This document shows, in pieces, positions 1-64,000 of a stretch of 64,000 nt of DNA; position 1 is the first letter of the stretch; every line of letters starts with the position of its first letter. The position numbers and the translations under genes are program-made. The DNA comes from a virus, in the IMG/VR virus record IMGVR_UViG_3300024518_006178, positions 1 through 64,000 of that record; one strand, given 5' to 3'. The notes under the pieces are model-generated. The model searched no databases, had not been told where the DNA came from, and worked only from the letters and a program-made list of their open reading frames with translations.

Positions 1-70
1 CAAGCGCATGGCGCAGTCGCGCGGAGCGGGCTTCATGTCTGGCCTTCGTTCCACAACAGGTAGAGTATAG
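1..70 (+). CDS. C-terminal end of a gene entering from the left (partial)
   Basis: A frame open from the left edge ends at TAG 68-70 and gives about 22 basic residues ending in STTGRV. The next gene's Shine-Dalgarno (SD) site starts right at this stop. Too short to assign; probably another small protein of the same block. Confidence 0.45.
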   Translation, partial: KRMAQSRGAGFMSGLRSTTGRV

Positions 71-79
71 GAGACGACC

Positions 80-424
80 ATGTCTGAACTCAGAGCGCAA
101 GTGGCGGCTAACTTCACGAAGACGGCGGGAGTGAAGAGGCTTGCTAGGTTAGCTGGGGCGGCCAAGAGAGAGGCTCGCAGTTCGGGTTCTCTGAGCAGAC
201 ATTCTTCGCCCGGGGCACACCTCGTGCAAAGGAAGTCTGAGGCTGCGGAAAAATCTTTCCTAAGGAAGAGCCGTGGCCGTGGCCACGTGGCGGGTGCTCG
301 GTCTAGGCTGGCTCTACAGAAGGAAGTAGCTAAAACGACCCCTGACTTCCCGATGAGTCGCTGGCGGGGCCTTTCTGGCGAGAAAAGGATTGAGGCTCTC
401 AAGGCAAAGGGCCTGAGCCGCTAA
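80..424 (+). CDS. Small basic virion-block protein, paralog 1 of 3
   Basis: 114 residues, rich in Lys/Arg, function unknown. SD TAGGAG lies 7 nt before the ATG. The N-terminus (MSELR...ANFTKTAGVKR) is almost identical to the next two genes, and the C-terminus (W.GL.G..RIEA...KGLSR) recurs in the second. A 30-bp stretch (110-139) is identical to 500-529 of the next gene, so the duplication is recent. Position in the structural block, small size and positive charge would fit an internal, DNA-associated virion protein; this is inference. Confidence 0.8.
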   Translation: MSELRAQVAANFTKTAGVKRLARLAGAAKREARSSGSLSRHSSPGAHLVQRKSEAAEKSFLRKSRGRGHVAGARSRLALQKEVAKTTPDFPMSRWRGLSGEKRIEALKAKGLSR

Positions 425-446
425 TGAACCAGCACCTCACACGTGG
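424..446 (+). repeat. 23-bp exact repeat, copy 1 (relic of a gene start)
   Basis: The 23 bases from ATGAACC to CACGTGG are identical to 1209-1231, where they are the first codons of a real gene. Here the frame gives only a 19-residue relic (MNQHLTRG... then stop) between two paralogs. It looks like the footprint of duplication or deletion by recombination. Confidence 0.8.
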
Positions 447-470
447 CCCCAGGGGCTTAGGAGAAACACC

Positions 471-857
471 ATGTCCGAACTGAGAAAAAAAGCCGCCGCC
501 AACTTCACGAAGACGGCGGGAGTGAAGAGGATGGCCAGGATTTCAGGCCTGGCACACAAGGAGAAGCGCCTCTTGGGCGAGCTCAACAGGCACGCCAAGC
601 CCGGATCGCTTCCTAAGCAGGAGCGAGAGGCGGCCCTCTTAAAATCGTTCAAGAAAAGGACGAGAGATATGGACCCTGTGAAGGCGACTCGCAAGCGCCT
701 AGCGCTTTATAAGGAAACCGCAAAAACCACTCCTGATTATCCGACGCGACGCTGGAAGGGGTTGTGGGGCAGGGAGAGAATTGAGGCGGCCCGCAAGAAG
801 GGTTTGAGTCGAGGCGGACGCCCTATCGACGACGTAGACTGGATAGGGACCCGCTGA
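471..857 (+). CDS. Small basic virion-block protein, paralog 2 of 3
   Basis: 128 residues, paralog of the genes at 80 and 883. It has the same N-terminal tag (MSELRKK..ANFTKTAGVKR) and the same Trp/Gly-containing C-terminal region ending KGLSR, then about 14 extra acidic-ended residues. SD TAGGAG lies upstream of the ATG. Function unknown; probably a structural or internal protein given the block. Confidence 0.8.
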   Translation: MSELRKKAAANFTKTAGVKRMARISGLAHKEKRLLGELNRHAKPGSLPKQEREAALLKSFKKRTRDMDPVKATRKRLALYKETAKTTPDYPTRRWKGLWGRERIEAARKKGLSRGGRPIDDVDWIGTR

Positions 858-882
858 TAGTGCTCAACCTAAGGAACATCTC

Positions 883-1209
883 ATGTCCGAACTGAGACGG
901 CACGTCGCCGCTAACTTCACCAAGACGGCGGGGGCGAAGAGAACATATAGAATCCTTGCCTCACTGAGGAAGAAGGGGCTAGGCGGCATTAGAAGCAAGC
1001 CGCCGCGCCAAGTCCTGCGCCATGGCATACGGGCTGCGGAAAGAGGTGAGGCGGGCGTGAGATCCATGATGAGCCTGAGCCGAAGGGGAGATCCGAGCAG
1101 GCACGTGCCGACGGGTGGGTGGAAAGCGCATCTACGGAAGGGGTTGGGCGACATGCGCAAGCGCATTGAATCCGGTGGTCGGACCATAAGGCCCCCGAGA
1201 AAACCATGA
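883..1209 (+). CDS. Small basic virion-block protein, paralog 3 of 3
   Basis: 108 residues. It shares the N-terminal tag (MSELRRH..ANFTKTAGAKR) with the two preceding genes but diverges after about residue 25, so the tag is the conserved element. The rest is Arg/Gly-rich. SD AAGGA precedes the ATG. The stop overlaps the start of the next gene. Function unknown. Confidence 0.75.
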   Translation: MSELRRHVAANFTKTAGAKRTYRILASLRKKGLGGIRSKPPRQVLRHGIRAAERGEAGVRSMMSLSRRGDPSRHVPTGGWKAHLRKGLGDMRKRIESGGRTIRPPRKP

Positions 1210-1427
1210 TGAACCAGCACCTCACACGTGGATTCGCCGATGAGATTGCCAAGCTGGCCAAGAGCGTGCCGGGGCAGGGGATGCTTACGGCCATGGCCGA
1301 CAAGGGGCTGGGCGGGGCGGTCAAATCACAGAACAAGAGCATGTTGAGATCGGGGAACCTGCACAATATCGCCAAAACCGAGGCAAAAGACCTATCTAAT
1401 TTGCCCAAGATACCGAGCTTCAAATGA
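1206..1427 (+). CDS. Small protein with N-terminal GFADEIAKLA tag
   Basis: 73 residues, function unknown. ATGs at 1206 and 1209 are both possible; the second begins the 23-bp repeat. The N-terminus MNQHLTRGFADEIAKLA belongs to the recurring F-x-x-E-h-x-K-h pattern of this block. Overlaps the previous gene by 4 nt and the next gene by 4 nt, so translation is probably coupled. Confidence 0.7.
   Translation: MMNQHLTRGFADEIAKLAKSVPGQGMLTAMADKGLGGAVKSQNKSMLRSGNLHNIAKTEAKDLSNLPKIPSFK
1209..1231 (+). repeat. 23-bp exact repeat, copy 2
   Basis: Identical to 424-446. Here it encodes the start of the 73-residue protein. Confidence 0.8.
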
Positions 1428-1624
1428 AACGGGCGATCATCTTAGGCTTTGCCCATGAGCTAGAGAAGCTGTCCAATGCGCAGCTGGCCCAGAAGCTCAC
1501 GGCGTTCAAGGGCAAGACCAACATGCCCAAGCCCGCCACGATCAAGGCCCCTCCGATACCCAAGGCAATGACGACGCCGTCGGCGCAGATGATGAATCTG
1601 GCCCCCCAGGGGATCAAGCCATGA
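1424..1624 (+). CDS. Small protein with N-terminal GFAHELEKLS tag
   Basis: 66 residues. The N-terminus MKRAIILGFAHELEKLS carries the shared tag; the remainder is Pro/Lys-rich and probably disordered. Overlaps both neighbours by 4 nt. Function unknown; an internal or scaffold-associated virion protein is possible. Confidence 0.65.
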   Translation: MKRAIILGFAHELEKLSNAQLAQKLTAFKGKTNMPKPATIKAPPIPKAMTTPSAQMMNLAPQGIKP

Positions 1625-1938
1625 TCGGCGACGTGTTCCGAGGATTCGCAGAAGAGGTCCTAGATCTGGGCATGACCAAGTCAGCCGCAGCCTCAGTTAG
1701 CAAGGATGAGGCCAAATATACCAACACCTCAACGCAAGAAAAGAAGTGTTCTGGGTGCTCCCACTTTGTTGGTGGTGGCATGTGCGACGTGGTTAAGGGT
1801 AAAATAAGCCCCGATGGTTGGTGTCGATACTGGGCGGCTGGACGGGGCTCGAAGAAGGAGCCAAGCGGCGACAAGAGCACTGCGTATGACAGGCGGAGCG
1901 CCGCTGCCAATTTTGATTCTCATGGTGGGAATAGTTAG
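1621..1938 (+). CDS. Small protein with HiPIP-like Cys motif
   Basis: 105 residues. After an N-terminal tag (GFAEEV, residues 8-13) comes a four-cysteine motif: C43, C46, C55 and C68, with the last in a P-D-G-W-C-x-x-W context. This C-x2-C-x8-C-x12-C layout with G-W-C near the end resembles high-potential iron-sulfur proteins, though the second spacing is shorter than in classical HiPIPs. It could bind a [4Fe-4S] cluster or zinc. Overlaps the previous gene by 4 nt. A redox role is inference. Confidence 0.65.
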   Translation: MIGDVFRGFAEEVLDLGMTKSAAASVSKDEAKYTNTSTQEKKCSGCSHFVGGGMCDVVKGKISPDGWCRYWAAGRGSKKEPSGDKSTAYDRRSAAANFDSHGGNS

Positions 1939-1967
1939 AAACCGGCAACTAAAGGAGAATGGCGAAG

Positions 1968-2744
1968 ATGGCTACAAAGACTGACCGCAGAGTTGTGGTG
2001 GAGAATGTTTCTGACCAGAACCTTGGAACGGAGAGGCCCCTGTCTCTCTTCCTCAGGTCTCCGAGCAAAAAGAGATCTGCTCACCTGTCCCGGGCCGAGA
2101 TCAACGAGTCTCAGGTTACGGAGACGATGAGAAGGTGGCAGGACGATGGCTGGATCAAGATCACGCCGAAAGAAGAGTTTGAGAAGACGCAGAGTGAGGC
2201 CAAGGCGGCCAAGATGACGAAGGCCAAGACCCCGACGCCCACGAAGCCTGACGACAAGAATCCTAAGCCCAAGGGCGACTTCGATGACAAGGACGCGGCT
2301 GTCGGGCCTGACGCTAAGGGCGGCGAGCCCGTCACGAACGTGGGGCCTCCGAAGAAGCAGGAGCCCAAAGAGCCGAAGCCCATGGGCGCTCAGATTGTGG
2401 CTTCCGAAGAGAAGGAGAGCGTCGCCACCGTGGGGTCGTCACCTGACGGATCCCCTGATGTTTCAGAGCCCGAGGCTGAGGTTGAGCCCGAAGCTGATCC
2501 CGAGCCCGAGGTCGAAGCCGAGGCTCCCGAGGCCGAGCCTGAGGTCGAAGCCGAGCGATACACCGAGGAAGAGCTTCAAGGCATGAAGATGAAGGGTCTC
2601 CGCACGGTCATTGCTGCGCTTGGCCTGAGCCTGAAGAGCACGCAGAAGGGCGAGCTCATCAAGGCCATCCTGGACGCGCAAGGGGATGACTCGGAGTCGG
2701 AGGGAGCTGATGACGCTACCACGACTACGACTGAGGACGACTAA
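1968..2744 (+). CDS. Acidic, low-complexity protein with C-terminal SAP-like motif
   Basis: 258 residues. An ATG at 1959 lies 1 nt from the SD AAAGGAG (1951-1957), so I chose ATG 1968, which has normal spacing (MATKTDRR...). The middle is Lys/Pro then Glu/Pro repeats and certainly disordered. The last part (EELQGMKMKGLRTVI...KGELIKAIL) resembles a SAP/HeH helix-extension-helix motif, seen in DNA-binding phage proteins and Rho. May bind DNA or a partner in the virion. The stop overlaps the next ATG. Confidence 0.7.
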   Translation: MATKTDRRVVVENVSDQNLGTERPLSLFLRSPSKKRSAHLSRAEINESQVTETMRRWQDDGWIKITPKEEFEKTQSEAKAAKMTKAKTPTPTKPDDKNPKPKGDFDDKDAAVGPDAKGGEPVTNVGPPKKQEPKEPKPMGAQIVASEEKESVATVGSSPDGSPDVSEPEAEVEPEADPEPEVEAEAPEAEPEVEAERYTEEELQGMKMKGLRTVIAALGLSLKSTQKGELIKAILDAQGDDSESEGADDATTTTTEDD

Positions 2745-3220
2745 TGGCAACGGAAAATCTACCCGAGAAACCGGGAAAGATTCTGATCCGTCAACTAAGG
2801 GCTTTCCTGCGTGACGATCCGACTCTTAACGAGTTGATCGAAGGCAAGGAGTCCTCTGACGGCCAGCTCAAGCAGGCGCTTCTCGACGCACTGGAGGATT
2901 GGAACACCACGCCGCCGCTGCTTGCACCGGTGAACGTGGCCAACCATCCCTCCAGGCGTCTGCTCGTGCGCTCCGCTGCCATAGAGATTCTCGTTTCGAT
3001 GGGGATCTACTTTGCACGCAACGACCTGACGTACAGCGATGGCGGCATAACCGTGGCCGACAAGAACAAGGCCGGGATATATGCTCAGTACGTCCAGCAG
3101 TTGCAAGCGGACTTTGAGCGCAAGAAACTGGACCTAAAGAAGGCCAGGAACTTAGATCTTGCCTATGGCATCGTTCCGTCAGAATACGGTGCCATTTGGG
3201 ATGATGACGAGCACTTTTAG
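2744..3220 (+). CDS. Conserved-looking phage protein, possible neck/connector
   Basis: 158 residues, compact and mostly helical by composition. It lies between head-type and tail-type genes, where neck or head-tail connector proteins are usual. No motif allows a firm name. Its start overlaps the previous stop (TAATG), so translation is coupled. Confidence 0.6.
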   Translation: MATENLPEKPGKILIRQLRAFLRDDPTLNELIEGKESSDGQLKQALLDALEDWNTTPPLLAPVNVANHPSRRLLVRSAAIEILVSMGIYFARNDLTYSDGGITVADKNKAGIYAQYVQQLQADFERKKLDLKKARNLDLAYGIVPSEYGAIWDDDEHF

Positions 3221-3229
3221 GAGCTGATC

Positions 3230-4006
3230 ATGGATAGGTGGCAACTTATTAACAAGCTCGCTACCACGAGCCCGTCTGTGCGCAGGGCTTTCATGCAAAA
3301 GATAGGGCAGGCCGCACCTCCCAACGGAGCTCCGGCCAACGGTGCTCCGGCGGCTGCGCCTCCCAACGGTGCTCAGCCCCCTGCCGGTGCCGCGCCCCAG
3401 GTGGATCCGCAGGCCCTCATTGGAGGCTTAGGCGAGGCCTTCTCGGCGGAGATAAATGCCGCCGCAACGTACGCAACCTTCTCGGCGTGTGCCACTGGTT
3501 CTCATCGTGAGTATCTGAAGTCATACTGGATGGAAGAGGCTAAAGAAGAGCTGGGTCACGCCCAGATCATTGGCGAAAAGATCTGCGTTATGGGCGGACA
3601 GCCAGCGGTCCAGGGCATTCAGCCCGCTGACGTGCGCACCAATTCAGCAATGATCCAGCAGGCGCTCCAAATGGAAACCCAGGCCGTAGGGCTCTATGCT
3701 CAGCTGGCGCAGCAGGCAGAGCAGTCGGGCATGCATGGCCTTAAGGTGGTGATCGAAGAGATTCTGGCGGACGAGCAAAACCATCTGGACAACACGGCCC
3801 TCATGGCTCAGGACCTGGAGCACCAGGACCCGAATCAGTCGCTCGCAACCCAGGTGTCGGGGCAGTTCGACTCCATAAACAATGGTGGAGGCGGTGCCTC
3901 TAGGCAGTCTTTCCCGCCTGCCGCACAGATGGCACCGTCAGCGCCCGTGGCACCCGCAGGCCCAGCGCCACAGCCTGGACCTCCTCCTGGCCCGCCGCAG
4001 GCGTAG
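3230..4006 (+). CDS. Ferritin-like domain virion-block protein
   Basis: 258 residues. An N-terminal helix (1-27) and an Ala/Pro/Asn-Gly linker (28-60) lead to a four-helix ferritin-like domain (about 66-200). The expected di-iron ligands are present: E74, E107-x-x-H110, E149 and E182-x-x-H185. A Pro-rich tail follows. Ferritin-like proteins oxidise or store iron or handle peroxide; what one does in a phage structural operon is unclear (virion component or host-stress protein). SD AGGAG precedes the ATG at 3230. Confidence 0.8.
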   Translation: MDRWQLINKLATTSPSVRRAFMQKIGQAAPPNGAPANGAPAAAPPNGAQPPAGAAPQVDPQALIGGLGEAFSAEINAAATYATFSACATGSHREYLKSYWMEEAKEELGHAQIIGEKICVMGGQPAVQGIQPADVRTNSAMIQQALQMETQAVGLYAQLAQQAEQSGMHGLKVVIEEILADEQNHLDNTALMAQDLEHQDPNQSLATQVSGQFDSINNGGGGASRQSFPPAAQMAPSAPVAPAGPAPQPGPPPGPPQA

Positions 4007-4017
4007 GGAGGTGACAG

Positions 4018-5283
4018 GTGGGAGACCTATTCCCTAATCCATCAAATCCGCCTGATTATCCGGCCACCTTGGATGACATATTTGAAATCCAAGACACGGC
4101 CAATGATGATAATCAGATCCCTCCGTATGAAGACGATCAGATTGCGCAAGCGATTGAGTGGAACCGGGCTATTACCAACCTGGTCGACGTGGTCGACGAT
4201 ATTCGCACCGGGATCATTGCTGGTCAGCTGGATCCAGATACCGGAGACAGTCTCGCTACGCTTCTAGCCCGTCGGTCGAACTTCCTGACAGAAGCCATTA
4301 CTGGATACGATGGCGATCCGAATGGCGGTGGCGCTCCTGCGATTCTCGTGGGCGCGAACCTGGGCACGTGGTTCCGCGAGGAGACTGCGGCAAAATGGTG
4401 GCGCAAGACCGAGACGGCTTGGGAAGACCGAACGATCACGGGCGGTGGCGGTGGCGGCTTTGATTTCACGGAAGGGAAAACTACTGGGTCTCTGAACTAT
4501 ACTCAAGATGTTGTAGGTGCCAAGGCGAGCTTTGCCAGCGTCATGACGCTGAACAACAATCCAAGCGACGGCGAGCAGGTTCGGATTCAAACATACTTCA
4601 ATGATTCCGGAGCTACAGCTTTCGGTCTTGTTAACGTGTACTTTCGGACGGTTTTGGCGACTCCCTTTTTCTGGTCAGCCGTGTTCGGTCAGGGCCAACT
4701 AGAAATTAGGATCGAGGCCAACCTTCAACTGACGCTAGACAACATGATTGCGGGATTAAATGACGTTGCTACGTCGGACGTAGGCACGACCATCGGAGTT
4801 TTCGCGAACACGTGGACGGCCTCGCATTCAGCAGGGCTTGAAGACACGTTGACAGTAGAGCAGGATTTCACCGGCAGCTTTCCAAACGGAAATTCTGCTT
4901 TCATTGAGATTTCTGGATCGAACTGGAGTCCAGGCTCAGGGGTCGCGTATAGCGGCGGCATAGACGACGTGACCGGGTCTACATTCCCTATCACTCTCTC
5001 GCTATTTGCTCTTGAGGTTTCCTCCGCTGGGCCAGATCTTTTTCTCTCATCGGGGTCCGTAAAAACTGGAACGCATACGCCCGAGGTGCTTGTCAGCGTG
5101 GTAGGCCCTGCAATCATTGACGAGCCAAACATCTCGTTCACAGATGTTGTAGATTTTAGTGGCAACACGGTTAGGGCTATCGTTATCCCGGCAACCGAAG
5201 ACATTGTAGACGGTACGGCAACGGTCACGTGGACGTGGGCGGGGAAAACCTTCAAGGCTATCGTAACCAAGACTGTTTTCTAA
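4018..5283 (+). CDS. Virion structural protein with beta-rich C-terminus (GTG start)
   Basis: 421 residues. GTG 4018 follows SD GGGAGGTG at a good distance. An acidic N-terminus is followed by a six-glycine hinge (about residue 141-147) and then a long beta-rich region ending in an Ig-like strand pattern (TVTWTWAGKTFKAIV). The layout of anchor, glycine hinge and beta domain fits a decoration or appendage protein. No named family recognised. Confidence 0.6.
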   Translation: MGDLFPNPSNPPDYPATLDDIFEIQDTANDDNQIPPYEDDQIAQAIEWNRAITNLVDVVDDIRTGIIAGQLDPDTGDSLATLLARRSNFLTEAITGYDGDPNGGGAPAILVGANLGTWFREETAAKWWRKTETAWEDRTITGGGGGGFDFTEGKTTGSLNYTQDVVGAKASFASVMTLNNNPSDGEQVRIQTYFNDSGATAFGLVNVYFRTVLATPFFWSAVFGQGQLEIRIEANLQLTLDNMIAGLNDVATSDVGTTIGVFANTWTASHSAGLEDTLTVEQDFTGSFPNGNSAFIEISGSNWSPGSGVAYSGGIDDVTGSTFPITLSLFALEVSSAGPDLFLSSGSVKTGTHTPEVLVSVVGPAIIDEPNISFTDVVDFSGNTVRAIVIPATEDIVDGTATVTWTWAGKTFKAIVTKTVF

Positions 5284-5293
5284 GGAGTTTGTG

Positions 5294-5497
5294 ATGATCG
5301 AGGCGTCCTTGCTAGTCGGGGATCACGTGTGGATCGACACCACGAATACACAGATAGCCCAGTGTGGCGTGAAGGCAGTGTGCGGGCAAGTCTTGGTCGA
5401 TTCTTCTCCGCAAATAGCCGTGGTCGTTAGCGGATTGACCTACTTCGTGATGAAGGCGTACGTGTATAGGACAAAAGAAGCGGCAGAAGCGGCTTAG
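5294..5497 (+). CDS. Small hypothetical protein
   Basis: 67 residues. GTG 5291 is directly followed by ATG 5294, which has the better spacing to AAGGAG (5283-5288). Val/Ala-rich with a basic/acidic tail; no motif. Lies in the structural run. Confidence 0.6.
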   Translation: MIEASLLVGDHVWIDTTNTQIAQCGVKAVCGQVLVDSSPQIAVVVSGLTYFVMKAYVYRTKEAAEAA

Positions 5498-5520
5498 TAT
5501 TATGATAGAATGGAGATCAC

Positions 5521-6369
5521 ATGCCGACGTGGGGCGCATTCTGGGGCAATCCCTGGGGGTTATCAGTCTTGGCTACTGATGCACTAATACAGCCGAACAG
5601 GGTTCGGGTGACGGCGTCATCCCTGGAGTATCTGACTATTGAGTGGTTGATCAAGCCAACCAATAGGGATATTGCGGATTTCACCTTCTCCGTGTGGCGA
5701 TCCCAGCACCAGGCTGCGGATAGCTTCCGCAAGATTGCGGACGATCTCAAAGAGATATTCGTCTACAAGGACCCCAATGTAAACATCAAGGCCCGGAATC
5801 GGGTCTGGTATTACAAGATTAGGTCCACCGAGGACGCCTCTTCCGAGTTTCTTGACTCCCTGGCCGCCAGCTCTCCCGAAAAACTTGACCGTGTCGCTTT
5901 GGCTATAGCACGTCGAAATAACATGCTCATGGACAACTTCGTTGGGATCCGGTGCTATATCCTCCAGGAGAAGATGGCTGGCGAGCACTGCCCAACCTGC
6001 TGGGATGAGATCAAGCAGAGGAAGATGCAGGCCAACTGCAAGGTGTGCTTCAACACGGGATACATAGGTGGGTTCGCCACACCTATTGAGGCCCAGGTCA
6101 ACTTCAACCCCTCTCCCAAGGTGGTTCAGATAGCCCAGCAGGGAGAAATGACGCCAGATAATACAGTTGCTTGGCTTGGGAACTTCCCAGATGTTAAGCC
6201 TCGCGATATAATTATAGAGGCGGGCCGTGGAACCAGGTGGCGGGTGGTCAATCGGAGCACCACGCAGAAGCGGAGGGTGACGGTGCACCAGAACCTGACC
6301 CTGAAGCAGATAAACCGTTCTGACGTGGAATGGGAAATTCCCATTCCTGGTCTTGTTGAGGAAGAATAA
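5521..6369 (+). CDS. Structural protein with zinc ribbon
   Basis: 282 residues. A four-Cys zinc ribbon is visible at C157-P-T-C160 and C173-K-V-C176 (CPTCWDEI...C.VCFNTGYIGG), followed by a beta-rich C-terminal part. Proteins with this ribbon occur in the head-tail region of tailed phages, but I cannot name the family. SD TGGAG precedes ATG 5521; the stop overlaps the next ATG. Confidence 0.7.
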   Translation: MPTWGAFWGNPWGLSVLATDALIQPNRVRVTASSLEYLTIEWLIKPTNRDIADFTFSVWRSQHQAADSFRKIADDLKEIFVYKDPNVNIKARNRVWYYKIRSTEDASSEFLDSLAASSPEKLDRVALAIARRNNMLMDNFVGIRCYILQEKMAGEHCPTCWDEIKQRKMQANCKVCFNTGYIGGFATPIEAQVNFNPSPKVVQIAQQGEMTPDNTVAWLGNFPDVKPRDIIIEAGRGTRWRVVNRSTTQKRRVTVHQNLTLKQINRSDVEWEIPIPGLVEEE

Positions 6370-6698
6370 TGCTGCGTAGAGATGTAGCATATCGCTTCGC
6401 CAAGACCGCTGCTGGCGTTGGCAACCGGTTTATGCGCGGCACGCACCGCTCTCATCCTGCGTCAGGGTCGCTGGCGGTAACTCCCGGCAAGCCCACGCGG
6501 GGAGAGGACCGCCCGCTGCCGCGCCCCAATTCGGCCCCTAAGGCCTCTGACGGCTATACCGTAGATGACAATGCGGGGATAGACCCTGGCCTTGTTCCGC
6601 TTCCTGTGACGCCGAATGAGGCCAGTACTGCCAAGTTCAAAGAGCGCGTACTGAAGCAGCGCATCAAGACTGAGCGCGGGGAGGCTAGAAGCCGATGA
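6369..6698 (+). CDS. Small tagged protein
   Basis: 109 residues, basic and Pro-rich. The N-terminus MLRRDVAYRFAKTAAG is a variant of the FTKTAG tag of the first three genes. Start overlaps the previous stop by 1 nt, and the end overlaps the next gene by 4 nt. Function unknown. Confidence 0.65.
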   Translation: MLRRDVAYRFAKTAAGVGNRFMRGTHRSHPASGSLAVTPGKPTRGEDRPLPRPNSAPKASDGYTVDDNAGIDPGLVPLPVTPNEASTAKFKERVLKQRIKTERGEARSR

Positions 6699-7039
6699 GG
6701 TCTATGGGCGCGTACACTGTCACCAGCAAAAGCAGGAAGAAGAGCAAGAACTCTAAAAGCCTGCGCAGGACGACAGCCTACAATATGACTAAGGCGGGCA
6801 GTTTCTCGGCTGGCGACTACGTCCAGTACCAGAACACGGGCGGGGGCGAGGCTCGCTCAGCGATGGCCCCCTACAGCTCCCTGACAGGCACGGGCCTGAA
6901 GGCGGGCGGCGTGGTCAAGGGCCCGATCAGGGCGCTGTTGGGCGAGGCGGGCCCGGAAGTCGTGGTGCCCCTGAAGAAGAAGTATATGAACAGGACAGTC
7001 GCAGAGATGGCCCGGCACTTTGCAAGGAAGGGGGCCTAA
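6695..7039 (+). CDS. Small protein with tape-measure-type C-terminal motif
   Basis: 114 residues. A basic N-terminus leads to GGVVKGPIRALLGEAGPEVV-VPL at about 71-93, the motif normally found near the C-terminus of tail tape measure proteins. The main tape measure is far away at 34726, so this is a stand-alone copy of that module. The role is unknown; perhaps it sits at the tail tip or tail-head interface. ATGA overlap with the previous gene. Confidence 0.7.
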   Translation: MRSMGAYTVTSKSRKKSKNSKSLRRTTAYNMTKAGSFSAGDYVQYQNTGGGEARSAMAPYSSLTGTGLKAGGVVKGPIRALLGEAGPEVVVPLKKKYMNRTVAEMARHFARKGA

Positions 7040-7040
7040 G

Positions 7041-7778
7041 GTGGCTAGCAGAAAGAAAACAGCGCGTAGCTTCGCCGATACGAAGACGGTCGCAATTGGG
7101 AAGCATAAGGTGTCCGATGGCGGACATGACCAGCATAGGGATGGGCGGTCAGGATGGAATGCCGATCTCGGCAGCCGGTTCCACCCTCAGCGATCTCGTG
7201 CCTCCGAAGAGACGGAGTATTCGGGGACTCAGTCCACCTCGTACGACCGATCTTCAAGAACGGGAGAAAAGGTGGCCTTTGACCCCATCCCCTATATCTC
7301 AGGGGCTGCGGCTGGGGCTGGTCTTGCCGGTGCCCTTCGCCCTAGCCTCATGCCCCATGTTGGACGCGGTGCCGCAAGATATGCGCCTATAGCGGGTGCC
7401 CTGGTGGGGGCCGGGCTTGTGGTCGCGGGTCAGTACGCAAAAAAGATCCGAGAGGAGCGTCGCAATGCGATGCTGGATAACTGGAGCTCTGCTGGTGTCC
7501 CGACGGAGGGGGAGGAAAAGGTGGCCTTTGACGCCCTGCCCTATATCGTGGGAGCATCCGGTGGTGCGGCAATCGGCAATTACCTGAAAGGTAATATAGC
7601 TAAATCCCTGGGGCGCACGGCTGCGAGCGCAGGTCCGATAGCTGGCGGGCTGGTAGGGCTCGGGCTAATTGGCGCTGGCCACTATGCGAGCAGAGCCAAG
7701 TCTCGGCGTCGCCATAATATGATGAAAAGGTGGATGAGCGGTGGCGCTCCCTCCTACCGTAGAAGTCTCGGCATTTAG
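7041..7778 (+). CDS. Glycine-rich protein with internal duplication (GTG start)
   Basis: 245 residues from GTG 7041, which fits the SD GGAAGGGG; an upstream TTG at 7020 would also be in frame. Two similar units follow a basic N-terminus. Each has EKVAFD..PYI, then a Gly/Ala-rich hydrophobic stretch (e.g. GALVGAGLVVAG, GGLVGLGLIGAG) and a basic end (..RR..M...W...G.P). The hydrophobic parts could insert in a membrane, as expected for an ejected protein. The GEKVAFD heads look like the tag seen at the N-termini of nearby proteins. Confidence 0.65.
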   Translation: MASRKKTARSFADTKTVAIGKHKVSDGGHDQHRDGRSGWNADLGSRFHPQRSRASEETEYSGTQSTSYDRSSRTGEKVAFDPIPYISGAAAGAGLAGALRPSLMPHVGRGAARYAPIAGALVGAGLVVAGQYAKKIREERRNAMLDNWSSAGVPTEGEEKVAFDALPYIVGASGGAAIGNYLKGNIAKSLGRTAASAGPIAGGLVGLGLIGAGHYASRAKSRRRHNMMKRWMSGGAPSYRRSLGI

Positions 7779-7790
7779 CTGGAGGAAAAG

Positions 7791-7982
7791 ATGAGCGAAG
7801 AGCGCAAAATGGACCTGAGAGAGTACAAGAACGTCTGTCAGGGCAAAAACGGCGATAAGAGCGTGAACGAAAGCCTCTTGAAGAACATTGAGCGCGCCAC
7901 GGGTGGGCGCAGCTTGACCAAGAGCGAGTTCGACCACGTTCACGGCAAGATCAAGATGAAGCAGGCCTCCGAGGGGCAGTAA
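7791..7982 (+). CDS. Small charged protein
   Basis: 63 residues, Lys/Glu-rich and helical. SD GGAGG lies 6 nt before ATG 7791. The stop overlaps the next start (TAATG). No family recognised. Confidence 0.65.
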   Translation: MSEERKMDLREYKNVCQGKNGDKSVNESLLKNIERATGGRSLTKSEFDHVHGKIKMKQASEGQ

Positions 7983-8446
7983 TGCTCAGAGTCCTCGACG
8001 TTGTCAGGCCCGCTTCAGATACCGGACCCATGCCGTTTTTCGAGATGGCGTCGGTTAAAGAACGGGTCTTGATGAGCATCAAGGAGTACATGTACTCCGG
8101 CATCTTCAAGCATCCCACAGGGGCGCTGGCGGCCAGCATAAACGCGTATGTAAGAGGGCAGTCCATCTTCGTCTTGTCGGAGCTTCCGTATGCTGAAGCT
8201 CAAGATAAGGGCGTGCTGCCCCACGTACAGTGGTACTTGATGGGGAAAGTTGTTCCGATCAGGGTGCACCGCTTCGGAGGCAGCAAGGTGATCTACAGGA
8301 AGGCCACACTGAAGAGCTTCTTGCAGGGCAAGTGGGTGCATCCGGGTATCACTCCGAAAGAGTATATCCAGAAGGGCGTGGACCGCTTCATAGCTGAGTC
8401 TGAGGGTTACCAAATCACGGTACGTTCGCCGAGAGGGATGGTGTAA
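7982..8446 (+). CDS. HK97 gp10-like tail/neck completion protein (candidate)
   Basis: 154 residues. The pattern G-A-L-A-A-S-I, then LPYAEAQDKGV, then W-x-L-x-G-K-x-x-P-I, then V-I-Y-R-x-A-T and a G-K-W-x-H-P-G turn resembles HK97 gp10-type head-tail joining / minor tail proteins. Position shortly before the tail terminator candidate and sheath supports this. Coupled to the previous gene by a 1-nt overlap. Confidence 0.6.
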   Translation: MLRVLDVVRPASDTGPMPFFEMASVKERVLMSIKEYMYSGIFKHPTGALAASINAYVRGQSIFVLSELPYAEAQDKGVLPHVQWYLMGKVVPIRVHRFGGSKVIYRKATLKSFLQGKWVHPGITPKEYIQKGVDRFIAESEGYQITVRSPRGMV

Positions 8447-8736
8447 TGGATAGGCATATACTGGCGGGATTCGCTGCTGAGCTCGAAAAGGACGCCATCG
8501 TAAAGGCTGTGAGCAAGGGCTGGAAACACCTTACGAAGCCCGGCCCAACGGGCGTGGTGACCAAGGTGGTCTCGCCAGTTGCCCAGACCGCCTTGCTGGG
8601 CACCGCTGGGTTTGTCGGCGCGGGGGAGCTTGCGTCCAGGAGCGGGCACTTGGCCAAGCGAAGATACCAGGCCAGGCTAACTGGCTCTCTTGGGAGGAGG
8701 TCACATTTATACGGTAATCCAGCGTCGTATGGATAA
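8446..8736 (+). CDS. Small protein with N-terminal GFAAELEKDA tag
   Basis: 96 residues. MDRHILAGFAAELEKDA is a clear copy of the recurring tag. A hydrophobic Gly/Ala stretch (TALLGTAGFVGAGELA) and a basic tail follow. Coupled to the previous gene (TAATG). Function unknown; internal virion protein suspected. Confidence 0.7.
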   Translation: MDRHILAGFAAELEKDAIVKAVSKGWKHLTKPGPTGVVTKVVSPVAQTALLGTAGFVGAGELASRSGHLAKRRYQARLTGSLGRRSHLYGNPASYG

Positions 8737-8792
8737 ACTCCGTGTACTGAGGCCTCTTTTGCTGTAAAATATTGCCCTAGCGAGGGAAGAAA

Positions 8793-9479
8793 ATGGACGC
8801 GAAACAATTTCTTAAGAACCTCATGGGCAAGTATGCCGTAGCGGGAACATTCGCTGCTGATACTGTGCCCCATAAGCCTTCCGAGAATACCGTGCAGCCG
8901 GTAGGTTCTCTCGAAGAGCCGTGTCTCCATGGCATGGAGGTTAATACGGCGGCCACCTCGGCCAAGATCAGGAACATGGAGACGGATGAAAAGTTCAGGG
9001 GTGGCCCCAAGGCTACCGCAGGGGATGCCGCCCAGACCGCAGCCGCTGCCGCTGCTTCCAGCCCGAGGGTGGCGGTCCCCCGCCGATTCCAGGAGTCGTC
9101 GTCTCATACGGCGAGGCCCAGCGACGCCGGGACCACCCAGGCTATTCATCTGTATGCCAAAACCAACTACTTTATGGACAACAGGCCGGAGGTGGTCAAG
9201 ACGACCCAGGCCACGCATCTCAAGGCGTTCGCCAGGTGGCTGCGGGACAAGGGTCTGATGACTGCTCATGGCATGGCCATAACGGACGGCGGTATCGGCA
9301 AGGATGTGACCTTGACCGACAACATGCTGAGCCCGGCAGGCAAGATCTTGATGACCAAACACTATCCGGCATGGGCGAAGGCTGCCAAACCTGGCAGAAT
9401 TCCGTCCCTTTTAGAGTTTGATCGCGCGCTGCCCCAGGTCCAAGAGGCGGTCCTGCGCGTTGCGGCGAAGGGGAAATAG
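8793..9479 (+). CDS. Hypothetical virion-block protein
   Basis: 228 residues. The N-terminus (MDAKQFLKNLMGKYAVAG) is weakly tag-like, followed by an Ala-rich low-complexity stretch and a folded-looking C-terminal half. SD GAGGGAAG precedes the ATG. The 56-bp gap upstream (8737-8792) holds an AT-rich TAAAAT but no convincing -35. Function unknown. Confidence 0.65.
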   Translation: MDAKQFLKNLMGKYAVAGTFAADTVPHKPSENTVQPVGSLEEPCLHGMEVNTAATSAKIRNMETDEKFRGGPKATAGDAAQTAAAAAASSPRVAVPRRFQESSSHTARPSDAGTTQAIHLYAKTNYFMDNRPEVVKTTQATHLKAFARWLRDKGLMTAHGMAITDGGIGKDVTLTDNMLSPAGKILMTKHYPAWAKAAKPGRIPSLLEFDRALPQVQEAVLRVAAKGK

Positions 9480-9482
9480 ACG

Positions 9483-9983
9483 ATGGCAACAAAAGCTTTG
9501 ACGGCCACATTTAACCTGCATGACGCCGGTAAGACCGCCGAAGAGAGGTTTGGAGACGAGGCAGAAGCCGCCGCCAGCAAACGGGGCGCGGCTGCGACTG
9601 GCGATGTGGTGTTCACCGACCCCAACAGAAACTTCACGACGGACGGTATCACAACAAGCCACAAGATCAGGATACTAGAGGGCACTGGCAACATCCAGCG
9701 GGATGCGGACGTTGACGTTATCGGAACCACGACCATAGAGGTTAGTGGAGTCAACTTCGACGCCACGGAGGGCGGGTTGCTCTACGCGATCTACCTTCCG
9801 CCTGACACCGCCGCCATCAAGGACACCCCCTCTTCGAGAGGGTTGGGTCTGGTGGGGTTCGAGGAATGGCTGAACGCCATCGAAACCGAGGAAACCATCG
9901 CCCTGGAAACAGAGTTAATAGCTCTGCATCATTCACCGGGTCTAACCGAACAGGTTATCGTGTACGATGACACAGCGCCGTAA
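9483..9983 (+). CDS. Beta-rich structural protein
   Basis: 166 residues. The stretch FTTDGITTSHKIRILEGTG...V resembles a repeated unit inside the tail sheath protein (FTTDGIIAGDEI...IRVLDRS), so it may be a related virion domain. C-terminal half helical. It overlaps the next gene by 17 nt. Confidence 0.65.
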   Translation: MATKALTATFNLHDAGKTAEERFGDEAEAAASKRGAAATGDVVFTDPNRNFTTDGITTSHKIRILEGTGNIQRDADVDVIGTTTIEVSGVNFDATEGGLLYAIYLPPDTAAIKDTPSSRGLGLVGFEEWLNAIETEETIALETELIALHHSPGLTEQVIVYDDTAP

Positions 9984-10233
9984 CGACAAAATATTGTCGG
10001 CCTTTTTCGATGAGGTTCAAAAGCTGGGCGGCGTAGCGTCCAGCTTGTTTGAAGATAAGAAGGGCGAACTGTTGAAGCGCGTATCCGCCCAGCGACAAGG
10101 TGCTCCGCAGATTGGTAGTAACTACCAGTCGCGAGAGATGACGCCGGGCCCCGCCTATGACAGGAAGGGGCAGGGGGGCGGACAGCTGGCTTTAGGTGGT
10201 GCCGAAGCGCCGAGTGGCGAGGTGCTCTCCTAA
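9967..10233 (+). CDS. Small protein with N-terminal AFFDEVQKLG tag
   Basis: 88 residues. The tag ILSAFFDEVQKLGG is at residues 9-22; the remainder is Gly/Gln-rich and disordered. It overlaps the previous gene by 17 nt and the next by 1 nt (TAATG). Function unknown. Confidence 0.65.
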   Translation: MTQRRNDKILSAFFDEVQKLGGVASSLFEDKKGELLKRVSAQRQGAPQIGSNYQSREMTPGPAYDRKGQGGGQLALGGAEAPSGEVLS

Positions 10234-10949
10234 TGCATTACCCCAGCTACGTGAAAGACAGCATCCTAAAGTGGTTGCAGGACCTCTTCGGCCAGGAGAA
10301 ATTCTACGAGAGGCCCAACAAGCGCATCCGGGACCTGGAGGACGTGTATCAGCCTAAGCAGGAGCACGACCTCTACGATCCTGACGTGCCTGAAGAGCTT
10401 AAGGCCTGTCTAGTCAACGACTACAAGTGGCTTAAGGATCAAGAAGCCACGGGTATTCATATAGCTGATCAGTGGACTGAGAATCTTGAGAGGCCTGAGG
10501 CCAGGCCCGCTCTGATAATCTCCCGTGGCCCTATAAGTTGGGAAAATAGGGGCGGGATAGATCAGCATGAATCTTCGTCTTTCGGTTCGGGGGCCAAGCG
10601 GTTCACGGATATGCTGTTCAGTCAAGTAACCGTGAATTGCTTTAGCAGGGAGGGTCTTGAAGCAGAGCTGCTGGCAAACCTGGTCTTCCAGGCCGTTAGG
10701 TTCTTCGCCCGGGAGTTGCGCAATCAAACGAACATTTTCGAAATTGATTCTGCATCATTCGGATCCGAGGCGCTGATACAGTCTGACTCGAAGGTCGATT
10801 GGACGGTTGTGCCGGTCAGTGTAGTGCTTCATTTTCAAGACAGGTGGTTACTCAAAGTCCCGACTCAGCGTCCGGAAAAGATTGAGACCACTCTCGCTGC
10901 AAATCGTTTGGAGCAGGTCACCGAAACCGAAGTGGTGACGTTAGACTAA
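10233..10949 (+). CDS. Tail terminator / neck candidate
   Basis: 238 residues. It lies directly before the sheath gene, the usual place of the tail terminator or sheath terminator in contractile-tail phages. The RPALIISRGPISW segment and a beta-alpha C-terminal region would fit such a protein, but the assignment rests mainly on position. Coupled to the previous gene by a 1-nt overlap. Confidence 0.55.
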   Translation: MHYPSYVKDSILKWLQDLFGQEKFYERPNKRIRDLEDVYQPKQEHDLYDPDVPEELKACLVNDYKWLKDQEATGIHIADQWTENLERPEARPALIISRGPISWENRGGIDQHESSSFGSGAKRFTDMLFSQVTVNCFSREGLEAELLANLVFQAVRFFARELRNQTNIFEIDSASFGSEALIQSDSKVDWTVVPVSVVLHFQDRWLLKVPTQRPEKIETTLAANRLEQVTETEVVTLD

Positions 10950-10962
10950 CAGGAGAGAAACT

Positions 10963-13422
10963 ATGGCTAACGGGACTATCCCACGTCCGGACGCTTTTGT
11001 TGAACAAGTGTTCGGGGAGGCAACTCCCGCATTGCTACCGCCGCCGCTGCCGGTGGTAGTCATTGGGACGGCAAAACAAATAGAATTTCGCCAGCAGGCC
11101 GGGTCCTATGCGGCGAGCACAGCAGCTACCTACGCATATCCGAATTTGCTTTCGGGTGCATCTGTCGACTTGGCATCGGTTGAGGCGTTCCTGTTCACTT
11201 CGGACGGGACGTTCCAGCTGGACAGCGGGGACTTCAGCGCCACGGCGTCTGGGGTGCAGGTGCTGTCGTATGTCACGACCTCTGATTTCGTTACCGAGGA
11301 TCAAGTCAACGGCGAGATCCAGGGTGACGAAAACATCCAGGACCCGACCGCGTACGAGGCGGATGGCGCGGGCACTATTGCCACCAAGGTGTTCACCTCG
11401 TTGTTGTCGGACTTCGTCGCGGCGGGCGTCAAGGCCGGGAACCTGCTGGAGATCATCGATGACGGTGGCGGTGGTGCCGACAACCTCCAGTACCGTGTCG
11501 ACGAGGTCACGGACCTCAACACCTTGGTTCTCCGCTTGGAGCCCGAGGATGAGTGGACGGGCTTCACGGCAGGCATCACCGGGGCCACGTTCCGCGTGAT
11601 TGCTGACTGGACTACGTTTAAGGACGAGACGGTCGACTTCCAACAGCTTGGTATAGTTGGCGGCCTCAGCATGGGGGTCATCATCGATGGTGCTCGCTAT
11701 CGTGTTGAGTTTGTTAAGAGTGCAACCGAGCTGGCCATCAACCCCGAGCAGCTCGGCGCGCTCAGCGTGACCACGATCATCGGAACGCCCGGTGGCGTCT
11801 TGATCTCGGGTGACTTTACGGATGAAATCCTTCCAGGCGACAAGATCGTCATCGAGACGGGTGCCGATGCGGGCATCTACGAGGCCGACACGGTCGTCTA
11901 CGGCGTGCCGAACACCACGGTCACGTTTATCACGGGCGACGACATTACCGCCGCCACCACCGAGCCGATTCACACGTTCAGGCCTCTCACGGCTGCGGTG
12001 GACGTTGCCTACAGCATCGACGAGAATCGCACGGACCGTAACGGTACGATCCTTCTGTCGTATGATGCGGACAGAACGGACCTGAGCGGCGTGCTCACCC
12101 AGATCCAGGACACGGATGACCTCAATAACACGCTCGGCGCTTCCGTTCCGGAAAACCCGCTGGCCTTTGGCGCGTTCTGGGCTCTACAGAATACGGGCAC
12201 AACCGTATTCGTCATCGGTATCAACAGTGACACCGTGGCTGAGCACGCGTCAGCGCTGGACATTCTCGGCAACGAGGAGGTCTACGCTCTGGCACCTCTT
12301 ACGCAGGATTCTACCGTGCATCAGCTGTATGCTGCGCACGTCACGGCGTTCTCCGCTGTGGACGCGAAGCGCGAGAGAATCGTCTTCCTGAACAGGGAGC
12401 TGTTCGTTCAGGAGACCAAGATCGACGAGGCGGACGGCACCAGCGCCGTCGCCACAAACGCCACGCCTCCGGCCAACGACTCGTTCGTTGATTCCGGTGC
12501 GGACTTCACAACCGACGGCATCATTGCGGGTGACGAGATCACCTGGACCTATACGCCGGATGGTGGATCCGTGACGACCCAGACCATCAGGGTTCTGGAC
12601 AGGTCGAACAGCACGACGCTGCTCCTGATCGAGGGTCTGCCCTCGATATTCTTCACGGACTGGGCGGCGGGCTCGACCACGGCCAAGACCTACACGATCA
12701 AGTCCAGGTCGCTTGACAAGTTCGAACAGGCTGAGTTCATTCGCGACTACTCAAAGGCCTTCGCCAACCGTCGCGTCTACAATATCTGGCCTGACCTGGC
12801 CGAGTTCACCTACACGGACAACACCCGTGATACGGACTTCCTGACCCAGGCCGAGCTTACCGGTACGCCGCCCACGACGGGCGACTTCACCGGTGTGTTC
12901 CCGGGGTACTATCTGTCATCGGTGTACGGAGGCCTCGTCGCAGGGCAGCCTCCGCAGCAGCCGTTCACCAACGTCAACGTTGTCGGCCCCACCGGGCTGC
13001 GCAACTCGAACAGGTACTTCACTGAAACCCAGATGGACATTATCGCGTCCGGCGGGACGTTCATTGTGATCCAGGAGGCGGAGGATACTCCGGTATTCTG
13101 CCGCCACCAGCTTTCGACCGATGTTACCATCATCGAAAAGCGGGAGCTGTCCATCACGAAGGACGTGGACTTCATCGCGAAGTTCTTCCGTAATCAGCTG
13201 AGGCCCTACGTTGGCAACCAGAACATCACGACCGTGTATCTTGAGCAGCTCAAGATCGTGGTGAATTCCCTGATCGAGAGGTTGGTCGCGGACGGCCAGC
13301 TTATTAGCGGCAGCCTGATCACGCTCAGACAGTCCGATGAAGAGTCGGACACCGTGCTGGTTGAGGTTGATATTCTCGTGCCGTTCCCGGCAAACTACAT
13401 CCGCGTCACCCTGTTCATCTGA
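10963..13422 (+). CDS. Tail sheath protein
   Basis: 819 residues. The N-terminus (IPRPDAFVEQVFGEAT.ALL....PVVVIGTA) and the C-terminal domain (L..LK.VVNSLIERLV..G.L, then L.QSDEESDTVLVEVDI-LVPFPANYI) are the usual signature of contractile tail sheaths, and the next gene fits a tube. It is longer than common sheaths (about 400-700), with inserted beta domains, one of which (FTTDGIIAGDEITW) resembles the protein at 9483. SD AGGAGAG precedes the ATG. It forms the contractile outer layer of the tail. Confidence 0.88.
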   Translation: MANGTIPRPDAFVEQVFGEATPALLPPPLPVVVIGTAKQIEFRQQAGSYAASTAATYAYPNLLSGASVDLASVEAFLFTSDGTFQLDSGDFSATASGVQVLSYVTTSDFVTEDQVNGEIQGDENIQDPTAYEADGAGTIATKVFTSLLSDFVAAGVKAGNLLEIIDDGGGGADNLQYRVDEVTDLNTLVLRLEPEDEWTGFTAGITGATFRVIADWTTFKDETVDFQQLGIVGGLSMGVIIDGARYRVEFVKSATELAINPEQLGALSVTTIIGTPGGVLISGDFTDEILPGDKIVIETGADAGIYEADTVVYGVPNTTVTFITGDDITAATTEPIHTFRPLTAAVDVAYSIDENRTDRNGTILLSYDADRTDLSGVLTQIQDTDDLNNTLGASVPENPLAFGAFWALQNTGTTVFVIGINSDTVAEHASALDILGNEEVYALAPLTQDSTVHQLYAAHVTAFSAVDAKRERIVFLNRELFVQETKIDEADGTSAVATNATPPANDSFVDSGADFTTDGIIAGDEITWTYTPDGGSVTTQTIRVLDRSNSTTLLLIEGLPSIFFTDWAAGSTTAKTYTIKSRSLDKFEQAEFIRDYSKAFANRRVYNIWPDLAEFTYTDNTRDTDFLTQAELTGTPPTTGDFTGVFPGYYLSSVYGGLVAGQPPQQPFTNVNVVGPTGLRNSNRYFTETQMDIIASGGTFIVIQEAEDTPVFCRHQLSTDVTIIEKRELSITKDVDFIAKFFRNQLRPYVGNQNITTVYLEQLKIVVNSLIERLVADGQLISGSLITLRQSDEESDTVLVEVDILVPFPANYIRVTLFI

Positions 13423-13449
13423 GCAGGTGGAGCATAGAAGGAGAAAATA

Positions 13450-14250
13450 ATGGCACCACTTGCAGAAGGTGGATCAGGGCGGAATCAAAGAGACACCAGT
13501 GTCGCGAATTGGCAGTGGTATGATCGTCACGTTACATCAGAGCTCAAGTCGGGCGAATTTATCTCGGCAGCAACCGTGCTGGTTGCCGCCGGGCCCCCGA
13601 TGCTACAGGACGCCGGAGTAGCCGCCCAGACGACCGAAAACGGCCCTCAGGCCCTGGCGGAAATTGCCTACCCTTTGGGTCTCATCGAGAACTTTGGTGT
13701 GTCCCAGAATAGGCAGCTCCAGCGCATGTTTGAGATCGGGTCCAAGAGGTCGTACTTCATCCCGGGGCGGACCATCGGGTCGCTGTCGCTCGGGCGAGTG
13801 CTCTTCTACGGGCCGTCGATCATGCGCGTGCTGTACTCGTACTACCCGACCAACAAGAAGTACTACGGGCCGAAGGGCGGCAAACAAGGCGTCGCCAATC
13901 AGCTCGGCACGGGGCAGATGGAAGGCGTGGGCGAGAACCTGGCCAAAAAGAACTTCATCACCACCGTCAACGATCTCCCCGGCTATGGTCGGCAGAATTC
14001 AGCGAACATCGGCAGCGAAAACGCTGACTTCTGGATCAACTTGGCGTCGGACCTGTTCGACAAGCCCTTCGGGCTGTTGTGTCTGTTGCGCGACCATCGG
14101 GACACGCCCTACGGCGCGTTCTACCTGGAAGACTGCAATCTCCAGGCGCACCAGTTCAACATCAACGCCTCTTCGGTAATGGTTGCTGAAGGCGTGTCAG
14201 CGCAGTATGACAAGATGGTGCCCCTGGCCGTATCGTCAGGCCGCACCTAG
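13450..14250 (+). CDS. Tail tube protein
   Basis: 266 residues. Immediately after the sheath and last in the operon before a strong terminator. Content such as IENFGVSQNRQLQRMFEIGSK and a repeated beta pattern fits the tail tube fold (gp19-like). Forms the inner tube through which DNA passes. SD AAGGAG at 13439-13444. Confidence 0.75.
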   Translation: MAPLAEGGSGRNQRDTSVANWQWYDRHVTSELKSGEFISAATVLVAAGPPMLQDAGVAAQTTENGPQALAEIAYPLGLIENFGVSQNRQLQRMFEIGSKRSYFIPGRTIGSLSLGRVLFYGPSIMRVLYSYYPTNKKYYGPKGGKQGVANQLGTGQMEGVGENLAKKNFITTVNDLPGYGRQNSANIGSENADFWINLASDLFDKPFGLLCLLRDHRDTPYGAFYLEDCNLQAHQFNINASSVMVAEGVSAQYDKMVPLAVSSGRT

Positions 14251-14289
14251 GATAGTGCGCTGGTCGGCCTTTAGGCTGGCCTCTTCGCC

Positions 14290-14329
14290 GGGGCAGGGAC
14301 CTTTTGCCGGGGGCCCTGCCCCACTTTTT
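14290..14329 (+). terminator. Rho-independent terminator of the sheath-tube operon
   Basis: GGGGCAGGG (14290-14298) pairs perfectly with CCCTGCCCC (14314-14322) and is followed by ACTTTTT. It ends the left plus-strand structural block. Confidence 0.92.
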
Positions 14330-14335
14330 ATGGGC

Positions 14336-14358
14336 TAAAAAGAGGGGTGACCCTCTTT
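14336..14358 (-). terminator. Rho-independent terminator of the minus-strand small-gene operon
   Basis: On the minus strand AAAGAGGG and CCCTCTTT form an 8-bp stem with a 4-nt loop, followed by a T-run. It sits tail to tail with the plus-strand terminator at 14290-14329. Confidence 0.88.
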
Positions 14359-14384
14359 ATTCCAGAGCCCTGTGGGCTGCTGGA

Positions 14385-14657
14385 TTACCACCCATCAGAT
14401 TTGCATGCGTGCTCCAGGCACCTCTGATGGTGGGCGATCATGCCCGCCCTGTGGCCCTGCGTGGGCCGGTTGTCGTGGGTGTATACCCACCGCTGCTGAT
14501 AGGGCTCATGCAGCTCCTGCCAATAGGCGAGTTGGCCGCGATGATACTCGCGGAGCTCCCGCAGCTCTTCTGGCGTGTTCGGTCGGTTCCGAAACGCCTG
14601 CGCCATGATGGACGGCTGCGCCGCCCCATAGCTCAACGTCGGTAGCATCCTGCTCAT
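14385..14657 (-). CDS. Small hypothetical protein, paralog of next gene
   Basis: 90 residues, rich in His/Arg/Gln/Trp. It shares a start (ML-PTLSYG..QPSI) and a C-terminal H-H/His-Trp pattern with the gene at 14685-14945, so they are tandem duplicates. SD AAGGAG. Role unknown. Confidence 0.7.
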   Translation of the reverse strand: MSRMLPTLSYGAAQPSIMAQAFRNRPNTPEELRELREYHRGQLAYWQELHEPYQQRWVYTHDNRPTQGHRAGMIAHHQRCLEHACKSDGW

Positions 14658-14684
14658 ATCGATCTCCTTTTCTAGGGTTTTGGT

Positions 14685-14945
14685 TTATTTGGTCCAGAGG
14701 TCGATTGCCCAGTGATGGTGCTCGATCATGCGCCGCCGAAGATCCGGGTCATTCTTTTGTGTGAGCTTGTTCCAGAACGGCCCGTGAACGTTTTCCCAGA
14801 ACTTAATCTGGGCCTGGTGTTCTCCGACCTTGTCCGACCTCTCTCGCGGCGTGGGCGGGCGGTCGTAGGCCATTCCGGCCTGCATCAGGATACTGGGCTG
14901 GTCAACGCCGTAGGACAAAGTCGGGATCATTCCTCGGTTCGACAT
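14685..14945 (-). CDS. Small hypothetical protein, paralog of previous gene
   Basis: 86 residues. MIPTLSYGVDQPSI at the N-terminus matches the neighbour, and the end RMIEHHHWAIDLW matches its MIAHHQRC region. SD CTGGAG. The gap 14946-15021 may hold a weak promoter; I see no consensus pair. Confidence 0.7.
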   Translation of the reverse strand: MSNRGMIPTLSYGVDQPSILMQAGMAYDRPPTPRERSDKVGEHQAQIKFWENVHGPFWNKLTQKNDPDLRRRMIEHHHWAIDLWTK

Positions 14946-15021
14946 AGCGATCTCCAGGGGAAGGGGTTTAAGTTTTCTCTACTATTCTTATGCCTGAAAA
15001 TAGGGTGGGAATTTACGGGGT

Positions 15022-15043
15022 AAAAAGAGGGGCGGCCCTCTTT
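15022..15043 (-). terminator. Rho-independent terminator
   Basis: On the minus strand AAAGAGGG-CCGC-CCCTCTTT is followed by a T-run. The stem contains the stop codon of the gene ending at 15042. Its sequence closely resembles the terminator at 14336. Confidence 0.85.
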
Positions 15044-15323
15044 ATTTTTCCACCAGTATATGCGACTCAGGAATGTCTCCCACGGCGACCTCGAAGGGAT
15101 GGTCGAGCTTATCGTTTAGATCGCCCAGCCTTTTCCCAAACCAGCAGTCCCCGATGACTCGCTCGACGGGCACCCACTTGAAGTTGTTGATCGGCCCACC
15201 GCTGTAGGTGGCAGTGGCCTGATATTCGTCACCACCACCACAGGCGGGCATGAAAACCAAGGGTCTACACCACTGGCCTTTTTGAATAGTGTCGTCTTCT
15301 TCGAGCAGCTTGATGCTGATCAT
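15042..15323 (-). CDS. Small hypothetical protein
   Basis: 93 residues with a Cys in CGGGDEY and a Trp-rich middle; no family recognised. SD AAGGAGCC. Second in a run with the gene at 15333. Confidence 0.65.
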   Translation of the reverse strand: MISIKLLEEDDTIQKGQWCRPLVFMPACGGGDEYQATATYSGGPINNFKWVPVERVIGDCWFGKRLGDLNDKLDHPFEVAVGDIPESHILVEK

Positions 15324-15332
15324 GGCGGCTCC

Positions 15333-15623
15333 TTAGCAGTCGAAGTAGATGGTCAGTTTCACCTGCTTGTCGGGCCGGTCGCCACTTGGCAGCTTGACCT
15401 TTGCGCCGCCCGACATGCCAGGGTCATCCCAGAAGCCATTGGATGGGCTCTTCGCGCGCATCTCGTCAACATCGAAGTGGACCTCTTGGCTGAAATCCTT
15501 CTTCTTGATGGCATCCAGGACTCCCTTGTCGACGGGGTTGTTTTCTCCGTCCAGCTTGTCGCTGTCGATATAGCATTGTGTGGGTTCGTAGTCATGAAAG
15601 TGTTCGTCAATTTGAATGATCAT
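15333..15623 (-). CDS. Small hypothetical protein
   Basis: 96 residues, acidic at the N-terminus and Asp/Lys-rich. The start overlaps the end of the next upstream gene (15607) by 17 nt. SD GGAGAAG. No family recognised. Confidence 0.65.
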   Translation of the reverse strand: MIIQIDEHFHDYEPTQCYIDSDKLDGENNPVDKGVLDAIKKKDFSQEVHFDVDEMRAKSPSNGFWDDPGMSGGAKVKLPSGDRPDKQVKLTIYFDC

Positions 15624-15840
15624 CGTCTTGCTTCTCCTTTGTCTTCCTCGAATGGTTCCAGCCTTTCACCACGGCCTTGCATAGCCCCATGACCGTGGCC
15701 TCGTCCGCGTCGAAGGGGACGAGTTCATAGGGGCCCTTGGCCCCACATTCGTCGCACGCAACGAAGACGACCCTGCCGCCCTGGAAAGCAGCCTCTTCAG
15801 ACTCACAGAACGGGCAGGGTGCTAAGTCTTCGTCATACAT
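15607..15840 (-). CDS. Lar-like zinc finger protein
   Basis: 77 residues from the ATG at 15840, which overlaps the preceding stop as TGATG and follows SD AGGAG. It starts LAPCPFCESEE... and later has VACDECGAKGPY, i.e. C-P-x-C...C-x-x-C-G-A, the pattern of Lar/restriction-alleviation-type zinc ribbons common in phages, ending W-N-H-S. Lar-type proteins modulate type I restriction, but many small ribbons share the motif. A longer reading with 32 more residues is unlikely because it lies inside the upstream gene. Confidence 0.7.
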   Translation of the reverse strand: MYDEDLAPCPFCESEEAAFQGGRVVFVACDECGAKGPYELVPFDADEATVMGLCKAVVKGWNHSRKTKEKQDDDHSN

Positions 15841-16409
15841 CACAGCTCCTTGACCGGTATCCCCAGTCGTTTGGCCGCAGCCTTGAGGGGCACAGCCCAG
15901 CCCGAGGGCTTGAGGTCCATAATCGAGCCATTCCACGAGAAGGTCATGTAGTAGACCCTGCGCCCCACGGAATTCTTTTCCCAGTGGTGGTTGGCGATAT
16001 GGATCTTCTCAGGGCGGTCCTGGTGCAGCCTGTCCATGTAAAGTTCCACGTCACATGAGGTGATCAGAAAAGAGCCCTTCTCGGAAGAGGTCTCACCCAT
16101 GAAGTTCTCGCCCCTGAACCATACAGGAATATTGGATCGCGCCGTGCCCCAAGTCCACTCGGGCCACGTGCGGATGCTTCTCTTTACCTTGTAGCTGGCA
16201 AGGCAAACCAGCCAATCTTTCTCGAAGATCGGTGTCGGGAATCGGACAACTGCTGAGGAGCAGTCTTTTTCTTTATGTGTGGCGATTGCCGGGGTGCAAT
16301 TGCCATATAGTCTGTGCCGCACCCTGCCGGAGGCCAGCATCACCGTCGCCGAGGTGGCGCTACTGAAGTGTCGGCAGGTTCCGTAATTGGGCTTGGGCCC
16401 GCTGCTCAT
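15840..16409 (-). CDS. Hypothetical protein
   Basis: 189 residues from ATG 16409, chosen for its SD (ACAGGAG, 7 nt away); an ATG at 16460 lacks one. It begins MSSGPKPNYGTCRHF and has a Trp-rich, charged body. No family recognised. First gene of the leftmost minus-strand operon, after the terminator at 16561-16603. Confidence 0.65.
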   Translation of the reverse strand: MSSGPKPNYGTCRHFSSATSATVMLASGRVRHRLYGNCTPAIATHKEKDCSSAVVRFPTPIFEKDWLVCLASYKVKRSIRTWPEWTWGTARSNIPVWFRGENFMGETSSEKGSFLITSCDVELYMDRLHQDRPEKIHIANHHWEKNSVGRRVYYMTFSWNGSIMDLKPSGWAVPLKAAAKRLGIPVKEL

Positions 16410-16560
16410 GTCAAAATCTCCTGTCTCTAAGTGCCTGAGGCCTCGCTCCGGCGGGGCCATGCGTTAGGGTCTCTATTGTTCCGACAAGCGCCTGGTATTA
16501 ATCGACTTGGGGGGAATAATATGTTGGACTATGACTGGACGTTATGCCATATCTGGCAAA

Positions 16561-16603
16561 CAAAATAAGGGGGAGGCGCAGTTCGGCCCGCCGCCCCCCC
16601 CTT
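16561..16603 (-). terminator. Probable terminator
   Basis: On the minus strand AAGGGGGGGGCG and CGCCTCCCCCTT form a 12-bp stem with one wobble pair, a 13-nt loop and then ATTTTGTTT. It would stop transcripts coming from the genes right of 17142. Confidence 0.75.
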
Positions 16604-16610
16604 CCTATTA

Positions 16611-17141
16611 GGTTTATCGGTGTATGGTCCGTCTGGGCTCCTCCAGGTGGCTGCTAACCGCCTGCCGTCGACGCCGCGTTACGGGAGAGAAGTTCGTCAA
16701 AGCTCGGAGGCCAAAACACCTGATCACTCTGGGCGTTATCACGGCCATATCATGCCGTTTCTCCTTGCGGGATTGTTTTACCTCTTCTGAGTATCCTTTA
16801 GCATCATAACCACCGTCTGGGCCCGCATCCACGCTCCCTAAGGTGCCAGGGAAAAGGGGTAGCGGGTCGTCAAAGCTCGGGGTTGCACCTTCAAGCCTCA
16901 TTCTTCAAGCCTCAATCAGTCTTCGAGAATCGTCTTCTGTCGTATCGTCTGTGGTAGTTTACGCCTGTCTCATTTTACGCACCTCCCGTCTTGGGCTACT
17001 ACGACTGTCTTCCGTCTTGGTTAGCCGTCTGCTCCCCACGTCGGGTCAGGAGAGTGCTAGCTCGGCGCGACGATTGTCGACTTTTCGCCCGTTAACCGAC
17101 TACCTGATCAAGACTACCGTCCGTGACTGTCTTGTCTCCGT
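16611..17141. other. Unassigned 530-bp gap with short repeats
   Basis: No convincing gene. It holds a 14-bp direct repeat TCGTCAAAGCTCGG (near 16695 and 16867), a tandem TTCAAGCCTCA pair near 16890-16915, and many CGTCTT/GTCTT motifs between 16920 and 17140. A 95-codon minus-strand frame (16614-16901) lacks a good SD. It could be a decayed gene, a non-coding RNA or a 3' region. Confidence 0.5.
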
Positions 17142-17429
17142 TTAGTAGACCTTGATCCCGAATTTCTCGCAGATCTCCGGGGGGAGATCCTCGACAGGGT
17201 ACCAGTTGCACTCGCACCCGTAAACGACTTTACCGGCGTCCAGGTGGATGCACGGGCATACTTCCGGCCCGTTTATCGCGCTGTTGTGGAACTCCTCGCC
17301 CTGGTAGTTCCCGAGCCCTATGAGGACGGACCTATCCTCGTTGAATGCCGCCACGCGGCAGTTTGTCATCTTGACGGTCTTGGGCTTGGGCAGAGCCTGG
17401 TGATCCATGTACTCTTTCACATTGGACAT
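17142..17429 (-). CDS. Hypothetical protein with Cys-rich C-terminus
   Basis: 95 residues from ATG 17429, which has SD GAGGAG; the open frame extends further up but into the neighbouring gene. It contains C-P-C-I-H-L and Y-G-C-E-C-N-W, a possible metal site. No family recognised. Confidence 0.7.
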   Translation of the reverse strand: MSNVKEYMDHQALPKPKTVKMTNCRVAAFNEDRSVLIGLGNYQGEEFHNSAINGPEVCPCIHLDAGKVVYGCECNWYPVEDLPPEICEKFGIKVY

Positions 17430-17457
17430 ATGGGTCTCCTCTGGTGTCCTAAAGCGA

Positions 17458-18024
17458 TTATACCCCCTTTTCCTTGGGTATTTCCTGTAGCCCCATGCCG
17501 TGGGGATCGTACTCCGGCTCCTCTTCTTTGTCGTCGTCGTCGTCATCTTCGTCGTCTCTATCTTCGTCGTCAGCCTCGTCAACCCGCCCTTTTATTCCTT
17601 TTGCGTCGGCCCTCATCTCCTCAACTTTATCGAACTCCATGTCCTCGGGGTACGTCTTCTTGAGCTCCCGGATGAACTGTCGCTTGAGGGCCTCGGCGGT
17701 CCATGCGTCGATGTTTTCCAGGACGGCGGTGAAGACCGGTATGCTGATGGCGTCGTCACCGGAGTCGGCCTCCGGAGGGTACCTCTCAAGGGCGTACTTG
17801 GTGTTGAGCCCCGAGCTTTGCCATGCCATCCGCAGCCTGTCCATGAATGCCGGATCGCCGTCGACCGGGAAATGTATGACCAGGTTGTGGAAGATCTCGT
17901 GCTCATCGGTACCGACCTCACCCCTGTTCATGGGCCTGCACAGCCACGCTATCTGGAGCGGCTTGCCGCCAAGAATGATCTCTTCGTCGTTGATCGGAAC
18001 CCTTCTCATTTCTCCCATTTTCAT
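17458..18024 (-). CDS. Hypothetical protein with acidic tail
   Basis: 188 residues; ATG 18024 or 18018, both near SD AAGGAG. A folded-looking N-terminal 140 residues (VDGDPAFMDRLRMAWQ...) precede a long Asp/Glu tail. The 120-bp gap upstream (18025-18144) holds a 7-bp hairpin ACGGGTC/GACCCGT but no T-run. Function unknown. Confidence 0.7.
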   Translation of the reverse strand: MKMGEMRRVPINDEEIILGGKPLQIAWLCRPMNRGEVGTDEHEIFHNLVIHFPVDGDPAFMDRLRMAWQSSGLNTKYALERYPPEADSGDDAISIPVFTAVLENIDAWTAEALKRQFIRELKKTYPEDMEFDKVEEMRADAKGIKGRVDEADDEDRDDEDDDDDDKEEEPEYDPHGMGLQEIPKEKGV

Positions 18025-18144
18025 CTCCTTAGTAGTCGTAGTTTTTCAACTGAATCAGAGGATAGCTTGGATGGGTGAGCTGCGTATTGCAGAAAGTCGT
18101 AGTAGTGCACGGCAACGGGTCTCCTTCTTGACCCGTCTTATACC

Positions 18145-18498
18145 TCAATAATGCTTCCATTCACCCTTCTGTAAAGCCATGTCAATATGCTCAGGATCCT
18201 GAGGGCTTCCGGCCTTTGCGATCTTTTGGGTCATCTCAACCATGTTGGGCCACGAGGCCTCGTCACATTCCATCTGCACTAGAACGTCCTTCATGTCATC
18301 CTCGTAATGACGGATGAGCGCGAACTCGATCTTGCCGTTATTTCTCTTCACGCTTATCAACACAAACCGCCAGTCCGGCCCGTACTTGAGATCGTCGAAC
18401 TCGGTCCAGTCGGACCAGTAGATCTCATGCATTACATCGTCGTCGTCAATCGTGATTGCCGGGTGGCCAGCGGGGAGGGTATATATCTCGTCACTCAT
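18145..18498 (-). CDS. Hypothetical acidic protein
   Basis: 117 residues, acidic, starting MSDEIYTLPAGH. No clear SD; it overlaps the upstream LexA-like gene by 8 nt, so translational coupling is likely. No family recognised. Confidence 0.65.
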   Translation of the reverse strand: MSDEIYTLPAGHPAITIDDDDVMHEIYWSDWTEFDDLKYGPDWRFVLISVKRNNGKIEFALIRHYEDDMKDVLVQMECDEASWPNMVEMTQKIAKAGSPQDPEHIDMALQKGEWKHY

Positions 18499-18841
18499 TC
18501 TGTAGTTCTTTCGCCAGGTCGATTATGAAGCCCCGAAACTCTTTGTTCTTCGTGGCCATGCGACGTATGCGAGCTTCGGCAGACGTGTCGGGCCTGAACT
18601 TTGGGTCGCGTATCGTGATGGATCTTGCCTCTTGGTGCTTGCTCGCTACTGCGCCCTTTTTGGTGAGCGCGCAGATGTGCCCGTGGGCGGTGGCGGTTGT
18701 CACGTCCAGAAACTTGGCAATTTCGCCGAGGGTGGGAGAGCGATCATACAGCTCTATGTATTCACGTATGAAAGCCATTACGGCTTCCTGCTTGTCGGTG
18801 TAGTTGAGGTCGATGACGTTCTTCATCTTAACTTTCATCAT
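18491..18841 (-). CDS. LexA-type winged-helix DNA-binding protein
   Basis: 116 residues. Residues 13-78 match the LexA DNA-binding domain: YTDKQEAVMAFIREYIE, then SPTLGEIAKFLDV (helix-turn-helix), then A-L-x-K-K-G and R-S-I-T-I. There is no LexA protease/dimerisation domain; a short helical tail follows. Likely a phage transcription regulator or a competitor for host SOS operators (inference). Overlaps both neighbours. Confidence 0.8.
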   Translation of the reverse strand: MMKVKMKNVIDLNYTDKQEAVMAFIREYIELYDRSPTLGEIAKFLDVTTATAHGHICALTKKGAVASKHQEARSITIRDPKFRPDTSAEARIRRMATKNKEFRGFIIDLAKELQNE

Positions 18842-19208
18842 CGATCCTTATCTTGCAGTGCTGGGTCAGGTACTGGTTAACGACAGCTCCGGCTAGATCC
18901 TTCATGGCGGCCTCCCGCCTCACGCCCTCCAGCTTCAGCTCCTGATGGGCGTCGGGGCTGACAAACACAGTGATCTCCACCGAGTCCGTGGACTTCCCGT
19001 TGATGCCGTTCAGCTTATATTTGCTTGGGCTCCCTCTGAAGTCGTCCAAGACGAGCTGCACCGTTTCCTGCACTGGCTTTTGCAGCTTCACGGCTAGCAG
19101 CTTCAGACGCTTCCTGATCGCCTTAGGGGCCCGGACCACCAGTGGCCTGAGCCCCTTGTTTTTGTAGAACCGACTGCCTCTTGCCTGGGGTGCGCTTGAC
19201 TTCGCCAT
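18828..19208 (-). CDS. Tandem ribbon-helix-helix-like protein
   Basis: 126 residues. Two segments look like RHH units: VVRAPKAIRKRLKLLAVKLQ at about 24-43 and EITVFVSPDAHQELKLEGV at about 78-96, each a strand followed by helices. It is the first gene after a strong sigma70-like promoter and has SD GGAGG. Probable DNA-binding regulator; single-chain two-RHH proteins exist but are less common. Confidence 0.65.
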   Translation of the reverse strand: MAKSSAPQARGSRFYKNKGLRPLVVRAPKAIRKRLKLLAVKLQKPVQETVQLVLDDFRGSPSKYKLNGINGKSTDSVEITVFVSPDAHQELKLEGVRREAAMKDLAGAVVNQYLTQHCKIRIDDES

Positions 19209-19213
19209 GGGGC

Positions 19214-19227
19214 CCTCCGTTTGGAGG
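19214..19227 (-). promoter_or_regulatory. Hairpin covering the ribosome binding site
   Basis: In the minus-strand leader CCTCC (19223-19227) can pair with the SD GGAGG (19214-19218) over a 4-nt loop. It begins only a few bases after the expected transcription start, so it could damp translation of the RHH-like gene or mark an operator. Confidence 0.45.
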
Positions 19228-19228
19228 C

Positions 19229-19258
19229 ATTATAGGGTTACAAGTTTACCCGCGTCAA
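19229..19258 (-). promoter_or_regulatory. Sigma70-like promoter
   Basis: On the minus strand TTGACG (19253-19258), an 18-bp spacer and a perfect TATAAT (19229-19234) precede the RHH-like gene by about 20 bp. One of the best promoter matches in the window. Confidence 0.85.
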
Positions 19259-19282
19259 GTGAAAGTGTTGGCAAAGGGTAAA

Positions 19283-19477
19283 TTAGGGGTTCTTGGAGCC
19301 TTTAGCCGGGGCCTGACCCCAAGCCTTGCCGCAATTGGGGCACTGGTGGGCCCCGCTGGCGAGTTTAGTCATCTCGCCATCCGTGGGGCGCAGGCCCTCG
19401 CTGCACTTGCAGGAGACGCCGAGCTTGGTCATCTCGCCGTCATTCTGGTTCTGGGGCGTCTTCTCGCTGCTCATCAC
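19283..19477 (-). CDS. Small zinc-ribbon-like protein with internal repeat
   Basis: 64 residues. DGEMTKL occurs twice, each followed by a two-Cys group (CKC, then CPNCGKAW), so it is a duplicated half-ribbon. SD AAGGAG. It overlaps the next upstream gene by 38 nt. Function unknown. Confidence 0.6.
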   Translation of the reverse strand: MMSSEKTPQNQNDGEMTKLGVSCKCSEGLRPTDGEMTKLASGAHQCPNCGKAWGQAPAKGSKNP

Positions 19478-19958
19478 TTTCTCCTTCTTCTGGGGTCTCG
19501 ACTAGGCTGCTGAGACCCTCTTGGGTGGTCTTGGCGTGCTCGATAAGTTCCCTGGCGGTCGACTCTGAAATGTCGCATTCCTCTAGCATCATCTTAACAC
19601 GATCTTCTTCAGTAGTATCGAAATCATTGGCTATCTCGTTGGCTCTGTGCGTGAGTTTTTGCATGGCCAGCATCTTGCCATTGAACTCATCTATCGTGAT
19701 TACGCCCTTATCTTCTAGGATTCTGCGGATAACTTCGATCATGGACATGGCAGTGTGGTTGTTCATCGCAAGCTCGTTCATGTGCGAGATGAACTGATTG
19801 GTGACCCCCATGATCTCCTGGGTGACCATTTGGCGGACCATGGCTCCCATCATCTGCGGGTCCATGCCGCCAGACATGGGGCTACGGGGTGGCGCGCCAG
19901 GGACAGTGTTAAAGGGTCCTCCATTTGAGGGGGCGTGCCTTCTGCGTCGTTTACTCAT
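19440..19958 (-). CDS. Hypothetical helical protein
   Basis: 172 residues from ATG 19958 (SD GGAGAGGAG); an in-frame ATG 39 nt upstream lies in the previous gene. A basic N-terminus (MSKRRRRH), a Pro/Gly/Met-rich linker, a helical middle and an acidic tail. No family recognised. Confidence 0.65.
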   Translation of the reverse strand: MSKRRRRHAPSNGGPFNTVPGAPPRSPMSGGMDPQMMGAMVRQMVTQEIMGVTNQFISHMNELAMNNHTAMSMIEVIRRILEDKGVITIDEFNGKMLAMQKLTHRANEIANDFDTTEEDRVKMMLEECDISESTARELIEHAKTTQEGLSSLVETPEEGESDEQREDAPEPE

Positions 19959-20469
19959 AGTAGTCTCTCTCCTCTCCCCAATCGGTGTCGTTTTCATTGA
20001 CCACGTTGGCCAGATGTTCGTACTTCTGAAACTCTCTTTTCTTCTTGGCTCGCTTCTGCTGTAGGGCTTTGGCTCGCCTCCTGAGACAGTCGATACGCAG
20101 TTCTCCGGTGTCCATCCTTGCCGGGATCAGGCGCAGCCTTGCCGCGTCCCAGGACACCTTCTCGTTACTGGCTAAAATAAAAACCTCCGAATAATGAGCC
20201 TGACAGAGGTCTGTGACTTCGCACTTGGTTGAGCAGCCGTTGACCGCGCATTTTTGTCCGGGCTCGCGAGAAGCTCTGCGAGGTTCGACAAGGCTGTCCT
20301 TGCTGTGCCTCATCCTGTTGTAGTGCAAAGAGCACATCCCCCTGGCGTAGAGCCTGGAGGAGCAACCGGACACGCGGCACTTAGGCCGCGCCCCCCTTCG
20401 GGGTTTCAGATGGTCCCATGCAACCACAGTGGTTTCCGGGAACGAAATCCTGAAGGGGGGCATTGACAT
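19951..20469 (-). CDS. Protein with two C-x4-C...C-x2-H-Y zinc motifs
   Basis: 172 residues. Two similar motifs, CRVSGCSSRLYARGMCSLHY at about 31-50 and CAVNGCSTKCEVTDLCQAHY at about 74-93, are of the short zinc-binding type frequent in phage HNH-related and small DNA-binding proteins. No HNH catalytic core follows. The C-terminal half is strongly basic. Probably binds nucleic acid. Confidence 0.65.
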   Translation of the reverse strand: MSMPPFRISFPETTVVAWDHLKPRRGARPKCRVSGCSSRLYARGMCSLHYNRMRHSKDSLVEPRRASREPGQKCAVNGCSTKCEVTDLCQAHYSEVFILASNEKVSWDAARLRLIPARMDTGELRIDCLRRRAKALQQKRAKKKREFQKYEHLANVVNENDTDWGEERDYYE

Positions 20470-20471
20470 GT

Positions 20472-21185
20472 CTATTCCTCCTCGTCTTCTTCGAAGAGGT
20501 CGAGCTGTTCCAGTGCCAGGGGATAGTGGATCGCCATCTGGCCCGAGCGATTCAGCCAGTCCTGCTCGCGCTCAGCGCCGTGCTTCTTGGATCTGGAGTA
20601 CACGTCGCGAACCCACATCGTGGACTCGCGATTCTCGGGCACGTCCAGGATCTGCAAGTTCTTGACCCTGACGATGGCGGGCCGGAGCGGCTCACGCCCG
20701 AGCACGAAGGCGATGGCCTTGTCCGGGATACGGAAGCAGGGCACGCCGCCGGACTCCTCCATCATGTCGTCGTTGTCGGCGCTGTAGCTGAACTGTGGCA
20801 GAGACTCACCGGCATCGGTGCACCTTTCCAACAATCCCAGATACATCATCTTGCTGTAATGATTCTGTATGTCACCAATCACGGTATGGTCCCTGTGCTC
20901 AAGCGGGACCTTCTTGGAGCTGGACTTGATATGGACATGGTTGCTTTTCGTTGTCTGCATCATGTCCATGATTTCGAACAGGAACTGGATCTGAGTGTAA
21001 GTCGCCTTATACTCGTACCACTCCTTCAAATGACTATTGCAGGCCGGGCATCGCACCTTGATCGTGCCTGCCGCCTGCCTCACCTTGAACTCTTCGAGGC
21101 AGCTGCTGGCCAGGTGGCTCAGCTCCTCGTCCGTGAGCACGCTCACGTCAATCGTTGCCGTTGCCGGTACGCTGGTCGGGGTCAT
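20472..21185 (-). CDS. Hypothetical protein with one CxxC
   Basis: 237 residues; a single C-P-A-C at about 46-49, a mixed alpha/beta body, and an acidic end (LFEEDEEE). ATGA overlap with the RecU-like gene upstream places it in the recombination operon. No family recognised; a winged-helix fold in the middle is possible but not clear. Confidence 0.65.
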   Translation of the reverse strand: MTPTSVPATATIDVSVLTDEELSHLASSCLEEFKVRQAAGTIKVRCPACNSHLKEWYEYKATYTQIQFLFEIMDMMQTTKSNHVHIKSSSKKVPLEHRDHTVIGDIQNHYSKMMYLGLLERCTDAGESLPQFSYSADNDDMMEESGGVPCFRIPDKAIAFVLGREPLRPAIVRVKNLQILDVPENRESTMWVRDVYSRSKKHGAEREQDWLNRSGQMAIHYPLALEQLDLFEEDEEE

Positions 21186-21715
21186 TTCTTTCTCCCTAAG
21201 GCCATCAGGTAATCCGGAACACCGTCCCGGTCTACCATCGGGCAGACATTTTCGATCATCGAAGGGCGGATACTCTTAACGAGCTTTCCCTTCTCTTTTC
21301 TTATACCGTAAACGTTTGCCATAAAGTCGTCGAGGAATTGCCAGTCAAGCATGTATGTAACGCCAAGGTCTGATATATTCCAGACCACCGCTGACCACGC
21401 CCCGGCCTTGCCGTAGCGGATCAGCTCCTTGATTTGGTGCATCTTCAGGCCGGATTTATTCTTGAGGTCTATAGGTAGGCGCTCTTTGTGTTCCTTGGCC
21501 TCCATACAAATGAAGCGACCGGATCCGACCCAGATGCCCTCGTAGTCGAATCCGGTCCTGGCCAGGTAGACCACCTTGCCGCGCTTTACTGTTGTGGGAA
21601 CTTCTTTCTTGTCGATGTACGCAATGTCCTGATTGGCATACATCATGTGGGTGAGCTCTAGAGTCTTCTCAAAGCCCCTCCCTCGATTGGCGAAGGATGA
21701 TGCTGGTATGCCCAT
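21182..21715 (-). CDS. RecU-like Holliday junction resolvase
   Basis: 177 residues. The N-terminus N10-R-G-R-G-F-E16 and the nuclease core D57-Y-E-G ... M-E72-A-K74-E ... H93-Q94 match the RecU / PBP-related-factor-A family (PD-(D/E)xK nucleases). RecU cleaves four-way junctions; in phages it resolves replication intermediates before packaging. It sits with the loader, helicase, SSB and SMC-like genes. Confidence 0.8.
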   Translation of the reverse strand: MGIPASSFANRGRGFEKTLELTHMMYANQDIAYIDKKEVPTTVKRGKVVYLARTGFDYEGIWVGSGRFICMEAKEHKERLPIDLKNKSGLKMHQIKELIRYGKAGAWSAVVWNISDLGVTYMLDWQFLDDFMANVYGIRKEKGKLVKSIRPSMIENVCPMVDRDGVPDYLMALGRKK

Positions 21716-21724
21716 AGAGCGGCC

Positions 21725-22081
21725 TCATTTTTGGACTTTGACCTCCATGCCCATCTCGACGCTAAGGTCATGGGCGGCAGCCTTGAGGAGGTTCTCCATG
21801 GCCATATATAGCGGGTTACTATTTTCAGCGCTAGCAGTAATTTCATCTTTTTCCTCTCTCTCCACGGGCTGCCCCTTTTTGGACGTTGCGAGCTCGCCAA
21901 GCGCCTCCTGTACCGCATGTTCGAAGAGCTCCCTGGGCATCATGGGCTCCAGGTTTATGGGCTGAGTGTGGACGTTGCGGGGGGCTATATCCCCCGCGCT
22001 GTTTTTTCTCATCCAATGCCCCTTGATGCGCACCCGGCCCTCGCGGAGCGTGACCTCGATGATTTCAAACCATACTTCCAT
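21725..22081 (-). CDS. Hypothetical protein
   Basis: 118 residues: a beta-rich N-terminus (VWFEIIEVTLREGRVRIKG) and a helical C-terminus. SD AAGGAG. Lies between the resolvase and the helicase loader; no family recognised. Confidence 0.65.
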   Translation of the reverse strand: MEVWFEIIEVTLREGRVRIKGHWMRKNSAGDIAPRNVHTQPINLEPMMPRELFEHAVQEALGELATSKKGQPVEREEKDEITASAENSNPLYMAMENLLKAAAHDLSVEMGMEVKVQK

Positions 22082-22084
22082 GGC

Positions 22085-23050
22085 CTACTCCTTTTTTCTG
22101 TAGATTGTGCCTGACCTCCAGCTGGGCCAGGCGAACGCGATGTGCTTGAAGTCATTCTCGTCGTTGAATCGGTCGGTGATTCTATCCCCAAGCTCCTCAC
22201 GCCAGCGTGAACCATCATTGTTTGTGATGTAGATGCTGGACTTCTGGTTGTCTATGCGCCCATGGATTATGTACGAGAGCTTCTCGAATTCCCAGGCCGA
22301 CCCGCTTTGTAGACCCACTTCGTCGACCACGAGTATCGGGACCTCGGTGAGAAGCTTCAGGCGGTTGGTCTCGGCCAGCGCGTCATTGCCGCCGTAGCAG
22401 GCCTTGATGCTCAAGAACATCTGGGTGGCGTTCACCATGAGCAGGTCGCGCGGCAGGTGCCGGTGGATGATCCCCAGCAGGATCATGCAGGCCGTCATGG
22501 TTTTACCGTTGCCGGGCTGTCCGGTGAAGACGAGGGACTGACCGGACCCGTCCTCCCAGTTTTCAACCCAGTGCTTGGCAAATTTGACCAGGCGCTTCAT
22601 TTTGTCCCAGTGCTCGGGAACGTGGTTCTTCAGGTGCGCGGCACCCGTATTTTTGGAATCCGTGACGAACTTGTCGAAGGTCATCCCTCTGTACTTCGCC
22701 GGGATTCCCCGGTCAATGGTCAGGTCATCGATTTTCCGTTGCCGGGATCGATCACTGGCTCTCTGCCTGGCGTTGTCACGCTCGTTGTCCCGACAGACAC
22801 TACAGGGGTAGAAGCCCCAATACCTATTCTGGGTCTCAACGTCCACGCGTACCCGGGGCTCTATAGGGCTGCCGCAGTCCGTACATGTTTTGGGCTCCGG
22901 CTTATCCTTCGGCGGCACGATCTTAGGCATCGCCTTCGCCAAGGCTGACTTCATCGAGAGCGGACCTTGGGGCTTCCGCTGAGGTGTAGGAGTCGTAGTC
23001 GAAGTTTCTGGTTGGTCCCTTGGGCCCTTGCTTGCTCCGTCCGTTGGCAT
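22085..23050 (-). CDS. DnaC-like AAA+ helicase loader
   Basis: 321 residues. A disordered N-terminus and a four-Cys zinc ribbon (C56, C59, C83, C86) lead to a P-loop ATPase with Walker A GQPGNGKT (177-184) and Walker B ILVVDE (239-244), then sensor-1-like YITNN. This is the layout of DnaC/DnaI-type loaders, which place the replicative helicase on DNA. ATG 23050 has a strong SD (GGAGG), so the first 128 nt overlap the 3' end of the upstream gene in another frame; both versions of the overlap are low-complexity. Confidence 0.85.
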   Translation of the reverse strand: MPTDGASKGPRDQPETSTTTPTPQRKPQGPLSMKSALAKAMPKIVPPKDKPEPKTCTDCGSPIEPRVRVDVETQNRYWGFYPCSVCRDNERDNARQRASDRSRQRKIDDLTIDRGIPAKYRGMTFDKFVTDSKNTGAAHLKNHVPEHWDKMKRLVKFAKHWVENWEDGSGQSLVFTGQPGNGKTMTACMILLGIIHRHLPRDLLMVNATQMFLSIKACYGGNDALAETNRLKLLTEVPILVVDEVGLQSGSAWEFEKLSYIIHGRIDNQKSSIYITNNDGSRWREELGDRITDRFNDENDFKHIAFAWPSWRSGTIYRKKE

Positions 23051-24125
23051 ATTTGCCCTCCATAATGTTTCTCATGCTGGAGCTATTCTTGATGAACCAT
23101 ACAAGGTCCGCCACCCACCCGTTGTCGCCGCGACAGTGTGGGGAATTTTTAGCTTTAACTATGGCCTCTGCCCATTTTTCGGCAAAGAACTTGTCTTTGA
23201 AGCGGGTGTTTATCTTTTTGAGTCGATCATCGTCTTTGGCCAATGGAGTGATCGAGTTCGTCAGGATAGACTTCCCGCCTGTTCGCATGCCGTTCCAATA
23301 CAGCCTGACCAGTTCGAACCGCGCCAACTCCGCCCTGCTGGCGTGCTTCTTGTCTCTCATCATATTCGTGAGGTGGGCCGCCATCTTGGCGGCCATGGCC
23401 ACGGGCAGGATCTCTTCGGATGATTGCCCGCGATATGTGCCCACCCGTATGTTTTCGAGGACTTCGTCGTACTTTGTTTCGCTCTCCGCCAGTATCACGA
23501 AGTCCCTATTGTATACTAGCACGCTGTCTGTTGAGGCGGATGCCAGCTTCATTAGATTGATGCTTACGGCGGGGTTGGGAAGAGACGCTAGGCCGCTAAA
23601 GTCGTACCGGTGACTCTCCTCCTGCGCCCTTGCATCCTCTTCCTCATTGTCAAACAGCGTGTCGTTTTTCTGCTCAAACGTATCAAGATGGCTGTCATCC
23701 AGTGGAACCAGAGTAGGTTGCCCCTCGGTGTCAGAAGCGGCCTGGAATACCGAAGGGAAATTATCCGCGCCGCCCTTGTACTTGTTGATGGATATTACCC
23801 AGCAGTCATCCTTCCTGGTCGCCCCTCTAGCCAGCACCTCGATGAATTTGATTTCCTCAAGATGGTTGAGGGCCCTGCGTATGGATGTGGTGGAGATCTT
23901 GAGGTCTGCCTCGTGGACCGCCCCGTGATCCCTGCCGAAGGAGAGCATGGCGGCCAGCTCCTTGATTGGAAACGAGATCTTGCCCCGGTCGACCCCCTTG
24001 CTCTTGGCGTAGCAGAGCATGTAAGTGTAGAGCATGAATGACAGGGGCCTGGCGAGGAATTTTTCCGAGTGGTCCCAAATGCCGTGGCTCAATGGAGCAA
24101 AGAACTCGGGGGTGTTGTCGCTCAT
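22923..24125 (-). CDS. Replication initiator-like protein (winged helix)
   Basis: 400 residues. The N-terminal 130 residues look like a winged helix of the phage O/DnaD type: FPIKELAAML...ISTTSIRRALNHLEEIKFIEVL. A long middle and a Lys-rich helical region (about 270-360) follow. The adjacent DnaC-like gene supports a primosome role (origin recognition). SD CGGAGG precedes ATG 24125. Confidence 0.65.
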   Translation of the reverse strand: MSDNTPEFFAPLSHGIWDHSEKFLARPLSFMLYTYMLCYAKSKGVDRGKISFPIKELAAMLSFGRDHGAVHEADLKISTTSIRRALNHLEEIKFIEVLARGATRKDDCWVISINKYKGGADNFPSVFQAASDTEGQPTLVPLDDSHLDTFEQKNDTLFDNEEEDARAQEESHRYDFSGLASLPNPAVSINLMKLASASTDSVLVYNRDFVILAESETKYDEVLENIRVGTYRGQSSEEILPVAMAAKMAAHLTNMMRDKKHASRAELARFELVRLYWNGMRTGGKSILTNSITPLAKDDDRLKKINTRFKDKFFAEKWAEAIVKAKNSPHCRGDNGWVADLVWFIKNSSSMRNIMEGKYANGRSKQGPKGPTRNFDYDSYTSAEAPRSALDEVSLGEGDA

Positions 24126-24255
24126 GATCGCCTCCGTATGCGTTTTCTGCTCTTGATAACATGATTCCTCCAGGCGTCAAGGTGCGCATTTTGCCGCACT
24201 CAATATATTGCATATACCGTATTTTCAGCCCCAAGATATGGGGCCGGAGCAACGT

Positions 24256-24283
24256 AAAAAGGACCGGGCTTTCGCCCGGCCCC
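24256..24283 (-). terminator. Rho-independent terminator after the UvrD-type gene
   Basis: On the minus strand GGGCCGGGC-GAAA-GCCCGGTCC has one mismatch and is followed by TTTTT. The rest of the 220-bp gap up to 24125 is AT-rich and probably holds the promoter of the initiator gene, but I see no clear consensus pair. Confidence 0.85.
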
Positions 24284-24345
24284 TAGTTGGGTCCAGATGT
24301 GAAGTCTATCAGTGTTAGGCGGTAGATGCGGGGGGAAGGGGGGAG

Positions 24346-26151
24346 TTACTCATGCAGTTCCTCCAAGAAAACGGACCGTTCCATCATGCGGTCCTTGCCC
24401 CGATACAATCGCTTGCGCACGTGCGACAAGACCAGATCGCCCATTGACCGAGACATGCCGACATACAGTAGTCGACGCTCCTCTTCAACGAGATCGCGCT
24501 TTTCATCAGTGTCCGCCATATTATTCAGCGGGAACATTAGATTCTCAAGGGCCGGGATGAATACCACGGGAAATTCAAGGCCCTTTGAGGCGTGCACCGT
24601 CATCATGCGGACGCTATCTTCATCTTCATGAATGTCGTCCTGGCTAGTGACCTCGTGCAGATGCTCCAGATAGTTTTCTAGAGTTATCTCGTCCGTGCTT
24701 CCGGCGCGCCATTCTCCGATAAAATACAGCAGGTCCCACAGGCTTTTACAGCGCGACTCCAGGCCCTCGGCTTCATACACGTCATCTAGCCACTTATGTG
24801 CAATTAGCACCTGATCTTCGAAGCTGGCGTCGTGAAGCTTCTTTATGTCGAGTAGCCACTGTGTATCCTTCAGGGTTCTCTCCCTGTAGTAGAGAAGCGT
24901 GGACTCCAGAAGCGTTATGTTTGCCGACGCCGCTCTGGCCTTGATGGTGGCGATTTTGGATCTGCTCAGCCCCAGGTGGGGCATGCGCATGACCTGCTCA
25001 AACGGCAGCTCATCCAGAGGATTGCGAGCAAGCTTAAGCAGGGAGTGAAACAGTCGCACTTCCTCCAGGTCCAGGAACTTGAGCCTGGTGCCAGCAATGA
25101 CGACAGGTATATGTTGACTGGACAGGTTCTGCGCTATGTGTGACTCCACAGCATGTGTGCGACACAGCACGGCTATATCCTTAAAGGGCACGCCCTTGGC
25201 GGACAGGCCCTTGATTTTGGTGGCAATGCCAGCGGCCTCTTCATCCTCGTCGTCAAACACCCTGATAGCGAGGTTTCCGTCGGTCTTTGTGCTTACCAGG
25301 GTCTTGGCGCTGCGATTGTAGACATTGTTGGCGATAAGCCTGTTGCAGGCGTCGGCTACGACAGTAGGGCAGCGATACGTAGTGTTCAGGATCACGTCTT
25401 TGTGCTTGGGGAACGCCATCTTCAGTCGCTCGATATTGCGAATCTCAGCCCCACGGAAGCCGAAGATGGTCTGATCAATGTCGCCGACCGCGAACACGTT
25501 CTTGTGTTGGTCGGCCACCATCTTTGCTATGGAGTAGTCCTCTTGGCTCGTATCGTTCATCTCATCCAGGTGCACATACCTGAACATGTTGGCGTAGTAC
25601 TTGACCGACTCGGGGTGCTTCGTGAACAACTCTATGGTCTTGCTCAGAAGCATGTCGTAGGTCACGGCGTTGTTCTTTCTGAGCCGTATCATGACCTCGC
25701 GGAGCACGCGCGCCCGGCTTTCAGGCACGGTGCCCCTGTGGAACTCATTCAGGAACGTCTTGGGCTTTGTCTTTATGTGAAGATCCTGATGTACCGCCTT
25801 GATTATGTCCATCAAGTCACGGTCATCATATACGCTGAAGTTCTCCTTTAGCCCGGCCTTGAAGTACCAGGTGTAGAGGACTCTGACGCAGAAGGCGTGG
25901 ATCGTTGTGATCCACAACTGGCTGGCGACTGTCTCGCCGAGCGCCTCTGTGAGGCGCGTCCTCATCTCCTTGGCCGCCGCCTTCGTGAAGGTGAAGGCCA
26001 GGATCTCTTTGGGTGAGGCCCCGTGGTTTTCCACTAGGTTGATAATGCGTGAGACGAGAACCCGAGTTTTTCCCGAGCCTGGCCCCGCCGTCACGAAACA
26101 GGACGTGATCGTGTCTACTGCTTCTTGCTGTTGCTGGTCGAGGGTGACCAT
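24346..26151 (-). CDS. UvrD/Rep-family superfamily 1 DNA helicase
   Basis: 601 residues, a little shorter than UvrD/PcrA (about 720). Motif I AGPGSGKTR (22-30), motif II LDEMND (a variant of DExQD), motif III-like VGDIDQTIFGFRGA, motif IV TYRCP, then MTVHASKGLEFPVVF and RLLYVGMSRS near the C-terminus. It unwinds DNA 3' to 5' in repair or replication. SD AAGGAG; it overlaps the MazG-like gene by 37 nt. Confidence 0.92.
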   Translation of the reverse strand: MVTLDQQQQEAVDTITSCFVTAGPGSGKTRVLVSRIINLVENHGASPKEILAFTFTKAAAKEMRTRLTEALGETVASQLWITTIHAFCVRVLYTWYFKAGLKENFSVYDDRDLMDIIKAVHQDLHIKTKPKTFLNEFHRGTVPESRARVLREVMIRLRKNNAVTYDMLLSKTIELFTKHPESVKYYANMFRYVHLDEMNDTSQEDYSIAKMVADQHKNVFAVGDIDQTIFGFRGAEIRNIERLKMAFPKHKDVILNTTYRCPTVVADACNRLIANNVYNRSAKTLVSTKTDGNLAIRVFDDEDEEAAGIATKIKGLSAKGVPFKDIAVLCRTHAVESHIAQNLSSQHIPVVIAGTRLKFLDLEEVRLFHSLLKLARNPLDELPFEQVMRMPHLGLSRSKIATIKARAASANITLLESTLLYYRERTLKDTQWLLDIKKLHDASFEDQVLIAHKWLDDVYEAEGLESRCKSLWDLLYFIGEWRAGSTDEITLENYLEHLHEVTSQDDIHEDEDSVRMMTVHASKGLEFPVVFIPALENLMFPLNNMADTDEKRDLVEEERRLLYVGMSRSMGDLVLSHVRKRLYRGKDRMMERSVFLEELHE

Positions 26152-26606
26152 CCTTGCTCCTTGAGTATGCCCGTAATGTCAGGGGGCTGAAGGTCCTTGG
26201 GCTTGATCCACTTGCCGCCATCATCCTTATACCCGCCTGGGCCGAATTTTTTCAGGTTGTGGCCGTCAACCTCTTCGAGAAGCTTCTCGTCCTTGATGCC
26301 GCAGGCGCTGAGCGTGCCGGTGGTCACGACCGATATGTCGGCGCAACCGTCAGCGACCTCGACAAGGTTGACTTCCTCTTCGGGCATGAATTTCAGGTCG
26401 TCGATCCGAACCGGATAGTGGATGCCGTCTCCGTGCAGCAGCGTTGTTATGCCCAGGCCCTTCCAGATTGTCTCCAGCGCCTCCTCCAGAATAAGGCGAG
26501 CACGAAGGATGCGCGTTTCCTCGTCCGGGACGGTAGGCGTGTCAGGGAGCTCCTGCTCCGCCTTTTCCATGAAATCTTCGACCCGTTTTTGATGTGGTGT
26601 CTGCAC
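26115..26606 (-). CDS. MazG-like / HisE-like NTP pyrophosphatase (GTG start)
   Basis: 163 residues. GTG 26606 uses the last base of the upstream TAG and has SD AGAGGAG. Metal-binding helices are visible: RLILEEALETIWKGLG, then LVEVADGCADISVVTTGT, then EV-DGHNLKKFG and the usual end GKWIKP.DLQPPDI. Such enzymes hydrolyse NTPs or alarmones to monophosphates and pyrophosphate; phage copies may tune nucleotide pools or (p)ppGpp. The open frame extends 63 nt further up with no good start. Confidence 0.8.
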   Translation of the reverse strand: MQTPHQKRVEDFMEKAEQELPDTPTVPDEETRILRARLILEEALETIWKGLGITTLLHGDGIHYPVRIDDLKFMPEEEVNLVEVADGCADISVVTTGTLSACGIKDEKLLEEVDGHNLKKFGPGGYKDDGGKWIKPKDLQPPDITGILKEQGWSPSTSNSKKQ

Positions 26607-27223
26607 TAGTCGGCTCCTCTTCTGATGTTTTGTGTTGTGTATGCGGCTTGTCGAGCCTCGGCGATCCACTTAATGATCACCTGCATGGGGTGGTTAACTT
26701 TAGCTGAAAGCATCTGACCCCCTATAACATAGTGGATCATGGGGTGGGTGTTCTGTCCGAGTTCCACGCTGGCTATGGCGAAGGGGTCAACGACCAGGAG
26801 AGAGACTTCGTCGTCTTCCCCGTCTTCGTGCTCGTGGAACATTTCCTCGAAACACACCAGCCCAGCCATTTTGGCCTCTTTCGCCACGGCCTTGAAGGTC
26901 GCCCTTCGGTCCCCATTTGGCTTCGCTCTCGCCACCGTCTCCTCCGCCTTAGGTGCTTCGGCCTTGCCGTTGCTGGTCACGTGGTCGGCTACAGCAACCC
27001 TGAAATCCATCAGCTCGGTCCAGGTTGTTATGCCCGTGCCCTTCATGGCTAACACTTTATCCTTATTTAGTTTTCGGAGTTCGCCGATTGTTTGGATCCC
27101 GAGGACCTCAAGGACCCTATTGCTTCGCGTCCCAAGGCGAAACCGTTCCGGGGCCTCTGTAAGGAGTGTGTCTTTGGTGATTGGGCCCTTAGTCCTGGTA
27201 ATTGGTTCAGGCGTCTTCTTCAT
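26606..27223 (-). CDS. Protein with RNA polymerase alpha-CTD-like domain
   Basis: 205 residues. Residues 29-74 (RLGTRSNRVLEVLGIQTIGE...MKGTGITTWTEL) follow the helix-hairpin-helix pattern of the RpoA C-terminal domain (L-x-x-R-x-x-N-x-L-x-x-x-G-I-x-T-I-x-x-L ... K-x-x-G-x-x-x-x-x-E). The remaining residues are unrelated and unassigned. Alpha-CTD contacts UP-element DNA and activators, so this could redirect host RNA polymerase or simply bind DNA. It overlaps the next gene up by 17 nt. Confidence 0.65.
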   Translation of the reverse strand: MKKTPEPITRTKGPITKDTLLTEAPERFRLGTRSNRVLEVLGIQTIGELRKLNKDKVLAMKGTGITTWTELMDFRVAVADHVTSNGKAEAPKAEETVARAKPNGDRRATFKAVAKEAKMAGLVCFEEMFHEHEDGEDDEVSLLVVDPFAIASVELGQNTHPMIHYVIGGQMLSAKVNHPMQVIIKWIAEARQAAYTTQNIRRGAD

Positions 27224-27797
27224 CCTCCCCCTCCTCTGTTTCCTCGTTAATGAAGTCCAGGATGCCGCGCAAGATAGCGAGCGCCCGTGTCTTCAGGGCC
27301 TGGGCCTCAGCCACGAGCGCCTGGGATATTTCCACGTCCCCAAGTCCACTCTGGAACGTGATGGCCAGGATCTGGTTGGCCAGGATGTTGATCTGTTTGG
27401 CCGCCTTAAGCTGCTCGGCCATCTCCTCGTCGCTCAAATGCTCAAGGGCCAGGGCAATCTTTTGGATGATCTCCTCGAACCCCAAGCGTTCTTCGTGGGC
27501 GGCCTCATATCCACTGGTGATGCCGAGGCTCCCAAGAAGGCCCCCCTTTTTTTTTACGCTGGGCATAGTAAAGGGATTGGGGGCAGCTGGAACGACTGGC
27601 ACCGTGTGTACATATTCCCTTGGAGTCCCCAGTGCCCCGCCCGAGCTTAGCGGTCCGCCTATAATGTCTCCTAGACCAGAGGAAGTCCCGGCAGTGTTTA
27701 TGACCCCAAGCATAGCCTGCACATCCTCGGCTGCATTGTTCGACGTGTATTGCATGGCTTCGTAAAGGGGCCCAAACTTTTTTTTGGTATCCGGCAT
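27207..27797 (-). CDS. Hypothetical helical protein
   Basis: 196 residues. A Gly/Pro/Ser-rich first half and a helical Leu/Ala/Glu-rich second half end in an acidic tail. SD AGGAGAG. No family recognised. Confidence 0.65.
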   Translation of the reverse strand: MPDTKKKFGPLYEAMQYTSNNAAEDVQAMLGVINTAGTSSGLGDIIGGPLSSGGALGTPREYVHTVPVVPAAPNPFTMPSVKKKGGLLGSLGITSGYEAAHEERLGFEEIIQKIALALEHLSDEEMAEQLKAAKQINILANQILAITFQSGLGDVEISQALVAEAQALKTRALAILRGILDFINEETEEGEDEEDA

Positions 27798-27807
27798 AGT
27801 TCTCTCC

Positions 27808-27846
27808 TAAAAAAATAGGGGAGGGGTTTGCCACCCCCCTCCCCTC
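27808..27846 (-). terminator. Rho-independent terminator
   Basis: On the minus strand GGGGAGGGG pairs with CCCCTCCCC over a short loop and is followed by TATTTTTTT. It lies after the gene ending at 27861. Confidence 0.88.
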
Positions 27847-27860
27847 TTTTGAGTGTTATC

Positions 27861-28238
27861 CTAGCTTTTGGCCTCGACCTCGGCCTCGGCCTCGACTTCG
27901 TCCTCCTCGCCTTCCTTCTCCACGCCGTCCGCGATACGGCGCTCTTCGAGGATGTGCAGCGCCAGGTCGATGCGCAGCATGTTCTTGGACTTGAGCACGA
28001 GGGCGGCTCGATTGAGATCATCCTCATAGTGCGGTTGCGTCAGGTGGCGCGCACAGATGCGTTCGAGATCGTCCGCCTGCTCGCGCCACGTCGTGAGCAG
28101 CTCGTTCAGCTCCTCGGTCTTCAGCGCGCCCAGGGCCTCGTAGCCCTTTTGAAGGATCTCCGTCTTGATTTCGGGCTTGTTTGAAATGTCGATGACTCCA
28201 ACCCATTTGTCACCGAGCTCAAGGTCTGGTACCGGCAT
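27861..28238 (-). CDS. Hypothetical helical protein
   Basis: 125 residues, largely helical with heptad-like Leu spacing and a Glu/Val/Ala tail (EVEAEAEVEA). SD GGGAG. Directly downstream of SSB; it could be a partner, but nothing in the sequence shows it. Confidence 0.65.
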   Translation of the reverse strand: MPVPDLELGDKWVGVIDISNKPEIKTEILQKGYEALGALKTEELNELLTTWREQADDLERICARHLTQPHYEDDLNRAALVLKSKNMLRIDLALHILEERRIADGVEKEGEEDEVEAEAEVEAKS

Positions 28239-28250
28239 AATCTTCTCCCG

Positions 28251-28763
28251 TTAAAAAGGAACTTCGTCGTCTCCAATGTCGAACGGTTCGTCATTTCGTG
28301 TGTCATGTCGAGCTGGTGCTCGTTCTTCTCGCTGTGGCCTGCGATCTTCCCGTTCCTGTTCGTGCCCTTGGCTCTGGCGCTGCGGCCTTCTTTCTCGGTT
28401 TTGCCCTCCCCCTCCGCTGTCATCGCCCTTTTTCCCGGTAAACGACCAGCGGTCGCAAATTACCTTTATCTTGCTACGGTTGCCGCCAGTGGTCTTGTCT
28501 TTCCATTCGTCCATGCCCAGGCGTCCTTCGATGAAGACATTGTCGCCCTTGAAGTGGTACTTGACGAAATTCTCGGCGGTCCTTTCCCACATCTCCACGT
28601 CGATCCAGGCGACCTTCTCTTCGTAGGAGCCGTCAGCCAACTTCTTTTTCGATTGGATCACGGCCATGCGAACATTGGCGACGGCTGCGCCGTTGCCCGT
28701 GTACTTGACCTCGGGATCGCGCCCGAGGTTTCCAGCAATGAGTACCTTGTTGAACTCCATCAT
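28251..28763 (-). CDS. ssb: Single-stranded DNA-binding protein
   Basis: 170 residues. The OB-fold N-terminus (FNKVLIAGNLGRDPEVKYT, V-A-W-I-D-V-E-M-W, V-F-I-E-G-R-L, W-x-D-K-T) is typical of bacterial SSB. An Arg/Gln/Glu-rich linker and the acidic tip DDEVPF follow; the tip is the usual docking site for repair and replication partners. SD AAGGAG. Confidence 0.95.
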   Translation of the reverse strand: MMEFNKVLIAGNLGRDPEVKYTGNGAAVANVRMAVIQSKKKLADGSYEEKVAWIDVEMWERTAENFVKYHFKGDNVFIEGRLGMDEWKDKTTGGNRSKIKVICDRWSFTGKKGDDSGGGGQNRERRPQRQSQGHEQEREDRRPQREERAPARHDTRNDEPFDIGDDEVPF

Positions 28764-28786
28764 TTTCTCCTTATACCCTAACCGGG

Positions 28787-29248
28787 CTAATCTTTGCCTG
28801 GCGTTAGTCCAGGCGGTTTTTGCCGGAGATACATCTCCAGCACTTTCTCTCCGATGATGCTCTTGAGCTTATTGTTGTCCGCCTGCAAGACGCCTATGCT
28901 CTTTTGGGCGGCGGCCTTATCCATGTCCGCACGCTCGCGAATCTTGGACATTTCTATTTTTACTATGCCCAGCTCGCTCCTGGCTTCCCTGTAAAGGCTT
29001 TCGAGCTCTGTGGCCCTATTGTTTCTGCTGAAGTGTATCCAGCTGGTTATGGCCGCCCCGACGGATAAGACCACAAGAACGACGCCCATAATCCAGCGAT
29101 TGGCGGATATTTTGAAGTTTTCCATGTCGTGATTGTGGCTCATCTTCTTGATGGCAAGCTCATGGTCACGCTTGTCAGACTCCGCCCAATCTTTCATAAC
29201 ATCGTCATTTTCAGTACTGGGTTTCGTCTTTGTGTTTTTCTTCGCCAC
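28787..29248 (-). CDS. Single-span membrane protein with coiled coil (GTG start)
   Basis: 153 residues from GTG 29248, chosen for SD GGAGGGG; in-frame starts further up lie in the upstream gene. A charged N-terminus, one transmembrane segment (about 52-72) and a long charged, coiled-coil-like C-terminal half. This could be an inner-membrane spanin-like or anchoring protein, but it lies among replication genes rather than in a lysis cassette. Function open. Confidence 0.7.
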   Translation of the reverse strand: MAKKNTKTKPSTENDDVMKDWAESDKRDHELAIKKMSHNHDMENFKISANRWIMGVVLVVLSVGAAITSWIHFSRNNRATELESLYREARSELGIVKIEMSKIRERADMDKAAAQKSIGVLQADNNKLKSIIGEKVLEMYLRQKPPGLTPGKD

Positions 29249-29270
29249 GTCCCCTCCTTCCTGTGAAAAT

Positions 29271-29342
29271 AAGTGCTGTCGGATCAAAAGTGGCATCCTG
29301 GTATAGCAGCCAGGCTTATGTGGCCCCTCCCCGACAGCACTT
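29271..29342 (-). other. Stem-loop element between the SMC-like and membrane-protein genes
   Basis: AAGTGCTGTCGG (29271-29282) is a perfect 12-bp inverted repeat of 29331-29342. The 48-nt loop contains a second hairpin (CCTGG/CCAGG). On the minus strand a short ATTTTC follows, so it may act as a terminator or attenuator. Not a canonical tRNA. Confidence 0.6.
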
Positions 29343-29348
29343 TGCCGG

Positions 29349-31454
29349 TTACAACTCAACGGGCGTGCCCATGTCGTGAACACGCCACCCTTTATACATA
29401 CCTTGAGTGGCTGCCATATCAGTGACTCGCTCGTTACATGAGGCGAGCATGACATTGTCCAGCCCACCCGCCACGTCGTCCAGTGCTTTAACGAGGAACC
29501 CGAAGCTGTTCGCGTCGAGCTCCGCCGCCTCGATACAAAGCGCCTTGACAGGCGGATCTGCGAGCTGGATCAGCGCGACCACGAGGGCTGCGCCAAACAG
29601 GATCTTCTCGCCTCCGGACAGTGTGAGATACGGTATCTTGATCGAGTTCTCGACCTTGAAGATCTCAAAGACCTCCTTGCCGTTTCTGTCGAACAGGTTG
29701 AACTCGATCTTGTACCCGTGACTCTTCAGGAGCTCGTTGACCTTCTTCCTGATTGGGCCAACCACGTCCTTCATGATCTTGGACTGCAAGCCCTTCGGCC
29801 CCAGCGCCTTGGCCAGACCGACGGTGCTTTCCATCGTCTCCTCGGCCTCGGCGATCTTGGCCACACACTCCTGGAATTGATGTTCAAGATGCTGCGCCCT
29901 CCTGGCCTTCCTTAGGCGCTCTTCCAGGGCGTCAATCTGGGTGGTCATGGTCCTAAGAAGCACATCTGCGGCCCCGAGGCCGACAGGTGCCGCTGTTCCG
30001 TCGAGGATGGTCTGGTTCTCCCCCTTGGCCTTGCGCAGATTGACAAGAGCATTCGCATGCTCCTCATTTCGCCGCTGCGCATCCTTGGCCTCGAATCGCA
30101 GCTTGTTGAGGTCGGCCTCCTTGAGCTGCAACGCCCTGGTCTTTTGGGCCCGGCTGTCGCTGAGGCTGTCTCGCATCTCATATGCAGCCCTCCACGCATC
30201 ATGGGTGCTCCGGCGTGCCTCGGCGTGATGCCCGTCCAGGGTGCTTTGGAGGTCCTGCGCCTGCTTTCGAAAGCTATCCTGTGTGTCGCCAAGTTTGTCG
30301 AGCATGCCATTAAGGAGGTCCTGTTCAACCGCATCGGGCCCCATAATCTCATGGAGCAGAGGCAGAACAACTTCGTTAATTGTATGAATCTTTGTGTCGC
30401 ATTCCAATATTGCTTTGGCGCAGGCGTCGCTGGAGTCGTCAGCCTTGTTCCACAGCTCTTCTTTTTCTTTGGCATCAGAAGTCGCCGTTAGTACCGCAGC
30501 TTTGAGCTCCTCGACCTCCTGCCTTATGGCTTCCTCGTGACGCTTCGCCTGCTCAACTGCGGTCTTGGCGGCTTCAATGTCGGGCAGCTTGTCGGCCACC
30601 TCCTCCACAGCAATTAGCTCGCCCTCCAGGGCGCTCCTTTTGGCGATCAAGGATTGACGGGTCGTGCCCATTACCTGAGCCCCCGCCATCTCTTTCTCGA
30701 TCTCAGTTTTCTGTCCACGAAGCTCCTTCAGTTGACCATCAAGAACTTGGGGGTCTTCGTGCTCCTCCATCTGTGCCGTCTGCTTTTCTTCAAGTAGGCT
30801 GTCATGCGACTTAGCTAGGGATCTAACCACTGCCTTGAGGTCAAGCGCCTCCCTCGTGAATATGTCCACCATGCTGGCGAGGTTGTCAACAACGTTGACG
30901 TTGTCGCGCCAGCGCTCTTGAACCCACCCGTGATGGGCTTCGGCGATACCCTCGAAGGCTTTGGCCTTGTCCCACCCCAGTTTCTCGGGTGACGACAGTC
31001 CAAAGACGAAGTCCCGCTTCCTGGTGTCGGACATGCCCAGGAACTCGTCGAGATCGAACATGATGCTGAAGCTGCCCACCTCGTCGACGATGGCCTTCTT
31101 GCGCTCCTCGTCGTTTTGTGCTCCGTGAGCCCTCGAAGAGTGGTGTTCCGTTCTTGTCTTATGGGTGACGGACCCGTCCTTGTGTTTGGTCTTCGCCCTT
31201 TTATATATGCGGCTGAACGTAGATCCGCCCTCAAGGCTGCCCAGCACGAGTAGGTGGTCCCCCGTGGAGACCTGTAGAATTGAGTCCGCCGTCTTGCCCA
31301 CCTTGGGCAGGTAACCGCTCAAGAGGAGCGTTAGCGCCTCAAGATATGTCGATTTTCCAGAGCCGTTCGGGCCGACAAAGATCTCCCGGCCCGACAGCTT
31401 TGTGTCAAACGATGCGCCCTTAAAGTTCTGGACGCTTAGTTCCTCAACCTTCAT
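29349..31454 (-). CDS. SMC/Rad50/RecF-like ATPase
   Basis: 701 residues. Walker A GPNGSGKST (28-36), two helical arms with coiled-coil composition (about 215-560) and an ABC signature LSGGEK (612-617). The expected Walker B (hhhhDE) reads ALCIEAAELD at about 638-647, so the catalytic Asp-Glu pair seems replaced by Glu-Ala. It would bind DNA ends or structures in recombination. ATGA overlap with the upstream gene and SD AAGGAG. Confidence 0.85.
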   Translation of the reverse strand: MKVEELSVQNFKGASFDTKLSGREIFVGPNGSGKSTYLEALTLLLSGYLPKVGKTADSILQVSTGDHLLVLGSLEGGSTFSRIYKRAKTKHKDGSVTHKTRTEHHSSRAHGAQNDEERKKAIVDEVGSFSIMFDLDEFLGMSDTRKRDFVFGLSSPEKLGWDKAKAFEGIAEAHHGWVQERWRDNVNVVDNLASMVDIFTREALDLKAVVRSLAKSHDSLLEEKQTAQMEEHEDPQVLDGQLKELRGQKTEIEKEMAGAQVMGTTRQSLIAKRSALEGELIAVEEVADKLPDIEAAKTAVEQAKRHEEAIRQEVEELKAAVLTATSDAKEKEELWNKADDSSDACAKAILECDTKIHTINEVVLPLLHEIMGPDAVEQDLLNGMLDKLGDTQDSFRKQAQDLQSTLDGHHAEARRSTHDAWRAAYEMRDSLSDSRAQKTRALQLKEADLNKLRFEAKDAQRRNEEHANALVNLRKAKGENQTILDGTAAPVGLGAADVLLRTMTTQIDALEERLRKARRAQHLEHQFQECVAKIAEAEETMESTVGLAKALGPKGLQSKIMKDVVGPIRKKVNELLKSHGYKIEFNLFDRNGKEVFEIFKVENSIKIPYLTLSGGEKILFGAALVVALIQLADPPVKALCIEAAELDANSFGFLVKALDDVAGGLDNVMLASCNERVTDMAATQGMYKGWRVHDMGTPVEL

Positions 31455-32575
31455 TGCTTCTCCTTCTGTTGTCTGGCTTCCGCCTTGAACGCCCCGACTA
31501 GGGCATCAACATTGTGATCTGGGGCCTTGCTAAGGTCGTCGCACTCTGACAGGTCAGGTGCAAGCGCATGTACCCGCTCACGGAACTTATCTCCTAAACT
31601 GTCCCGAACTTTCTTCAGATATAGGAGGTTTTCCTCGCGATTCCCGAGGACATTGTCCTGCTCGAATAGTGTCTGCTGCTCCTCCACGCTTTTCTTGTTC
31701 TGGTCCATGTCGTCCGAGGAGAGGTCGCCTTCGACAGCGGAGTTCTCTTCGTTACCAAACTCCACCTCTGTTTCAACCTGAAGGACCTCTACCTCTGCTG
31801 GCGGGCTGTCTCCGGAGACCGCCTGTGCCGCCATTTTCTTGAGCCCGTCAACAGTTTGGTCGTGCTGCCATCCGATGACGGGCACGTACGCATAGCCTCC
31901 CTGTTCGGGCTGAACAACAGACTGGGCAATGGACGGGTGTCGCTTCATTGCATTTCTGCGACAGATGGTGCTGGCAATTCGTTCGGCAAACTTCTGTCGA
32001 GTGATGTGACCCGTGAGGACGGATGTGATTTCCGGATGGGTAACGTCCACGGACAGGCCCGTGTTCAGCATCATGGGCACCCACATGTTGCCGTCCGCAT
32101 GTTTGTCATGCATCGCCTTAGTGGTGAACCGCCCGCAGTCCGGGAATTTCTTCACCTTGTTCCAAGCGTCGGAGGCGAAGTATTGCACCAGATCAAAACG
32201 CAGCCGCTCCTGGGTGATGCACCAGTTGCCGATTGGCGACAGCCCAATGGCTAGGCACTCAACGGTGACAACCTTAATGGCCCCATCTTTGCTGTATTCG
32301 ATGTACGGATTCTCGACCATCGTGGTCTCCGGGAAGCCCCGGCGCTCAACCGTGATGCTGATCTGTGGCGGTTTGATGACCGTAAGTCCGGCCACGCGAT
32401 TCAACTTGTCCAGGCCACTGGCGGTGATCATGACCGAGCCACCCGGCACTGCGCACAGCTCTTTCTCTCTGACGCCCAATTCGATCTCTGATTTCACCGC
32501 ACACATTTGTCCGTCGTCAGTCCTCTTCACGAAGACCTGACCGTCGCCAAGAGTGGCGATTTCTCTGCTGCCCAT
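31451..32575 (-). CDS. Conserved-looking protein, possible recombination mediator
   Basis: 374 residues from ATG 32575 (SD AAAAGGAG); an ATG 54 nt upstream lacks one. A folded first 250 residues including HITRQKFAERIASTICRRNA (a pattern faintly like that of single-strand annealing proteins) and an acidic, disordered C-terminal third. It precedes the SMC-like gene with a 4-nt overlap. An annealing or RecT-like role is only a guess. Confidence 0.7.
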   Translation of the reverse strand: MGSREIATLGDGQVFVKRTDDGQMCAVKSEIELGVREKELCAVPGGSVMITASGLDKLNRVAGLTVIKPPQISITVERRGFPETTMVENPYIEYSKDGAIKVVTVECLAIGLSPIGNWCITQERLRFDLVQYFASDAWNKVKKFPDCGRFTTKAMHDKHADGNMWVPMMLNTGLSVDVTHPEITSVLTGHITRQKFAERIASTICRRNAMKRHPSIAQSVVQPEQGGYAYVPVIGWQHDQTVDGLKKMAAQAVSGDSPPAEVEVLQVETEVEFGNEENSAVEGDLSSDDMDQNKKSVEEQQTLFEQDNVLGNREENLLYLKKVRDSLGDKFRERVHALAPDLSECDDLSKAPDHNVDALVGAFKAEARQQKEKQ

Positions 32576-32633
32576 ATGGGTTCTCCTTTTCTCTAAGTTT
32601 CCTCTATTTATTGTACAAGAGTGAAACAATGTG

Positions 32634-33314
32634 TCAACCAGCCATCTCTCTTATTCTTTCACGGGATATATCGACACATTTGGCCAGGTACTTCTTTTGT
32701 TTGAGGTGGTACATGATGAGGTTCAGGCAGCCATGCCTCCTGGATAGCACGGCGGCTGCGATTGCGTTGATGGACTTCTCTCCAGCCAGAAGGAGGTAGT
32801 CTTGGGGTTGCGAGTCCTTCAGTGGGCCCATGACCATCTTTGCTATCTTGCGCGTGTCGGACGACTGTATGCCAAGCTGGGATGGGACCAGGGTGACAAC
32901 CTCGCCAAACGAGCTCGCCGAGCTTACGTCGTGGGAATCAGTGGAGGCAAACACCTTGGGGTCCTGATTCGTCTTGGGCTTCCGGCACCTCGACACAGGG
33001 AAATAGAGCGTCCTGGGGATGAAGTCGGCGGCGTCATGGTTATAGATCAGGAATCTGACCCTTTGGCTTATGGTGGCCGCCATGGCCGCAGCAACCGCTG
33101 AATAGACGGCAGGTCCGTCCAGCAGAAACATATCATCTGGATGGAACGAGTTAATATTCCGGGCCAATTTATTGAATATCCTGCCTGGGGCTAAACTGAG
33201 CCTGTTGGCGGAAGGCTTGGCGTCCACCAAGTCGTAAAGCTTGATCACCTCGCCGAATCTGGCAGCCTTCTCAAGGTTAGCTGCGTGGTGGCATGTAATG
33301 AACACTCTTGGCAT
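32634..33314 (-). CDS. Protein with two copies of one domain
   Basis: 226 residues from ATG 33314, which has SD AAGGAGG. The two halves align: ARFGEVIKL with SSFGEVVTL, PDDMFLLDGPAVYSAVAAAM with PQDYLLLAGEKSINAIAAAV, and RVRFLIYNH with CLNLIMYHL. A compact alpha/beta unit of about 100 residues is thus duplicated. No named family recognised. First gene leftward from the divergent control region. Confidence 0.75.
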   Translation of the reverse strand: MPRVFITCHHAANLEKAARFGEVIKLYDLVDAKPSANRLSLAPGRIFNKLARNINSFHPDDMFLLDGPAVYSAVAAAMAATISQRVRFLIYNHDAADFIPRTLYFPVSRCRKPKTNQDPKVFASTDSHDVSSASSFGEVVTLVPSQLGIQSSDTRKIAKMVMGPLKDSQPQDYLLLAGEKSINAIAAAVLSRRHGCLNLIMYHLKQKKYLAKCVDISRERIREMAG

Positions 33315-33377
33315 AAATTGGCCTCCTTTTGGGTTTCGGCTAAGCTTATACCATAAATAAGAGAGGGTCTGTTTGTA

Positions 33378-33405
33378 TTGACATGGAGTAGAATGTAGAT
33401 ACAAT
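33378..33405 (+). promoter_or_regulatory. Sigma70-like promoter of the RHH repressor / tail operon
   Basis: TTGACA (33378-33383), a 16-bp spacer and TACAAT (33400-33405) lie just upstream of the RHH gene and face the right-hand structural block. Confidence 0.8.
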
Positions 33406-33415
33406 TGTACTACAT
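33393..33415. promoter_or_regulatory. Dyad operator overlapping the -10 box
   Basis: ATGTAG-A-TACAATTGTA-CTACAT: a perfect 10-bp core palindrome (33400-33409) with 6-bp outer arms, off centre by one base. It covers the -10 of the promoter before an RHH gene, so autorepression is likely. Confidence 0.7.
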
Positions 33416-33426
33416 GGAGGGCAGTC

Positions 33427-33774
33427 ATGGATATAAGGCCTGACGACGCAGGGTTTCAGTTCTTGAGCGAGCGCAAGGAGCATTCGATCAATCTGCGGGT
33501 GGGTGAGAACCTGCTCAGCTGGATCGATGATCACGCCAAGGATACCGACACGAACAGGTCCGCTGTAATCATTAGGGCCCTGGTCGAGTATGCGTCCAGG
33601 GTGGACGGCATGCGTGTTGCGACCCTGAATAAGAGCATGCAGGAGCTGATCGAGAATATGGCAAATAACCTAGAGCTTGTTCCCGGCAAAGACGGTAAGT
33701 TCCGTCTTGAAATGGTCGATGCGGAAGTGGTCCGCCTCGATGGCGAAGAGGTCAGCGTAAAGAAAGGAGCGTAG
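33427..33774 (+). CDS. Ribbon-helix-helix transcription repressor
   Basis: 115 residues. Residues 19-57 (HSINLRVGENLLSWIDDHAK...NRSAVIIRALVEYAS) fit the RHH fold (strand HSINLRV, two helices with N-R-S-A at the start of the second). The tail is mixed. SD TGGAGG. The dyad over its promoter suggests it represses itself; a similar palindrome near 52022 suggests a second target. Confidence 0.82.
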   Translation: MDIRPDDAGFQFLSERKEHSINLRVGENLLSWIDDHAKDTDTNRSAVIIRALVEYASRVDGMRVATLNKSMQELIENMANNLELVPGKDGKFRLEMVDAEVVRLDGEEVSVKKGA

Positions 33775-33779
33775 ATCAA

Positions 33780-34382
33780 ATGAACAGAGGACAAGGAGCT
33801 ACAGAGGAAGCGGGGATGGTCAGGTTAGATCCTGAAAGGCCAGCGCCCAGCCAGCAGCAGCCGGAGCCGCCACCGGAGCCGCCCCCGGTAGACGAGGATT
33901 CTACTCTGGATGAAGTTGCCAAGAAACTCACCGGAGAGGACGCGAGGGCCGAACAGCAGAAGATTGAGGATCAGGAGTTCCTGGAGGACTACAAGGACCT
34001 CGACCTCATGCGCCTCGTCACAGAGGGTTTCGTGACACATGAGGCGGAGATCTTCAAGGATTTCCGAGTCGAGCTTCGTACGCTTACCGAGGATGAGGAC
34101 CAGGAGGTTCTGAAGTATATGCAGGACCTTACCGGGTCGAACTGGTACGTGAGCGACATGTCCGCCCGATACACGCTGTCGATTGCCATGATAAAGGTTA
34201 ATTCCGTTGAATTTGGCAAGGACAGGGGCGAGCGGCACGAAAAAATTGGGAAGTGGGGCAAGCCTATCAAGCTCGCCATCCTGAAAGAGTTCCGGCAGCT
34301 GTGCAAAGCTGTCGCCCTGAAAATGGAGGGCCACTCGGGAAACTGGTTAGAACGTCTGCTGATTGGGCAAGACTGGATCTAA
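33780..34382 (+). CDS. Tail assembly chaperone, short form (gpG-like)
   Basis: 200 residues. A Pro/Gln-rich N-terminus precedes a helical body. It lies directly before the tape measure gene, as gpG of lambda does, and its end overlaps a second open frame in the -1 register with a canonical slippery heptamer at 34337-34343. It binds the tape measure during tail assembly. SD AAGGAG lies further from the ATG than usual. Confidence 0.8.
   Translation: MNRGQGATEEAGMVRLDPERPAPSQQQPEPPPEPPPVDEDSTLDEVAKKLTGEDARAEQQKIEDQEFLEDYKDLDLMRLVTEGFVTHEAEIFKDFRVELRTLTEDEDQEVLKYMQDLTGSNWYVSDMSARYTLSIAMIKVNSVEFGKDRGERHEKIGKWGKPIKLAILKEFRQLCKAVALKMEGHSGNWLERLLIGQDWI
34337..34343 (+). promoter_or_regulatory. -1 ribosomal frameshift site GGGAAAC
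   Basis: G-GGA-AAC in the frame of the upstream gene (codon GGA starts at 34338). After a -1 slip reading resumes with CTG at 34343 in the frame that stays open to 34726. The heptamer matches the X-XXY-YYZ rule and is very close to lambda's GGGAAAG. Confidence 0.88.
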
Positions 34383-34726
34383 AATTAGCAGGCGTTGAGC
34401 TGCCGCATGGCTCCGTGAAGGAAAGCGTCTTGGTTCAAGCCCGACTGAGACGCGAGCGGATAGAGGCGATGAAGGTGTTGGCCATCTGCACCTCCTCAGT
34501 AAATCCAGAGAAAGCGGGGGAGTTGGTCAAGGAATTGGTTAAAATGATGTTCCCGGAAGAGAGAGACTACGAGCGAGAAGAGATGGAGCGCAAGAAGAGG
34601 ATAATGCTGGCGTACAGCGACAAGGCGTTCCTGCTCACTGGAGACGGCAGAGGCGCGTGGCAGGCGTCCCTCGTTGATGGGGAAGGTAACGAGGTCGGGG
34701 ATCCGTTTCTTGACGGGAGTATCTAA
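34343..34726 (+). CDS. Tail assembly chaperone, frameshift extension (gpT-like)
   Basis: About 127 residues reached only by the -1 shift, giving a fusion of about 315 residues (33780-34343 joined to 34343-34726). It starts L-V-R-T-S-A-D-W and is helical and charged (KELVKMMFPEERDYE). There is no SD-preceded start that would make it an independent gene. The stop overlaps the tape measure ATG. Confidence 0.8.
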   Translation: MVRTSADWARLDLKLAGVELPHGSVKESVLVQARLRRERIEAMKVLAICTSSVNPEKAGELVKELVKMMFPEERDYEREEMERKKRIMLAYSDKAFLLTGDGRGAWQASLVDGEGNEVGDPFLDGSI

Positions 34727-37700
34727 TGCCGCCAGCTGATATGGGGTCAATGCACGCTCAGTACATGGCAGGGCAGGCTGCGTCTTCGGTGCAGGCTGGC
34801 TCCGCGTCCATGCAGCATACGATGCAGAATATGTATGCTGCCACATCCATGGGCGCTCAGACTGCCATGAGCGGCGTGCAGATGGCCGCTGGCTCTGTCT
34901 ATAACGGGGCCTCCTCGGCCCTGGGTCAGGCGTACTCCGTGGCGCAGGGGGCTGGAGGAATGTTCCAGCCCCCTGTCGGGGTCCCCTCTCCTGCGGGCGG
35001 AGTAGGAATTCCAGACGTGGTCCATGGCGCGGCTGTTGGTGCCATGACCCTGGGCGGAATGGCGGGAGGTATTGCGGCGTGGGGTCCGGCAGCAGCGGCC
35101 ACTAACCTTGCGATGGGAGGCACGGCGGCTGCGAAAGCCACGGGATTCTTCGGCGGGTTTGGTTCGATAGTCGGGCAGAACTACGCCGCTGGTGCGGCCC
35201 GAGGAGGGATGCTGCGCGGGATCGGGACCGCAGCCCTGGGCGGTGCGGGAGCGCTGGCTGTCCCTCTCGTTGCGACGGCAGCTATTGAAAAGGCCTTTTC
35301 AATCGGCGCTGAGCAGATGACTCAGATCCGAGATATTAATAACACCATGGCCAATAACATGGGCAGCTTTGGTGTTAACGATCAGAACATCTTGTCTCCT
35401 GGGCAGGCCAACTTTCGCAGGACGGCAGAGAATATTACGAACTACGTTGGCAATATTCAGGAGATCGGTCGCGGCCAGGCTGGCAAGTTTGTTGAGGGCG
35501 CTATGCAGATGGGCCTCTTTGAGGGGGCGGGCGCAGAAGGCGGCGACGGCATTACTGGCAGAGCCAGAAAGCTGGCCGATGCGATAAAGGAAAGCTCTCG
35601 CCTTCTGAATACGTCCATGGAGGAATCCCTCCAGGTCATGGGCGAGCTTCGCCAGGCTGGATTCAAGGATCCCATTGGCTCGGCGACAAGCACCATGGTG
35701 GGCAATAGGGGCATGGCTCGGGCGACAGGCGGAGTATTTTCTGCGGAGCAGATGCACGGCTACGGCATGCAGCGAGCGATGCAATTCCGTGGTGCTGGCG
35801 TTGCTGGTGAGTTCGGCTATTCGTCGGCGACCCAGAATCTGACCACCGCCACCGTAATGATGCAGCAGAACTCAATGCCCGATTGGCTTGCCATGAACCT
35901 CGGGGGCAGGCAGGGCGTCGCCCAGGTGCTCCAGCAGAGCATGGGCTCGTTCATGCAGTCCGGTCTCGGCCAGATGAATGTCATTGCTCAGGCCCAGGGG
36001 GCCGGTGGTGGCAACTTCAGCCAAATGGCTCAGGCTGCGTCGGGACAGCTTAATGATCCCATGCAGGCCGCGATGACTTTCGGTGGCCTCCCTCAAATGA
36101 TGGAGGATCAGGGTCCGCAGATGATGCAGGCCATGCAGGCCACGAATCTCTTGTCGGTTGGCCAGCAGGTGCTCGGGCCGAAGTTCGGTCAGTCCGGAGC
36201 AGAGCAGCAGATCACAGCTCTAACAGGCATGCTCTCAAAGAGTCAGGCCCTCTCGCAGCAGTTCGGCGTCCAGGATATTAATCAGGCGCGCGCCGTAGCT
36301 ACGTTTGCCGTTTCGGGCGGGGAGGCTATTCAGCAGCAGATGAATGCGCGGAGACAGGAGGTTAGCGAGACCCTCACCGAGGACTACATGTCTCGGAACT
36401 ACGGTATTCGTGGAGCTATGTACAAGGCCTCGGGCGCTGTGCAACGATTTGGGCAGAGCATAGCCAAGCCGATAGGCGACATGTACACGGGCGCTATGGG
36501 TGCCGCCCAGGAGCTCACCCAAGATATAAGCCACATGTACTACGGAACGCGCCGGGAAGTAGTCGGTAGCACCATGGAGGATCTGGCTGGTGGGATGGCC
36601 GACAGAATCCTCGGCATTAATCAAGAGGGACCGGGGCTGCTAACGGGAACAGGCGCGGCCACCAGTGAAGCTGGGTTCGAAAGGTTGCGTGGGCAGGGTC
36701 TCACTCAAAAGATAAGCGCCCAAGAATATCTTAGAAACAGGAAAAAATACGTTATCGAGGGCGGGAGCGAGATGGCGTCTCTGATCGCTGAAAAGGGGGC
36801 GAAGGCGACCGTAACGGATTACGAGCTGGCAACAGGGCAAGGGGATGCGGGTGCGGCCTTGCACGAGAAAGAGAGCCTCGCCATGGTCGAAGTTGCCCAG
36901 GTCAGCGTCCTTCAAGGTGCGAACCAGAGCGCGGCAAGGGTCAAGCTGGCAGCAGAACAAAACCTGGAGGGGGCTGAGGATTATAGTGCCGTTCTTAAGG
37001 CCACGCTCAGGTCGGGCGACCGTCTTGATTTTGCGGGCGGGACCACGGCTATTGAAAAAATGATAGTAGATCCGACGGGCATAGGCAGCAAGATCTCCGC
37101 GCTGGAGGGCCGTATTGGTCGAGGGGGAGGTAGAGACACCGCCCTTATGGGCGAGCTAGCTGCGCTTAGAGAGGAGCAGGCGGACGAAACCGCAACTCCA
37201 GATCAGATGAAGCGAAGAAGGGAGGCGATGGAGTTCAGGAAAACATATCAGACTGGCCTGCGAGGAAGACTCGGTAAGTACAAGGACATGGGGGCCATAA
37301 TTGGGGCCTATAAGGCGGGCGACGTGACCGCAGCGGACTTGATTGGCTCGGCGGCATTCGGCGCTGGCGCTGTCGAGGCCATGAAGGGCGGGGCGACTCC
37401 GGAGGAGGCCGCTGTAAAGCAACTGGAGGTTCTTGGGCTAAACGTGGCGAAGGACGAAAGGCTACAGAAGGAGCTAGGCTCTCACGGCGCATCCTCAATA
37501 GAGAATCAGACGGACGACCCAGAGGCGGCCCTGGACAATATAGCGAACTTCATGTTCGGGAGGGACGTGAAGAAGCCGCGAGTGACGGGCATAGGCAGCA
37601 TGGGTGCGTTTACTGGGCAGGCCGTTGGAATAGATCGGTACACGGAGCGCGTGGGTCCGGCATTTAAGGATCTCACAGCGGTTCAGAAAAAAGGCTTGCA

Positions 37701-38466
37701 GAAGAATCTTGGAAAGCTGGGCGAGATAGGCAAGCTTATGCGCGCCGGGGAAGATGTGGAGGCGAATCGGCTGGCCAAGCAAGTTATTGCCGGGATAGGC
37801 GGAGACAAGAGCGACTTGACGGCCACTAAACTGATGACTATGGCCGAGGACGAGCATTCTGCGATAAGCGGTGCGGCCAAGTCGGCAATGTCTGTATACG
37901 AAAAAGGCGCGATAGGCCGATGGACAACGCAAATGTCCATGGCGGCATCAGAAGTTGATCTGAGTGATGTAAAGGACAAGGGCCTCAAGGAGAGCCTGAC
38001 AGGGCTAATGACGGGGCTTTCAGGTGCGTCCGGTCGCGGCTACGAGGCCCTTGTGGCGGAGCTTGATAAGCAGGAAGACGTTATACAGCAGCTTGGCGGC
38101 AGAGGCATTGAGGAGCTTCGGAAGAAGGGGTCTGGCGGCAGGGCGTTGGCGAAGCTTATTGAGGGCAAGATAGGCAAGGATAGGGAAGAAATGAAGCTGG
38201 ATCCCGAGGAAGTGAAAAGATCCATCATGGAGACGGACGTTACCGGCGCAAGGACAGTCGCCCGGGACGGTGGTCGACAGGCTGAGCTCGACGTGGTCAC
38301 CCGAGAGATGTACATGAACATGAAGGCTGAGCGCCAGGTGATGAGCCAGATGGCCCAAGCCATGGCCATGGTGACAGACAAGCTGGAGGGTATGGGTGGC
38401 GGCAACGAGCGCGTTGGTGTTGTTCCGACTAGCGGGTCAAGAGGCCCACGGACGAGGTTAAAATAA
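34726..38466 (+). CDS. Tail tape measure protein
   Basis: 1246 residues, the longest protein of the window. Rich in Ala, Gly, Gln and Met with long helical stretches and a hydrophobic region near 100-200 (GGMAGGIAAWGPAAAATNL, GALAVPLVATAAIEKAF). Its position after the chaperone pair and before hub genes fits the tape measure, which sets tail length and may form the ejection channel. If helical at about 0.15 nm per residue it would span roughly 190 nm (inference). Coupled to the chaperone by TAATG. Confidence 0.88.
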   Translation: MPPADMGSMHAQYMAGQAASSVQAGSASMQHTMQNMYAATSMGAQTAMSGVQMAAGSVYNGASSALGQAYSVAQGAGGMFQPPVGVPSPAGGVGIPDVVHGAAVGAMTLGGMAGGIAAWGPAAAATNLAMGGTAAAKATGFFGGFGSIVGQNYAAGAARGGMLRGIGTAALGGAGALAVPLVATAAIEKAFSIGAEQMTQIRDINNTMANNMGSFGVNDQNILSPGQANFRRTAENITNYVGNIQEIGRGQAGKFVEGAMQMGLFEGAGAEGGDGITGRARKLADAIKESSRLLNTSMEESLQVMGELRQAGFKDPIGSATSTMVGNRGMARATGGVFSAEQMHGYGMQRAMQFRGAGVAGEFGYSSATQNLTTATVMMQQNSMPDWLAMNLGGRQGVAQVLQQSMGSFMQSGLGQMNVIAQAQGAGGGNFSQMAQAASGQLNDPMQAAMTFGGLPQMMEDQGPQMMQAMQATNLLSVGQQVLGPKFGQSGAEQQITALTGMLSKSQALSQQFGVQDINQARAVATFAVSGGEAIQQQMNARRQEVSETLTEDYMSRNYGIRGAMYKASGAVQRFGQSIAKPIGDMYTGAMGAAQELTQDISHMYYGTRREVVGSTMEDLAGGMADRILGINQEGPGLLTGTGAATSEAGFERLRGQGLTQKISAQEYLRNRKKYVIEGGSEMASLIAEKGAKATVTDYELATGQGDAGAALHEKESLAMVEVAQVSVLQGANQSAARVKLAAEQNLEGAEDYSAVLKATLRSGDRLDFAGGTTAIEKMIVDPTGIGSKISALEGRIGRGGGRDTALMGELAALREEQADETATPDQMKRRREAMEFRKTYQTGLRGRLGKYKDMGAIIGAYKAGDVTAADLIGSAAFGAGAVEAMKGGATPEEAAVKQLEVLGLNVAKDERLQKELGSHGASSIENQTDDPEAALDNIANFMFGRDVKKPRVTGIGSMGAFTGQAVGIDRYTERVGPAFKDLTAVQKKGLQKNLGKLGEIGKLMRAGEDVEANRLAKQVIAGIGGDKSDLTATKLMTMAEDEHSAISGAAKSAMSVYEKGAIGRWTTQMSMAASEVDLSDVKDKGLKESLTGLMTGLSGASGRGYEALVAELDKQEDVIQQLGGRGIEELRKKGSGGRALAKLIEGKIGKDREEMKLDPEEVKRSIMETDVTGARTVARDGGRQAELDVVTREMYMNMKAERQVMSQMAQAMAMVTDKLEGMGGGNERVGVVPTSGSRGPRTRLK

Positions 38467-38915
38467 TGGGCGTAGAAGACGTTGATGATCCTCTGGATTT
38501 CACGAAGATCAATGCCGTACCGGAAGATCTTCCGCCGCTCCCGCCGCAGTCGAGAGAGCTGCCGCAGAGAGCCTCGGATGATGGGCAAAGATTTATTGCC
38601 AGCCAGCTGCTGTCGGCCAACTATGCGTGGCAGACCAGGGATATTTTCGCGTCCGGGGAAAGAGATTTGAGTGGTCCGGTTAACGCCAATAGGTGGCAAG
38701 CCAGGGGCATCTTTGCTCAGACCATATCAGCCGAGGACACGGAGCAGGAGCTCGCCGATTCGGACGAAGCCCGCACCGAGCTGGGCGTGCCCTTGGTTGA
38801 TCCGGAGTTGTTCGTCGGTCTCCGTCCGCCAGGGAACGCCGCCAGCGTCGTGGCGCAATTCGTCGAGGCGATGGGCATTGAGCAGGCTTATGTCGATGAC
38901 GTGAGGGAAATCTAA
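38466..38915 (+). CDS. Hypothetical tail/baseplate protein
   Basis: 149 residues, Pro-rich N-terminus, acidic. Coupled by 1-nt overlaps to the tape measure and the next gene. No family recognised. Confidence 0.7.
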   Translation: MGVEDVDDPLDFTKINAVPEDLPPLPPQSRELPQRASDDGQRFIASQLLSANYAWQTRDIFASGERDLSGPVNANRWQARGIFAQTISAEDTEQELADSDEARTELGVPLVDPELFVGLRPPGNAASVVAQFVEAMGIEQAYVDDVREI

Positions 38916-39319
38916 TGGCCGAGATTAAATTTCCGGTAGCGGCACAGATAACCCTGACTGACATTGGTCCTGACGATAAGATCCGTCTGTGTGACTTCGG
39001 TGGGACCCAGGCCGAGAGAGAGGGTAAGTATCGCCTGTCCGTCGCCTACAAGTTGCTTCATAAGCGTAAGCAGCTTGAGGACTCGGACTACGATCCGACA
39101 GATCCCGCCGGGGCGGTTTCAGGTGTCCCCGTTACGGCTGACGAGTATCGTCAGGCAACAGACAACCTGGAGCAAATCCTGATCCCTCTCGATGAAGAGG
39201 AGGTGTTTACCAGTAAGCACCTCATATTCTCCGCATCATCCATATCTGGAGTAGCGGACGAAGAGAACGACTACTATAGGAACTTGCTTGAGACGGCAAG
39301 GGACTTCATAACGAGGTAG
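38915..39319 (+). CDS. Hypothetical tail/baseplate protein
   Basis: 134 residues, beta-rich start (VAAQITLTDIGPDDKIRL) and helical end. Coupled to the previous gene by TAATG. No family recognised. Confidence 0.7.
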   Translation: MAEIKFPVAAQITLTDIGPDDKIRLCDFGGTQAEREGKYRLSVAYKLLHKRKQLEDSDYDPTDPAGAVSGVPVTADEYRQATDNLEQILIPLDEEEVFTSKHLIFSASSISGVADEENDYYRNLLETARDFITR

Positions 39320-39321
39320 CC

Positions 39322-40290
39322 ATGGCTCTTAGAGCGCTTGATCCGAGGCAGGCTGGCGAATACGCCCAGGTAGCTCAGTTTGAGCTGTCTGACGACCCAA
39401 CAAGGCAGGGCTATCTTGCCAATGTGGGCGTGCCGACCGACCCACGAGACAAGATATTCGGGAGCATCGTGAGCCGCCTGGCTGGCGACAGCTTTTCGGC
39501 TACGACGCTCAGGCAGAACGTGATAAATCGGCGCAACTCGACGTACAGGTCGACGCAGCTGAAGGAAGAGACGGTGGCGTCGCTCAGGATAGTCGCCGGT
39601 AAGACCGAGCCCAATGGGGATTACAGTAACTTCTCCAATATGGGCGGCGGCGTGACCATCTTTGGCACGGACCAGTTCGCGTTGCAGTCCGCTGCCGAGT
39701 CTGATTCTGAGCGCGTCCAGATTGTTGAGACCTTCGGCGAGCCGGTCGTGTTCTTCTACGGTCGCAGGCCCAGGGTGTTCAGCTACAACGGCTTCCTCTT
39801 CAATTCTGGGCAGACCCAGAGCCTGATCCCGGCAGCGAGCACGGATACCTTCCAGCGGGGGTCGGGGGAACAGTCCAAACTTTGGCGCGACAACTTCAAG
39901 ATGGCCTACGACCTGTTCCTCCGGGGCACCAAGGCCGTGGAGTTCAAGGCCAGGTGCTACCTGACGTATGACCGTGTTGTGCGTGAAGGTTTCCTGATAA
40001 GCATGAACATGAGCCAGGACATTCGCCCCAACATGGTCCAGTTGGCCTTCCAGATGTTCGTCATGAGAGAGATCAACGTCGACTCCGTGATGGCCATGGC
40101 GACCAACACTCTTGACGGGGTCCCGGCACCGGCGTCTCCGGCGGATGCGGATCCGGAGGCTGTCGCCAAGCGCGTCAGCCAGGGCGGGCGCATCTACCTG
40201 GATAGCCTGTCCGACACTAATTCCGTCGAAACCGGCCCCGTGGACTTCCCGCTGCCGACCGTTAGCCAAGCTGGACAGGATGTGGGCTAA
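39322..40290 (+). CDS. Tail/baseplate structural protein
   Basis: 322 residues. Segments such as EPVVFFYGRRPRVFSYNGFL and a conserved-looking LRGTKAVEFKARCYLTYD fit tail-tube-initiator or hub-associated proteins placed between tape measure and hub. The name is by position only. Confidence 0.6.
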   Translation: MALRALDPRQAGEYAQVAQFELSDDPTRQGYLANVGVPTDPRDKIFGSIVSRLAGDSFSATTLRQNVINRRNSTYRSTQLKEETVASLRIVAGKTEPNGDYSNFSNMGGGVTIFGTDQFALQSAAESDSERVQIVETFGEPVVFFYGRRPRVFSYNGFLFNSGQTQSLIPAASTDTFQRGSGEQSKLWRDNFKMAYDLFLRGTKAVEFKARCYLTYDRVVREGFLISMNMSQDIRPNMVQLAFQMFVMREINVDSVMAMATNTLDGVPAPASPADADPEAVAKRVSQGGRIYLDSLSDTNSVETGPVDFPLPTVSQAGQDVG

Positions 40291-40304
40291 GCCCAGGGAC
40301 AAGT

Positions 40305-42464
40305 ATGGCATCAGAAGGTCGCTACGATTATAAGCTCTACATAGAGGGCATCGAGGTACCATTCACCTCGGCGTCGATCACTGCCTCAGTGAATTCTGTT
40401 GGCCAGTGCACGATTAATATGCCGCCTGCGACCAGCCTCAGGCTCATAAGGCCCAGGTCCTTGGTGCACATCTTTTGGCTCGACGACTATCAGGGGCCTC
40501 TCCCCGGCGGCGAGTTTCAGGAGAGGTCTGTCTGGCGACTGTTGTGGGAAGGGGAGGCGATTGGCTACAGCTACAGCAAGTCAGCTGCATCCAGAAGCAT
40601 GACCCTGACCTGTCAGGACATGACCAACTATTGGCAGACGACCCTGAACTACCAGCTATCTGCCGATCAGGCTGGCTACCAGAAGACGAAGAAGAATCTG
40701 GCAATTGGAGCAAAGAAGGCGGACGTGGTGGCGTTCCAGCCGATCACGCAGTTCTATAACAAGTTCTTTGAGGGCCGGAACTTTGTGGACGCCCTGCTGG
40801 AGATGCTAAAGTCGTTTACGGACGACCTGGTTCATTACAGCGCCATCAATGACAGGGTGAAGCTCAACCAGAAGATAGACGTTGTTGAGGATCTGGAGTC
40901 CCGAGGACTGCTCTCGTCCCGGGTGGGGGCGGAATGGATCAGGGGCATATTCGGCAACCAGGGCGGAAAAATATCGCTGCTCCAATTCGTAAACACCCTA
41001 AAGCAGCTAATATTCTACGTGCATACGCCTGTCGTAGCGCCGCCGTTCAGGAAAGATGGCTCGTTCACGAGCACCATCTTGCTGCCGCAGATACACATGA
41101 CGTTGCCGCCAAGATGCAACTGCTTCTTCCCTGACATGATCACCAGCCTTAACTTCGGGAGGAACTTCCTCGCGGAGCCCACGCGCATGCTGTTGTCCAC
41201 AAAGAACGTGTGGGCTCAGAATGAGCTGTTCAATTCGCTATATGTTGCCCCCGCAGTGCTTGGCGAAGCTACCGACAGCGTGGTCATAGCGAACAACCAG
41301 GGTGGCGCAAAGCTCACCCCAGAACAAGCGGTGAAGTTTAAGGGGGCGCAGGCCATACCGGCCCTGACAGAAGAAGAGGTAGAGAAGGGGATCATAGGCA
41401 CTGAGGTGGGCCTGCCGTTTCCTAAATTCGCCGCGATGACTGGCAGGGGCGACGTTAACGAGACGGCCAAGAAGGTGGCGGAATTTCAGTTCCAGCTTGC
41501 CCGCATCACAAACAGGTCGGCCACCATGGTGATGCAGTTCAACCCGTGGCCCGTTGTTGGTTTTCCGTGCGCCATGTTCGATGCAGTTCAAAGCTACTTT
41601 GGAAGCGTTGTGAATATCACGCACAATATATCCACCAGCGAAGGCTCGATGACCCATATCGACACCAATATGGTTCGGGAGATGATTCCATCGGACGGCA
41701 CAAACTATGTCTATATGCCCGACTGGATAAACAAGAAGTATCACCCCGACAAGGTCGTCGGCCCCAATGGTACATACTCGACGCTCCTCGGCTGTGACGG
41801 CATGGTGCCTCTTGGCATTGATGATGCAAGGGCGGCGCTCGCCCCGGCGACGGTGGGTCCCCAGAGGCCCTCAACCAGTCCATTAAGCGGGAGCGTTATC
41901 GGGTCCGTCTTCGGCAATTTCATTCAGGAAGAGCAGTCGCTCCTCAACGCCCTCGGCTTCGCGTCAAGTGGGCAGTGGGACCTGACTGCGATAGCCGATC
42001 AGATATTCGAGCTGGAAAGGCCAAGCCTGATCACAGGCGAGACGCGCGCCCCGAGCGGGGAGTACGACAAGCGTGTCATCAAGGGGGATAGCTGGCAGTA
42101 TTGTCAGGCGTTCATACGCAGGAGCTGCGCCACATTCAAAGAGGTGTGGTCGGGACTGTACGGCATGTTCGTGGAGGATGACGCCGACTTCAATCCCCCC
42201 ATATCTGTCCCGTCGGATCTGTCATTCGACGCTGAGATCTTCCGGGGCAACAACGGGCAATTGGAGTTCGTGGGAGATTCCAGGCTGTTGGGGACGCCGT
42301 TCGATTACAGCCCAAACCCGGATGACATACCGCCTGACAGAATCGTGAGGCCCCAGAGTCGGAACGGACAAAACGTGGACGTAACTACAGCGGGGCACAA
42401 AAGATTCCCCATTTGGCTCTATCGACAGGAAACTGTTGATGAAAGAGCGATTGACGGGAGATAA
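40305..42464 (+). CDS. Baseplate hub protein (gpD/gp27-like candidate)
   Basis: 719 residues. The N-terminus (YKLYIEGIEVPFTSASITAS...INMPP, then V-H-I-F-W, then WEGEAIGYSYSKSAASRSMT-L) has the beta-domain pattern of late-control-D-like hub proteins. It would form the trimeric hub at the tail tip. The preceding and following baseplate genes support this. C-terminal half of unknown fold. Confidence 0.65.
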   Translation: MASEGRYDYKLYIEGIEVPFTSASITASVNSVGQCTINMPPATSLRLIRPRSLVHIFWLDDYQGPLPGGEFQERSVWRLLWEGEAIGYSYSKSAASRSMTLTCQDMTNYWQTTLNYQLSADQAGYQKTKKNLAIGAKKADVVAFQPITQFYNKFFEGRNFVDALLEMLKSFTDDLVHYSAINDRVKLNQKIDVVEDLESRGLLSSRVGAEWIRGIFGNQGGKISLLQFVNTLKQLIFYVHTPVVAPPFRKDGSFTSTILLPQIHMTLPPRCNCFFPDMITSLNFGRNFLAEPTRMLLSTKNVWAQNELFNSLYVAPAVLGEATDSVVIANNQGGAKLTPEQAVKFKGAQAIPALTEEEVEKGIIGTEVGLPFPKFAAMTGRGDVNETAKKVAEFQFQLARITNRSATMVMQFNPWPVVGFPCAMFDAVQSYFGSVVNITHNISTSEGSMTHIDTNMVREMIPSDGTNYVYMPDWINKKYHPDKVVGPNGTYSTLLGCDGMVPLGIDDARAALAPATVGPQRPSTSPLSGSVIGSVFGNFIQEEQSLLNALGFASSGQWDLTAIADQIFELERPSLITGETRAPSGEYDKRVIKGDSWQYCQAFIRRSCATFKEVWSGLYGMFVEDDADFNPPISVPSDLSFDAEIFRGNNGQLEFVGDSRLLGTPFDYSPNPDDIPPDRIVRPQSRNGQNVDVTTAGHKRFPIWLYRQETVDERAIDGR

Positions 42465-42466
42465 TC

Positions 42467-43168
42467 ATGGCCAACCTCACTAGCGAACAGGCCGTCACCA
42501 TATGGCGGCAATGGAGCATGGATAAGGATCCACAGAAGCTGAGTCAGCTGCTGAGCTATGTGCATCCGACGATCCAGCATCGGGTGGGACAGTTCGCCTC
42601 GGCTCCCGTGGCGAACGTAAACATCGAGGCGCAGGCCAAGAAGGAAGCCGTACTGGCGATGCAGAGCTTCGACCCGTCGAAAGGCGCGTCGCTTAGGACC
42701 CACGTGTCGAACAGGATGCAGAAGGTCTTTCGATACGTGTCTCAGAGGCAGAATATCGGCAGAATTCCCGAGCACCGGGTCACGAAGATCAGCCTATTCA
42801 AGACGGCCAAGGATGAGTTGTTCCAGAAGTTCGGGCGTGAGGGCACGACCATAGAGCTGGCGGAGTACCTCAAGTGGTCGCCACAGGAAGTCGCCAGGAT
42901 GGAGGCCGAGCAGAGGAAGGACCTCGGGCACTCCCTAAGCTTCCAGGACCAGGCCTTCACGGACTTCAGTCGAAACATGGAGACGATCAACTTTGCCTAT
43001 TTCAGCATGACGCCGCAGGAGCAGTTGGTGTACGACTACTCGGTTGGCGCTCACGGCAAGCAGAGAATAAAGGCCAGTGAGATCGCACGGAAGCTGGGGG
43101 TGTCCCCGTCCCAGGTGTCCAAGATCAAGCGGAAGATCTCTGAGAAGATCATGAAGCACACGAGGTAG
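42467..43168 (+). CDS. Phage sigma-like transcription factor
   Basis: 233 residues. Region 2-like segment: EAVLAMQSFDPSKGASLRTH-V, then R-Y-V-S-Q and GRIPEHR (about 60-104). Region 3-like: GREGTTIELAEYLKWSPQEV (123-142). Region 4-like helix-turn-helix: MTPQEQLVYDY...ASEIARKLGVSPSQVSKIKR (181-222). All are in the order of sigma70-family factors. It may direct host RNA polymerase to late promoters. Unusually it lies inside the baseplate operon, 2 nt after the hub gene. Confidence 0.8.
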   Translation: MANLTSEQAVTIWRQWSMDKDPQKLSQLLSYVHPTIQHRVGQFASAPVANVNIEAQAKKEAVLAMQSFDPSKGASLRTHVSNRMQKVFRYVSQRQNIGRIPEHRVTKISLFKTAKDELFQKFGREGTTIELAEYLKWSPQEVARMEAEQRKDLGHSLSFQDQAFTDFSRNMETINFAYFSMTPQEQLVYDYSVGAHGKQRIKASEIARKLGVSPSQVSKIKRKISEKIMKHTR

Positions 43169-43170
43169 AC

Positions 43171-45087
43171 ATGAGTCGCGTATCCGAAATCCAGAAAGAG
43201 GGCCGGGAGGTAGTTGATCGCCTCACCGAGCGCCTTCGTCAGGATGCGGCTACGATTGACGTGTCCAATAACGACCCGTTATCGCAGGCTGTCCAGGCCA
43301 TAATAGCGCAGGTCACCGACCTCTCGAAGGCCACGGCCCTTCTTGGTGGTCTTATGGACGACTTTGGATCGGTTCCCCAGTTCGAGAAGAGCGTCAAAAA
43401 TCTCGCGAATCTCGCCGTGAGCTCGATACTCAACCCTGGGTCCGCGAATCGTCTGGCAACAATGCTGAAGAGCGGAGCAGCTGATTTTGCGGCATCCGCG
43501 CTTAGGGACTCCTCCCTGAGCTCTGATTTGGCGGCGGTGACCGGAAGGGCCTCGTTTGGTGACCTGGCAAGGCCGTCACGAGCAAGGGGTAGCAGCGTAT
43601 TGCACGGTGACGGCAGCACCGTGACGGAGGTCGAAAGGAAGAACTACGATCCGACCAGACAGGCGTTCAACACCGCCTTCGGCGTGGTCGGCATGTCGAT
43701 GGGCCTTGCGCCGGTAAATATCGTGGGAGGTATATCTGCCGGGGCGATAAGCTTTAACAACCTCCTGACGTTCGGCGTAGATAAGGTGGAAAGGGTCCTG
43801 GATATTCAGCGACGAGTCATCGACTTGATAGCAACCCTGCCCGCAGAGTTCTTTGAGTCGAAGTTCGTCGATAATGTTCGCCAGGCGGCAAACTTCTGCC
43901 GTGATGCCGACGTGTCGCTCACCCAGGTGAGGTCGCAATTGATCTCCCTCGGGGCGTTCCCCAGGTCGACCTTTAACAACGCTAAGGAATCGATCAGAAA
44001 GGCCGACCAGGCCCTGGCCGGGCCTCCGTCAGAGAGTTTTCCTCTTGCCGAGATATTCGCCCTATTGGACGAGATGGAGAAGGCTCTTGTAGATTTGGAG
44101 GTTTGGCTGGCTGACACGGAGAATCGAACAAAGGCCATACTGGATGGCCTCGTTCCGTTTCTTGCTGGCAGGGCGCTAGGCGCTTCCTTTGCTGGTCTCA
44201 TACAGCTTTCCCAGGATAATCTGCGGGGTCTCATAGAGAACATGGAGGCCGCCCTGAAGCGTCCTTCGAAGGCGATAATAAACCCTCTGCTGCCCATATG
44301 GCGACTACAGCTTCAGACTCTGAACAATACCATGTGCGGTTTGGGGGAGTTCATCGCCACCTACCTGGACGAGGATCCAGATGGCTTTATTGGCGAAATT
44401 ACGCTGGCCCAGGATGCTCTCAGGGCGCTGCCAGGATTCGAAGAGAGTATAAAGCTGTTCATTTCGTCGCAGAGAGCCTTTATCCGGACGACGAAGAAGA
44501 TACTTGATGTGAATACTGGCTTTGGGGCTTTGGCGGCCTTCGCCTCGCAGGGCATCGTATCTGCGACACAGAGCCTCAGCGACATTAACTCCATCAAGGA
44601 TGCGCTCGATCTTTTCCCTATTCCCGACGCCTTGGTGGTGGAAGCTACGGAAACTTTAGCTAAAATGTTAGAGCAGTTTGGCTTCGATAGGGCGGCAGGG
44701 GCATTCAGGACAGGCGATTTTGACTCGCTGTTCGCCATGAATGCGCTCACGGCCACCTTCAGCGGGGCGGCCCTAAGCAGGGTGACGGACTGGATAAACT
44801 GCATAGGGACCCTTCCGACGGCGCAGCAATCGGACAGTGAGTTGGCGGACAAGGTTCAGGAGGCCCTGTATCAGATTCGCCAGAAGGAGCAGCTGGCCGC
44901 TCAGACATTCAACCAGTGGAAGGTGAAGGCGGCCCAGAGGATCGACGAGGTGCAACTGCCGTTGGTGCAGAAGCTGGATGACGCCATCAACAGATTGACG
45001 AGCAACATGATAGGGACGCCGTGTGGCGAAGGGACTACAGCTAAAGTAGTTGGGTTCCTTGAACAAGTTGGGGGGCAAATTCTCTAA
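43171..45087 (+). CDS. Large helical baseplate-region protein
   Basis: 638 residues, mostly helical, no Cys cluster or catalytic motif. Located between the sigma-like gene and the gp25-like gene, so probably a baseplate or tail-tip component. No family recognised. Confidence 0.65.
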   Translation: MSRVSEIQKEGREVVDRLTERLRQDAATIDVSNNDPLSQAVQAIIAQVTDLSKATALLGGLMDDFGSVPQFEKSVKNLANLAVSSILNPGSANRLATMLKSGAADFAASALRDSSLSSDLAAVTGRASFGDLARPSRARGSSVLHGDGSTVTEVERKNYDPTRQAFNTAFGVVGMSMGLAPVNIVGGISAGAISFNNLLTFGVDKVERVLDIQRRVIDLIATLPAEFFESKFVDNVRQAANFCRDADVSLTQVRSQLISLGAFPRSTFNNAKESIRKADQALAGPPSESFPLAEIFALLDEMEKALVDLEVWLADTENRTKAILDGLVPFLAGRALGASFAGLIQLSQDNLRGLIENMEAALKRPSKAIINPLLPIWRLQLQTLNNTMCGLGEFIATYLDEDPDGFIGEITLAQDALRALPGFEESIKLFISSQRAFIRTTKKILDVNTGFGALAAFASQGIVSATQSLSDINSIKDALDLFPIPDALVVEATETLAKMLEQFGFDRAAGAFRTGDFDSLFAMNALTATFSGAALSRVTDWINCIGTLPTAQQSDSELADKVQEALYQIRQKEQLAAQTFNQWKVKAAQRIDEVQLPLVQKLDDAINRLTSNMIGTPCGEGTTAKVVGFLEQVGGQIL

Positions 45088-45512
45088 TGAGTGACGATGT
45101 TAGAGTAGTGGTGCCGAACGAGTTCAATTACTTGAAGCGCACGAGCACCAACAATCCGCAGCCCGCCAGGGGGATGGAAAAGCTCGTTCAGGAGGTGTCA
45201 AAAGCCATCCTGACCGAACCTGGCCGGGACATATTTGCCCCGGAGTACGGCATGGGGCTGAGGCAGATGATGCCCGTAGCTGCACGGAGCACCTCCGAAG
45301 AGGGCCTGCTCGGCGACGTTACTATCGGCCTGTCCAGGATCGAGTCAAGCATAAAGGCTCACCAGTCGACAGAGAAGAACGAACAGGAAGAGATGTTGCG
45401 CAGTCTGTCTCTTCTGGCTGTCAGGTTTGACCAGCAAAACCTGAAGTGGGAGATCTGGATACAGGTCGCCAATCAGGCGGGGCAGACAGCAACAGTCCCG
45501 ATGAATCCATAG
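45087..45512 (+). CDS. gp25-like baseplate wedge protein
   Basis: 141 residues, the normal size. The core KAILTEPGRDIFAPEYGMGL corresponds to the conserved L-x-T-x-x-G-E/D...P-x-x-G-x-x-L segment of T4 gp25 / phage W proteins. gp25 nucleates sheath and wedge assembly. Followed by a J-like gene, as is standard. Confidence 0.85.
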   Translation: MSDDVRVVVPNEFNYLKRTSTNNPQPARGMEKLVQEVSKAILTEPGRDIFAPEYGMGLRQMMPVAARSTSEEGLLGDVTIGLSRIESSIKAHQSTEKNEQEEMLRSLSLLAVRFDQQNLKWEIWIQVANQAGQTATVPMNP

Positions 45513-45522
45513 GGGTAAAAAA

Positions 45523-47979
45523 ATGGCACGTTTTGAGTTGCCGGTTCAAAATTTCCTGATCACGAAGCTTCGTGAGAACTTTCCCGATATTAATCTTCGG
45601 GAGGGGTCTGCGTTTCGTGACATGTTGGTCAAGCCAGCGACGCTGCTTTTCCAGCCCTTCCGGGATCAGGTTCAGATCTTGAAGCGGAACACCTCTATCA
45701 GCAACTTCTCGTTGATGCTTGACGATGAGTTCGATCAGCTAGTGTCCAACTTCTTTGTCGAGAGGAGAGAGGGGGACCTGGCGTCCGGCATCGTGCGCGC
45801 CTTCTACAATGTCGCTCAGGACTCGCTGATCAACACGACGACAGCTTTTTTCACAGAGGATGGGCGGATATACAATCCCACGAGTCCGGTTGCGGTCACC
45901 GCTGCGGAGATGGCGCTGAATATAGAGGGCAACCTCTTCTTCGTGGACATTGCCGTCCAGTCTTCTGAGACCGGGGCGAACAAAAATGCCGATATTGGAG
46001 AGGTCTCGTTTGTGTCTAGTGGCCCTGCGGGGATTGTCCAGGTTACGAACAGCAATCCGATCACGGCGGGCACCAACAGGGAAACCAATACCAGGCTCTA
46101 CTCGCGGACGAAAAGCTCTATCGCGGTCCGGGACCTTGTGACCAAGCGCGCCATCACGGCGGTTCTTTTGGAGACGTTCACCTCTATTCGCGAGCTGCGC
46201 GTCTTCGGGTTCGGCGATACCGAGATGGAGAGAGATATTTCCCCCGTTGCCATCACCGGGCAAGAGCAGGCCTCAGGCGTGGGTACGGGAGCTACGCCGC
46301 TGATCGTTGCTACCGATACGGACATGGACTCGACGGTTGCCTTGTACATATTCACCTCGGCGGCGGCAACGTTTCTTACGGATGGAATCAAGCGCGGCAT
46401 GAGGCTCGATGTGGTCGCAATTTTCGGGGCCGCTGGAACTATCATAGAAGAGGTTGTGGACGAGAACACCTTGAGAACGTCGCAGCCTGCTGGGTCTACC
46501 ATGTCAGGCCTGACGTACTCCGTTACCGACCTCTCAAATTCGGTATTCGAAGATCTGACGGCTGAATTCACTGAGCTTATGGAGGGGTCAGCCATAAGCC
46601 TTAGCGGCACGGCGTTCACGGTGCACCCGCTGCACGACACGATTGTTTCGGAGTTTTTGAGCCCGACTCGACTGAAGCTGGGTGTGGGCTATCCGGAGGA
46701 CGTGACCACGCCCGAGTTGGACTACACCATAACTTCCGTGGCCAACATAGAAAATATCCACACCGGTGGCAAGGTCGACGTGTATTTGGACACAAACAGC
46801 TTGGCCGAGAGCGACATTCTTGTCCAGGTACCGGCAGACCTGAAGGTCTGGGTCAACCGTATCGTTCAGGATGGCGAGGTCGTTCTGGGGGAGTCGACGC
46901 TCACAACGGAGATCTATGACTTCCTGGCCAATGGGGTCACGCTGGACGATCAGCTTGAGCTTCTAGAGGGCCCGAACGTGGGCGTGTATGACATTGACAC
47001 TGTGGGTCAGTTTGAGCTGGATGTTGACATTCCGGGCGGTTGGCCCAGGGATGAGAAGGGCACGAGGTTCAGGATAATCCGGTCCTTCTACATTGATGGG
47101 GAGCCGTTTAATGTCCCCGTCATCAACGGAGTGTCAGGCGTGCAGCTTGACCCCGGAGACCTGTCAGAGCTGGCCGACCTGGGGGTCGGAGGGATTGTGG
47201 GGGGCACCGTGCTCGTCGGGGTGAACGGCCAGGGGGCCATAACCTCGAACATATTGGAAGACAACACCGTAGATTTCGTGGCCCTTGGCGTCGAAGAGGG
47301 ATTCCGACTCGTCATGCCAGATCCTCTCTTGGAGCTTGGCGGCAACACGCTGGGGACGATAATCGAGGTAATCGACTCGAATAACATAAGGGTCGAACCG
47401 GCTACGGGCACGGGCACCTGGTCGTGGACCATCTCGTTCAATACTCAGGCGTATGAGATCCTGGATCCTCCGCCCAATGACTTCACTCTGGTAAGCGTGG
47501 ACCCCGACACCAGGTTCTCTCCGCTACAGGACACATATTTCCTGTTCGACTCCCAGTGGGTGGGCAGCTATGTGAAGATCACGTATGCTGCGGACGCGAC
47601 AGTCCTGTCGTCTCAGGATTTTGCGGATAGCGACGACGAAAGAGTTGTCGCTGCCGACATACTGATAAAGCGCGCATGGCCCGCTTTTGTTGACATTGCC
47701 ATGGAATACCGAGGATCCATCGAAGAGGTGGACCTCGAAGCGATCCTGGCCGACTTCATAAACTCGACCGATTTTGATGACGGTCTGGAGAAGTCCGACA
47801 TAATCGCCTATCTCTACTCCTTTAACGTGAATTTCGCCACGACGAACTTCACGTGGAGCGCCACGGTGCTCACCAACGAGGATGCGAGCATATTTGTGAC
47901 GGATAGCAACGTCCTGGAGATTCCACGCCTGGCGCACTTCATCGCCAGGAACATCGAGCTCACGAAGACCGGAGAATAG
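45523..47979 (+). CDS. Baseplate J-like / gp6-like wedge protein
   Basis: 818 residues. The N-terminus (REGSAFRDMLVKPATLLFQP) and the region GAN.NADIGEV...PAGIVQVTN-SNPITAGTNRETNTRLYSR match the baseplate J/gp47 signature (GxxGN ... I..V.N...GG.D.E.d...R). It is longer than P2 gpJ because of beta insertions in the middle. Forms the wedge ring with gp25. Confidence 0.85.
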   Translation: MARFELPVQNFLITKLRENFPDINLREGSAFRDMLVKPATLLFQPFRDQVQILKRNTSISNFSLMLDDEFDQLVSNFFVERREGDLASGIVRAFYNVAQDSLINTTTAFFTEDGRIYNPTSPVAVTAAEMALNIEGNLFFVDIAVQSSETGANKNADIGEVSFVSSGPAGIVQVTNSNPITAGTNRETNTRLYSRTKSSIAVRDLVTKRAITAVLLETFTSIRELRVFGFGDTEMERDISPVAITGQEQASGVGTGATPLIVATDTDMDSTVALYIFTSAAATFLTDGIKRGMRLDVVAIFGAAGTIIEEVVDENTLRTSQPAGSTMSGLTYSVTDLSNSVFEDLTAEFTELMEGSAISLSGTAFTVHPLHDTIVSEFLSPTRLKLGVGYPEDVTTPELDYTITSVANIENIHTGGKVDVYLDTNSLAESDILVQVPADLKVWVNRIVQDGEVVLGESTLTTEIYDFLANGVTLDDQLELLEGPNVGVYDIDTVGQFELDVDIPGGWPRDEKGTRFRIIRSFYIDGEPFNVPVINGVSGVQLDPGDLSELADLGVGGIVGGTVLVGVNGQGAITSNILEDNTVDFVALGVEEGFRLVMPDPLLELGGNTLGTIIEVIDSNNIRVEPATGTGTWSWTISFNTQAYEILDPPPNDFTLVSVDPDTRFSPLQDTYFLFDSQWVGSYVKITYAADATVLSSQDFADSDDERVVAADILIKRAWPAFVDIAMEYRGSIEEVDLEAILADFINSTDFDDGLEKSDIIAYLYSFNVNFATTNFTWSATVLTNEDASIFVTDSNVLEIPRLAHFIARNIELTKTGE

Positions 47980-47981
47980 GC

Positions 47982-49019
47982 ATGGCGATTAGAAACCTCG
48001 TAGTCAACTACCCCACATCCACGACGAAGGGGGTCGTCCTGACGAACCTCATGGAGGCGCTTACCAGCACGGGAGCCTTCTCGGGTGCGGGTGCGGGCAT
48101 GACGCTGGTGGAGGACAGCATTACGGGCGATGACTTCTTTGTCGTCCAGGCGGACCAGCCGACCGAGCCGCTCAGCCGGATGATATTGAAGGTTGAGTAT
48201 GTGTTTGCTTCGGCGGTGGACTGGATTTGGGTCACCCCATACGAAATCTGGACTCCCGGTGCTCCGGGAGTCGGCACGAATTCTGTGAACTTTGTGGATC
48301 CGGCCCTCTCGCCCACCACCTCCCCTGATCGTCGCTCCCATCGTATCGACTTTACGAATGGCGGAAACTTCTACCTCGACTGTGACGATACGACAGGTCT
48401 GTACCTCGGAGTTCACTCTGAGTACAACCTCGCAGTCCCGGTCCAGAACACAGTGGGGCACAAGATTTGTGTTTGCAGCAACCAGAAATCATCGTTGTCA
48501 GGGAATCTGGGCGTCAACTATGGCGTGATTGGCGCGTCGCAGAACACCACCGGGACCTATTTCATGAACGTCCTTAATGCGGCCAACACCTTATTTTGGG
48601 TGCCGCCTGTGAATCATTTGGGTTTCGCGTCAAATGGTGGGTCGGCACTCTCTACCAGTACCGAGCGCGCCGCCTACATCTGCTCGCCTCCGTTTGCGAA
48701 CGGAATAATATCGGGGAATAGGCAGACGCTTACCGGGCGTGGAGGCGTTGAGATTACCTTCGACACGTACAACGACGGCGAGCTTCTTTGGCCCATGCAC
48801 ATTATGAATGTCGGACCCCGGCACACGACGCCTGGGCCTGTCGGTATGGCCTACGGCTATCGCGGCATTGCCCACGGCCTATTTGGTTATGGTGTCGGTG
48901 CCCTGGTCGGATGGCGCAGCACGGTCATAGACGACGACACATCAAGGAAGTTCTTCGTGTACTCTGGGGACGGATCCAGCGGCGTAGAGGCACCGAAATT
49001 CTGCCTAGAGAAGGTGTAG
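47982..49019 (+). CDS. Tail fibre or baseplate appendage protein
   Basis: 345 residues, beta-rich, Gly/Asn/Thr-rich. Located just after the baseplate J-like gene, where tail-tip appendages are normal. No catalytic motif seen. Starts 2 nt after the previous stop. Confidence 0.6.
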   Translation: MAIRNLVVNYPTSTTKGVVLTNLMEALTSTGAFSGAGAGMTLVEDSITGDDFFVVQADQPTEPLSRMILKVEYVFASAVDWIWVTPYEIWTPGAPGVGTNSVNFVDPALSPTTSPDRRSHRIDFTNGGNFYLDCDDTTGLYLGVHSEYNLAVPVQNTVGHKICVCSNQKSSLSGNLGVNYGVIGASQNTTGTYFMNVLNAANTLFWVPPVNHLGFASNGGSALSTSTERAAYICSPPFANGIISGNRQTLTGRGGVEITFDTYNDGELLWPMHIMNVGPRHTTPGPVGMAYGYRGIAHGLFGYGVGALVGWRSTVIDDDTSRKFFVYSGDGSSGVEAPKFCLEKV

Positions 49020-49022
49020 ATA

Positions 49023-49523
49023 ATGGCTGACGATCAAGCTAACAACGCTTATGCGGCCTGGTCGGCGACAGTCGACAACAACATCATCGGGCTGTTTACG
49101 GGGACGACGACGCTTACGCCGGTCGACGACCTGCCGTCGGGCATACTGGAAGATGCGATTCCGCAGGGCCTCATTGCGCCTTATCGGGACGCAGTTCTGG
49201 GCACAATTTGGGAGACCGGGGATAGCGAGCCTCCGGAATTCATAGATCCAGACCCGCAGATCTTGTCGAAGGTGGTTGACGAAGATGGTAGAGCAAGATT
49301 TGTGGGCGAGGCTGGGCCTACCGATGCGCCCTATGTTACGATAAGATGGGAAGTAGACATGCAGCCCAGCATCAGAATATGCCTTCTAGAGAAGGTCAAC
49401 GAGCTGATGCCGTTGCGCGAAACGATAGACGACACGATTCAGCTGCCGACAACGCTTAGCTTGAAGGATGGGGTCGTACGCCTCACGGTGATTCCGCAAA
49501 CAGATCTCCTAACGGTGACCTAA
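49023..49523 (+). CDS. Hypothetical tail protein
   Basis: 166 residues, acidic, Asp/Pro/Leu-rich. Sits between fibre genes; coupled to the next gene by TAATG. No family recognised. Confidence 0.65.
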   Translation: MADDQANNAYAAWSATVDNNIIGLFTGTTTLTPVDDLPSGILEDAIPQGLIAPYRDAVLGTIWETGDSEPPEFIDPDPQILSKVVDEDGRARFVGEAGPTDAPYVTIRWEVDMQPSIRICLLEKVNELMPLRETIDDTIQLPTTLSLKDGVVRLTVIPQTDLLTVT

Positions 49524-52015
49524 TGTCACAAAAGTTCATAAGTCCAGGTCTTCCGCTTACGGATCCGAACTGGAACAACATCGCGCCGACCAGCACGCAG
49601 TTCCCTATTGTTGTTCCGGATCCTCGCGGGGAGCCCAGCATCATAGCGAGCGGAGAGGGCGGTCCGTGTCCCGTATATACGACCAGCTGCGGCATCACGA
49701 CGCTGAAGTTGGATTCCGAGCAAATATTCAAGGTCCTGTCAAATTTCTGGGACTTTTACACCCAACGATGTTTCCTGGCCAAGTTCTGGGAGGGGCTAGG
49801 ACAAGTCCTGGACAACGAATATATCCAGGTGTTTCAGATCGGCACGTCTCGATCCGTGAATACTGTGCCCACAGAGTGGCACTACCAGTGGATACGGCTC
49901 GACGCAACCTTCGTTGATCTCGAAGGGGTTGGGGCAATACACGATCATTTCTTCGTGGAGTTCACGGCCACTGGCGGCGAAACCACGGTAGATATTCCCC
50001 TGGCGGTGGCTCCGCAGAGGATATACGTCTACCTGAATGGCGTGCTGCTGTCCGACTCCGCGATTATGGGCGCATCGATAAACTGGGAATATGATGCGGG
50101 GAACAAGCAGATACTATTCTATGATCCGCTTGTCCTTGACGACCATGTGTTTGTTTCGTGGCTCGAAGAGAGCGACGTGCTTACAAATCCTCACGAGCAC
50201 TACATTTTCTTCGAGCAGCCTGGCCTAGCAAAGAGCGTCTGGACTGATGCCGTCGGAGATGCGTTCGATCCGGACCTACGGAGTTCGTATGAGTCAGGGT
50301 CTGCGGACAATCCAATCAATGTGTATGCGAACGGCGTTAGGCAGGAAAGGACCGCGAACTATACGGAAGATAGCGACACGTCGCTAACCCTGCTGGATAC
50401 GATCACGACCCCGGAAACGATTGCGCTCCACTGGCGCAATGCGTTCCCGGAGGCCGTCCCCCATAGCCACGACACCTTTTCTCTTCTGGTGTCAAGCCCG
50501 CAGCTCGCCGTGGAGCTGCCGTTCAATCTGGACGCAGGCGAGGCCAAGGAGCGCGTATCGGTAAATGGCGTATTGCAGATCAGGGGCATCGATTACTCTC
50601 TACAGGCCATAAACACGCTATATTTCAATGGCGACACTCTTGTCGCCAACGACATTGTAGTCGTGGAGAGCTGGGCGGACCCAAGAGGGTTTGCGTACAA
50701 GATCGATAACTCCATCATAAGGATGCCCTTCCTTCAGAATGGCATTGACGAAACGGCCATCAATGGCCCCGACCTCTGCTTCAGGGAGGGCGTCGAGTAT
50801 ATAGTCGAGAACGTGCCGGATCCTGAGACGGGCGTTCAGATCAGGGTCGTTCGCATCAATCAAGCCTTGGATCTCGATGATACAGAGTGGTGGATCCCCG
50901 ATCTCTATGTCAATGAGATGGTCATCGAGAAGAACTTCGGTGATCCCGTGGGCTTCATTCTGGAGAATGGCGAATTCTACAAGCTGGCAACCCGGGCGTT
51001 TTGGCATGCCCTGTGGAATGGTGCGGACATAGCCATTGTCGAGAACACGCTCAAGGCCCTGTCGAACCTCCCCTTCACAGCAGAGGGCGGGCGCGTCACG
51101 GTTGTGCGCGACAATGGCGACGACACGTTCCTCTTGCGTCTGGATAATGGTGAGGAGTTCACCGTGCCCGTGGGGTTCCTCCCCGTCTACGAGGTGAACG
51201 ACATAGTTCCGCCATTCTCTGGGCTGTCTGATGGCGTAAAGGTCTACGATAGCTTCAACTATCCTGGATGGCCGAACCTAGTAGACGACATTATTGAGAC
51301 GCTGAATAAGTTTTCAGTCAACGGCCCCATATCGGGCTGGTGGGATGATGGTGGAGAGCTTGACGACGGAGGCAATTTCGACGAGTGGCCAGAGGCGACA
51401 GAGGAGGAGATCTCTGACCTGGTCGAGGCCATGAAGCCGCATCTCTTTGTTGTGGAGTTCAACGACCTTGTCTTTGCGATAGATAACCCCTCGATACCGG
51501 GCGACACGTTCTCGGCTCGCGTCGAGAATTACCTGGCCAGCATAGAGTCGCTCCTGGAGCAGCTCAAGCCCGCGTATACGAACTACGTGATAATCGTCAA
51601 ACTGACAGGCGAGGAGTTCGAGGAGGACTACTTTGCTCAGTTCCCGGCGACAGACGAGCTTGACCTTGATCCCAGCATGGCTGGCACGACAGAATCGTGG
51701 GACAACTTCGATGACGGCGGGTTCTTCGACACGAACTTCGGCGGGGTGTTCCAGACGGCGGCCACCGGAATTGACCCGGACATTAGTCTCCCGGCAGAGC
51801 TGTCGTACAACGTCGGGTTCAGTGAGATTGTGGTGTATGTCGACGGCGTGCTCCAGGTCATAACCGTTGGGTTCAACGAGATCGACAACGTGACCGTCGA
51901 AGTCGTCGGCACGTTCTCGGGTGGCGAAGTCATCGAGATCTACAGAGACGACACGGGCGAGATCCCGTACGACCACCGTGGTCCCTCAGAGGAGGTGACT
52001 ATTGTTTTGTCGTGA
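49523..52015 (+). CDS. Large tail fibre protein with repeated NGV/DGV modules
   Basis: 830 residues. Four beta modules start with a similar strand-turn: VYLNGVLLSD (about 169), VYANGVRQE (about 267), VSVNGVLQI (about 347) and VYVDGVLQV (about 772). This is usual in phage fibre and baseplate appendages. Probably a fibre shaft or adaptor. Confidence 0.7.
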   Translation: MSQKFISPGLPLTDPNWNNIAPTSTQFPIVVPDPRGEPSIIASGEGGPCPVYTTSCGITTLKLDSEQIFKVLSNFWDFYTQRCFLAKFWEGLGQVLDNEYIQVFQIGTSRSVNTVPTEWHYQWIRLDATFVDLEGVGAIHDHFFVEFTATGGETTVDIPLAVAPQRIYVYLNGVLLSDSAIMGASINWEYDAGNKQILFYDPLVLDDHVFVSWLEESDVLTNPHEHYIFFEQPGLAKSVWTDAVGDAFDPDLRSSYESGSADNPINVYANGVRQERTANYTEDSDTSLTLLDTITTPETIALHWRNAFPEAVPHSHDTFSLLVSSPQLAVELPFNLDAGEAKERVSVNGVLQIRGIDYSLQAINTLYFNGDTLVANDIVVVESWADPRGFAYKIDNSIIRMPFLQNGIDETAINGPDLCFREGVEYIVENVPDPETGVQIRVVRINQALDLDDTEWWIPDLYVNEMVIEKNFGDPVGFILENGEFYKLATRAFWHALWNGADIAIVENTLKALSNLPFTAEGGRVTVVRDNGDDTFLLRLDNGEEFTVPVGFLPVYEVNDIVPPFSGLSDGVKVYDSFNYPGWPNLVDDIIETLNKFSVNGPISGWWDDGGELDDGGNFDEWPEATEEEISDLVEAMKPHLFVVEFNDLVFAIDNPSIPGDTFSARVENYLASIESLLEQLKPAYTNYVIIVKLTGEEFEEDYFAQFPATDELDLDPSMAGTTESWDNFDDGGFFDTNFGGVFQTAATGIDPDISLPAELSYNVGFSEIVVYVDGVLQVITVGFNEIDNVTVEVVGTFSGGEVIEIYRDDTGEIPYDHRGPSEEVTIVLS

Positions 52016-52021
52016 GTTACA

Positions 52022-52035
52022 AATGTATATACATT
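52022..52035. promoter_or_regulatory. Perfect 14-bp palindrome at the fibre promoter
   Basis: AATGTATATACATT overlaps the -35 of the promoter at 52034. Its TGTATATACA differs in one base from TGTAGATACA of the dyad at the RHH promoter (33395-33404). Confidence 0.65.
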
Positions 52036-52062
52036 GCCAGCGAACACCATGGCGGCTATAAT
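52034..52062 (+). promoter_or_regulatory. Sigma70-like promoter inside the structural block
   Basis: TTGCCA (52034-52039), a 17-bp spacer and a perfect TATAAT (52057-52062) precede the 158-residue gene by about 20 bp. It allows the distal fibre/lysis genes to be expressed separately. Confidence 0.82.
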
Positions 52063-52083
52063 TGAGCCCCAAGGAGAAGAGAT

Positions 52084-52560
52084 ATGAAGCGACTGGATGA
52101 AAAATTTACGGGCCCCTCCGGCGAGGTGCTAATCGAGGGGTTCGGCCCTGACGGTGGGCGAGTTCTCGTGCGCAAGGCCAACTTGATCGTGGATCGCGGC
52201 AGAGAGCTCATGGCTGATTACTACGGAGGCATATTCTCCGACCCGATTGCCCAGATCGCTCTGGGCGACAATGGGGATCCGGGCAACACGCCTCCGCCCC
52301 CGGCTGTAGGGGATACTGCGCTCGGAGGCGAGATTGTTGGAGGCCGCAAGCCGCTTGGGTCCACCACTAGACCCACCCTGCTCAGGACCGAGTTCCAGGT
52401 GACGTATGGCACAACGGAGGCCAACACCACGATGAACGAGGCGGGGCTTTTCGCTGGAGCCATCGCCCCCGCGCCCATTATGGTGGCGCGTGTGGTTTTT
52501 GCACCGTTCACAAAGACAATCGCGCTCACGCTGACGATCACGTGGAAGATAACGTTCTAG
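52084..52560 (+). CDS. Tail fibre-associated protein
   Basis: 158 residues with NLIVDRGRELMADYYGG, ALGD.GD, and a TMNEAGLFAG...MVARVVF.PFTKT pattern seen in tail-fibre and collar-type phage proteins whose region after the N-terminus is beta-rich. First gene after the internal promoter; SD AAGGAGA. Confidence 0.65.
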   Translation: MKRLDEKFTGPSGEVLIEGFGPDGGRVLVRKANLIVDRGRELMADYYGGIFSDPIAQIALGDNGDPGNTPPPPAVGDTALGGEIVGGRKPLGSTTRPTLLRTEFQVTYGTTEANTTMNEAGLFAGAIAPAPIMVARVVFAPFTKTIALTLTITWKITF

Positions 52561-52573
52561 TAGGGACCCTATA

Positions 52574-54550
52574 ATGTCACAGAATATCACGCTAGAGTCC
52601 AAGGCTAAGCGGTCTTCTATTATCCAGAATAGAAGGTTTCTCGGCATACTCCCCGGCGGGAAGTATAAGGGTTTCTATATTACGGCCAGCGGCTCCAACC
52701 TGGTCCTGGGGCTGTCGTCGATCAATCCGGCGACGCTCCTTGACGACGGAACAAACATTCTTCTCACCGAAGAGGGCATCCGGATCGAGGAGGATGCTGA
52801 TATTGCCGCTGTTGTCACCCTGGCACCCGGGGATCCGGATCCTAGAATCGACCTGGTGGCAACGAAGCATCGATACAGTGCCGCAAATGAGCCAGCAGAG
52901 CACGTTGTCATACCTGGTTTGGCGGCTCCTTCGCCTATTGCGCCGGACATTCCTGTGGATGGATTCCAGTACGTGGTTCTCGCCCAGGTAACGGTTGGCG
53001 CGTCGGCAACGGATGTTGATCAAACCGACGTGAACAATCTGTCGCTGGTGGCGATTAGCGTGACGACCCAGCCGCTGGTGTCGCTTTCGGACGTTAGTCC
53101 GAGTGAAGCGGACGCCTTCCAGAATATGAATGCGCCGAGTCTGGCGAATCCCACGGCCACAATTCAGGACATTACCGACGCCCTATTGGGTTTTGTTGCG
53201 AGCGTAGACGACCTCGGGCACTGGAAGGTGTCGGCGCAGAGCACCCCTTCCAGTAGTGTCGATGTGACCGGGGGAAGAGCCTACAACCCCGAGATGGATA
53301 CGACTACGGTTATTGCGGCGGGCACCGTGGGCCCGTTTGCGGTGGTACCGAGCGGCGGGGACACGCGAACAGACCTCATTGTCGTCAATCAGACGACCCA
53401 AGCCTTCGCGGTGCGTTCTGGCGTCGTGAACGGCGCTATCGGCCAACCGTTGTTTGCCGACTATCCCGTGGCGCGCGTATTCGTAAATGAGACTTCAGGG
53501 GTTGTGATTGATGCGGCGGATATTACCGACGTAAAGCCCCTCTTCTGGAGGCACGACCAGAGGGTGTCCGGCCTCTTCTATGAGGATGGAAGCCCGGTCG
53601 ATTCTGGCGTTGCGGACGGGCTACAGGCCTCTGAGGCGTCGTCGCCTGGCTCCGGAAACCGGTATCTTACGAATGACGACCTTGATTTGGCCGGGGCCGA
53701 CTCGATTGGATACGTGCCGAGCGCGGCTGGCAACTGGGTGATCACCGCCCCCGACGATGTTGCCAACGCCCTTGACCGTGCTGTCGCCAGGCTTGCCTTG
53801 GTCGAAGAGATTCCGATTGTCAATAAAGAGCTCTTCATAGGCGAAACGCCATCGACCATAACCAAGGACAATTACTACGTCAATGCTGGTATCAAATGCA
53901 CATTGGTGGATAATCCTGCGGCACCGACAAAGAGGCGCACGTATACGGCCCCATCAACCATAACGGGCACGGTGTCGTCGAGCGGCCTAAACGGCTTGGA
54001 CTTCGGCACGTTGGCCATCAACACTTGGTATCACATTTACCTCATTGGCGACTCGACGAATATAAGCCCTCTGGCGACAGTGTTCTCCGCCAATGCCTCG
54101 GCCCCGACGTATCCAACCGGATACGATATATCTAGACGCATAGGATCCATGCGGACAAATGGTTCCAGCGAGGCGCTGCGGGCAAGCAGCTTCGATGGGT
54201 GGACCAGCATGTGGAGTCCGCAAATAGCGGCGCTGTCCTCCCCCGTCGTGCTTCCAGGGGCCACCATTGGTCTAGGGGTGCACGTCCCTCCCGGGTGCCG
54301 GAAGGCGCGTATGACGGTCGACTATGCGGCCTCGGGGGGCGACACGCTGTACACGGCGATAGGCACCCTCGCGCCCACTAATGATGTGAATATGTGGAAG
54401 CGAGTGGTGGCTCATGTGGGGGCCGTGGCGGATATACAGGTCCAGTGGATGCAGCATCTGGACGGCTCATCCCAATTTTATGTCGCCACTGCATCGGCAC
54501 TCGCAACCCTTTTCGACGTTCAGGTTGACGAATATTTCGAGGAACTCTGA
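52574..54550 (+). CDS. Tail fibre protein
   Basis: 658 residues, beta-rich with Asp/Ser/Thr-rich repeats and a C-terminal domain likely to be the tip. No enzymatic motif visible. In tandem with the 580-residue fibre gene. Confidence 0.65.
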   Translation: MSQNITLESKAKRSSIIQNRRFLGILPGGKYKGFYITASGSNLVLGLSSINPATLLDDGTNILLTEEGIRIEEDADIAAVVTLAPGDPDPRIDLVATKHRYSAANEPAEHVVIPGLAAPSPIAPDIPVDGFQYVVLAQVTVGASATDVDQTDVNNLSLVAISVTTQPLVSLSDVSPSEADAFQNMNAPSLANPTATIQDITDALLGFVASVDDLGHWKVSAQSTPSSSVDVTGGRAYNPEMDTTTVIAAGTVGPFAVVPSGGDTRTDLIVVNQTTQAFAVRSGVVNGAIGQPLFADYPVARVFVNETSGVVIDAADITDVKPLFWRHDQRVSGLFYEDGSPVDSGVADGLQASEASSPGSGNRYLTNDDLDLAGADSIGYVPSAAGNWVITAPDDVANALDRAVARLALVEEIPIVNKELFIGETPSTITKDNYYVNAGIKCTLVDNPAAPTKRRTYTAPSTITGTVSSSGLNGLDFGTLAINTWYHIYLIGDSTNISPLATVFSANASAPTYPTGYDISRRIGSMRTNGSSEALRASSFDGWTSMWSPQIAALSSPVVLPGATIGLGVHVPPGCRKARMTVDYAASGGDTLYTAIGTLAPTNDVNMWKRVVAHVGAVADIQVQWMQHLDGSSQFYVATASALATLFDVQVDEYFEEL

Positions 54551-54552
54551 GC

Positions 54553-56295
54553 ATGGCACAGTCACAGCATCCAGAATTCGGCCAGAATAGATTCAGTATT
54601 GCTCTGGTTGACGGCCTCAAAAACATCGTGGACCCGGGTGTTTACTCCGGGTTCAAGGTGGTGGTGGTTACAGCCACCTTCGACATAGAGATTCGCAACC
54701 TGGGCGTGGTGGGTCGAGCCAAGACGACGAGCGGCGTCACCATCGAGGATAACGACACCTCTAGCGCCCTAGATACCATCTCCGTTATTCCGACCCCAAA
54801 CTTGGGCGAGACAAGAATCATTGTGGCCGTAATGAGGTATGCCCATTTGTTGAGCGCGGTTGCGACCTACGAGTTGGTTTATGGAGCTCAGACTGCTGGC
54901 GTGCCCGTAAAACCTGTTATCCCTACGGACGCGATAGAGCTAGCGTCGTGGGAGCTCCCAGAGACTGCGGCGGACATGGACGACGCGGTGAACTTCACCA
55001 ACGTGCTCGAAAGCAATGTCGCTGGCCAGCCCTTGGCTCCTGCTGACGCCACCAACATTTCTGACATTCTTTTGACCGGTGCTGACGGTGGGTCTGAAGA
55101 CAAGTGGTCCCGTTCTGACCACTCGCACAACCACAACAACCTGTCCGCTGTGCCGACAGGGTCGCCTCACGACCTGGGGCAGATTGGTGTCGCCCCAACG
55201 ACCGCTGGCGACTGGGTGGCCCCGCCGACGGACGCTCAACTGGCGCTCGATGAGCTTGCGGCTCGCCTCACCACCGCAGTCGCGCCTGAGGATATTGGTG
55301 TGGCGGCGGCGGCAGGAACATCGAAAGAAGCTGCTCGTGCCGACCACGAGCACGATCATGGTGACCTAACGGGCAACGTGGCCACGCACCACGATACTGT
55401 CCAATCGGTTCATACTCAGGCCAATCCAGCAGCCTGGGCTACACCCGATGGGGGCACCGTCAAGGCGCACCTGGATGAGCTGGCGGGCGTTGGTGCGGCC
55501 AGCGTGCTTTATGAAACCACGGGCCTTTCCATAGAGTGGGGCTCGACCATTGATCAAGCAGTCGTAAAGGAGGGCTTGAGCGTAGTCCTTTACGACGAAA
55601 TGGCGGGCGTGCCCGGAATAAGCGCCACGCCGACGCTGGCGCTGGGTGCCCGGTATACCGCTGACCTCACGCTTGATAAAACGACCGCAACAAGCGCCTT
55701 GGGCCGTGACGTTGCAGGTGCTTTCTCAATTGACACATGGGTTGGGCTTTTCGCCATCGGCGACACGTCCGGCGTAGCGAGCCCGTCGTTCATCTTCTCC
55801 CAGGACTTCACCAATGGTCCGACCTTGCCTGGCACCTATGATGTTTTCCGGCTTCTGTCGATGGGCCGGAATGATGGCAGCGGGGAGCTTATCCCTAGCC
55901 GCAAGATCGGCAAGACTACAATGTACCTGGATGAGCAGCTGGTGTTTTCAGGAGCCCCGCCTATAAGCACGATGGACGGGATCACCACGAGTGAGTTTAT
56001 GCCGACCGAGGATTTGGGCGATCTCATTGGGCACTACGGCGCTAATGGTGGTTCCGGGTCCAACCAGGTCTCGACGATGTGGCTGGCCCACGGGAGCAAA
56101 ATTGGCGCTACCAACGAGGGCTACATCGCCCTGCGGTCGTTCGCCAACTTTTCCGGTTCCATGGCCGTGGGCAACGCGTTGAGCGTGCCCACGCGGGGTG
56201 GGGCTGCCGATAATATTGCAAAATCTAGAAACAATGGCGTCGCCTTTACGGGTGCCGATGTTCTTGTGCAGGGGTGGGATGACAACATCGTTTAA
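54553..56295 (+). CDS. Tail fibre protein with His-rich metal-binding motifs
   Basis: 580 residues. Two histidine clusters, SDHSHNHNNL (about 189) and DHEHDHGDL (about 263), are of the HxH kind that coordinates metal in trimeric fibre shafts such as T4 long and short tail fibres. The C-terminal 200 residues look like a beta tip domain with YGANGGSGSN. Probable receptor-binding fibre. Confidence 0.7.
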   Translation: MAQSQHPEFGQNRFSIALVDGLKNIVDPGVYSGFKVVVVTATFDIEIRNLGVVGRAKTTSGVTIEDNDTSSALDTISVIPTPNLGETRIIVAVMRYAHLLSAVATYELVYGAQTAGVPVKPVIPTDAIELASWELPETAADMDDAVNFTNVLESNVAGQPLAPADATNISDILLTGADGGSEDKWSRSDHSHNHNNLSAVPTGSPHDLGQIGVAPTTAGDWVAPPTDAQLALDELAARLTTAVAPEDIGVAAAAGTSKEAARADHEHDHGDLTGNVATHHDTVQSVHTQANPAAWATPDGGTVKAHLDELAGVGAASVLYETTGLSIEWGSTIDQAVVKEGLSVVLYDEMAGVPGISATPTLALGARYTADLTLDKTTATSALGRDVAGAFSIDTWVGLFAIGDTSGVASPSFIFSQDFTNGPTLPGTYDVFRLLSMGRNDGSGELIPSRKIGKTTMYLDEQLVFSGAPPISTMDGITTSEFMPTEDLGDLIGHYGANGGSGSNQVSTMWLAHGSKIGATNEGYIALRSFANFSGSMAVGNALSVPTRGGAADNIAKSRNNGVAFTGADVLVQGWDDNIV

Positions 56296-56309
56296 GAGGA
56301 GGATAGCGC

Positions 56310-56783
56310 ATGGTACCGGCAATTATGTTGGCTCAGGTAAGTGACGAGGCGGGACAGGCTGCTCTTGATGCAGCCATTCAGGCTGCGACTGCATTGGCGC
56401 AGGGCGGCAGCGTGGTTTGGAAGATCGTGCTTATTGTGCTCACGTTGGTGGGCGCACCCTTAGCGGCGCTTGCGATCTTCTATATCAACAAGTTGATGAA
56501 GAAGACGGGCATTGAGTTCGGCGAGACCTTGCAGATAATGGTTCGTAGTCAGGCCGACCGGGTTATCGATCAGGTGGAGGCCTGGGCCAATAAGAAAGCC
56601 AAAGAGGGAAGCAAGCAGGACAGTAAGTCCAAGCTGGCGAAGGGCCTGGCCCTGCTGACTGCTGTGCTAGAGTCTACTGGCGCAGACAAGATGGTGTCCA
56701 GCAAGCTTGAGCATATTCTTGAGGAGCGTCTCATGGCGCGTAACATCGTAAAAACCGAGGGGTCCAGCTCGGACCCTTCTTAA
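56310..56783 (+). CDS. Holin candidate
   Basis: 157 residues. A short N-terminus with Ala-rich helix, one strong transmembrane segment (about 36-60, VWKIVLIVLTLVGAPLAALA), then a long charged amphipathic helical tail. This fits one-TM holins with a cytoplasmic domain (LLH type). It follows the fibres and precedes a small lipoprotein, as in lysis cassettes, though no endolysin is recognised in the window. Confidence 0.55.
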   Translation: MVPAIMLAQVSDEAGQAALDAAIQAATALAQGGSVVWKIVLIVLTLVGAPLAALAIFYINKLMKKTGIEFGETLQIMVRSQADRVIDQVEAWANKKAKEGSKQDSKSKLAKGLALLTAVLESTGADKMVSSKLEHILEERLMARNIVKTEGSSSDPS

Positions 56784-56801
56784 CCGGCAAAGGAGATGGT
56801 G

Positions 56802-57053
56802 ATGCGAAAGATTCTTATTCCGCTCGTTTTGGTGGCCTTGTTGCTGCCAGCGTGCAATCCGCTTTCGAAGCTGGGGCAGGACGCGGTGAAACAGAACCGC
56901 GAGAACGTGGCGTGGATGAGCACGGAGCTGACGAGGTATCTGGACAAGGACGAGAAAGAGGACAAGGACACGCTGGACGACGTGAGACTGGGGATCAAAA
57001 AGGCCATGAGCCTGGCTCTCAAGATCGAGAAACAGGTCAAGGAGGACAAATAA
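56802..57053 (+). CDS. Small lipoprotein (outer spanin candidate)
   Basis: 83 residues. MRKILIPLVLVALLLPAC is a lipoprotein signal with the lipobox cysteine at residue 18. The mature part is a charged helix. ATG 56802 has better spacing to AAGGAG than the in-frame ATG 56796. An outer-membrane spanin role is suggested by the neighbouring holin candidate and would imply a Gram-negative host. Confidence 0.7.
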   Translation: MRKILIPLVLVALLLPACNPLSKLGQDAVKQNRENVAWMSTELTRYLDKDEKEDKDTLDDVRLGIKKAMSLALKIEKQVKEDK

Positions 57054-57382
57054 TGGGAACCGAAGAACAAATCTCCAAGCTGGCGGACTCGCTCAAGGAT
57101 CAAATCGTGAGCGACGCGGCCACAGTCATCAAGGACATGACCGCTGAAGACACGGAGTTCTTCGCGGATCTGGCCAAGCGATACGCCAAGGCGTATTTCA
57201 AGAAGAAGACGGGCGACGCAGATGATCAGGCGTCCGCCGAGAGGAGCATCGAGGCTCTTGACATTGCCATGGGCTCCAAGGTCGCCGAGCGTGGGCTCGA
57301 CTTCATTGAGCACGGCCAGGACATGTTGATGAGCATCCTGAAGACCGTGGGCAAGACCGTGCTCACGCTCGCCCTTGCGTAG
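57053..57382 (+). CDS. Hypothetical helical protein
   Basis: 109 residues, helical and charged, with a mildly hydrophobic C-terminus (SILKTVGKTVLTLALA). ATG 57053 overlaps the previous stop (TAATG). An upstream in-frame extension lies in the lipoprotein gene. Role unknown; possibly part of the lysis cassette. Confidence 0.65.
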   Translation: MGTEEQISKLADSLKDQIVSDAATVIKDMTAEDTEFFADLAKRYAKAYFKKKTGDADDQASAERSIEALDIAMGSKVAERGLDFIEHGQDMLMSILKTVGKTVLTLALA

Positions 57383-57391
57383 GAGTAGGCC

Positions 57392-58000
57392 ATGAGCCTA
57401 GCCATCGAGTGGACCGTTGTGGAGGGCGCGTTCAGCTACACTGTTCAGCGCTCTCCAGCTGGCGGAAACAGTTTCGTAGATATAGCTACGGATGAGTCGG
57501 GGCCGGTGTATATAGATACAACGAACCCCAGTGACTTCACGTTGCTATATCAGGTCATCGCCATAGACTCGAAGGGCGATGAGCTTGGATCCAATCCGAC
57601 CACGCCGCTCACCATCTATGAGGTGGATGAGACGACGTTGTGCTGCCTGTCTGGTAGGCTTGTCGATGCCACGGGGCGACCCCTGGATGACGCCGAGGTG
57701 CGCATCTATGAGCGTCCTGGGGACGAAAAGTTCTATCAGGACCTGCGGACAAACATCGGTGACGATGCTCATCAGTTCTCGGATGCGGATGATCTTATTG
57801 AGGCCTCCTGGGAGCGGGAGGTCCAGACGGATGGCCAGGGCCGATTCCAGATCTACCTGCTGCGCAACAAGCTGTTCGTCGTGTTCGAGCCAAGGACGAA
57901 GCTAAAGCTGTGGTTCATGGTCCCGGACCAGGTCGCTGTCGGTCTGCACGAGATCGAGGGCACATTCGGATACCGGATCAGGATACACAATCCGTTCTAA
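57392..58000 (+). CDS. FN3-like plus carboxypeptidase-regulatory-like protein
   Basis: 202 residues. The first about 75 residues look like a fibronectin type III domain (W....GA.SYTVQRSPAGG...Y.VIAID). The rest has GRLVDATGRPLDDAEVRIY and TDGQGRFQI, the pattern of carboxypeptidase-regulatory-like (transthyretin-like) domains. Surface adhesion domain on the virion likely. Confidence 0.7.
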   Translation: MSLAIEWTVVEGAFSYTVQRSPAGGNSFVDIATDESGPVYIDTTNPSDFTLLYQVIAIDSKGDELGSNPTTPLTIYEVDETTLCCLSGRLVDATGRPLDDAEVRIYERPGDEKFYQDLRTNIGDDAHQFSDADDLIEASWEREVQTDGQGRFQIYLLRNKLFVVFEPRTKLKLWFMVPDQVAVGLHEIEGTFGYRIRIHNPF

Positions 58001-58010
58001 GGGTTAGAGA

Positions 58011-59357
58011 ATGCCTACACCGACTGGCGTAACGATGACGATCAACACGGGCGACGAGGCCACAAACGACCTCGACGTGACCCTGAGCATCGCCGCCACA
58101 GGCGCGGATGAGATGCGCTTCTCGAACAACGGCGGCTTTAGCTGGTCGCCGTTCGAGGCGTACGCCACATCCAAAGCCTGGAACATGTCCGACTTCGATG
58201 GCTTGGCCAGCGAGGGCATTAAGACGGTCCTCATGGAGGTCCGGGATCTTTTTGATGACGAACGAGCCCAGGTAACGGACTTCATCCTCTTCGACGTGCC
58301 CGTCCCCAGGATCGTTTTTGATGCGCTAACACCGCCGTTTCAGAGGTCGGACACCAATATAGTCGAAATACCCTACGCGGGATTCGAGGACTCCCTGGCG
58401 GCTGCTGACGCCGTGGCTCTTCTTGGTGCAGAGATTGATACCAGCGGGCTATTTACTGGGGGTGAATTAGACCTTCTGGAGCTCCCTGGCGACTCCCTGA
58501 ATGACGGAAGGGTGGGCCTGCTCTTCTCAAATGCGGGAGAGAGCCTGGTCTTTGTGGCGGATCTCCTCGGAACATTTGGCATGGAGATCGCCAGCGCTGC
58601 AACACGTGTCCGCCTGAAGCCCCAGTTCGGGTCGAAAACCGGCGACTGGGCTGTGTCCCCGGCATTTACCATTCAGATACAGGATCCTCCTGTCACTGAG
58701 GAGCTGGGCCGGAAGACGATTCCGGGGCGCGCTATCACGCTCGTGGCCTATTTCCGGAACGCCCTCAATGAGCTTGAGGACCCCACGGTTGGCCCGACCC
58801 TGGAGGAGGTTTTGGACTCGACGGACACCGATCAGCTCGGTGGGTCTGTTCCAATGGTGTCGACGGTTGCTGGGGTATGGACCTATAGCTTCACGCCAGC
58901 GGTCACCGACCCGGTGGGGCAATGGCGATACAGGGTCAGCTACGAGATGGGGGGACCCGTTGGCGCAGAAGAGCTGCTGGGATTCTTCATCGTAGAAACC
59001 CCCACCGTGGCTTCGTTCCCGCTTCAGAACGACACATGCGTGCTGTACGGCGATCTGTTTCTGGGCGACGGAATGCCCTTCGAGAATGCGCTGGTCCAGG
59101 TCGCGCCCCACCATTTGTCGGATCCCGAGCTGGGGAATACGACCAGCGTCTCTACCTCGCGCAGGGAAGTTCTTACGGATGCAAACGGACATTTCGAGAT
59201 AGAGATGATCAGGAATACAGAGGTAGTGGTGCGAATTCCCGATCTGGGCTACAAGCAGTTCGGTAAGATACCCGACGATGACGCCGCCGAGTACAAGACT
59301 ATTACCACCCTGCTGCCGACCGGCACGCGAGATAAGTTCGGCAACAGGGTCCCATAG
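58011..59357 (+). CDS. Ig-like repeat virion surface protein
   Basis: 448 residues with several beta sandwich-like regions; the last has GDLFLGDGMPFENALVQV and TDANGHFEIEMI, the same regulatory-like domain as the gene before it. Last gene of the plus-strand block. Probably a decoration or adhesion protein. Confidence 0.7.
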   Translation: MPTPTGVTMTINTGDEATNDLDVTLSIAATGADEMRFSNNGGFSWSPFEAYATSKAWNMSDFDGLASEGIKTVLMEVRDLFDDERAQVTDFILFDVPVPRIVFDALTPPFQRSDTNIVEIPYAGFEDSLAAADAVALLGAEIDTSGLFTGGELDLLELPGDSLNDGRVGLLFSNAGESLVFVADLLGTFGMEIASAATRVRLKPQFGSKTGDWAVSPAFTIQIQDPPVTEELGRKTIPGRAITLVAYFRNALNELEDPTVGPTLEEVLDSTDTDQLGGSVPMVSTVAGVWTYSFTPAVTDPVGQWRYRVSYEMGGPVGAEELLGFFIVETPTVASFPLQNDTCVLYGDLFLGDGMPFENALVQVAPHHLSDPELGNTTSVSTSRREVLTDANGHFEIEMIRNTEVVVRIPDLGYKQFGKIPDDDAAEYKTITTLLPTGTRDKFGNRVP

Positions 59358-59359
59358 CT

Positions 59360-59391
59360 AAAAAAGGGGGGCGGCAATGCGCCCGCCCCCC
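59360..59391 (-). terminator. Terminator of the retron operon
   Basis: On the minus strand GGGGGGCGG pairs with CCGCCCCCC over 8 nt and is followed by TTTTTTA. It lies after the 62-residue membrane protein and between convergent operons; on the plus strand there is no T-run. Confidence 0.88.
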
Positions 59392-59396
59392 GTGTA

Positions 59397-59585
59397 CTAC
59401 CTCTTCTTCATTCGAGTCCCGGTCAGCGTCAGCACGCTGCTCGGCTCGAACATCATTGGGTCAGAGTCTCCTTGTTTGTTAGACCTGACCCTCTTCGCGA
59501 TCTGCGCGCCGAAGTACAGCGCGGCACCTAAATACATCGAAACCTCGATGCCAACATCGACCCAACTAACAGCAGTTCTCTTCAT
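59397..59585 (-). CDS. Small single-span membrane protein
   Basis: 62 residues with one transmembrane segment (about 11-30, VGIEVSMYLGAALYFGA) and a basic tail. SD TGGAGGG. Last gene of the RT operon, before a terminator. Some retrons carry membrane effectors, so this is a candidate effector, but the sequence alone does not show toxicity. Confidence 0.7.
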   Translation of the reverse strand: MKRTAVSWVDVGIEVSMYLGAALYFGAQIAKRVRSNKQGDSDPMMFEPSSVLTLTGTRMKKR

Positions 59586-59606
59586 GCTTCGCCCTCCAGG
59601 TTTTGA

Positions 59607-59627
59607 CTCCCAACATGGGAGCTTTTT
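59607..59627 (+). terminator. Plus-strand terminator
   Basis: CTCCCA-ACA-TGGGAG (59607-59621) followed by CTTTTT. It would catch read-through from the structural block before it enters the RT operon as antisense. Confidence 0.7.
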
Positions 59628-59633
59628 CCGGGG

Positions 59634-59972
59634 CTACTCAGGAATCGTCATAGGGATACCATTTAGCGACTTTTCCTTAGGGTCGATAAGCAACGTTCGG
59701 TCAAGGACCTCTCCTTCTGATGGGTCACTGACCTTGCCAGACTTCTTCGAGCTTCCGGTCTTGATACGACGGTATAGCTTGTCGTCTTGAAGTTGCTCGA
59801 TGAGGGCCTGCATCCTTTTCACCGTTTTCACGCAGGCTCGCCTTCTTGCAAGAGTGACCTCGTCCAGATCTTGAGTGCTCATCATCCGTGTGATCTGGAC
59901 GTGCTGACGGGACGCCTCTTCCATCTGTTTTGTATATACCCTAATTAGGATCTCTCTTTCTAGTTTTGTCAT
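59634..59972 (-). CDS. RT-coupled helical accessory protein
   Basis: 112 residues from ATG 59972, which overlaps the RT stop as ATGA; SD GGGAGG lies 10 nt upstream. A GTG 18 nt further up is also possible. Helical and charged (MTKLEREILIRVYTKQMEEA..., RRRACVKTVKRMQALIEQLQ), then a disordered Ser/Lys stretch and a short hydrophobic end. No family recognised. Tight coupling makes it a likely partner of the RT, or an effector. Confidence 0.75.
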   Translation of the reverse strand: MTKLEREILIRVYTKQMEEASRQHVQITRMMSTQDLDEVTLARRRACVKTVKRMQALIEQLQDDKLYRRIKTGSSKKSGKVSDPSEGEVLDRTLLIDPKEKSLNGIPMTIPE

Positions 59973-61318
59973 ATCAGTAGGACCTCCCACTGCGTTTTCA
60001 TTCTATTTGTTCTTTCCGGATTCACCATTTGGAAGAACGCTAGGTTTCCGGACACCCATCCGGTGAATCTTTTGGGCGACACGCCCGCCTTTTTGGCCGC
60101 AGCCGGTATACCCAGTACCTTGGCGTTGTGGATCGCCGCTCGCACGCGACGGAACTTCTGGCGAGAGATATTGGGCTTCTCGTTTGCCACGAGACCTGTT
60201 ACCCACTGTCTGCGCCCCCTTCTCATGATTTTGGTCTTTGCCTCATTCACCTGGAATCCCTCCTCTGCGACTATCCGTTTTACGACGCTGATGATGCCAT
60301 CCACGGCACCGAGGACGTAATTAGGGTTGTCTGCCCTGCTGAACGAGAAGGTTATGTCGTCCGCGTATCTTGTGTACGTCCACTTTTGGCGGCCCAGGTA
60401 GCTCTGTAGCTTCTTGTCTAGGCGGTAGGTCACCATGTTGGACAGACGTGGGCTGGTCGGTGCCCCCTGCGGCAGAGCGCCCTTCCATGTGGATATGGCC
60501 GTGATTATTCCGGCCACCTTAGTGTCGAGCCCCACGCTTTTTAGGGCTCCGAATACGCGCGGGAACCCAATCGAAGGGAAGAAGTCCTTTAGGTCTAGGC
60601 TGATCACAATGTCCTTACCCGAATGCCGCTCGGCATTCTCGCGAATGCTAATGCCGGGCTCAAATCCCACGGATGCCGGATGGGCTGGGACCTGATAGAG
60701 GACGTGTTCGAGTATGGCTTTTTGCAGCCACTTGAGTGCGCTGTTCGGGGCGGTGATCTCTCGCTGCCCTGTTCCGTTCCTTTTCGGGACGAACCAACTG
60801 TGGTACAGCGTTGGGTCCTTGTGGGCTAGACGCCTCAGCATCCAGGTGATAAGTCGGTTCTTTCTGCCAACAGCCATGGCCAGATCGAACGACGTTTTTA
60901 AGTCCGAGATCTTTATGGTGGGAACCTTGACCGGCTGAGAGATGATGAAGCCATACTCCTCATTCATAGGAGCGCATCTCTTGCATACCGCCTTCTTCAT
61001 GGGGTAGCAGATCTTGTAGTGCGTGCAGGCACCACAGATCGGGGACGCCAGCCAGTTCATGCAATTGCGACGATTGTTCTTGTTGTTGTGTTGCCAGCAG
61101 GCGAACCTATTGGCACAGGCTTCACATACGGAGGCGTGCGTCTTGCCGCCCAGGACAAACGGTGTGCTCCAGAATATCTTGCTGACAGTTACGGCACCTT
61201 CGTAGCTTTTTTCCGCAGGGGTTGTCTGCACGACCCCCTGGCTCGACTTCACTTTCCTCAAGAATACAGGGTGTCGCTGCCCTTTGTGATCAAGGAAATA
61301 GCAGTCATCTGGCTTCAT
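59969..61318 (-). CDS. Retron-type reverse transcriptase with Cys-rich N-terminus
   Basis: 449 residues. RT motifs in order: R186-E-I-T-A-P-N (RT1), GFEPGISIRENAERH (218-232) and D242-L-K-D-F-F-P-S-I (RT2/3), L-P-Q-G-A-P-T-S-P (282-290), Y318-A-D-D321, and V373-T-G-L-V-A-N (377 on) with R-x-x-R-x-x-x-R-x-x-I-H. The NAxxH and VTG elements are hallmarks of retron RTs; DGR RTs have SQ after the G motif. Catalytic Asp: 242, 320 and 321. The N-terminal 160 residues carry Cys 65, 68, 74, 86, 95, 98, 104, 112 and 115, a likely multi-zinc domain not usual in retrons. SD AGGAG. Makes msDNA from the upstream RNA (inference). Confidence 0.92.
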   Translation of the reverse strand: MKPDDCYFLDHKGQRHPVFLRKVKSSQGVVQTTPAEKSYEGAVTVSKIFWSTPFVLGGKTHASVCEACANRFACWQHNNKNNRRNCMNWLASPICGACTHYKICYPMKKAVCKRCAPMNEEYGFIISQPVKVPTIKISDLKTSFDLAMAVGRKNRLITWMLRRLAHKDPTLYHSWFVPKRNGTGQREITAPNSALKWLQKAILEHVLYQVPAHPASVGFEPGISIRENAERHSGKDIVISLDLKDFFPSIGFPRVFGALKSVGLDTKVAGIITAISTWKGALPQGAPTSPRLSNMVTYRLDKKLQSYLGRQKWTYTRYADDITFSFSRADNPNYVLGAVDGIISVVKRIVAEEGFQVNEAKTKIMRRGRRQWVTGLVANEKPNISRQKFRRVRAAIHNAKVLGIPAAAKKAGVSPKRFTGWVSGNLAFFQMVNPERTNRMKTQWEVLLI

Positions 61319-61361
61319 ATCTTCAGCTCCTATCTTTAGTTTCCAATCGTCTAGGTTGCCA

Positions 61362-61409
61362 AATATCTCGAAATGGCTTTACTCGCAGAGTAAATGCATG
61401 AGAGATATT
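61362..61409. repeat. Hairpin array unit H0, nested in a longer stem
   Basis: Inner hairpin TTTACTC-GCA-GAGTAAA (61378-61394), 7-bp stem and 3-nt loop, inside outer arms AATATCTC (61362-61369) and GAGATATT (61402-61409). Last hairpin before the RT; AT-rich, unlike the others. Confidence 0.8.
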
Positions 61410-61448
61410 GTCGCAATCGTAAGTGTGTGTCGAGAACGATAGATCCCA

Positions 61449-61465
61449 GACGGCGAGACGCCGTC
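61449..61465. repeat. Hairpin array unit H1
   Basis: GACGGCG-AGA-CGCCGTC: perfect 7-bp stem, 3-nt loop. On the minus strand it is preceded by CCTATGTATATTGT, similar to the segments before H3 and H5. Confidence 0.85.
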
Positions 61466-61519
61466 ACAATATACATAGGAGTTGCTAAGGCAGGCCTGCT
61501 TTACTTGGCGCGGCGGCTG

Positions 61520-61548
61520 GATGCGTCCGCCGCCTCGGCGGAAGCATC
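61520..61548. repeat. Hairpin array unit H2 (extended stem)
   Basis: TCCGCCG-CCT-CGGCGGA (61526-61542), 7-bp stem and 3-nt loop, extended by GATGC/GCATC beyond one mismatch. An alternative pairing of GGCGGC (61512-61517) with GCCGCC (61529-61534) is possible. Confidence 0.82.
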
Positions 61549-61604
61549 TCTTCCTAAAACCGACGCAATTAACACGTTGTGTTGTGGAGAAACAAAAGTC
61601 CACC

Positions 61605-61621
61605 AGGGGCGAAGCGCCCCT
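61605..61621. repeat. Hairpin array unit H3
   Basis: AGGGGCG-AAG-CGCCCCT: perfect 7-bp stem, 3-nt loop. Compared with H1 and H5, outer pairs change on both sides, keeping the pairing. Confidence 0.85.
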
Positions 61622-61660
61622 GTAATGTACCAGGCCCTTGCTTGACTATACGTGGTCCAC

Positions 61661-61688
61661 CCAGATTGGACACGGCATCACAAAATAC
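61661..61688. repeat. Degenerate array unit between H3 and H5
   Basis: CCAGA-N12-TCACAAAATAC aligns with CCAGA-N13-TCACAATATAC of the H1 unit (from 61447), but the central hairpin is lost. Looks like a decayed copy. Confidence 0.5.
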
Positions 61689-61696
61689 TCTTCCGT

Positions 61697-61713
61697 AACG
61701 GCGATGCGCCGTT
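61697..61713. repeat. Hairpin array unit H5
   Basis: AACGGCG-ATG-CGCCGTT: perfect 7-bp stem, 3-nt loop. It starts 20 nt after the a2 arm of the retron RNA on the minus strand. Confidence 0.85.
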
Positions 61714-61733
61714 GAAATACACCAAGGGCTTTA

Positions 61734-62025
61734 TCTACCGGCTGGCTGCTAACGGACCCCTTTGCTTTCATGGCTGGTCAGTAAAGATCCAGCTTTCTAT
61801 GCGCGGACGCAAGGCGACCGTTGGACGTAGCGAGGAGCAACGAGGACAGCATGCGCAGCGTGATCCCGCAGTTGCCCACAGCGGTGTCCGTAGGTCGCCT
61901 GAGTACGCACAGCGGAAAGCGTTAAGGATCTTTCGAGACCTGCCCTGAGGGGTTTTGTCGTCTATTTCTCTGTGGAGGCCGAATCGGTCCCCGCCTGCCC
62001 GCTAATGGGCTACCCAGCCGGTAGA
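61734..62025 (-). ncRNA. Candidate retron msr-msd RNA
   Basis: A perfect 12-bp inverted repeat, TCTACCGGCTGG (minus strand 62025-62014) and CCAGCCGGTAGA (61745-61734), fits retron a1/a2. After a1 come G-T-A-G-C (candidate branching G at 62010) and short hairpins (GCCC/GGGC at 62010-61997; an 8-bp imperfect stem at 61974-61992), as in an msr. A long hairpin at 61783-61933 fits the msd. Transcribed in the direction of the RT. a1 starts 13 nt after the stop of the upstream gene; no clear promoter seen. The exact ends and the cDNA start need experiment. Confidence 0.72.
61783..61933 (-). other. msd-like long imperfect hairpin
   Basis: Seven nested pairings, outer to inner (minus strand): AAAGATCC/GGATCTTT, GCTTTC/GAAAGC, TGCG/CGCA, AGGCGACC/GGTCGCCT, GGAC/GTCC, GCAAC/GTTGC and TGCG/CGCA. 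The whole 151 nt folds on itself, as expected for the template of a retron DNA. Confidence 0.78.
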
Positions 62026-62037
62026 ATGGAGGACGGC

Positions 62038-62772
62038 CTATTTCATTGGAATAAGCATCAGCCGCCACCCTAGTTTATCCGTCTTGACCCACCAATTGCG
62101 CGATTCTGTTTCGACGGCGCACTTTAGTGGAAGACTGCGGTGTACCGGGCAGTCTTCCATGTGTATCTCGAAGTACCCGTCCTTGTTCTTAAAGCACTTG
62201 TTTATGTGGCCCAATTCTCCATCAAGATCGACGCGTCTTCTTTTGCGGACGCATTCCCGTAGCTTGCTGCGAAAATCAGCAAAAGGCTTTAGTTTGAAGC
62301 GTGTCTTTACCTGGACCTGTATGGCATACGCATGTATTGCCGTCTGCCATGCGGGGTAGTACGTCGACTGAGCGGAGGCGTCCCCTATGCAAATATCTTC
62401 GACGTTATAGTCGATCACACACGGATCCACCAGATATTGCATCATATACGGCCTTCGCTCTTCGGCCAATGAGGGCACCCTTGCATCTACCCAGATCTCA
62501 TCCCCGCTATTGGATTTATCTACCTGCACGATCTCTGGCAGTGCAATGGGCTTGGCGTCACAGAGCCATTCGATTGGCTCCGATAGACTCTTGCAAAGCG
62601 TCAGGGAAGTCATCGCTGAAAGCTTTGCGATGCTGAACCCCTTCTCTTGGCCTTCCATGGCGTGCTCACAGGCACGAACCTTTTGAATGTCATGCGCATG
62701 CTTTGCGGATCTTAATTGCTCCCTCAATATCGCCATGACTCGGGGGGCAATGTCTTGATATGTTGCTGTCAT
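62038..62772 (-). CDS. Hypothetical protein upstream of the retron RNA
   Basis: 244 residues, Cys 47, 60, 70, 117 and more but in no clear ribbon. Mixed alpha/beta, basic middle (CVRKRRRVDL). SD AAGGAGG. Its stop lies 13 nt before the a1 arm, so the retron RNA may be part of its transcript. No family recognised. Confidence 0.7.
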   Translation of the reverse strand: MTATYQDIAPRVMAILREQLRSAKHAHDIQKVRACEHAMEGQEKGFSIAKLSAMTSLTLCKSLSEPIEWLCDAKPIALPEIVQVDKSNSGDEIWVDARVPSLAEERRPYMMQYLVDPCVIDYNVEDICIGDASAQSTYYPAWQTAIHAYAIQVQVKTRFKLKPFADFRSKLRECVRKRRRVDLDGELGHINKCFKNKDGYFEIHMEDCPVHRSLPLKCAVETESRNWWVKTDKLGWRLMLIPMK

Positions 62773-62800
62773 GAGCGTCCTCCTTCGTCGCTCTTATACC

Positions 62801-62828
62801 AAAAAAAGGGCGGGGGTCACCCCCGCCC
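62801..62828 (-). terminator. Rho-independent terminator
   Basis: On the minus strand GGGCGGGGG-TGA-CCCCCGCCC is followed by seven Ts. It ends the gene at 62839 and separates it from the retron operon. A TATAAG follows within the next bases, but no -35 is apparent. Confidence 0.9.
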
Positions 62829-62838
62829 TTAAGTTTGG

Positions 62839-63939
62839 CTATTGAAGCCACTTGCCGAAGCGAGTAGTGTTGTAGATCATCTGTCCAGCCACGTTTTGCA
62901 GCTTTTCCTTGCGATCCATTGAAATCTCCGCCAGCGCGCCTGCCATCGCAATGGCCTGCACGGCGTCGAACAGAGTGACGGTCGTGGCCACGTTCCAGAA
63001 CTCCTCGACCGCCCTTCGTTGGCCTATATCCAGGGCGAACGCATCGAAGACGCGCTCCCTGAACTCATCAGGGTCCAGGATCTTTACGTGTTGTGTGGCC
63101 TCGACTTCGTTGAGGCTCGCCTCCATCTTCTCGATGAGAAACTCGACGGAGGCCTTGAACTCCTTGTCGAAGTCCTCCTTCTTCTTCAGATGTGTGCGAC
63201 GGAACCCCTGGTATCCCGTCATGATAACGCCAGTGCTGTCCGTGGCGTTCACGGTGAGTAGCTCGCATGCGAGGCTGCCGCAACCGATCTCGGAGTTCTT
63301 CAGTCTGATGGCCCCGTGAATCTCCTTGCCGCAGATCGTGCGCACCATGTCCGGGTTGCGCAGATCCACGTACAAATTCGTCGGGGAATGGGTGAACGTG
63401 AGCGACCATCCGGGCTGGTTCGGCAGGTAGCTGGACAGCAGATCCATGGCCTCAATGTGGTCGTAGACCTCGTAGCGACTGGTTAGGATCCCGCGAATCT
63501 TCTGTGCCCCAGAGTTCTTGTCGAACCGAACGAACCACTTCTTGTTCTTGGGCATGTGGTTCAGCCAGTGATTGGCATGGGCGTCCAGGCGATCTCCGCC
63601 AAGACCTATGGTCTCCATGCAGCGCGTGAAGTACATGAACGGGATTTTCAGCCGCTGACAGAACAACTGAACGGCATGCGGCTCCATGGGGAACATCGCC
63701 GTTACCCCATCCTTCTGATCTTCTGGGACATTGGGGTCATCCAGCATATTCAGAAGGCTGGACCGAATCAGGGTGGGATCCGGGTGCTGTCTGCTCAGGG
63801 TGAAGTCAAATACTTCGATCTCCTCGTCCGAGTAGAACTCGGCGCGAGCGGCCAGGAGGTCCTTGAAGTCGGGTATCGTAATTGGTGTGTCATGGAGACT
63901 GTGTTGCTCCATCGTTTTGGTCGGTGTTGTTGTCACCAT
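62839..63939 (-). CDS. DUF932-like protein
   Basis: 366 residues. The middle (ILTSRYEVYDHIEAMDLLSS, then W-S-L-T-F, then GCGSLACELLTVNATDSTGV) resembles the DUF932 / phage-plasmid protein family, whose function is unknown. The start is uncertain: ATG 63939 is only 3 nt from AGGAGG and GTG 63936 is 6 nt away. It overlaps the 3' end of the next gene up. Confidence 0.65.
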   Translation of the reverse strand: MVTTTPTKTMEQHSLHDTPITIPDFKDLLAARAEFYSDEEIEVFDFTLSRQHPDPTLIRSSLLNMLDDPNVPEDQKDGVTAMFPMEPHAVQLFCQRLKIPFMYFTRCMETIGLGGDRLDAHANHWLNHMPKNKKWFVRFDKNSGAQKIRGILTSRYEVYDHIEAMDLLSSYLPNQPGWSLTFTHSPTNLYVDLRNPDMVRTICGKEIHGAIRLKNSEIGCGSLACELLTVNATDSTGVIMTGYQGFRRTHLKKKEDFDKEFKASVEFLIEKMEASLNEVEATQHVKILDPDEFRERVFDAFALDIGQRRAVEEFWNVATTVTLFDAVQAIAMAGALAEISMDRKEKLQNVAGQMIYNTTRFGKWLQ

Positions 63940-64000
63940 CTGCCTCCTGAATGAACGCCTTCAGCTCCTCTGCCTTGGCGTTTGCCTTTTCGATCATTTC
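63890..64000 (-). CDS. C-terminal end of a gene entering from the right (partial)
   Basis: 36 codons open from the right edge to TGA 63892-63890, coding a helical then acidic/Asn-rich end (KANAKAEELKAFIQEADGDN...). It carries the SD of the DUF932-like gene. Too short to name. Confidence 0.5.
   Translation of the reverse strand, partial: EMIEKANAKAEELKAFIQEADGDNNTDQNDGATQSP

Follow-up and report, generated by a model that had tools for sequence, protein, structure and literature searches.

The window analysed here is a stretch of 64,000 nucleotides (positions 1 to 64,000 of the IMG/VR virus record IMGVR_UViG_3300024518_006178). Its minus strand carries a gene for a 449-residue reverse transcriptase (RT; 59969-61318) and, upstream of it, a gene for a 244-residue protein (62038-62772). 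The region between these two genes is intergenic and contains the hairpins described below. Sequence and structure prediction identify the enzyme as a retron RT. It matches PF00078 (RVT_1; E 8.9e-26), and its core, from about residue 150 to residue 449, contains the motifs NAxxH (NAERH), YADD (residues 318-321) and VTG. NAxxH and VTG are hallmarks of retron RTs. Among PADLOC families, RT_XIII fits best (303 bits), and the score with the NCBIfam model retron_St85_RT, 233.8 bits, is slightly under the cutoff of 235. Sequence matches in the PDB give retron RTs as the closest solved relatives, Ec86 first. The predicted structure has high confidence across most of residues 150-449 and low confidence over the N-terminal 140 residues, and its first 18 fold matches are all retron RTs (7v9u, Ec86, E 1e-23). 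The N-terminal part, of about 140 residues, is rich in cysteines. Two phage relatives share it, and bacterial type-XIII RTs have a different N-terminus. Membership of the DRT family (DRT2/DRT9/DRT10-like) was considered and rejected, with 38.6 bits for Drt2 against a cutoff of 390 and 36.6 bits for Drt3a against 200.

Directly behind the RT gene, and overlapping its end, lies a 118-residue ORF (59634-59990, minus strand). Weak homologues are found behind the RT in both phage relatives, called L087 (31%) and L088 (22%) hereafter, and the ORF possibly encodes a partner protein of the RT. Searches with Pfam, PHROGs and PADLOC revealed no known effector among the genes of the locus. Elsewhere in the window, a tail-sheath match (phrog_279; 10963-13422, plus strand) points to a contractile-tailed phage, and several other large genes of the record have no PHROG match. 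An SbcC-like protein (phrog_77) is encoded at 29349-31454 on the minus strand. As a subunit of a palindrome-specific nuclease, it could act on msDNA hairpins. No Rfam match and no tRNA were found in the window.

The intergenic region contains five perfect hairpins with 3-nt loops. H0 (61378-61394), H1 (61449-61465), H2 (61526-61542) and H5 (61697-61713) have stems of 7 bp, and H3 (61604-61622) has a stem of 8 bp. The preliminary description had placed five 7-bp hairpins here; all five are present where it put them, with H3 one pair longer than claimed. The five hairpins are non-random. For this 416-nt region, a first-order Markov model predicts 0.025 hairpins whose loop has 3 nt and whose stem reaches 7 bp or more, and none of 5000 simulations contained more than two. 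The entire window has 12 such hairpins for 5 expected, and 5 of these 12 lie within the 416 nt. H1, H3 and H5 have a constant GGCG-NNN-CGCC core with outer pairs varying on both sides, as previously noticed. A terminator array was discarded: the array contains a single weak site, and the other hairpins are not followed by U-runs.

On the RT strand, the hairpins are best read as parts of three small retron-type units, U1 to U3, in tandem with a large one, U0. U0 begins with a1, TCTACCGGCTGG (62014-62025), directly followed by GTAGC (62013-62009), which contains TAGC, the usual motif of the retron priming G. Direct reading then gives a candidate msr stem-loop, GGGGACCG-ATT-CGGCCTCC (61974-61992), with eight positions, one A.C mismatch and a 3-nt loop; it scores only 0.6 bits. 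Folding predicts the msd as a long imperfect hairpin of about 200 nt (61756-61955). Finally, a2, CCAGCCGGTAGA (61734-61745), pairs with a1 over 12 bp. This perfect inverted repeat is the one already attributed to an upstream retron RNA. Folded as a whole, U0 has z = -5.3.

U1-U3 show the same order: a1 is followed by a 9-nt linker and a GGCG-NNN-CGCC stem-loop (7-8 bp, 3-nt loop), and a second hairpin precedes a2. The closing a1/a2 helix has 7 bp, as compared with 12 bp in U0. In U1, a1 is GCCCTTG (61723-61729), the linker is GTGTATTTC (61722-61714) and the msr stem-loop is H5, AACGGCG-CAT-CGCCGTT (61697-61713). A candidate msd hairpin, GTCCA-ATCTGGG-TGGAC (61655-61671), follows, and a2, CAAGGGC (61634-61640), overlaps the a1 of U2 by 4 nt. 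U2 consists of a1 GGGCCTG (61631-61637), linker GTACATTAC (61630-61622), H3 as msr stem-loop, CAGGGGCG-CTT-CGCCCCTG (61604-61622), an msd with H2, TCCGCCG-AGG-CGGCGGA, at its tip and an outer stem GATGC/GCATC (61520-61548), and a2 CAGGCCT (61492-61498). In U3, a1 CTCCTAT (61475-61481) and linker GTATATTGT (61474-61466) precede H1, GACGGCG-TCT-CGCCGTC (61449-61465). The putative msd of U3 (61362-61409) runs from AATATCTC through H0, TTTACTC-TGC-GAGTAAA (61378-61394), to GAGATATT. The a2 of U3, ATAGGAG (61327-61333), includes AGGAG, the likely ribosome-binding site of the RT gene.

In all four units, G-T directly follows a1, a position that fits the retron priming G. U1-U3 have only this G and no TAGC. 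Their linkers resemble each other, and each opens with the putative priming G. When folded separately, U1, U2 and U3 each close by a1/a2, retain the msr hairpin and form a second hairpin, with z values of -1.9, -4.1 and -3.4, respectively. Thus U0 and U1-U3 all have the arrangement of a retron RNA, an a1/a2 helix enclosing msr and then msd upstream of an RT gene, and H5, H3 and H1 have the 7-10 bp of a retron msr stem-loop. This changes the picture of one uniform array of plain hairpins. H1, H3 and H5 are of msr type, H0 and H2 form the tip of the second hairpin in U3 and U2, respectively, and the segment is made of closed units with arms of their own. A single hairpin family for the whole array was abandoned once the relatives revealed msr stem-loops and msd tips. 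The distance of 415 nt between the upstream retron RNA and the RT start was correctly given. It is not correct, however, that an array is inserted there: U3 occupies the usual position of a retron RNA, and its a2 stops 8 nt short of the RT start codon.

To evaluate the closing helices, the best enclosing helix was sought independently for H5, H3 and H1. The three helices obtained, GCCCTTG/CAAGGGC, GGGCCTG/CAGGCCT and CTCCTAT/ATAGGAG, all stop at exactly the same distance from the stem, 9 nt upstream of it. When the downstream sequence was shuffled, the same shared offset arose in 67 of 40,000 trials; in 5 of 40,000, each of the three helices also scored 17 or more. Taken one by one, the a1/a2 helices of U1-U3 are not significant (P 0.16-0.33). 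They are short, with 7 bp including one G-U in U2, and fall just under the range of about 8-30 complementary bases of the retrons known so far. In U3, a2 coincides with the ribosome-binding site, and chance could explain part of its pairing with a1, which is pyrimidine-rich. The same coincidence leaves room for autoregulation by this RNA.

Exact-peptide scans with the RT and with its N-terminus gave no close relatives. L087 and L088 were found by a profile scan of viral contigs. L087 is a 94-kb record of a syntenic phage with an RT 49% identical to that of the window; L088 is a 163-kb record with an RT 37-39% identical. The upstream 366-residue gene is common to both (36% and 23% identity, respectively). 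A scan with neighbouring genes for further phages of the lineage returned the same two records only, and no similarity to phage records was found at the DNA level. In L087, the RT gene is preceded by 1,460 non-coding nucleotides. These contain four stem-loops (GACGGCG-TTT, GAAGGCG-TTT, GGTGGCG-TTT and GGAGGCG-CTT), each with a long hairpin with a 3-nt loop behind it. Two of the units, C1 and C3, have a1/a2 helices of 9 and 8 bp followed by GTA, and C1 is predicted to be very stable (z = -8.2). In the two others, A and C2, just GCCTA/TAGGC is proposed as a1/a2. Some eight further hairpin modules, 53-93 nt long, separate the first stem-loop from the second (L087:2900-3465). They are delimited by a 12-nt direct repeat, GGAAAGGTAGGC, and none has its own msr stem-loop. 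The TAGGC of this repeat is able to pair with GCCTA in the a1 of the first unit. The pattern GGAAAGGTAGGC...GGAAAGGTAGGC was also seen in two other viral contigs, where it belongs to unrelated coding genes for pentapeptide repeats. L088 has no array and no evident RNA near its RT. Two further viral loci have candidate units: L150 has two, by reading, and L117 (RT at 1387-2307) has one before its RT and others behind it. Those behind (L117:3340-3910) follow the RT and a cysteine-rich 219-residue gene and are retron-like, with 12-bp a1/a2 and stem-loops with 3-nt loops.

Seven units of the window and L087 were aligned at a1, priming motif, msr and a2. In this alignment, 97% of the cells are paired, as compared with 32-49% in slid controls; the a1/a2 part of this pairing is partly by construction since complementarity guided the choice of the arms. 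The msr pairing, the common 9-nt offset and the common GT are independent of that choice. Changes on both sides affect 6 of the 7 a1/a2 pairs and 3 of the 7 msr pairs, the latter being all the variable ones.

These data bear on another reading of the locus, in which only U0 works as a retron RNA and U1-U3 are the leader of the RT mRNA, with additional RT-binding stem-loops for self-repression or localisation. We consider it unlikely. The stem-loops of U1-U3 do have the shape recognised by RTs, U3 a2 does cover the RT ribosome-binding site, and U0 does hold the canonical TAGC and the strongest a1/a2. However, a leader predicts neither a closing helix at a constant 9-nt offset around each hairpin nor second hairpins, nor the L087 units that combine 8-9 bp of a1/a2 with msd-like stems of high stability (C1 in particular).

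The direct repeats of L087, with unrelated inserts between them, are what a guide array of CRISPR or TIGR type would show, as are the constant hairpins of the window, alternating with unrelated segments of 54-75 nt that would be the spacers. Yet the inserts are themselves self-complementary hairpins, and no Cas- or Tas-like gene was found with Pfam, PADLOC and PHROGs among the locus genes tested. A guide-like RNA had been suggested for the window, but the inter-hairpin segments have no match in the rest of the phage record or in 50,697 phage records. We find this explanation extremely improbable. DGR-like templates matching elsewhere in the same phage were also discarded, the best non-self match being 16 nt (E 0.05).

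Bacterial loci with related RTs, 80 in number, were used for comparison. Many of them have a1, about 10-20 nt, an 8-bp stem-loop with a 3-nt loop, RRRCGGYG-NNN-CGCCGYYY, a long hairpin often tipped with a 3-nt loop, and a2 directly before the RT. A model of the msr core matches 56 of the 80, and the stem-loop is the msr hairpin directly after a1. When the entire window is scanned without filtering, H1 and H5 are the two best matches to this model, on the RT strand, although with weak E-values over the 64 kb (0.2 and 0.37). The conserved blocks of the bacterial RNAs, CCTTGCAA and TCACTG, have no match in the phage units. RT-Eco1 and RT-Eco3 bind msr stems of 8 or 9 bp with a 3-nt loop (PMC6868368), and in Eco1 the loop of the msr stem-loop is the recognition motif (PMC11754653). 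We read H5, H3 and H1 as msr stem-loops because of the bacterial model and because of this shape of the Eco1 and Eco3 recognition elements. By analogy, the earlier suggestion of protein-binding sites would hold in part, the msr hairpins resembling stem-loops bound by the RT.

Sites for a regulator or a replication protein, or mobile palindromes, acting at the DNA level and unrelated to the RT, are typically short palindromes too. The hairpins, however, are restricted to the RT leader in both the window and L087, their loops and flanks are strand-specific, and the stem-loop is also the msr hairpin of related retrons. Moreover, the outer stems vary between copies, unlike a binding site. This makes DNA-level elements very unlikely.

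Four of the 56 bacterial loci (L013, L019, L025 and L033) have two msr matches before one RT, as confirmed on whole genomes, and a third a1/a2 pair is present in L013. In L033, the units hardly differ over the first 65 nt or so beyond the priming motif, and their msd stems are different. Double compensatory changes in the msd stem number 12 in L033, 5 in L025 and 9 in L013. A constant msr with a different, compensated msd in tandem units shows that, more than once, a unit was duplicated and its msd stem then exchanged without loss of pairing. A phylum-wide count of tandem units rests on few retrons, 4 of 199 genomes having any unit. Tandem duplication is clear in bacterial relatives such as L025, whose units are identical at 208 of 229 positions, and it raises the question of whether U1-U3 are decaying duplicates no longer in use. 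U1, with its 96 nt and mildly stable fold (z = -1.9), would agree with this. Nevertheless, the stems are perfect, the GGCG core is constant and a1/a2 changes are paired. The msd parts have lost sequence similarity while preserving structure, and the array is retained and bigger in L087. Decay is therefore quite unlikely, and somewhat more so than an mRNA leader.

We conclude that the phage quite probably carries a retron whose single RT works on four different retron RNAs arranged in a row. The unit anatomy, the covariation, the retron identity of the RT, the expanded array of L087 and the tandem bacterial units, all read from sequence, argue for this. The repeated templates imagined in the preliminary description came close. 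Three further retron RNAs are the best reading of the segment, each of them a template that also carries a stem-loop for RT recognition. A single transcript would carry several units recognised by the RT, being cut or folded into them. Each unit would comprise an a1/a2 helix, a priming G directly after a1 and a short msr stem-loop recognised by the RT. Its own msd hairpin would then be reverse-transcribed, so that a small set of msDNAs, one distinct msDNA per unit, would be made. We infer transcription, priming at the G after a1 and synthesis of several msDNAs, and a single RT probably copies several different DNA hairpins. The varied hairpins might serve as baits or decoys in conflicts between phage and host or between phages, and their variety would prevent any single phage or host factor from covering all of them. 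In bacterial retrons, msDNA is a sensor. Use as bait or decoy, which agrees with this role and with the constant msr and the changing msd, is the most likely purpose, if a weakly supported one. More tentatively, the phage lineage may have a natural multi-template retron, with a lengthening series of distinct msd hairpins giving an msDNA repertoire for conflict with the host or rival phages and, in L087, one primer serving many templates. We hold this wider reading to be possible rather than probable. It counts four units in the window; in L087, it counts four units with an msr and about eight modules consisting of msd only.

The phage locus is a variant of a retron and not a new kind of system. 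It is closest to retron type XIII, whose profile is the best one for the RTs of the window and of L087 (303 and 325 bits). It shares with this type the msr stem-loop behind a1 and the RT directly downstream, and some type-XIII members also carry 2-3 tandem RNAs. However, bacterial members match the RT_XIII profile over its full length (563-623 bits), N-terminal extension included, whereas the RTs of the window and L087 match in the core only. Their cysteine-rich N-terminus contrasts with the coiled-coil-like extension of the bacterial RTs, and their units lack the CCTTGCAA and TCACTG blocks. With Retron-Eco1 (Ec86) and Retron-Eco3 (Ec73), the locus shares the RT fold, the NAxxH and VTG motifs and an RT-recognised msr stem-loop of 8-9 bp with a 3-nt loop. 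In contrast, these retrons have one RNA per RT, a known effector and no tandem units.

Descriptions of retrons pair one RT with one template RNA. Several duplicated msr-msd sequences were reported in 1997 for Retron-Nex1 (Ne160) of Nannocystis exedens, as cited in PMC6868368; that account gives no RT within a kilobase and no row of different units before one RT. Multitrons, engineered retron arrays (Gonzalez-Delgado 2024, as cited in PMC11754653), likewise offer several templates to one RT, but they are man-made, and the phage array is natural. In the searchable literature, which leaves out most subscription papers, we did not find a natural row of retron RNAs before a single RT. As far as we found, such rows have hardly been described. 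If confirmed, natural rows in phages and in several bacterial type-XIII retrons, in which the msd is replaced with compensation and the msr kept, would suggest selection for sequence variation of msDNA. Such selection gives a testable prediction on what msDNA recognises. Such rows would also be natural blueprints for retron arrays, which until now were engineered. The role for a phage of a retron without recognisable effector is a question raised by this locus.

Some features of the compared loci are worth recording. Type-XIII RTs of about 600-640 residues, at L027:3485-5311 and in Methylobacterium and Massilia, have a C-terminal extension with hydrophobic, membrane-like segments at the end. 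This extension is possibly a built-in effector. Hairpin clusters were also listed in L148, L236 and L078. In L078, a bacterial MAG, at least seven palindromes (8-12 bp, 3-nt loop) cluster some 3 kb behind the RT (7286-7812), including CATAAGCT-ACA-GGCTTATG and GGTTTAAGGC-TCT-GCCTTGAACC in two copies each.
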